The notes beneath the pieces were generated by a model. That model worked only from the letters and a program-made list of their open reading frames with translations, searched no databases and was not told where the DNA came from. Both the position numbers and the translations under genes were made by a program. From the NCBI GenBank assembly GCA_016783505.1, contig JADHWK010000044.1, forward strand, positions 1 through 18,299: a DNA stretch of 18,299 bases, in the 5' to 3' direction. Below are positions 1 through 18,299 of the stretch, one piece after another. This DNA comes from Candidatus Zhuqueibacterota bacterium. Its GTDB lineage: Bacteria > BS750m-G25. Each line of letters begins with the position of its first letter. Position 1 is the first letter of the stretch.

Positions 1-2
1 AG

Positions 3-659
3 GGAGATATTGCCAGACTTCCCGATATTGTTCGGCTGGCCAAGCAATACGGAGCCCAAATTATGGTAGACGATGCCCACGCCATCGGTGTTCTGGGCCG
101 GAATGGGGATGGCACTGCCTCTCATTTCAACCTTAACAATGATGTGGACCTGGTGATGGGGACATTCAGTAAGTCATTGGCCGCCATCGGGGGGTTCATC
201 GCCTCATCGGAACCGGTCATCCACTACTTGAAGCACTTTTCCCGGGCGTTGATATTCAGTGCCTCACCCCCACCGGCTTCGGTTGCTACTGTAATCGCCG
301 CCCTGGATATCATCATAAACGAACCCGAACGAAGGGAGAGGCTGTGGGCAAATACGGAACGGATGCGCCGGGGGCTGAAGGGCCTGGGCTTTAACACAGG
401 GAATTCAGAGACACCCATCATTCCGGTGATCATCGGGGATGATCTTTTGGTCTTTAAGATGTGCAGGATGCTTCAGGATGAGGGGGTGTTCGTCAACCCG
501 GTGGTCTCCCCGGCCGTTCCCCCTAAGGAAACGCTGATCCGCATTAGCTTGATGTCCACCCATACCTTTGACCAGATTGATACTGCTCTGGAAAAGATGG
601 AAAAGGTAGGAAAGAAACTAAAGGTTATTCATTACCAAAAGCAAGGGAGGATGAAATGA
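3..659 (+). CDS. PLP-dependent acyl-CoA:amino-acid C-acyltransferase (AONS/KBL/SPT family), 5' truncated
   Basis: The reading frame is open from base 3, so the gene starts before the window and about 219 C-terminal residues are visible, roughly half of the usual ~400. Seen: VDDAHAIGVLG (the Asp/His stretch that holds the PLP ring) and GTFSKSLAAIGGF, whose lysine at bases 171-173 should form the Schiff base. These are hallmarks of the alpha-oxoamine synthase family, which condenses an acyl-CoA with glycine, serine or alanine and releases CO2. Members include 8-amino-7-oxononanoate synthase, 2-amino-3-ketobutyrate CoA ligase and serine palmitoyltransferase; the visible half does not separate them. 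The stop overlaps the next start (ATGA), so the two genes are translationally coupled. No biotin genes are in view and all near neighbours are envelope genes, so a lipid role such as a sphingoid-base synthase is plausible, but this is inference. Confidence 0.88.
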   Translation, partial: GDIARLPDIVRLAKQYGAQIMVDDAHAIGVLGRNGDGTASHFNLNNDVDLVMGTFSKSLAAIGGFIASSEPVIHYLKHFSRALIFSASPPPASVATVIAALDIIINEPERRERLWANTERMRRGLKGLGFNTGNSETPIIPVIIGDDLLVFKMCRMLQDEGVFVNPVVSPAVPPKETLIRISLMSTHTFDQIDTALEKMEKVGKKLKVIHYQKQGRMK

Positions 660-1396
660 GCAGAATAGCTGTTTGTACGGTGATCTTTTCCCTGTTGATC
701 ACTGCCGCGCCAGTGGCCCAGGAATTAACAGCCCTGGAAATCCTGAAAAAGGCCGATGCCGTCGCCAACGAGCCTGAAGATCAGGACATTAAATTGAAGA
801 TGATCCTGATAGACAAAGATGGTCTGGAAAAGGAAAGGGAGATGATCATGCTCCAGAAGGGGACTCAAAAGCGGAGGGTTAAGTTTCTTTCTCCAGCGGA
901 TGTCAAAGGGCTGGCTTTTCTGGGGTTGCCTGATGACGTCATGTACCTGTATCTTCCTGCGTTCAAGAAGGTAAGACGGATTGCCTCCCATGTCAAAAAT
1001 ACCAGCTTTGCGGGGACGGATTTTACCTACGATGACATGGGCTCCATCAATTTTGCCGACGATTACGACCCAATACTCCTGGAAAAATCTGAGGACTTCT
1101 ACGTGCTCAGATTGACCCCCAAAGCGGGGGTGAAAAAGGATTATGGCTGGCTCAAAATGTGGGTTGGGGGGGATAACTTTTATCCGGTAAAAATCGAATT
1201 TTACGATAAGGACGAGAAGCTGTGGAAGGTAATGGAGCGCAAAAGAATAGAAAAAATAGATGGCCATTGGACAGCCAGGGAAGTGGTCATGAGGGATCTT
1301 AAAAAAAGGCACCGAACGGAAATGGTCATACAGGAGGTAAAATTTGACACCGGATTGAAAGATGAATTGTTTACCCAAAGGTATCTAAAGCGGTAA
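656..1396 (+). CDS. LolA-like outer membrane lipoprotein-sorting protein
   Basis: 246 residues. An N-terminal hydrophobic segment (residues about 3-21, ending APVAQE) looks like a cleavable signal peptide, so the product is probably periplasmic. The body carries the pattern I associate with the 'outer membrane lipoprotein-sorting protein' family with a LolA-like fold: a QKGTQKRRVKFLSPADVKGL stretch, then YLYLPAFKKVRRI, then DFTYDDMG. Relatives usually sit beside DUF1302-like barrels and RND/MMPL transporters and are thought to handle hydrophobic cargo; the true cargo is unknown. The start overlaps the previous stop by ATGA and has an upstream GGGAGG ribosome-binding site. Length fits the family. 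Family assignment is from recalled motifs; exact cargo cannot be read from sequence. Confidence 0.82.
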   Translation: MSRIAVCTVIFSLLITAAPVAQELTALEILKKADAVANEPEDQDIKLKMILIDKDGLEKEREMIMLQKGTQKRRVKFLSPADVKGLAFLGLPDDVMYLYLPAFKKVRRIASHVKNTSFAGTDFTYDDMGSINFADDYDPILLEKSEDFYVLRLTPKAGVKKDYGWLKMWVGGDNFYPVKIEFYDKDEKLWKVMERKRIEKIDGHWTAREVVMRDLKKRHRTEMVIQEVKFDTGLKDELFTQRYLKR

Positions 1397-1469
1397 CCGA
1401 ATCATATTTGATCTAATCAAAAAGTTATTTTGACGAGCGGTACATTCCAAAAATGAGGTCTAAGATTCA

Positions 1470-1679
1470 GTGGGGTGGACTATGAAGTGGACAATATTTA
1501 CCATTGGTGTCATCATTTTTTTAGTTGGGTCAATAATTGCTTTATGGAGGGGAAGGATAAGAACATTTCTTATTAACGTTTTTGACCTACCCGAACACAT
1601 GGTGATAAATTCTGGCACTATTTTAGCAGCCCTGGGTTTGGCAATGGTGGGGTTTAGTTTATTGGACCTATTTTTCTAA
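1470..1679 (+). CDS. small two-helix membrane protein, unknown function
   Basis: I do not recognise this protein. It has 69 residues from GTG at 1470, or 65 from ATG at 1482. The second start follows a GGGGTGG stretch and may be the true one. Two hydrophobic segments (about residues 6-25 and 47-68) flank a short basic and polar loop (WRGRIRTF then NVFDLPEH), so it is probably an inner-membrane hairpin. It lies 73 bp after the LolA-like gene and 12 bp before the PorV/PorQ-like gene, in the same direction, so it is likely part of the same transcript. Coding potential is supported by the uninterrupted hydrophobic pattern and tight spacing, not by homology. Confidence 0.6.
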   Translation: MGWTMKWTIFTIGVIIFLVGSIIALWRGRIRTFLINVFDLPEHMVINSGTILAALGLAMVGFSLLDLFF

Positions 1680-1691
1680 AGATCTTGCCAA

Positions 1692-2789
1692 GTGAAAAAT
1701 TTATTGTCCACTCTCCTGTTTACTATTTTTTTCGTTTTCAAAGTTAGTTTTGCGGAAGATTTTCCCATTAAGGACCGGTTTTACCGGGGCCACGACATTG
1801 GGGCCAGAGCGGCGGCAATGGGAGGGGCGTTTGTAGCCCTAGCCAATGATGCATCAGGGATTTATTGGAATCCTGCCGGATTATCAAACCTTAACAGGGA
1901 TTTTTTAAATATATCTTACCATTTCCTTCCCCAACAAAGGCCCAGTTGGACAGCATTGGTCAAACCTTCCCGGTTAATCAGGAGTAAGCAATTTATTTTT
2001 ATAGGGGTGGCTTCTAAAGATGGGGGTTTTGCCTGGCGGCCCCTCGCTAACGTAAATGAGAAGAATTCCTATCTTCAAGAAACCAATGTGCAGGGGGATG
2101 TCATTGAAAAGTGGACTGATGTTGAATATGGACTAAACGAATTCACCCTTAGTTTAGTGGAACTGCGGGGATCGGTCTCTATTGGCTTGAACATAAAATA
2201 TCTGGACGGTTCATTGGCTTTTGCCAGAAAATGGAAACTCAATGATAGCTGGCAGGAGCCGTATGCCAATATAGACCACGGTCGCGGTTTCAGCGGCGAT
2301 TTTGGCTTTTTGATTATGGGAGATCACTTAAATATAGGTTTGTCAGTATCCGACCTGCTGTCAAGGATTTACTGGGCAGATTATCCCACCCAAAGTTTAG
2401 AAACTAATGCCGCTCTGGGATTAGCCTTAAAATTAAGAGAACTGACCTTAGCTGGTGACATTGAAGGTAGAATAAAAGAAAGGAGCGATTTTTTTTACCA
2501 TTTGGGATTTGAAAAAAGATTTATTAAAAAAAACCGTCGAACGCAGCAAGGGTATCCACGGCGCAGCTCGGAAAGCATCTGGTCAAGAATAAAATCCGGG
2601 TCTTTTTTCTTCAGGGGTGGGGTTACTGGTAAACCCCAGAAGTCATCGGAACCGGGTGTCTTCAGCATCGGTTCAGGATATTTTTATCAAAACTACGGTC
2701 TGGACATAGCTGTTTTAAATGAGGACATCATGAAATTTGGGGATACTAACAGCAGTTTATTCCAACTTTCTGTGGTCTCTACATTTTAA
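1692..2789 (+). CDS. PorV/PorQ-type (UPF0164) outer membrane protein
   Basis: 365 residues from a GTG start. A signal peptide (residues about 1-21, ending VSFA before EDFP) is followed by the hallmark GARAAAMGGAFVALANDASG and the nearby YWNPAGLSN. This N-terminal signature is typical of PorV/PorQ and UPF0164 barrels, related to the FadL fold. The rest alternates polar and hydrophobic residues like beta strands and ends in a hydrophobic strand with a terminal phenylalanine (LFQLSVVSTF), as expected for BAM-dependent insertion. A basic stretch around residues 275-300 (KKNRRTQQGYPRRSSES) is probably an extended loop. In FCB bacteria PorV works with type IX secretion, but no other type IX genes are seen here, so a lipid or small-molecule role is equally possible. 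The stop directly abuts the next start. Confidence 0.85.
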   Translation: MKNLLSTLLFTIFFVFKVSFAEDFPIKDRFYRGHDIGARAAAMGGAFVALANDASGIYWNPAGLSNLNRDFLNISYHFLPQQRPSWTALVKPSRLIRSKQFIFIGVASKDGGFAWRPLANVNEKNSYLQETNVQGDVIEKWTDVEYGLNEFTLSLVELRGSVSIGLNIKYLDGSLAFARKWKLNDSWQEPYANIDHGRGFSGDFGFLIMGDHLNIGLSVSDLLSRIYWADYPTQSLETNAALGLALKLRELTLAGDIEGRIKERSDFFYHLGFEKRFIKKNRRTQQGYPRRSSESIWSRIKSGSFFFRGGVTGKPQKSSEPGVFSIGSGYFYQNYGLDIAVLNEDIMKFGDTNSSLFQLSVVSTF

Positions 2790-3761
2790 ATGGGAGGGAG
2801 AAGAAACATAAGGGTCGGCTTGGCACTGAGCAGCGGTGCCGCAAGGGGTTTAGCCCACATTGGGGTCATAAAAGAGCTGGTTGCCAATGATGTCCCCATA
2901 GATTATGTGGCAGGCACCAGCGGGGGTGCGTTCATCGGGGCCTTATTTTGTGCCGGAATGGGAATTGATGAAATAGGGGAAATTGCCCGCAATAGTGATT
3001 GGAAACTGGTGGCGAGGATGTTTGTCCCTGCTTTCTCCCGCTCTGGATTTGTTCGCGGAAAGCGGATAAAAGAATTTCTGCGCACCCTGGTGGGCGACAT
3101 AAACATCAACGACCTGGAGATTCCCTTCGCCGCTGTCGCCACCTCATTAGAAACCGGTGAGGAGATCGTCATAGATAAAGGGTCGTTAATAGAAGCGGTC
3201 AGGGCCAGTATTGCCACCCCCATCATATTCACGCCGGTGTCTGCCTGGGGTCGTTTATTGATGGACGGGGGATTAGTGAACCCCCTTCCCATTAGTGTGG
3301 TAAAGAAAATGGGTGCAGATGTGGTTATTGCGGTAAAGGTTTTCCCGACAGCAACACAGCGGGTCAGGAGGCTGGGTGTTAAAAGTGCCAAAAAAAGGGT
3401 TCTTCAAAAGAAAATTTTGAGTTCTACTGTCCTGAATAATTATTTGGCCAGGTATTTAAAAAACGAAGTGGAAAAAAGCGGCGAATTTCCGGGGACCCGT
3501 ATATTATCCTTTGAAAAAAATGTCAAATTATCCCCAGGCATGATTAATATTTTGATGCAGACCTTTTCCATCGTTGAAAACCAAATCTATTCCTTGAGAA
3601 TACATCACGAAAAACCGGATGTCCTTTTAGAACCTCAAATAGATTCCACAGGCTATTTAGAATTTTTTAGAGCAGGGACGATTATTAATGCTGGTGAAAA
3701 AGCCGCTTCTGGATCCATGCCGGTGATTAAACAAATAATCAAAAATCTTAATAATTCCTAA
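2790..3761 (+). CDS. patatin-like phospholipase, RssA-like
   Basis: 323 residues. Seen: the oxyanion-loop motif LSSGAARGLAHIGV (residues 13-26), the nucleophile elbow GTSGG with Ser44, and MDGGLVNPLP with Asp159, giving the Ser-Asp dyad of patatin acyl hydrolases. The SGAARG form is that of RssA-like proteins rather than the plant GGGxRG form. There is no signal peptide, so it is probably cytoplasmic or on the inner membrane face, where it would cleave acyl esters from phospholipids. ATG follows the previous TAA with no gap and without a clear upstream ribosome-binding site, so translation probably depends on coupling to the PorV/PorQ-like gene. The C-terminal third (after about residue 200) is lysine-rich and unassigned. 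Its place beside lipid and outer-membrane genes fits membrane remodelling. Confidence 0.9.
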   Translation: MGGRRNIRVGLALSSGAARGLAHIGVIKELVANDVPIDYVAGTSGGAFIGALFCAGMGIDEIGEIARNSDWKLVARMFVPAFSRSGFVRGKRIKEFLRTLVGDININDLEIPFAAVATSLETGEEIVIDKGSLIEAVRASIATPIIFTPVSAWGRLLMDGGLVNPLPISVVKKMGADVVIAVKVFPTATQRVRRLGVKSAKKRVLQKKILSSTVLNNYLARYLKNEVEKSGEFPGTRILSFEKNVKLSPGMINILMQTFSIVENQIYSLRIHHEKPDVLLEPQIDSTGYLEFFRAGTIINAGEKAASGSMPVIKQIIKNLNNS

Positions 3762-3775
3762 GGTGCTACAAACTA

Positions 3776-4780
3776 ATGGGCCATCTTAAAAAGATGTTCT
3801 ATTTTTCATATGTACTGATCAGTCTGCTGGTTTTGATAGGCATCTTTTTATTTACGACCAGGGGGGAAACCTGGACAGGCATTTTCAAGTTCGATTTAGT
3901 ATATTTGCCGCCAATCCTGTTGGCTGTTCTTTTAAAATGGATGTTTGACGGTCTGAGTCTAAAGGTATTGGTTGATAACGCTTCTCAAGTAAAAATAGGG
4001 ATATTAGAAGCGACTACCATGCGGCTGAAGAGCTATTTTGTGTATGCTGTGGTTCCCATCGTCTTTAGTGCCGCTTATTTTCAGATATATCTTTTGGCTA
4101 AGGAAAAAATGTCGCCCGGATACGGGGCTGGCATTACCGCCCTGAGGGCAACCCTGCCGATTTGTCTTTTTGCCATCATCCTGCCCATCGCTTTGGGGTT
4201 GGGATATGATCCGGTGGGGGCGGGCCTGTTCCAACGATTTTTGCAGTTGGCCACCTTTCCCGTAATAGCTGCTTTATTCCTTCTATCCATAGGCTTATTT
4301 TTCCCCCAGCTAGTGAAGGGGATGTTCGCCGTAATCATATCCGGATTACAGAAGATCAGGGTGCTGTCCCGCTTCCTGTCGCTGGAGCCTTTGCAGCGGG
4401 TCTTTAAAGAGATTTCGGATGAATTAACGCATACATTACTTCTATTCTTTAGAGAAAAGAAAATTATCATCATGGCATCCGCCTTGTTTCTCCTAATATC
4501 CCTCGCCTTTGACTTAGCCATTCCCATCCTTGTATTGGGAGGCTTTGGTTGCCATCCGCCCTTAGGAAAATCGGTGTTGATCCAGTTGTATCTTAAACCC
4601 ATTCTCTATTTTGCGCCCACTCCGGGGGCGAGCGGCATCAGTGAATTGGGCTATGCGGGTTTCTTCGGCATATTTGCCCCGGCGTATCTGGTGGGCCTTT
4701 CCGTTCTTCTGTGGAGATTTGCCTCCGCCTTTCTTGGGGTCATAACTGGTGGAGTATTACTTCTAAATTCATTCAAATGA
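3776..4780 (+). CDS. UPF0104 / lysylphosphatidylglycerol-synthase-TM-like flippase domain protein
   Basis: 334 residues with about seven or eight hydrophobic segments (for example residues 9-27, 42-58, 80-100, 125-147, 158-185, 232-256 and two near the C-terminus). The motif PTPGASGISELGYAGFFG near residue 280 matches the conserved PxPGGxGxxE region of the UPF0104 family, the transmembrane part shared with MprF-type lysyl-PG flippases. No aminoacyl-transferase domain follows, so it is a stand-alone membrane domain. Relatives are thought to flip or bind lipids; the substrate here is not known. It lies 14 bp after the patatin gene and 49 bp before the DUF1302-like gene, in the same direction. 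Family assignment is fairly secure, function is not. Confidence 0.82.
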   Translation: MGHLKKMFYFSYVLISLLVLIGIFLFTTRGETWTGIFKFDLVYLPPILLAVLLKWMFDGLSLKVLVDNASQVKIGILEATTMRLKSYFVYAVVPIVFSAAYFQIYLLAKEKMSPGYGAGITALRATLPICLFAIILPIALGLGYDPVGAGLFQRFLQLATFPVIAALFLLSIGLFFPQLVKGMFAVIISGLQKIRVLSRFLSLEPLQRVFKEISDELTHTLLLFFREKKIIIMASALFLLISLAFDLAIPILVLGGFGCHPPLGKSVLIQLYLKPILYFAPTPGASGISELGYAGFFGIFAPAYLVGLSVLLWRFASAFLGVITGGVLLLNSFK

Positions 4781-4829
4781 AAAGTGGAATGATATTTTTT
4801 GACCTAAGCAAAGAAAGGAGGGTTCCCTG

Positions 4830-6185
4830 ATGAGGAAAGCATCATTATTGACTGTGGCTTTAATTATGCTGATCTCCGGTAGTCTTTCTTCGGTAAAGGC
4901 ACAGTTAAACATCGGCGGCTACGTGAAGACGGACAACAGATTTCGTCTACAAGAAGATTATCGGTTCACCTGGAATGAGAATCGGCTGAATCTCAAAGGG
5001 GAGCTGTCGCCCTCCGGGGAAACACATTTTTATAGTGAAATTTGGTTAAGGGGCCTTGGTTTTCCTACGCCCTTGGAGGGGGCCGATTTGCAGCGTCGTG
5101 ATAAAAGTCTGGTAGCTCCATGGAGCCTGGAACTGCGGGAGGCTTACCTTGACCTTTATGGTTTTTTGACTGACGATTTGGATGTGCGTATCGGCCGTCA
5201 GCGCATCGCCTGGGGCACGGCAGATAAGCTTAATCCCACCGATAACCTCAATCCCGATGACCTGGAGGATATCTTTGATTTCGGGGCAAAACTGGGCGTC
5301 AATGCTCTGAAGGCCACCTACTATCTGGGCGGCCTTACCCTGACAGGCGTTTACATCCCCATTTTTACGCCGGCAACCCTTCCACCGCCGGACTGGGCCT
5401 CGGCATTAGCACCCCCAACAGAACTACCCCAGGGAATGATTTTGGGAAAGGTGACCGATACCATAGCCTTGCCTGAAGACAAACCTGTCAAATCATCCAT
5501 GGTGGGCCTCAAACTAGAAACCAGTCTATTCAATTACGACTTTTCTTTGAGCTATTTTAACGGCAGGGATGACTTACCTTTAGCCACTGCAATTACAATT
5601 AATCCCGTGGATACCTTGGGTACTGTCGATGTCGCCACTGAACTATGTTATCCTTCAATGAAGGTGATCGGCTTGGATATGGCGGGGGCAGTCGGCAAAA
5701 TAGGGGTCTGGGCGGAAGGGGCGCTCTTTATTCCCGAAGAGGTGGAACTGGCTACGACAATACCCACCCCCCTGGGAATGGCTACCCAAAAATCCATTGC
5801 TCTGGACGATGAGCCTTACCTTAAATTTGTGATGGGTGGGGATTACACGTTTAAAAATGGCTTCTACATTAACGCCCAATACCTGCACGGTTTCATCCAC
5901 GAACGGGGAAAGGATCAATTGGAGGATTATTTTGCCTTCGGTGTGGAAAAGAAATTCCTGAATGATAAGTTGAAAGTTGTTCCTTTTGGTGGTGCCATTG
6001 AAGTGGCAGACTGGGGAGATCTGGAAAATAATTATGCCTTCATTGGCGCCCCTGAGATTGACTATTACCCTTCGGATGCCGTCGAATTGACGGTAGGGGC
6101 TTATTTGATTGACGGAAAGGGGAGCGCATTCGGGAAGGTTAAGGATAACGATGAGGTTTTCATAAAGGTAAAATTCAGTTTCTGA
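4830..6185 (+). CDS. DUF1302-like outer membrane beta-barrel protein
   Basis: 451 residues with a strong ribosome-binding site (AAAGGAGG) and a clear signal peptide (residues 1-24, SVKA before QLNIGG). The best diagnostic is RIGRQRIAWGTADKLNPTD followed by NLNPDDLED, around residues 120-148. It resembles the GxQxxxWG...NPxD signature of DUF1302 proteins and related alginate-export-like porins. The rest is rich in alternating beta-strand patterns and ends EVFIKVKFSF, with a terminal Phe as in BAM substrates. A proline-rich segment near residues 178-200 (TLPPPDWASALAPPTELP) is probably an extracellular loop or plug. In other bacteria DUF1302 genes travel with LolA-like proteins and RND/MMPL transporters, and this window has that mix. 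A role as the outer-membrane end of a lipid or hydrophobic-compound route is inference. Confidence 0.8.
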   Translation: MRKASLLTVALIMLISGSLSSVKAQLNIGGYVKTDNRFRLQEDYRFTWNENRLNLKGELSPSGETHFYSEIWLRGLGFPTPLEGADLQRRDKSLVAPWSLELREAYLDLYGFLTDDLDVRIGRQRIAWGTADKLNPTDNLNPDDLEDIFDFGAKLGVNALKATYYLGGLTLTGVYIPIFTPATLPPPDWASALAPPTELPQGMILGKVTDTIALPEDKPVKSSMVGLKLETSLFNYDFSLSYFNGRDDLPLATAITINPVDTLGTVDVATELCYPSMKVIGLDMAGAVGKIGVWAEGALFIPEEVELATTIPTPLGMATQKSIALDDEPYLKFVMGGDYTFKNGFYINAQYLHGFIHERGKDQLEDYFAFGVEKKFLNDKLKVVPFGGAIEVADWGDLENNYAFIGAPEIDYYPSDAVELTVGAYLIDGKGSAFGKVKDNDEVFIKVKFSF

Positions 6186-6211
6186 TTAAGAATAAATAAC
6201 CAAAATTTCTT

Positions 6212-7018
6212 ATGATAAAACCATACATAAAACCTTATACCTGGACTATCATTCTATTTTTAGTATTAAATTTCTGTGTTCAAGGAGTCACCATGGCCCA
6301 GTCCGATGTCTGGCGGGAGGGTGAGGAGCTCGTCTATAAAGTCAAGTGGTCCTTCATCCGCCTGGGCACATTGCGTCTTAGGGTTGCGGATAAACTTCAA
6401 ATCGGGGGAGGGGATGCTTACCGGGTAATATTGAATATTGACTCCAATCCATTACTGTTCTTTTTAAATGTCCACAATTCTTATGAAAGCGTCATTGACG
6501 AAGAATTTTTCCCCCATTATTTCCTCGCCGACGAAATCATAAAGGGGGTGAAGGTTAAAACTGAATACCGGTTTGACTATGATCAGCAGATAATTTTTAC
6601 CAAGGAAATAAGAGGGGGGAAGAGCACGGAACCAACCATCGGCGAGATACCCCTATTAGAGAAGATACAGGACAGCATGTCCCTTGTCTACTTTGCCCGA
6701 GGGAATGTTTATCAAAAGAAAACAATTAGAATTCCAGTCATGGTGGAGACGAAGATAGAGTATGTAGATATTGTCTTTAAAAACAAAAGGAGGATGCTGG
6801 AGATTGATGCCACTGCCCGTCCGGTTGAGGTGGTTGGGCTGGAGGGGGAGACAGACCTTAAAGGCATTGCTGGCTTCACCGGTGAGTTTCAGGGATGGTT
6901 CAGCACCGATGGCCGGGCGGTGCCCTTGCGGGCTAAAATGAAGGTTTCTTACGGAAACGTAATCGTTGAGCTCGAAAAATGGGATAAATGGGAAAATCAA
7001 GGGTATGTTGCACCATAG
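6212..7018 (+). CDS. DUF3108 domain-containing periplasmic protein
   Basis: 268 residues with an N-terminal hydrophobic segment (residues about 10-29) ending VTMA before QSDVW, a plausible signal peptidase site. The mature part begins WREGEELVYKVKWSFIRLGT, the characteristic start of DUF3108, followed by beta-rich sequence including HNSYESVIDEEFFPHYF. The domain is of unknown function and usually periplasmic. The ATG at 6212 has no good ribosome-binding site, while AAGGAG sits upstream of the in-frame ATG at 6293; starting there would lose the signal peptide, so I keep 6212. The last third of the gene (from base 6731) and 56 bp beyond its stop are duplicated at 9178-9529. The gene probably stood directly upstream of the CDP-alcohol phosphatidyltransferase before the AT-rich island arrived. 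Confidence 0.82.
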   Translation: MIKPYIKPYTWTIILFLVLNFCVQGVTMAQSDVWREGEELVYKVKWSFIRLGTLRLRVADKLQIGGGDAYRVILNIDSNPLLFFLNVHNSYESVIDEEFFPHYFLADEIIKGVKVKTEYRFDYDQQIIFTKEIRGGKSTEPTIGEIPLLEKIQDSMSLVYFARGNVYQKKTIRIPVMVETKIEYVDIVFKNKRRMLEIDATARPVEVVGLEGETDLKGIAGFTGEFQGWFSTDGRAVPLRAKMKVSYGNVIVELEKWDKWENQGYVAP

Positions 7019-7074
7019 AAAAAATGAAAGAATTCAAGTTTTTGGTTTGACAGAGGTATAAAAAATAGACTATT
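6731..7074 (+). repeat. direct repeat copy A: 3' end of DUF3108 gene plus downstream flank
   Basis: This segment recurs at 9178-9529 in the same orientation. By hand, the 264 coding bases from KIEY to the final proline match at 232 positions (88%) with no gaps. Upstream the match weakens and needs a 6-base gap. Downstream it runs past the stop to the shared ATAGACTATT. The two copies bound the AT-rich island. Confidence 0.93.
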
Positions 7075-7076
7075 AA
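7047..7076 (+). promoter_or_regulatory. possible sigma-70-type promoter at left edge of the AT-rich island
   Basis: TTGACA at 7047-7052, an 18-base spacer, then TATTAA at 7071-7076. The matching place in repeat copy B reads TTGGTA, so the -35 box exists only in copy A. It would drive the island genes. Prediction by eye only. Confidence 0.35.
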
Positions 7077-7203
7077 TGAGACTGTCTATAAATACTGTGC
7101 TTAGGTTCTCTGGAATTTTTATCTGGATTTTTATAGGAATTCTTTATTACAGGTTGTCATTAGTTGATGTTTTTTCTCCCCTAGTTTTTTTCTTCTTTTT
7201 CAA

Positions 7204-7503
7204 ATGGATCAAAAAAAAGAAAAGGGAAAAGAGTCTTATCGTAAATATTATGAACGCAATAGGGATAAGATTCTTGCAAGGCAGCGGAAATATTACTGGG
7301 AAAACAGGGAACGCAGACTACAAATACTTAGAAATTATAGGGAACGAAATAAGGAGAAGATAAGGACAAATCAACGCCTTAGATATCAAAAAAATAAAGA
7401 TTATTGGGTAAGATATAGGCGTGAACATATAGAATATTCCCGTGAATATCACAACAAATACTATCAGAAGAACAGGAAAAGGATTTTGCAGATAAAAGCG
7501 TAA
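7204..7503 (+). CDS. small highly basic protein with 15-residue repeats
   Basis: 99 residues, extremely rich in Arg, Lys, Tyr, Asn and Glu and almost free of small or hydrophobic residues. Four consecutive 15-residue units are visible: RKYYERNRDKILARQ, RKYYWENRERRLQIL, RNYRERNKEKIRTNQ and RLRYQKNKDYWVRYR. A later, less regular unit ends KYYQKNRKRILQIKA. The pattern predicts a long charged helix. Similar YYxxNRxxxxxxR repeats occur in phage, giant-virus and mobile-element proteins, as I recall; function unknown. ATG 7204 is the only start after an in-frame stop at 7165 and lacks a Shine-Dalgarno site; a pyrimidine tract precedes it. It lies 90 bp before the radical SAM gene. A different frame at 7076-7363 overlaps it, but the regular repeat favours this frame. 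Confidence 0.6.
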   Translation: MDQKKEKGKESYRKYYERNRDKILARQRKYYWENRERRLQILRNYRERNKEKIRTNQRLRYQKNKDYWVRYRREHIEYSREYHNKYYQKNRKRILQIKA

Positions 7504-7593
7504 ATCTAAGGCGGTATAGACTAATTTCTCTTTTTTTTAATCATTAAAGTTTGTTGCAGTTTTGGGATAAATATAAAATAAGGAAATAAAGAT

Positions 7594-9036
7594 ATGAAAT
7601 ATAACAAAAAAGATACTCATGGAAAGGAAGTTTTATTACTATTCCCACCACTGCGAGAACATATTTATGGAGATAAATGGAAACTTACCGAGAGTACAAC
7701 AGCACCATTAGGATTAATGTATCTGGCTACCCCTTTAGTCAATGCAGGATATAAGGTAAATTTTATTGATTTTACAGTCGATAAACTGGAAAAAGAACAA
7801 TATTTCAATATATTAAAAAATGCAGATTTTATTCTTATAACCTGTCTTACACAAACTTTTAAAAGCGTAAAAAAAATCATAAATGACATTAGGAGTGTAA
7901 ATAAAAATACCCTTATATTATGTGGTGGGCCTTATTGCAATGAAACCGAAAATTACGTTGAAGGTTCAGATCTAACTGTATTTGGCGAAGCTGATCTTGT
8001 GATTGTTAAGATATTGGACTTAATTTCATCAAAAAAATCATTAGATGGTATTCCTGGATTAAGTTATAGAAAAAATGGCAAGCTCATAAGAAATCCCGGG
8101 ACTCTTCTCATTGAAAATCTAGACTTTATTGAACCTCCTTCATTTGAATTGGCTAAAAACAAGAATTATGGCTACCTTTATGGTGTGAAAATAAATGCTA
8201 TGACAGCAATGATAACTTCCAGAGGTTGTCCGTTTCGTTGTACCTTCTGTAATTTTCGCGGTATCAAATATAGAGTAAGATCTGTTGATAAGGTTATTCA
8301 GGAAATTAAGATACGGTTAGAAGAAGAGGCTGAATATATTATTTTTCATGATGATAATTTCTTATTGCGAAGAAATAGAGTTATCGAGTTAATGGATGAA
8401 ATTATAGAGAATAAGTTTAATCTTAAAATAGCTATCGTAGGTAGAGTTGATTTAGCTGATTATGTTTTATACAAGAAATTAAAAGAAGCTGGTGTTATCA
8501 TAATAATATACGGGATTGAAAGTGCCAATCAGGATGTTCTAGATTTTTATAATAAAAAAACCACTGTAGAGAAAACAAAAAAAGCTATTGCTATTGCGAA
8601 TAAAGTCGGGATTATTACATATGGTAATATTATTATTGGTGCCCCAATAGAAAAAAAGAGACACTTTGAAGTTAATAAAAAATTCCTGAAAGAGGTACCT
8701 TTAGATTTCTTGAATGTACACATTTTGCAATATGCTTGCCCTTCGGCACTATGGAATGACTTATATAAAAAAGGCCTAATTAATGAAAATGAAATTGTGG
8801 TGACAGCAAATAAAAAACTATCCAATTTTTCCAAAGAAGAATTAATGAAAGTTCAAGATGAATTGATTAAATCATTTTATAACAATCCAAAACGGATATT
8901 AAGGCTGACATATAAAATATCAAGAAATTTTGGAGTAAGTTTCATTTTTAAGTTATTGAATATGTTTTTTAGTAAAACCATTTATAGATCAGCAGAGAAA
9001 TTTCATGACTTTGTAGTAAAAGATGTACGATTATAA
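7594..9036 (+). CDS. radical SAM protein with N-terminal B12-binding-type domain
   Basis: 480 residues. The N-terminal ~150 residues have the Rossmann-like cobalamin-binding-type layout of COG1032 proteins: LLLFPPLREH (14-23), APLGLMYLATPL (37-48), ILCGGPYCNE (108-117) and TVFGEAD (128-134). No DxHxxG motif is present, as is usual for this class. The radical SAM core follows with GCPFRCTFCNF, cysteines 212, 216 and 219 (CX3CX2C) ligating the 4Fe-4S cluster, then HDDNF and GIESANQ. Family members catalyse methylations, ring closures and other radical reactions on lipids, peptides or small molecules; the substrate cannot be told. An AAGGAAATAAAG ribosome-binding site precedes ATG. Codon use is very AT-rich, unlike the flanking genes, which indicates recent transfer. 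The C-terminal ~110 residues are basic and unassigned. Confidence 0.9.
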   Translation: MKYNKKDTHGKEVLLLFPPLREHIYGDKWKLTESTTAPLGLMYLATPLVNAGYKVNFIDFTVDKLEKEQYFNILKNADFILITCLTQTFKSVKKIINDIRSVNKNTLILCGGPYCNETENYVEGSDLTVFGEADLVIVKILDLISSKKSLDGIPGLSYRKNGKLIRNPGTLLIENLDFIEPPSFELAKNKNYGYLYGVKINAMTAMITSRGCPFRCTFCNFRGIKYRVRSVDKVIQEIKIRLEEEAEYIIFHDDNFLLRRNRVIELMDEIIENKFNLKIAIVGRVDLADYVLYKKLKEAGVIIIIYGIESANQDVLDFYNKKTTVEKTKKAIAIANKVGIITYGNIIIGAPIEKKRHFEVNKKFLKEVPLDFLNVHILQYACPSALWNDLYKKGLINENEIVVTANKKLSNFSKEELMKVQDELIKSFYNNPKRILRLTYKISRNFGVSFIFKLLNMFFSKTIYRSAEKFHDFVVKDVRL

Positions 9037-9177
9037 ACAATATCGAAATAATCCAATTTTAGTTTTTTATGACAGTTAAGTACCCCCACTAAATCCTTCG
9101 TTCTAGTACGCCAGTAACTTGAACCCGAGAAAATAGTTACTTACGAGCGACAAAAATGGTAAAGTGGTAAGTACAAA

Positions 9178-9529
9178 ATTTTGGTCTTGGCGGAGAGAAG
9201 AAGGAAAATAGAGTATATTAATATTGTTTTTAAAAACAAAATAAGGATGCTGAAGATTGATGCCATTGGCCGTCCGGTTGAAGTGGTTGGACTTGAAGGG
9301 GAGACAGACCTTAAAGGCATTGCTGGTTTTACCGGTAAGTTTCGGGGATGGTTCAGCACCGAAGGCCGGGCGGTTTCCCTGCTGGCTAAAATTGAGGTTT
9401 CTTACGGAAACATAACCATTGAACTCGAAGAATGGGATAAATGGAAAAATCAAGGATATGTTGCACCATAGGAAAAAACGAATAAAATTTACGTTTCTGG
9501 TTTGGTAGCGGTATAACAGATAGACTATT
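9178..9529 (+). repeat. direct repeat copy B: duplicated DUF3108 gene end
   Basis: Second copy of 6731-7074. Of the 32 differences in the 264 aligned coding bases, about 14 are G in A to A in B against about 3 the other way, so copy B looks shifted toward AT. It ends at ATAGACTATT just before the CDP-alcohol phosphatidyltransferase start. Confidence 0.92.
9181..9471 (+). pseudogene. truncated DUF3108 remnant (C-terminal ~90 residues only)
   Basis: This open frame matches the last ~90 residues of the full DUF3108 protein at 6212-7018: 70 of 88 identical by hand alignment from KIEY to the final YVAP. It lacks the signal peptide, the DUF3108 N-terminal domain, any ATG start and any ribosome-binding site; only a TTG could begin it. 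The frame is intact, yet 18 of the 32 base differences fall as amino-acid changes, many altering charge (Glu to Lys, Lys to Glu), as expected under relaxed selection. I read it as a dead gene fragment left by the duplication that brackets the AT-rich island. A small expressed protein cannot be fully excluded. Confidence 0.85.
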
Positions 9530-10187
9530 GAATAAATTTGGGGTAAGATTGAAGAGGAAGGCGATTGGACAGCGTCAGCAGGTGGCCAGGGATAATTTCA
9601 TCTCGCTCATACGGAGGAAAATATCCCCACTGGTATATTTTTTATCCCGCTACCGGGTTCATCCCGACACCCTGTCCCTCACTGGTTTTGTCCTGAACTT
9701 TGTGGCGGCGGGCTTTTTTGGGATGGGGTGGCTGTTGGGGGCGGGTATTCTTCTGCTGTTGGGCGGTTTTCTGGATATGCTTGATGGAGAGTTCGCCCGC
9801 CTGAAGAATGAGACATCCCGTTATGGGGCCTTTCTGGATTCCGTATTAGATCGCTATTCTGAGTCAGCAGTGTTTTTGGGTCTGGCCATTTATTTCTGGC
9901 ATTCCTGGATGCTGGTGGTTGTTTCTCTGGCTTTCATCGGCTCCATCATGGTGAGCTATGTCCGGGCCCGGGCCCAGGGGCTGCAGATGGATTGTAAGGT
10001 GGGACTGATGCAGAGACCTGAACGAGTAGTCCTCATAGGTTCGGGAGCCCTCCTGAATGGTATTTTTGGGCTTTTTATTCCTTCCTTAAATGACGTTTTG
10101 CTAAAGACAGCTATCATTTTGCTGGCCCTCTTAGCACACTGGACAGCCCTTGTTAGAATACGGTTTGTCAGGAAAAATTTGAGATGA
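9528..10187 (+). CDS. CDP-alcohol phosphatidyltransferase family membrane enzyme
   Basis: 219 residues if translation begins at TTG 9528. The catalytic signature DGx2ARx8Gx3Dx3D is complete: Asp86, Gly87, Ala90, Arg91, Gly100, Asp104 and Asp108, which bind the metal-CDP-lipid substrate. Several hydrophobic helices (about 51-82, 112-143, 160-178, 185-205) fit this inner-membrane family, which joins a CDP-linked lipid to an alcohol such as inositol phosphate, glycerol phosphate or serine. The acceptor cannot be read off. The start is uncertain: TTG 9528, TTG 9549, or an ATT at 9564 that aligns with an ATG in the second copy at 18247 and follows an AGAGGAAGG ribosome-binding-like stretch. The 3' flank of the DUF3108 remnant runs into this gene, so the two were ancestral neighbours. 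Mechanism is secure, substrate is not. Confidence 0.88.
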   Translation: MNKFGVRLKRKAIGQRQQVARDNFISLIRRKISPLVYFLSRYRVHPDTLSLTGFVLNFVAAGFFGMGWLLGAGILLLLGGFLDMLDGEFARLKNETSRYGAFLDSVLDRYSESAVFLGLAIYFWHSWMLVVVSLAFIGSIMVSYVRARAQGLQMDCKVGLMQRPERVVLIGSGALLNGIFGLFIPSLNDVLLKTAIILLALLAHWTALVRIRFVRKNLR

Positions 10188-10208
10188 AAGCTAGTTTCAA
10201 AAAAAGAC

Positions 10209-10237
10209 TTGACAAAGATTAATTTTTTTTGTATATT
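10209..10237 (+). promoter_or_regulatory. strong sigma-70-type promoter for the tetR-efflux module
   Basis: TTGACA at 10209-10214, exactly 17 bases, then TATATT at 10232-10237. It is near-consensus, lies 50 bp before the TetR start, and the regulator palindromes begin just after the -10 box. Visible directly; activity untested. Confidence 0.8.
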
Positions 10238-10239
10238 GA

Positions 10240-10265
10240 TGACTAACCAGTCAGTAACTAACTGA
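10240..10265 (+). promoter_or_regulatory. probable TetR operator: two overlapping palindromes
   Basis: TGACT-AACC-AGTCA (10240-10253) overlaps TCAGT-AACTA-ACTGA (10251-10265). Both have perfect 5-bp arms and share the central bases. They cover the expected transcription start, so a bound regulator would block initiation. This is the usual autorepression layout of TetR-family genes, and the same protein probably controls the downstream tolC/RND genes. Confidence 0.72.
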
Positions 10266-10286
10266 GGCGTCATAGAAGGAGCGAAT

Positions 10287-10901
10287 ATGACTACTTTGGA
10301 TAGAAGGGAAAGGGAGAGGGCAAGCCGCAGACAGGAGATCCTGAATGCGGCCAAGATGCTTTTTGCCCAAAAGGATTTTCACGAAGCTACTCTGGATGAC
10401 ATCGCCGAGGCCGCCGAGCTTTCCAAGGGGACAATCTATCTTTATTTCAAAAATAAGGATGATCTGTTTTTCTCGTTAATGGAAAACCATATTATCGGCT
10501 TGATAGAATTAATGAGGGAAACCCTGCAGAAATACGGAGATATTGATACCCTCATATTAAAGGTGATCGAAACCCACCTGGGGTATTTTGAAAAAAACAA
10601 TGACATTTTCAAGATTATTCATACAGAGAGGGGACGGTTTGAAGTGAATATTAAAAATGAATTTAGAAAGAAGATGATCAACAAATTTTTAGGTTATATT
10701 GACTTGTTGGAAAAGGTTATAGAGGATAACCGGGGAAGTGGATTCTTTAAGGATTACGATTCCAAGTCCATCGTTTTGGCCTTGATTGGAATGATTAACT
10801 CCTTTACTACCCAATGGATTATGGGGGGACAGCGGGGCTCTCTTAAAACGAAATCCGGGATGATCTATGATATTTTTCTGCACGGAACAAAAAAGCAGTA
10901 A
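10287..10901 (+). CDS. TetR/AcrR family transcriptional regulator
   Basis: 204 residues. Residues 12-60 form the TetR DNA-binding region, with [14 protein letters not shown], the recognition part [21 protein letters not shown] and then [14 protein letters not shown]. The rest (about 65-204) is helical and variable, the ligand-binding and dimerisation domain, so the inducer cannot be guessed. An AAGGAG ribosome-binding site sits 5-6 bases before ATG. It is the first gene of a block running to a TolC-like channel, a SpoIIM-like protein, a membrane-fusion protein and an RND pump, the common layout of a repressor controlling its efflux pump. Overlapping palindromes at its own promoter support autoregulation. 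Length is typical (about 190-210). Confidence 0.93.
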
Positions 10902-10942
10902 TCATAAAATGCTGGAATCGGTCAGGTGCCAGACTGATTTTT

Positions 10943-10966
10943 CCTTTGTGCCTTGGTGGCTGAAAA
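10943..10966. repeat. possible short dispersed intergenic repeat
   Basis: CCTTTGTGCCTTGGTGGCTG, in the gap between the tetR and tolC-like genes, resembles the short 'TTTGTG-CCTT-GTGG' intergenic sequences that I recall as widespread in many bacterial genomes. Only one copy is in this window, so the call rests on recollection. Confidence 0.3.
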
Positions 10967-10978
10967 ATTTAAAAAAGA

Positions 10979-10995
10979 ACCCTGAAAATCAGGGT
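10979..10995 (+). promoter_or_regulatory. perfect hairpin upstream of the tolC-like start
   Basis: ACCCTGA-AAA-TCAGGGT is a perfect 7-bp inverted repeat, ending about 5 bases before the TAAGGAGGGG ribosome-binding site. No T-run follows, so it is unlikely to be an intrinsic terminator. It could be an operator, an mRNA-stability or a translation-control hairpin. Confidence 0.45.
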
Positions 10996-11012
10996 AAATG
11001 TAAGGAGGGGAT

Positions 11013-12338
11013 ATGAGAAAACTCATTCTTATAACTGTTCTAGTCCTGATTTACGGATCCAAAGGTTTGGGGGCAGATGGGATAGAACTAACCCTGGAAG
11101 AGAGCATCAGTATCGCATTGGAAAAGAACAAATCCCTGGCCGTGGCTAGGGAAAGACTTCTGGAGAGCCAGGCTAAGGTGGGGGAGGCCTGGACCAATTT
11201 CCTCCCCAAACTGAGCAGTCGGGCCAGTTATACCCGCCTGGATGTAGTGCCCTATATGTCTATGAAAAAGTTTCCCATTCCCGGAATGCCAGCGGAGACG
11301 TTTCCACGCAAGATTGAGATAGGAGACGACGATATTTACAATACCACAATTTCAGTCCAGCAGCCCCTGTTTACCGGGTTCAGCATTATGAACGGGTATA
11401 GAATCTCCCAACTCGGAGGGGAGGCGGAATGGTCGAACTTTACAAAAACGGAAAATGAGTTGAAATTTTATGTAAAGAGGGCTTACTTCGGACTGCTTAA
11501 AGCGGAGGAGTTCGCCCGGGTGAGCGAGGAAGCCGTAAAGCAGATGGAGGCCCACGTCCAGGACCTGGAGAACATGTATGCCGCCGGGTTAGTGGCCAAA
11601 AATGATCTGTTGAAAGGGAAGGTACAACTTTCCAATGTCAGGTTGATGAGGGTGAGAGCCCACAATGGGGTTAAGCTCACCCGGGCCGGCTTCCTGAACG
11701 TTCTGGGGCTGCCCCTGAACCGAGGGGTTAAGTTAAAGGAAGAACTACGTTTTGAACCCGCCGAAAGGATTGATCTGGAGGATAATATCAATCGAGCCGT
11801 GAAAAACCGCCCGGAGGTCGAGGCGATGGGCTATTCTTTAGAGATCGGGGAAAAATTGGTATCGCTCAGCCGTGCAAAATATCTTCCCAATGTATTTATG
11901 ATTGGAAATTACGACTATAAGCGCCCCAACCGAGAATATGAGCCTAAATTTTATGGAAGCTGGAACATTGTCCTGGTGGCCCAGTTCAACATATTTGACT
12001 GGGGAGCCATTCACCAACAGACGGCCCAGGCCAAGCACCGTTACAATCAGCTCCGGGAAGGGATGGAACAACTGAAGGATGGGATAACGCTGGAAGTGAC
12101 CCAGGCTTACCTTTCCCTGACGGAAGCACAAAAGATGGTGGAAATCTCCCGGGAGAATATCGCCCAAGCAGAGGAGAACTACCGGGTGACCGACGAGAAA
12201 TTCAAGCAGGGAGCCGCCACCAACACCGACCTTTTGGATGCCAATACCCTGCTCACCCAGGCAAAGATGGATTATGTGGCGGCGCTGGCCGATTACCAAA
12301 TTGCCCGGGCCCAGCTCGAACTGGCTATGGGTAAATGA
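11013..12338 (+). CDS. TolC-family outer membrane efflux channel protein
   Basis: 441 residues. A short signal peptide (residues 1-20, KGLGA before DGIEL) is followed by the family opening LTLEESISIALEKNKSLAVA, then two similar halves each containing long alpha-helical coiled-coil segments and beta-strand pairs. The repeated pattern LGLPLNRG and, near the C-terminus, TNTDLLDANTLLTQAKMDYVAALADYQIARAQLELAMG are typical of outer membrane efflux proteins (OEP repeats). It should form the trimeric outer-membrane exit duct for the membrane-fusion protein and RND pump encoded downstream. A very strong ribosome-binding site (TAAGGAGGGG) and a perfect hairpin precede it. Length is normal for the family. 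The substrate is unknown. Confidence 0.93.
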   Translation: MRKLILITVLVLIYGSKGLGADGIELTLEESISIALEKNKSLAVARERLLESQAKVGEAWTNFLPKLSSRASYTRLDVVPYMSMKKFPIPGMPAETFPRKIEIGDDDIYNTTISVQQPLFTGFSIMNGYRISQLGGEAEWSNFTKTENELKFYVKRAYFGLLKAEEFARVSEEAVKQMEAHVQDLENMYAAGLVAKNDLLKGKVQLSNVRLMRVRAHNGVKLTRAGFLNVLGLPLNRGVKLKEELRFEPAERIDLEDNINRAVKNRPEVEAMGYSLEIGEKLVSLSRAKYLPNVFMIGNYDYKRPNREYEPKFYGSWNIVLVAQFNIFDWGAIHQQTAQAKHRYNQLREGMEQLKDGITLEVTQAYLSLTEAQKMVEISRENIAQAEENYRVTDEKFKQGAATNTDLLDANTLLTQAKMDYVAALADYQIARAQLELAMGK

Positions 12339-12411
12339 AAAAATTTCAAAGAGTTCAAAAATTGCCTTAATTTCAAAAATTATTTTTCAACAATTAACTG
12401 TCTAGTCCAAC

Positions 12412-13023
12412 ATGAGTTATCAGACTGCATTTTTAACATTGGATTGGAGATGGATCGGGCTTTCAGCCCTTCTTTTTGGGTTGGGGACGGCGCTGGCGTT
12501 TCCTGTTTTTAAACGTCAGGTTCAGCCCTTACTGTTTTACCCTTTATGGGTCTGGAAACTGCTGGAAAAATATTTGGTTCCCCTGAGAAGATTCTGGCAC
12601 CTCTTCCTAGTAATCTTCGGGATAAATTCATTTTCTCTTTTCGTCAATCTGCTTTCCGGTTTTGGGGTGTTATTACCCCTGGTATTCGCCATGCTTTTAG
12701 GCATCCATGTTGGGGTGATCGCGCTGAAAATCGCCGGTGGGGAGTCCTTTACAGCCCTGTTTATCAATCCGGTAGCCCTGTTCGAACTGCCCGCCTCATG
12801 GATCAGCTTGTCCCTGGGGATGAAGTTGGGGTACCATTTGTATAAAAACCCTGATTGGGGGGAGGGATGGTCCCATTTCCTGACCTATCTGGAAACCTAT
12901 GTCTTGATCATTCTACCCCTGCTTTTCATCGCCGGCCTCATCGAAGCGGGGATGATTCGTGCCATGGGGCGGAGGTTTGAAGACGGGGAAGTGCAAGGAG
13001 TAGTGGGGAACAAAAAGAGTTAA
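12412..13023 (+). CDS. stage II sporulation protein M (SpoIIM)-like membrane protein
   Basis: 203 residues with about five hydrophobic segments (residues 14-31, 65-83, 87-107, 124-141, 160-182). The segment NPVALFELPASWISLSLGMKLG (residues about 119-140) matches the conserved PHGxxELPAxxxAxxxGxxxG region of SpoIIM/DUF95 proteins, and the preceding glycine-rich helix also fits. Most bacterial relatives are not in sporulators and have no fixed role; many sit beside membrane or RDD-type genes. Nothing here suggests sporulation. It lies between the TolC-like and membrane-fusion genes, 73 bp after the former, with a weak ribosome-binding site (TCTAGTCCAAC before ATG). An inner-membrane accessory of the efflux module is possible but is inference. 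Confidence 0.62.
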   Translation: MSYQTAFLTLDWRWIGLSALLFGLGTALAFPVFKRQVQPLLFYPLWVWKLLEKYLVPLRRFWHLFLVIFGINSFSLFVNLLSGFGVLLPLVFAMLLGIHVGVIALKIAGGESFTALFINPVALFELPASWISLSLGMKLGYHLYKNPDWGEGWSHFLTYLETYVLIILPLLFIAGLIEAGMIRAMGRRFEDGEVQGVVGNKKS

Positions 13024-13078
13024 AGGGCTAACGAACAAAAGTTCTCAAGACTAATAAAAAGTGCATCAATTCAGCCAC

Positions 13079-13094
13079 TCCCGAAATATCGGGA
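13079..13094. repeat. TCCCGA-N4-TCGGGA palindrome, copy 1
   Basis: TCCCGAAATATCGGGA, perfect 6-bp arms. Two relatives lie at 13280-13295 and 14791-14806. All are intergenic within the efflux block. Confidence 0.75.
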
Positions 13095-13165
13095 TCACTT
13101 CGCGACAATTCACCAAAGTAAAAAGAAAAACGAATATGATAATTCTTAAATTTTGCTCTATTTCG

Positions 13166-13227
13166 ATTCCCCCCTTTTTAAGGGGGGTTACCACGTAAGT
13201 GGTGGCTTACGCCAGGGGGGATTTTAA
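13166..13227. repeat. C6/G6 hairpin element, MITE- or REP-like
   Basis: CCCCCC (13169-13174) pairs with GGGGGG (13182-13187), extended by TT/AA. ACCAC-GTAA-GTGGT (13190-13203) forms a second hairpin, and CAGGGGGGATTTTAAAAT closes the element as an inverse of its left end, ATTCCCCCC. The form is that of short non-autonomous palindromic repeats. No U-run follows the first hairpin on either strand, so it is not a standard terminator. Confidence 0.6.
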
Positions 13228-13279
13228 AATGCGTGGTTGAAAATATTTGTTTTCATTTGCAAAAATCCCCTTAAATCCA

Positions 13280-13295
13280 TCCCGAAGCTTCGGGA
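13280..13295. repeat. TCCCGA-N4-TCGGGA palindrome, copy 2
   Basis: TCCCGAAGCTTCGGGA is palindromic over all 16 bases. Same arms as the copies at 13079 and 14791, with a different centre. Confidence 0.75.
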
Positions 13296-13506
13296 GGTAC
13301 TTTGAGAAAGACTAAAAGATTCAGAAATAGGATTTAATGGTGAACTGTTATTAAAAAGTAAATAGAAGGCTGGAAAAGGCTGTTAGGGGTTTATGAGAAT
13401 TATTTTATTCACCGAAAAAGACAGGGTGAGGAACGATGTATCTTCTTCCGCTCCAGTTTTTTAAAAACTAAGGGTTTTTAGGCAGAAAAACAGAAGAGGT
13501 GAGACG

Positions 13507-14619
13507 ATGAAAACGATGATGGGAAAAGAAATACCCATTGTAGTTCTGCTGATTGGGTTGCTATTGGTCCTCGGTTGTAGCAGGGGGAATAAAGAATCCA
13601 ATGACTCTGAGGTCTTTGGGCTGACAGAGGTAAAGGTGGCGCCGGTAAAAATGGGTGAGATCAAAACCACCCTGTCCTTCCTAGGTGACATCAAAGCCTG
13701 GCGGGAGTTGAGCGTGGTTCCCGACATTCCGGGGAGGGTGGCCAGGATCTATGTGAAAGAGGGCGATGTGGTGGAAGAGGGGAGGTTGATGGCGGAGCTG
13801 GATACGCGCGGGGTACGGTTGCAATTAGAGCAGGCCCGAGCTGGCCTGGCGGTGGCCCAGGCCAATTTCAACGACGCCAAAAGGAACTGGGAGAGGATGA
13901 AAGAGCTCCATGAAAAGGGAACGATCTCACCCCAGGAGTATGAAAAGGTTCAACTGGGTTTGGCGGCTGCTGAAGCCCAGCTCCAGCAGGCCCGGTCGGG
14001 TCTGAATTTGGCCAAATATCAACTTGATATGTCTATTATGAGGGCCCCTTTTTCCGGAATCATAACCGACAAACTGATAAACGAGGGTGAGGTAATCAAT
14101 CCCCAGATGTCCGTGGGGCCCAAATCAGGGGTGGTAATGCTAATGGATATTTCCAGACTTAAGATTTTTATTGATGTGCCCGAGAGGGAAATTGGGAAAA
14201 TTACGTTAGAGGACCCGGCATTGGTGAGGGTCAAATCCTATCCCGATGAAGTATTCGATGGTAAAGTGAGTGTTATTAACCCGGCCGCTGATCCCCTCAG
14301 CCGATCCTTCTCCGTCCAGATTGAGGTGCCCAATCCCCAAGGTAAGCTTAAGGTGGGTACGTTCGCCAAGGTTGCCATCATTACTGAGCGACATGAAAAC
14401 ACCCTGATCGTTCCCCCTAAAGCGGTATTGAAAGGAAACGTCCTCTTTATTATGAAGGAAGATTCTACCGCTCAACGAAGGGAGGTTCAGGTTGGGCTGG
14501 AAGGGGAAGGGGGAATTGAAATTCTGGATGGGGTCAAGGCCGATGAATTGGTGATCATAGAGGGAAATTACGGCCTGGAGGACGGGGTCCGGGTGATACC
14601 CAAGCAAAAGATGGAATAA
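13507..14619 (+). CDS. RND efflux membrane-fusion (periplasmic adaptor) lipoprotein
   Basis: 370 residues. A lipobox VLGC places the lipidated cysteine at residue 24, followed by Ser, so the protein is anchored by lipid and periplasmic. Then come the lipoyl-like half (IPGRVARIYVKEGDVVEEG, about residues 75-95), a helical hairpin rich in Ala, Gln and Glu (about 98-176), the second lipoyl half (MRAPFSGIITDKLINEGEVI, about 178-200), and beta-barrel and membrane-proximal domains to the C-terminus. This is the HlyD/AcrA adaptor layout. It should bridge the TolC-like channel and the RND pump on either side. An AGAGGTGAG ribosome-binding site precedes the ATG. It ends 266 bp before the RND start, a wide gap for partner genes, and that gap is filled by a repeat element. 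Confidence 0.94.
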   Translation: MKTMMGKEIPIVVLLIGLLLVLGCSRGNKESNDSEVFGLTEVKVAPVKMGEIKTTLSFLGDIKAWRELSVVPDIPGRVARIYVKEGDVVEEGRLMAELDTRGVRLQLEQARAGLAVAQANFNDAKRNWERMKELHEKGTISPQEYEKVQLGLAAAEAQLQQARSGLNLAKYQLDMSIMRAPFSGIITDKLINEGEVINPQMSVGPKSGVVMLMDISRLKIFIDVPEREIGKITLEDPALVRVKSYPDEVFDGKVSVINPAADPLSRSFSVQIEVPNPQGKLKVGTFAKVAIITERHENTLIVPPKAVLKGNVLFIMKEDSTAQRREVQVGLEGEGGIEILDGVKADELVIIEGNYGLEDGVRVIPKQKME

Positions 14620-14710
14620 TGGAATTATGGAATAATGAACATAATATTTTTCGGCGATGGTTTATGTGAAGGAATTCCAGGTGTTTTCTTCTTGGTAACA
14701 GTTTACTCCG

Positions 14711-14818
14711 TTGTCATTCTTGCACTCTTTAAAGCAGGAATCCATTCAGTCCGGCGCCTGACCGATCTTTCTAATGTGGGTTTCCGATTATCCCGATACA
14801 TCGGGACGGGAATGACAA
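14711..14818. repeat. REP/MITE-like element between adaptor and pump genes
   Basis: TTGTCATTC (14711-14719) and its inverse GAATGACAA (14810-14818) bound 108 bp. Inside the right end is TCCCGATACATCGGGA (14791-14806). The layout resembles the GTCATTCCCG-type repeats seen in many bacteria. An 84-codon open frame crosses it (14635-14889) but ends at the RND start, has no ribosome-binding site and spans the repeat, so I do not call it a gene. Confidence 0.65.
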
Positions 14819-14885
14819 GATTACTAACTTTGTTATTAAGGAAATCAGAGAAGGATATTCTTCCTCTTTTAATAAGGAAATCGCT

Positions 14886-17800
14886 ATGAATTTACCCGAA
14901 TTTTCCGTGAACAAACGCGTGACGGTCACCATGCTGATCTCGATTGTGCTCGTCCTCGGAGGGATTGCCTTAAGCCGGTTGGGTCTGGACCTGCTGCCGG
15001 AGATAGACTATCCGGTGGTCTCTGTGTTGACCCAATATGCCGGCGTTTCTTCGGAGGATATTGAAAACATGATCACAAGGCCCATAGAGGAGGCGGTGAG
15101 CATAGTGAACCGGGTGAAATCCGTCAACTCGTTTTCCCAGGAGGGCGTGTCGGTGGTGATGGTCGAGTTCGAGTGGGGTACGAACCTCGATTTCGCGGCT
15201 CAGGACATCCGGGACGGGATCGGCTTGATCCGGGATTTTCTGCCGGAGGACGTCACGGAACCCCTGGTGGTCAAGTTCGATATCTCCATGATGCCCGTAA
15301 TGTTCTACGGGGTGACCGGGGAAGATATGAACACGCTTCAGCTCCGGCAGCTTTTGAAAGATGTGGTGAAGGGACGATTAGAGCGTCAGGAGGGCGTAGC
15401 CTCGGTGACGCTGATGGGCGGATTAGTGCGCGAAATCCAGGTGAGGGTAGACAAAGCAAAATTAGAGGCCAGAGCCCTCTCCTTGGAGCAGGTGGTTAAC
15501 GCCCTCCGGTTGGGAAACCTGAACCTGCCCGCAGGTCGAATTACTAAGGGATATATGGAATTCCTGGTGAGGTCCATGGGGGAATACCAGGCCATAGATG
15601 AGATCGCCAATACCATCGTGGGCATCGTCCCCGGAGGAGGAACGCCGATCTATCTGAAGGACATCGCAGAGGTGGCCGATGCCCACATGGAGGTTCGAAG
15701 CTACGGCAGAACGCAGAAGAGGAACAGCATTATACTCATGATCAGCAAGCAATCCGGGGCAAATACCCTCAAGGTGGGCAATAGGGTGAAAAAGGAGCTT
15801 GATGAGATCAAGCGGATCCTTCCTTCAAGCATTCACTTTCACCCCTTCTTCGATCAATCGGAGATCATCAGCAAGATCACCAGCCGAACGGGCGGCAATG
15901 CGGTGGTCGGGGGGGTGCTTGCGGTCTTGATGATCTTCTTTTTTCTGAGGAGCTGGCGGCCTACGTTGACGATCTCTTTAGCGATACCGCTCTCCATCAT
16001 CGCCACCTTTGTCGCCATGTATTTCGCTGGCTATACACTGAATCTGATGACCTTAGCGGGGCTGGCGTTGGGTGTAGGGATGTTAGTGGACAATGCCATT
16101 GTGGTGATCGAGAACATATTCCGCCATTTGGAGGAAGGTGAAGACCGGATTATGGCGGCCAAGGAGGGCGCTCGAGAGGTGGGGATGGCGATCACCGCTT
16201 CCACCCTGACCACTATGACGGTTTTTCTACCGATGGTATTCGCAAGCGGGATAGCGGGAAAGCTGTCCCGGGGGCTGGCCCTGACGATCTCCTTCGCCCT
16301 GTTCGCCTCCCTTTTCGTGGCGCTGACTTTGGTTCCTATGTTGGCCTCCATTATCTTCAAGAAACGAAGGAAGGAGGAGTATCGAAAGCGTTTCGGCGAG
16401 ACCCAGTTCGAGGGGATCAAGGAGCGATACCAGCGGTTCTTAAGCTGGTCGCTCTCCCACAGGAAGATCGTGTTGGGCATAACCGGAGGGGCTTTTTTGG
16501 TCAGCTTAGCTCTGATCCGCATTGTGGGAACAGAGTTTATGCCCGCATCGGATATGCCCTTCGTGGTTATGACGGTCGAGATGCCGATCGGCACCTCGCT
16601 TGAGGAGACCAACAGGGTCGTCGGGGAGATCGAGGACCTTTTGATGAACGAAGAAGGCGTTAAAACGGTCGGCGCCTTCGGGGGACTTTCCGATGCCACC
16701 AAGATGGATGTGGCCTTTGGAAGCAGTGAGGCGGGCGTCCACGTAGGGCAAGTATCGTCGAGGTTGACCGACAAGAAGGACAGAGCGCGCTCCAACGCCG
16801 AGATTATGGACGCCGTTCGTTCTAAGCTTCCAAGGGTGGAGGGAGCCAAGTTCGAGTTTATGGACATGGGCGGGCAGATGATGGGGGGAGGGGCGGAGGC
16901 TCCTGTGGAGATCAAGGTGTTCGGGAAGGATCTTGCCAGGTTGAAAGAGATCTCCGAGAGGATCGCCCATAAGATAGCCGGCATAGAGGGGATTCGAGAC
17001 CTCGATACCAGCTTAAGGGAGGGAAAGCCAGAGCTTCGGATCAGGATAGATAAGGAAATGGCGGGCAGGTATGGTCTGACCGTGGGGCAGGTGGCCGGGA
17101 CGATTCAGACGGCGATGCAGGGGAGGGTCGCCGGTCAATTGAGGAGCGGGGGAGACGAGTTTGACATCCGGGTCAAGTTCAGGGAAAGCGATCGCTCCAG
17201 CATCGAGGACATCGAGCATTTAACCGTTCTTACTCCCCTTGGGGTTCGTGTTCCCGTGAAGCAGATCGCGATGTTAGAGTCCGGGGAGGGTCCGGTCAAG
17301 ATCGAGCGGGAGAATCAGGCCCGGAGGGTGTCCGTAACCGCGAACGTGTTCGGCAGGGACCTGGGGAGTATCATGGCAGACGTCAGGAAAGCGGTGGCGC
17401 CGATTACGAGGGCATTTCCGTCTGGCTATTTTGTGGAGTTCGGCGGGGAGTACGAGCAGATGATGGAGACACTCGTCGTCTTAGGGGCCGCCTTAGCCTT
17501 GGCGATTCTGTTAGTCTATATGGTGATGGCCGCTCTGTTCGAATCCTTCACCCATCCCCTGGTGATTATGTTCACCATGCCGTTGGCTTTGATCGGCGTG
17601 GTCCTGATGTTGTTGATCACCGGGAGGACGATTTCCTTAGTTTCCCTTATGGGGGTGATCATGCTGGCCGGGATAGTAGTCAACAATGGGATCGTCCTGA
17701 TTGACTACGTCAATCAATTGCGGAGACGGGGAGTGGAGAGGCACGAGGCGTTGATACAGGCGGGGATGACGAGGCTACGTCCCATTTTGATCACCTCCGG

Positions 17801-18101
17801 GACGACGATCTTAGGCATGATCCCGATGGCGCTTTCGACCTCTGAGGGCGCGGAGATGCGGAGTCCCATAGCGCTGACCGTGATCGGGGGGTTGATTACG
17901 GCGACCGTGCTCACCTTAGTAATCATACCGGTGGTCTACAGCATCGTGGACAGGATCTCTTTTAAGGCCGCTGGAAAGATTAGAGGTATTCTCCACCGGG
18001 AGGAACGGCGGAGCGGGGAGGGCCGGAGAAAGAAACGGCAATCGGTTGATTTTGAGCAGAGATCGGGAAGGGATCGGAGGGAGAAAAAAGACTTGAAGTA
18101 A
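14886..18101 (+). CDS. HAE1-type RND efflux transporter (inner-membrane permease)
   Basis: 1071 residues, usual length for the AcrB-like RND family. Residues 1-30 form the first membrane helix; then come a large periplasmic part (SEDIENMITRPIEEAVS, motif I), a transmembrane block with GMLVDNAIVVIENIFRHLEEG (398-418), a second periplasmic part and the final helices. The proton-relay pair has Asp402 followed by Asn403, where AcrB has two aspartates; the VDN form is common in other RND subgroups. Together with the adaptor and the TolC-like protein it forms a tripartite pump driven by proton motive force; the substrate is unknown. An AAGGAA site precedes ATG. The C-terminus carries an unusual basic tail (about 1026-1071) with two RRSGEGRR/QRSGRDRR motifs. 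The gene is visibly richer in G+C than most upstream genes. Confidence 0.95.
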   Translation: MNLPEFSVNKRVTVTMLISIVLVLGGIALSRLGLDLLPEIDYPVVSVLTQYAGVSSEDIENMITRPIEEAVSIVNRVKSVNSFSQEGVSVVMVEFEWGTNLDFAAQDIRDGIGLIRDFLPEDVTEPLVVKFDISMMPVMFYGVTGEDMNTLQLRQLLKDVVKGRLERQEGVASVTLMGGLVREIQVRVDKAKLEARALSLEQVVNALRLGNLNLPAGRITKGYMEFLVRSMGEYQAIDEIANTIVGIVPGGGTPIYLKDIAEVADAHMEVRSYGRTQKRNSIILMISKQSGANTLKVGNRVKKELDEIKRILPSSIHFHPFFDQSEIISKITSRTGGNAVVGGVLAVLMIFFFLRSWRPTLTISLAIPLSIIATFVAMYFAGYTLNLMTLAGLALGVGMLVDNAIVVIENIFRHLEEGEDRIMAAKEGAREVGMAITASTLTTMTVFLPMVFASGIAGKLSRGLALTISFALFASLFVALTLVPMLASIIFKKRRKEEYRKRFGETQFEGIKERYQRFLSWSLSHRKIVLGITGGAFLVSLALIRIVGTEFMPASDMPFVVMTVEMPIGTSLEETNRVVGEIEDLLMNEEGVKTVGAFGGLSDATKMDVAFGSSEAGVHVGQVSSRLTDKKDRARSNAEIMDAVRSKLPRVEGAKFEFMDMGGQMMGGGAEAPVEIKVFGKDLARLKEISERIAHKIAGIEGIRDLDTSLREGKPELRIRIDKEMAGRYGLTVGQVAGTIQTAMQGRVAGQLRSGGDEFDIRVKFRESDRSSIEDIEHLTVLTPLGVRVPVKQIAMLESGEGPVKIERENQARRVSVTANVFGRDLGSIMADVRKAVAPITRAFPSGYFVEFGGEYEQMMETLVVLGAALALAILLVYMVMAALFESFTHPLVIMFTMPLALIGVVLMLLITGRTISLVSLMGVIMLAGIVVNNGIVLIDYVNQLRRRGVERHEALIQAGMTRLRPILITSGTTILGMIPMALSTSEGAEMRSPIALTVIGGLITATVLTLVIIPVVYSIVDRISFKAAGKIRGILHREERRSGEGRRKKRQSVDFEQRSGRDRREKKDLK

Positions 18102-18142
18102 ACAGTAACCAGTAAACAGTAACCAGTAAACAGTGATCAGTA
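18101..18142. repeat. heptamer tandem repeat, six units
   Basis: Three 14-base units: AACAGTAACCAGTA twice exactly, then AACAGTGATCAGTA with two changes. Each splits into related heptamers. The first base overlaps the RND stop codon. Bases 18143-18230 after it hold no gene that I can support. Confidence 0.9.
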
Positions 18143-18231
18143 GGCAAAGGGCAATTAGCGATGAGCGATGTACGAAAGAGGAAACCTTTCTTTATTATGT
18201 AAGCATCGTTATTGAATAAAGGGAAGTAAGA

Positions 18232-18299
18232 TTGGGAACGAAGACGATGGGACAGCGTCAGCAGGTGGCCCGGGATAATTTCATCTCGCTCATACGGAG
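18232..18299 (+). CDS. second CDP-alcohol phosphatidyltransferase gene, 5' end only (runs off window)
   Basis: Bases 18250-18299 match 9567-9616 at 49 of 50 positions. The one difference is silent (AGG against CGG, both Arg), so the N-terminal GQRQQVARDNFISLIR is unchanged. A likely start is ATG 18247 (or TTG 18232); a stop lies upstream in the same frame at 18217. The 39 bases before it are only loosely similar to the upstream flank of the first copy and need a one-base gap. Only about 17-22 residues are in view, so the catalytic motif cannot be checked and I cannot tell whether this copy is intact. It should encode a close paralogue of the enzyme at 9528-10187. Confidence 0.82.
   Translation, partial: MGTKTMGQRQQVARDNFISLIR

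Follow-up and report, generated by a model that had tools for sequence, protein, structure and literature searches.

How a small gene module can enter a genome without a recombinase of its own is raised as a question by an AT-rich island on contig C57 of genome G000, which lies between two copies of the end of a DUF3108 gene. The window, i.e. the whole stretch of DNA that was analysed (18,299 nucleotides), is this entire contig; the genome is metagenome-assembled, 2.5 Mb in size and 60%-complete. The following features, all on the forward (+) strand, were delimited in the window:

6212..7018, +, intact DUF3108 gene, 268 aa (Pfam DUF3108, E 3.9e-20)
6751..7077, +, left copy of the putative target duplication: final 268 bp of DUF3108 and 59 bp past its stop
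7078..9203, +, insert (island) between the repeat copies, 2126 bp, G+C 30.5%
7204..7503, +, gene for a K/R-rich small protein, 99 aa, one of four copies in G000
7594..9036, +, gene for a B12-binding-domain radical SAM protein, 480 aa (Pfam Radical_SAM 1.9e-22, B12-binding 4.4e-14)
9204..9533, +, right copy: decayed, 5'-truncated DUF3108 end, the repeat match to 6751-7077
9528..10187, +, CDP-alcohol phosphatidyltransferase gene, downstream flank (Pfam E 3.4e-15)
18210..18299, +, second copy of the phosphatidyltransferase gene start, at the contig end, 87-91% identical to 9526-9616

The direct repeat and the fate of its two copies

Formal alignment bore out the direct repeats of the DUF3108 3' end that the original prediction had placed around the island. 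Positions 6751-7077 and 9204-9533 are 87.2% identical over 327 aligned bases with three small gaps, a match that cannot be due to chance. The duplication had been taken to start at 6731, which the alignment corrects to about 6751; the reported 232 matches in 264 coding bases were near-exact but off by one, as direct counting with the stop codon included gives 233/264. Extension of the repeats beyond the DUF3108 stop codon was also found, the alignment running through it and ending at ATAGACTATT(AAT / GAAT), where the end of the repeat coincides with the start of the phosphatidyltransferase gene. The product of this downstream gene is phosphatidylinositol-phosphate-synthase-like, with an NCBIfam PIPSynth match (4.3e-39) that is below the cut-off and with PIP synthases matched in the PDB. 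The insert itself is, as had been predicted, devoid of a recombinase: it holds only the K/R-rich small ORF and the radical SAM ORF, and no recombinase, transposase, integrase or integrase remnant was found among its ORFs and Pfam domains.

To polarise the differences between the two repeat copies, a DUF3108 paralogue on contig C60 was used as outgroup, which is full-length and shows 69% amino-acid and 81% DNA identity. On the left-copy branch, four nonsynonymous and seven synonymous changes were counted, which are fewer nonsynonymous changes than neutral drift predicts (P=0.007), and on the right-copy branch 13 nonsynonymous and five synonymous changes, in line with neutral drift (P=0.47); compared directly, the two branches gave only P=0.12. 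These counts indicate that the right copy became a relic at about the time of the duplication and that the intact DUF3108 gene stayed constrained. As the right copy appears to have drifted as neutral DNA, the event would be old and most of the divergence between the repeats would be decay that followed it, and the neutral character of the differences likewise suggests that the two copies were probably near identical when the event happened.

Relatives of the locus were sought in two scans of GTDB contigs and in 386 family representatives. Neither collection contained a close relative of G000, no empty site was seen in them, and the GTDB contigs gave no match to the radical SAM gene or to DUF3108. 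The nearest matches among the family representatives were about 40% identical and fell in one phylum, which we take to be Calditrichota-like. In 14 genomes of this phylum the DUF3108 and phosphatidyltransferase genes are not adjacent; the best phosphatidyltransferase matches (up to 48%) do not lie beside DUF3108, and at the loci read the phosphatidyltransferase gene adjoins an inositol-phosphate-synthase-like gene. Because the two genes are not neighbours there, the order of DUF3108 followed by phosphatidyltransferase, formerly regarded as almost certainly ancestral, would be a property of the G000 lineage at most.

A second duplication of a gene start in the window, 9526-9616 and 18210-18299, had been missed by the original prediction. 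A search of the assembly did not find the remainder of this second phosphatidyltransferase copy. RNA elements were not found in the window.

Truncated-copy brackets at other genes of the genome

In 813 kb of G000, a scan was made for protein genes with truncated copies in their vicinity. Six real parent genes with truncated copies nearby were obtained, DUF3108 included, and the brackets at at least five other genes of G000 are new here. At four of these other parent genes the copies bracket toxin-antitoxin-like genes, the lon and aminotransferase brackets being the clearest:

lon, full: last ~30 codons recur 741 bp past the stop, with an NTP_transf_2 (nucleotidyltransferase)/HepT pair between
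DegT aminotransferase gene, itself interrupted: first 135 bp (5' end) copied at 94%, around a DUF6922-AbiEii pair
WcaJ-like sugar transferase gene: two further copies of the 3' end, at about 90%, lie among MazE-like, DUF4258-DUF2283-like and DUF7718-DUF5647 toxin-antitoxin-like genes
beta-helix gene: 5' part present in four copies, which alternate with two HicBA-like pairs and a further pair
NeuA-like gene on contig C42: polysaccharide genes between the copies

In the control, 800 kb of genome G116, five hits were obtained, none of which lies in a protein gene recognisable by eye. Under equal rates, six against zero, which are low numbers, is expected in about 3% of cases (two-sided), a figure that belongs to a scan devised after the window had been seen, with one genome on each side and with hits classified partly by eye. 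Only truncations of protein genes differ between the two genomes: in raw density, direct repeats of at least 80% match those of the control (28.3 vs 27.5 per Mb for G000 and G116), and this measure was rejected as evidence of enrichment. Local rearrangement in polysaccharide loci may have produced several of the other copies. The HdrA-like pair C1:76144/81446 is probably not a truncation, as it seems to be split by an in-frame TGA, and neither, probably, are the hits on C70 and C87, which look like shared C-terminal sorting domains.

Origin of the bracket around the island

A single insertion with long target duplication would account for the bracket, and we assign this reading a probability of roughly 55%. 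In such an event the module of K/R-rich gene and B12-radical SAM gene would have inserted on the 3' side of DUF3108, with simultaneous copying of about 327 bp of target DNA comprising the gene end and its tail. The intact DUF3108 gene would have remained to the left of the module, with a copy of the gene end, truncated at its 5' side, to the right; this copy, being functionless, would then have decayed, and selection would have preserved the intact gene and, probably, the cargo. Toxin-antitoxin-like pairs by the copied ends of the lon, sugar transferase, DegT and beta-helix genes appear to have been placed there by the same process. A wide staggered cut with fill-in and replication-template switching with microhomology are candidate routes, both of which would fit. 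The empty site is predicted to consist of a single DUF3108 end directly followed by the phosphatidyltransferase gene, joined at ACTATTGAATAAA.

Insertion with long target duplication has been described for restriction-modification genes, which in Helicobacter pylori, among other genomes, are found between long target copies of variable length and appear to be mobile with no transposase (Nobusato et al., 2000; Furuta et al., 2010; as presented in PMC3874152, PMC3031569 and PMC1643837). The island resembles these insertions in that transposase-free cargo lies between long direct copies of the target, which are variable in length and on the order of 100 bp and more, with neither transposase nor integrase present. 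It differs from them in its cargo, a B12-radical SAM gene and a K/R-rich gene here and toxin-antitoxin-like pairs elsewhere in G000; restriction-modification genes are absent from the G000 brackets examined, and the event is for this reason claimed to be of the same kind and not itself a restriction-modification insertion. The repeats of G000 are furthermore old (78-94%), and the collections searched gave no close relative in which to compare the empty site. Transposed genes of Arabidopsis are likewise flanked by direct repeats that are host, often genic, sequence and not transposon sequence (PMC2869330); in that eukaryote a sister species revealed the target site, whereas for the island none was seen in the collections searched. 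That the cargo of the island is neither a toxin-antitoxin nor a restriction-modification pair was counted as a point against the one-event reading.

Two modes of entry had originally been offered, a Campbell-like event or the entry of a mobile unit together with duplication of a long target. The latter is the better of the two, since the same anatomy recurs at unrelated genes and a published process is available for it, and Campbell-type entry is less favoured. A circular DNA bearing the island together with part of the DUF3108 end would in that case have recombined by homology into the chromosome and doubled the homologous stretch; the collections searched showed no such donor molecule. A single crossover indeed yields an intact gene, an insert and a homologous fragment with no need for a recombinase, and further DUF3108 paralogues in G000 could supply the homology. 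However, the donor must already have carried the island joined on each side to a DUF3108 fragment, which amounts to an earlier event of like kind, and a separate donor is required for each bracket (lon, DegT and others). A diverged donor also predicts differences shaped by purifying selection, whereas those of the right copy look neutral, which points to copies that differed very little when the event took place. Campbell-type entry is thus considered unlikely.

Similarly improbable is an origin in two steps, in which tandem or segmental duplication of the DUF3108 end was followed by insertion of AT-rich DNA between the copies, or in which a larger duplication lost its middle. G000 duplicates DUF3108 readily, as seen from the copy on C60, and contains degraded genes and partial copies elsewhere. 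The insert, however, fits exactly into the space between the repeat copies with no repeat sequence left over, and a putative third remnant of the repeat tail, located between the K/R-rich and radical SAM genes (GGCGGTATAGACTAATT at 7511), gave no signal above shuffles. Restoration of the target gene's 3' end is known from many integrative elements. The side of insertion would fit an element of this type that brought a replacement end and later lost its integrase, and a duplicated gene end with the intact gene kept on one side is a feature in common. Such an origin is nevertheless very improbable, as the insert is without integrase or a remnant of it, the repeat of about 327 bp is much longer than the short core of usual attachment sites, and the two copies had probably hardly diverged when the event occurred. 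At the island, a transposon with terminal inverted repeats was rejected, only short AT-rich matches expected in such DNA being present, and so was an integron cassette, no attC-like structure being recognised on inspection by eye.

Beyond this locus, insertion with long target duplication might be a recurrent event. It is a tentative and rather doubtful proposition that in the G000 lineage a recombinase-independent process repeatedly installs small modules, toxin-antitoxin pairs as well as the B12-radical SAM pair, and in doing so copies 90-400 bp of the end of a neighbouring gene, which would make it a general route of gene gain and not one confined to restriction-modification systems. The brackets of G000, which differ in age, target and cargo, bear on the question of how modules without a transposase, for instance toxin-antitoxin or restriction-modification pairs, are mobilised, and provide a concrete set for testing an explanation by one process, be it a staggered cut with fill-in or template switching. 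A truncated copy of a neighbour beside a two-gene module is a simple search rule that can be applied to any genome.

Base composition and genes of the island

The island had been described as about 2.1 kb of DNA with 20-28% G+C; its size agrees with this description, but its G+C content is higher, amounting to 30.5% overall and to 27-34% in 300-bp windows. The radical SAM gene (G+C 29.7%, GC3 22.7%) ranks near the 2nd percentile of 273 sampled G000 genes. Genes of similar or lower G+C are also located on contigs C1, C44, C20, C76, C70 and C82, and because similarly AT-rich genes occur across G000, low G+C cannot date the arrival of the island. The view of low G+C as a sign of recent foreign entry is further weakened by the right repeat, which reads as an old and neutrally decayed relic, and by three native paralogues of the K/R-rich gene; the case for a recent foreign arrival on G+C alone was consequently rejected.

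These three relatives of the K/R-rich gene are located on contig C89, share 67-68% DNA identity with it and have no radical SAM gene alongside. Among the copies, dN/dS is 0.15-0.45. The K/R-rich protein weakly matches the phage family phrog_17714 and has distant relatives in phages.

Judged from its domains, the second island gene is predicted to encode an enzyme of the cobalamin-dependent radical SAM kind, BchE/HpnJ/PhpK-like. It shares with this family (BchE, HpnJ, PhpK, TokK, CysS) the succession of a B12-binding domain and a radical SAM domain with a CxxxCxxC motif, present here in RGCPFRCTFC at about residue 211. It differs in that it stays far under every equivalog cut-off of NCBIfam (BchE 149.2/481, HpnJ 147.6/578 and PhpK 136.7/600 bits), and identity with any of these three equivalogs was rejected. 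Among solved structures, methyltransferases such as CysS and TokK are closest to it, and a C- or P-methyltransferase or a related reaction is the likeliest predicted activity. A defence role of the island was dismissed, as PADLOC gave nothing beyond a weak hit to one of its radical SAM models. The closest homologue in 386 genomes is 38% identical, with about 62% G+C in the matching stretch, and no homologue at E<=1e-30 was present in 40 genomes of the nearest phylum. Plasmid and phage homologues reach 21-29% identity among the matches listed, and no candidate was accepted as donor of the gene. At the rate at which the right copy drifted, about 4.5 stops are expected in an ORF of 480 codons and none was seen (P about 0.01), which suggests that the radical SAM gene has probably been maintained.

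A duplicated gene start in the window

9526-9616 and 18210-18299 of the window: duplicated start of the phosphatidylinositol-phosphate-synthase-like gene (87-91% identity)

The second copy of this gene start is located at the extreme contig end, 3' of the efflux operon. The two copies are homologous from TATTGAATAAA onward, which is also where the DUF3108 repeat stops, and the pair may represent a second bracket with an insert of 8.6 kb.

Toxin-antitoxin-like pairs and gene fragments on contig C1

L167:14242-20000 and L168:1-3800 (G000:C1:34242-43800): array of toxin-antitoxin-like pairs
L147:1-4525 (G000:C1): beta-helix gene whose 5' part is present four times
L171:5084-8265 (G000:C1:105084-108265): nucleotidyltransferase-HepT pair

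On this contig of the same metagenome-assembled genome (G000; L-numbers denote stretches of its contigs), the array comprises MazE-like, DUF7718-DUF5647, DUF4258-DUF2283 and DUF6922-AbiEii pairs, interleaved with sugar-transferase, oxidoreductase and aminotransferase gene fragments. Between the beta-helix 5' copies, of which only the last belongs to a full-length gene, two HicBA-like pairs and one two-gene unit alternate; from its sequence, the latter was read as including an aspartyl-protease-like protein (no Pfam match). The nucleotidyltransferase-HepT pair is flanked by intact lon and a copy of its last 30 codons.

Elsewhere on C1, HdrA-like proteins (76144-76839 and 81392-81595; L169, L170) show a TGA interruption after MDCSI, possibly a selenocysteine codon in each gene.

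Recombinase and transposase traces

L150:2866-5560 (G000:C44): degraded tyrosine-recombinase gene, integron integrase-like
L024:1060-1879 (G000:C89): small gene resembling a transposase, read as IS200/REP-associated in type

Fragments of the recombinase gene recur around a deaminase/HATPase-domain gene, and the locus has a 137-bp direct repeat (88%). The transposase-like gene carries direct repeats of ~185 bp on both flanks (93.5%).

K/R-rich paralogues and a dispersed hairpin

L020:4637-5038, 6574-6975 and 10939-11337: three K/R-rich paralogues of the window gene at 7204-7503
L019:11495, 12814, 16221; L020:3717, 6391, 7067, 12228; L024:18476: intergenic hairpin GGCCTATTCATTCATCTTGAGTAGGCC

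The three paralogues share 78-88% DNA identity with each other, and weak relatives were found in phages, including Vibrio and Erwinia phages. The eight hairpin copies are dispersed over 92 kb; each has a T-run and promoter-like sequence on its 3' side, the whole looking like a repeated terminator-promoter element.

Adjoining the DUF3108 paralogue on contig C60, a tRNA-like fragment, CCCCTGTAGCTCAGTTAGGATAGAGCAGCGGTTTCCTAAA (L019:12700-12790), for which ARAGORN called no tRNA, may be a scar left by an element that integrated there.
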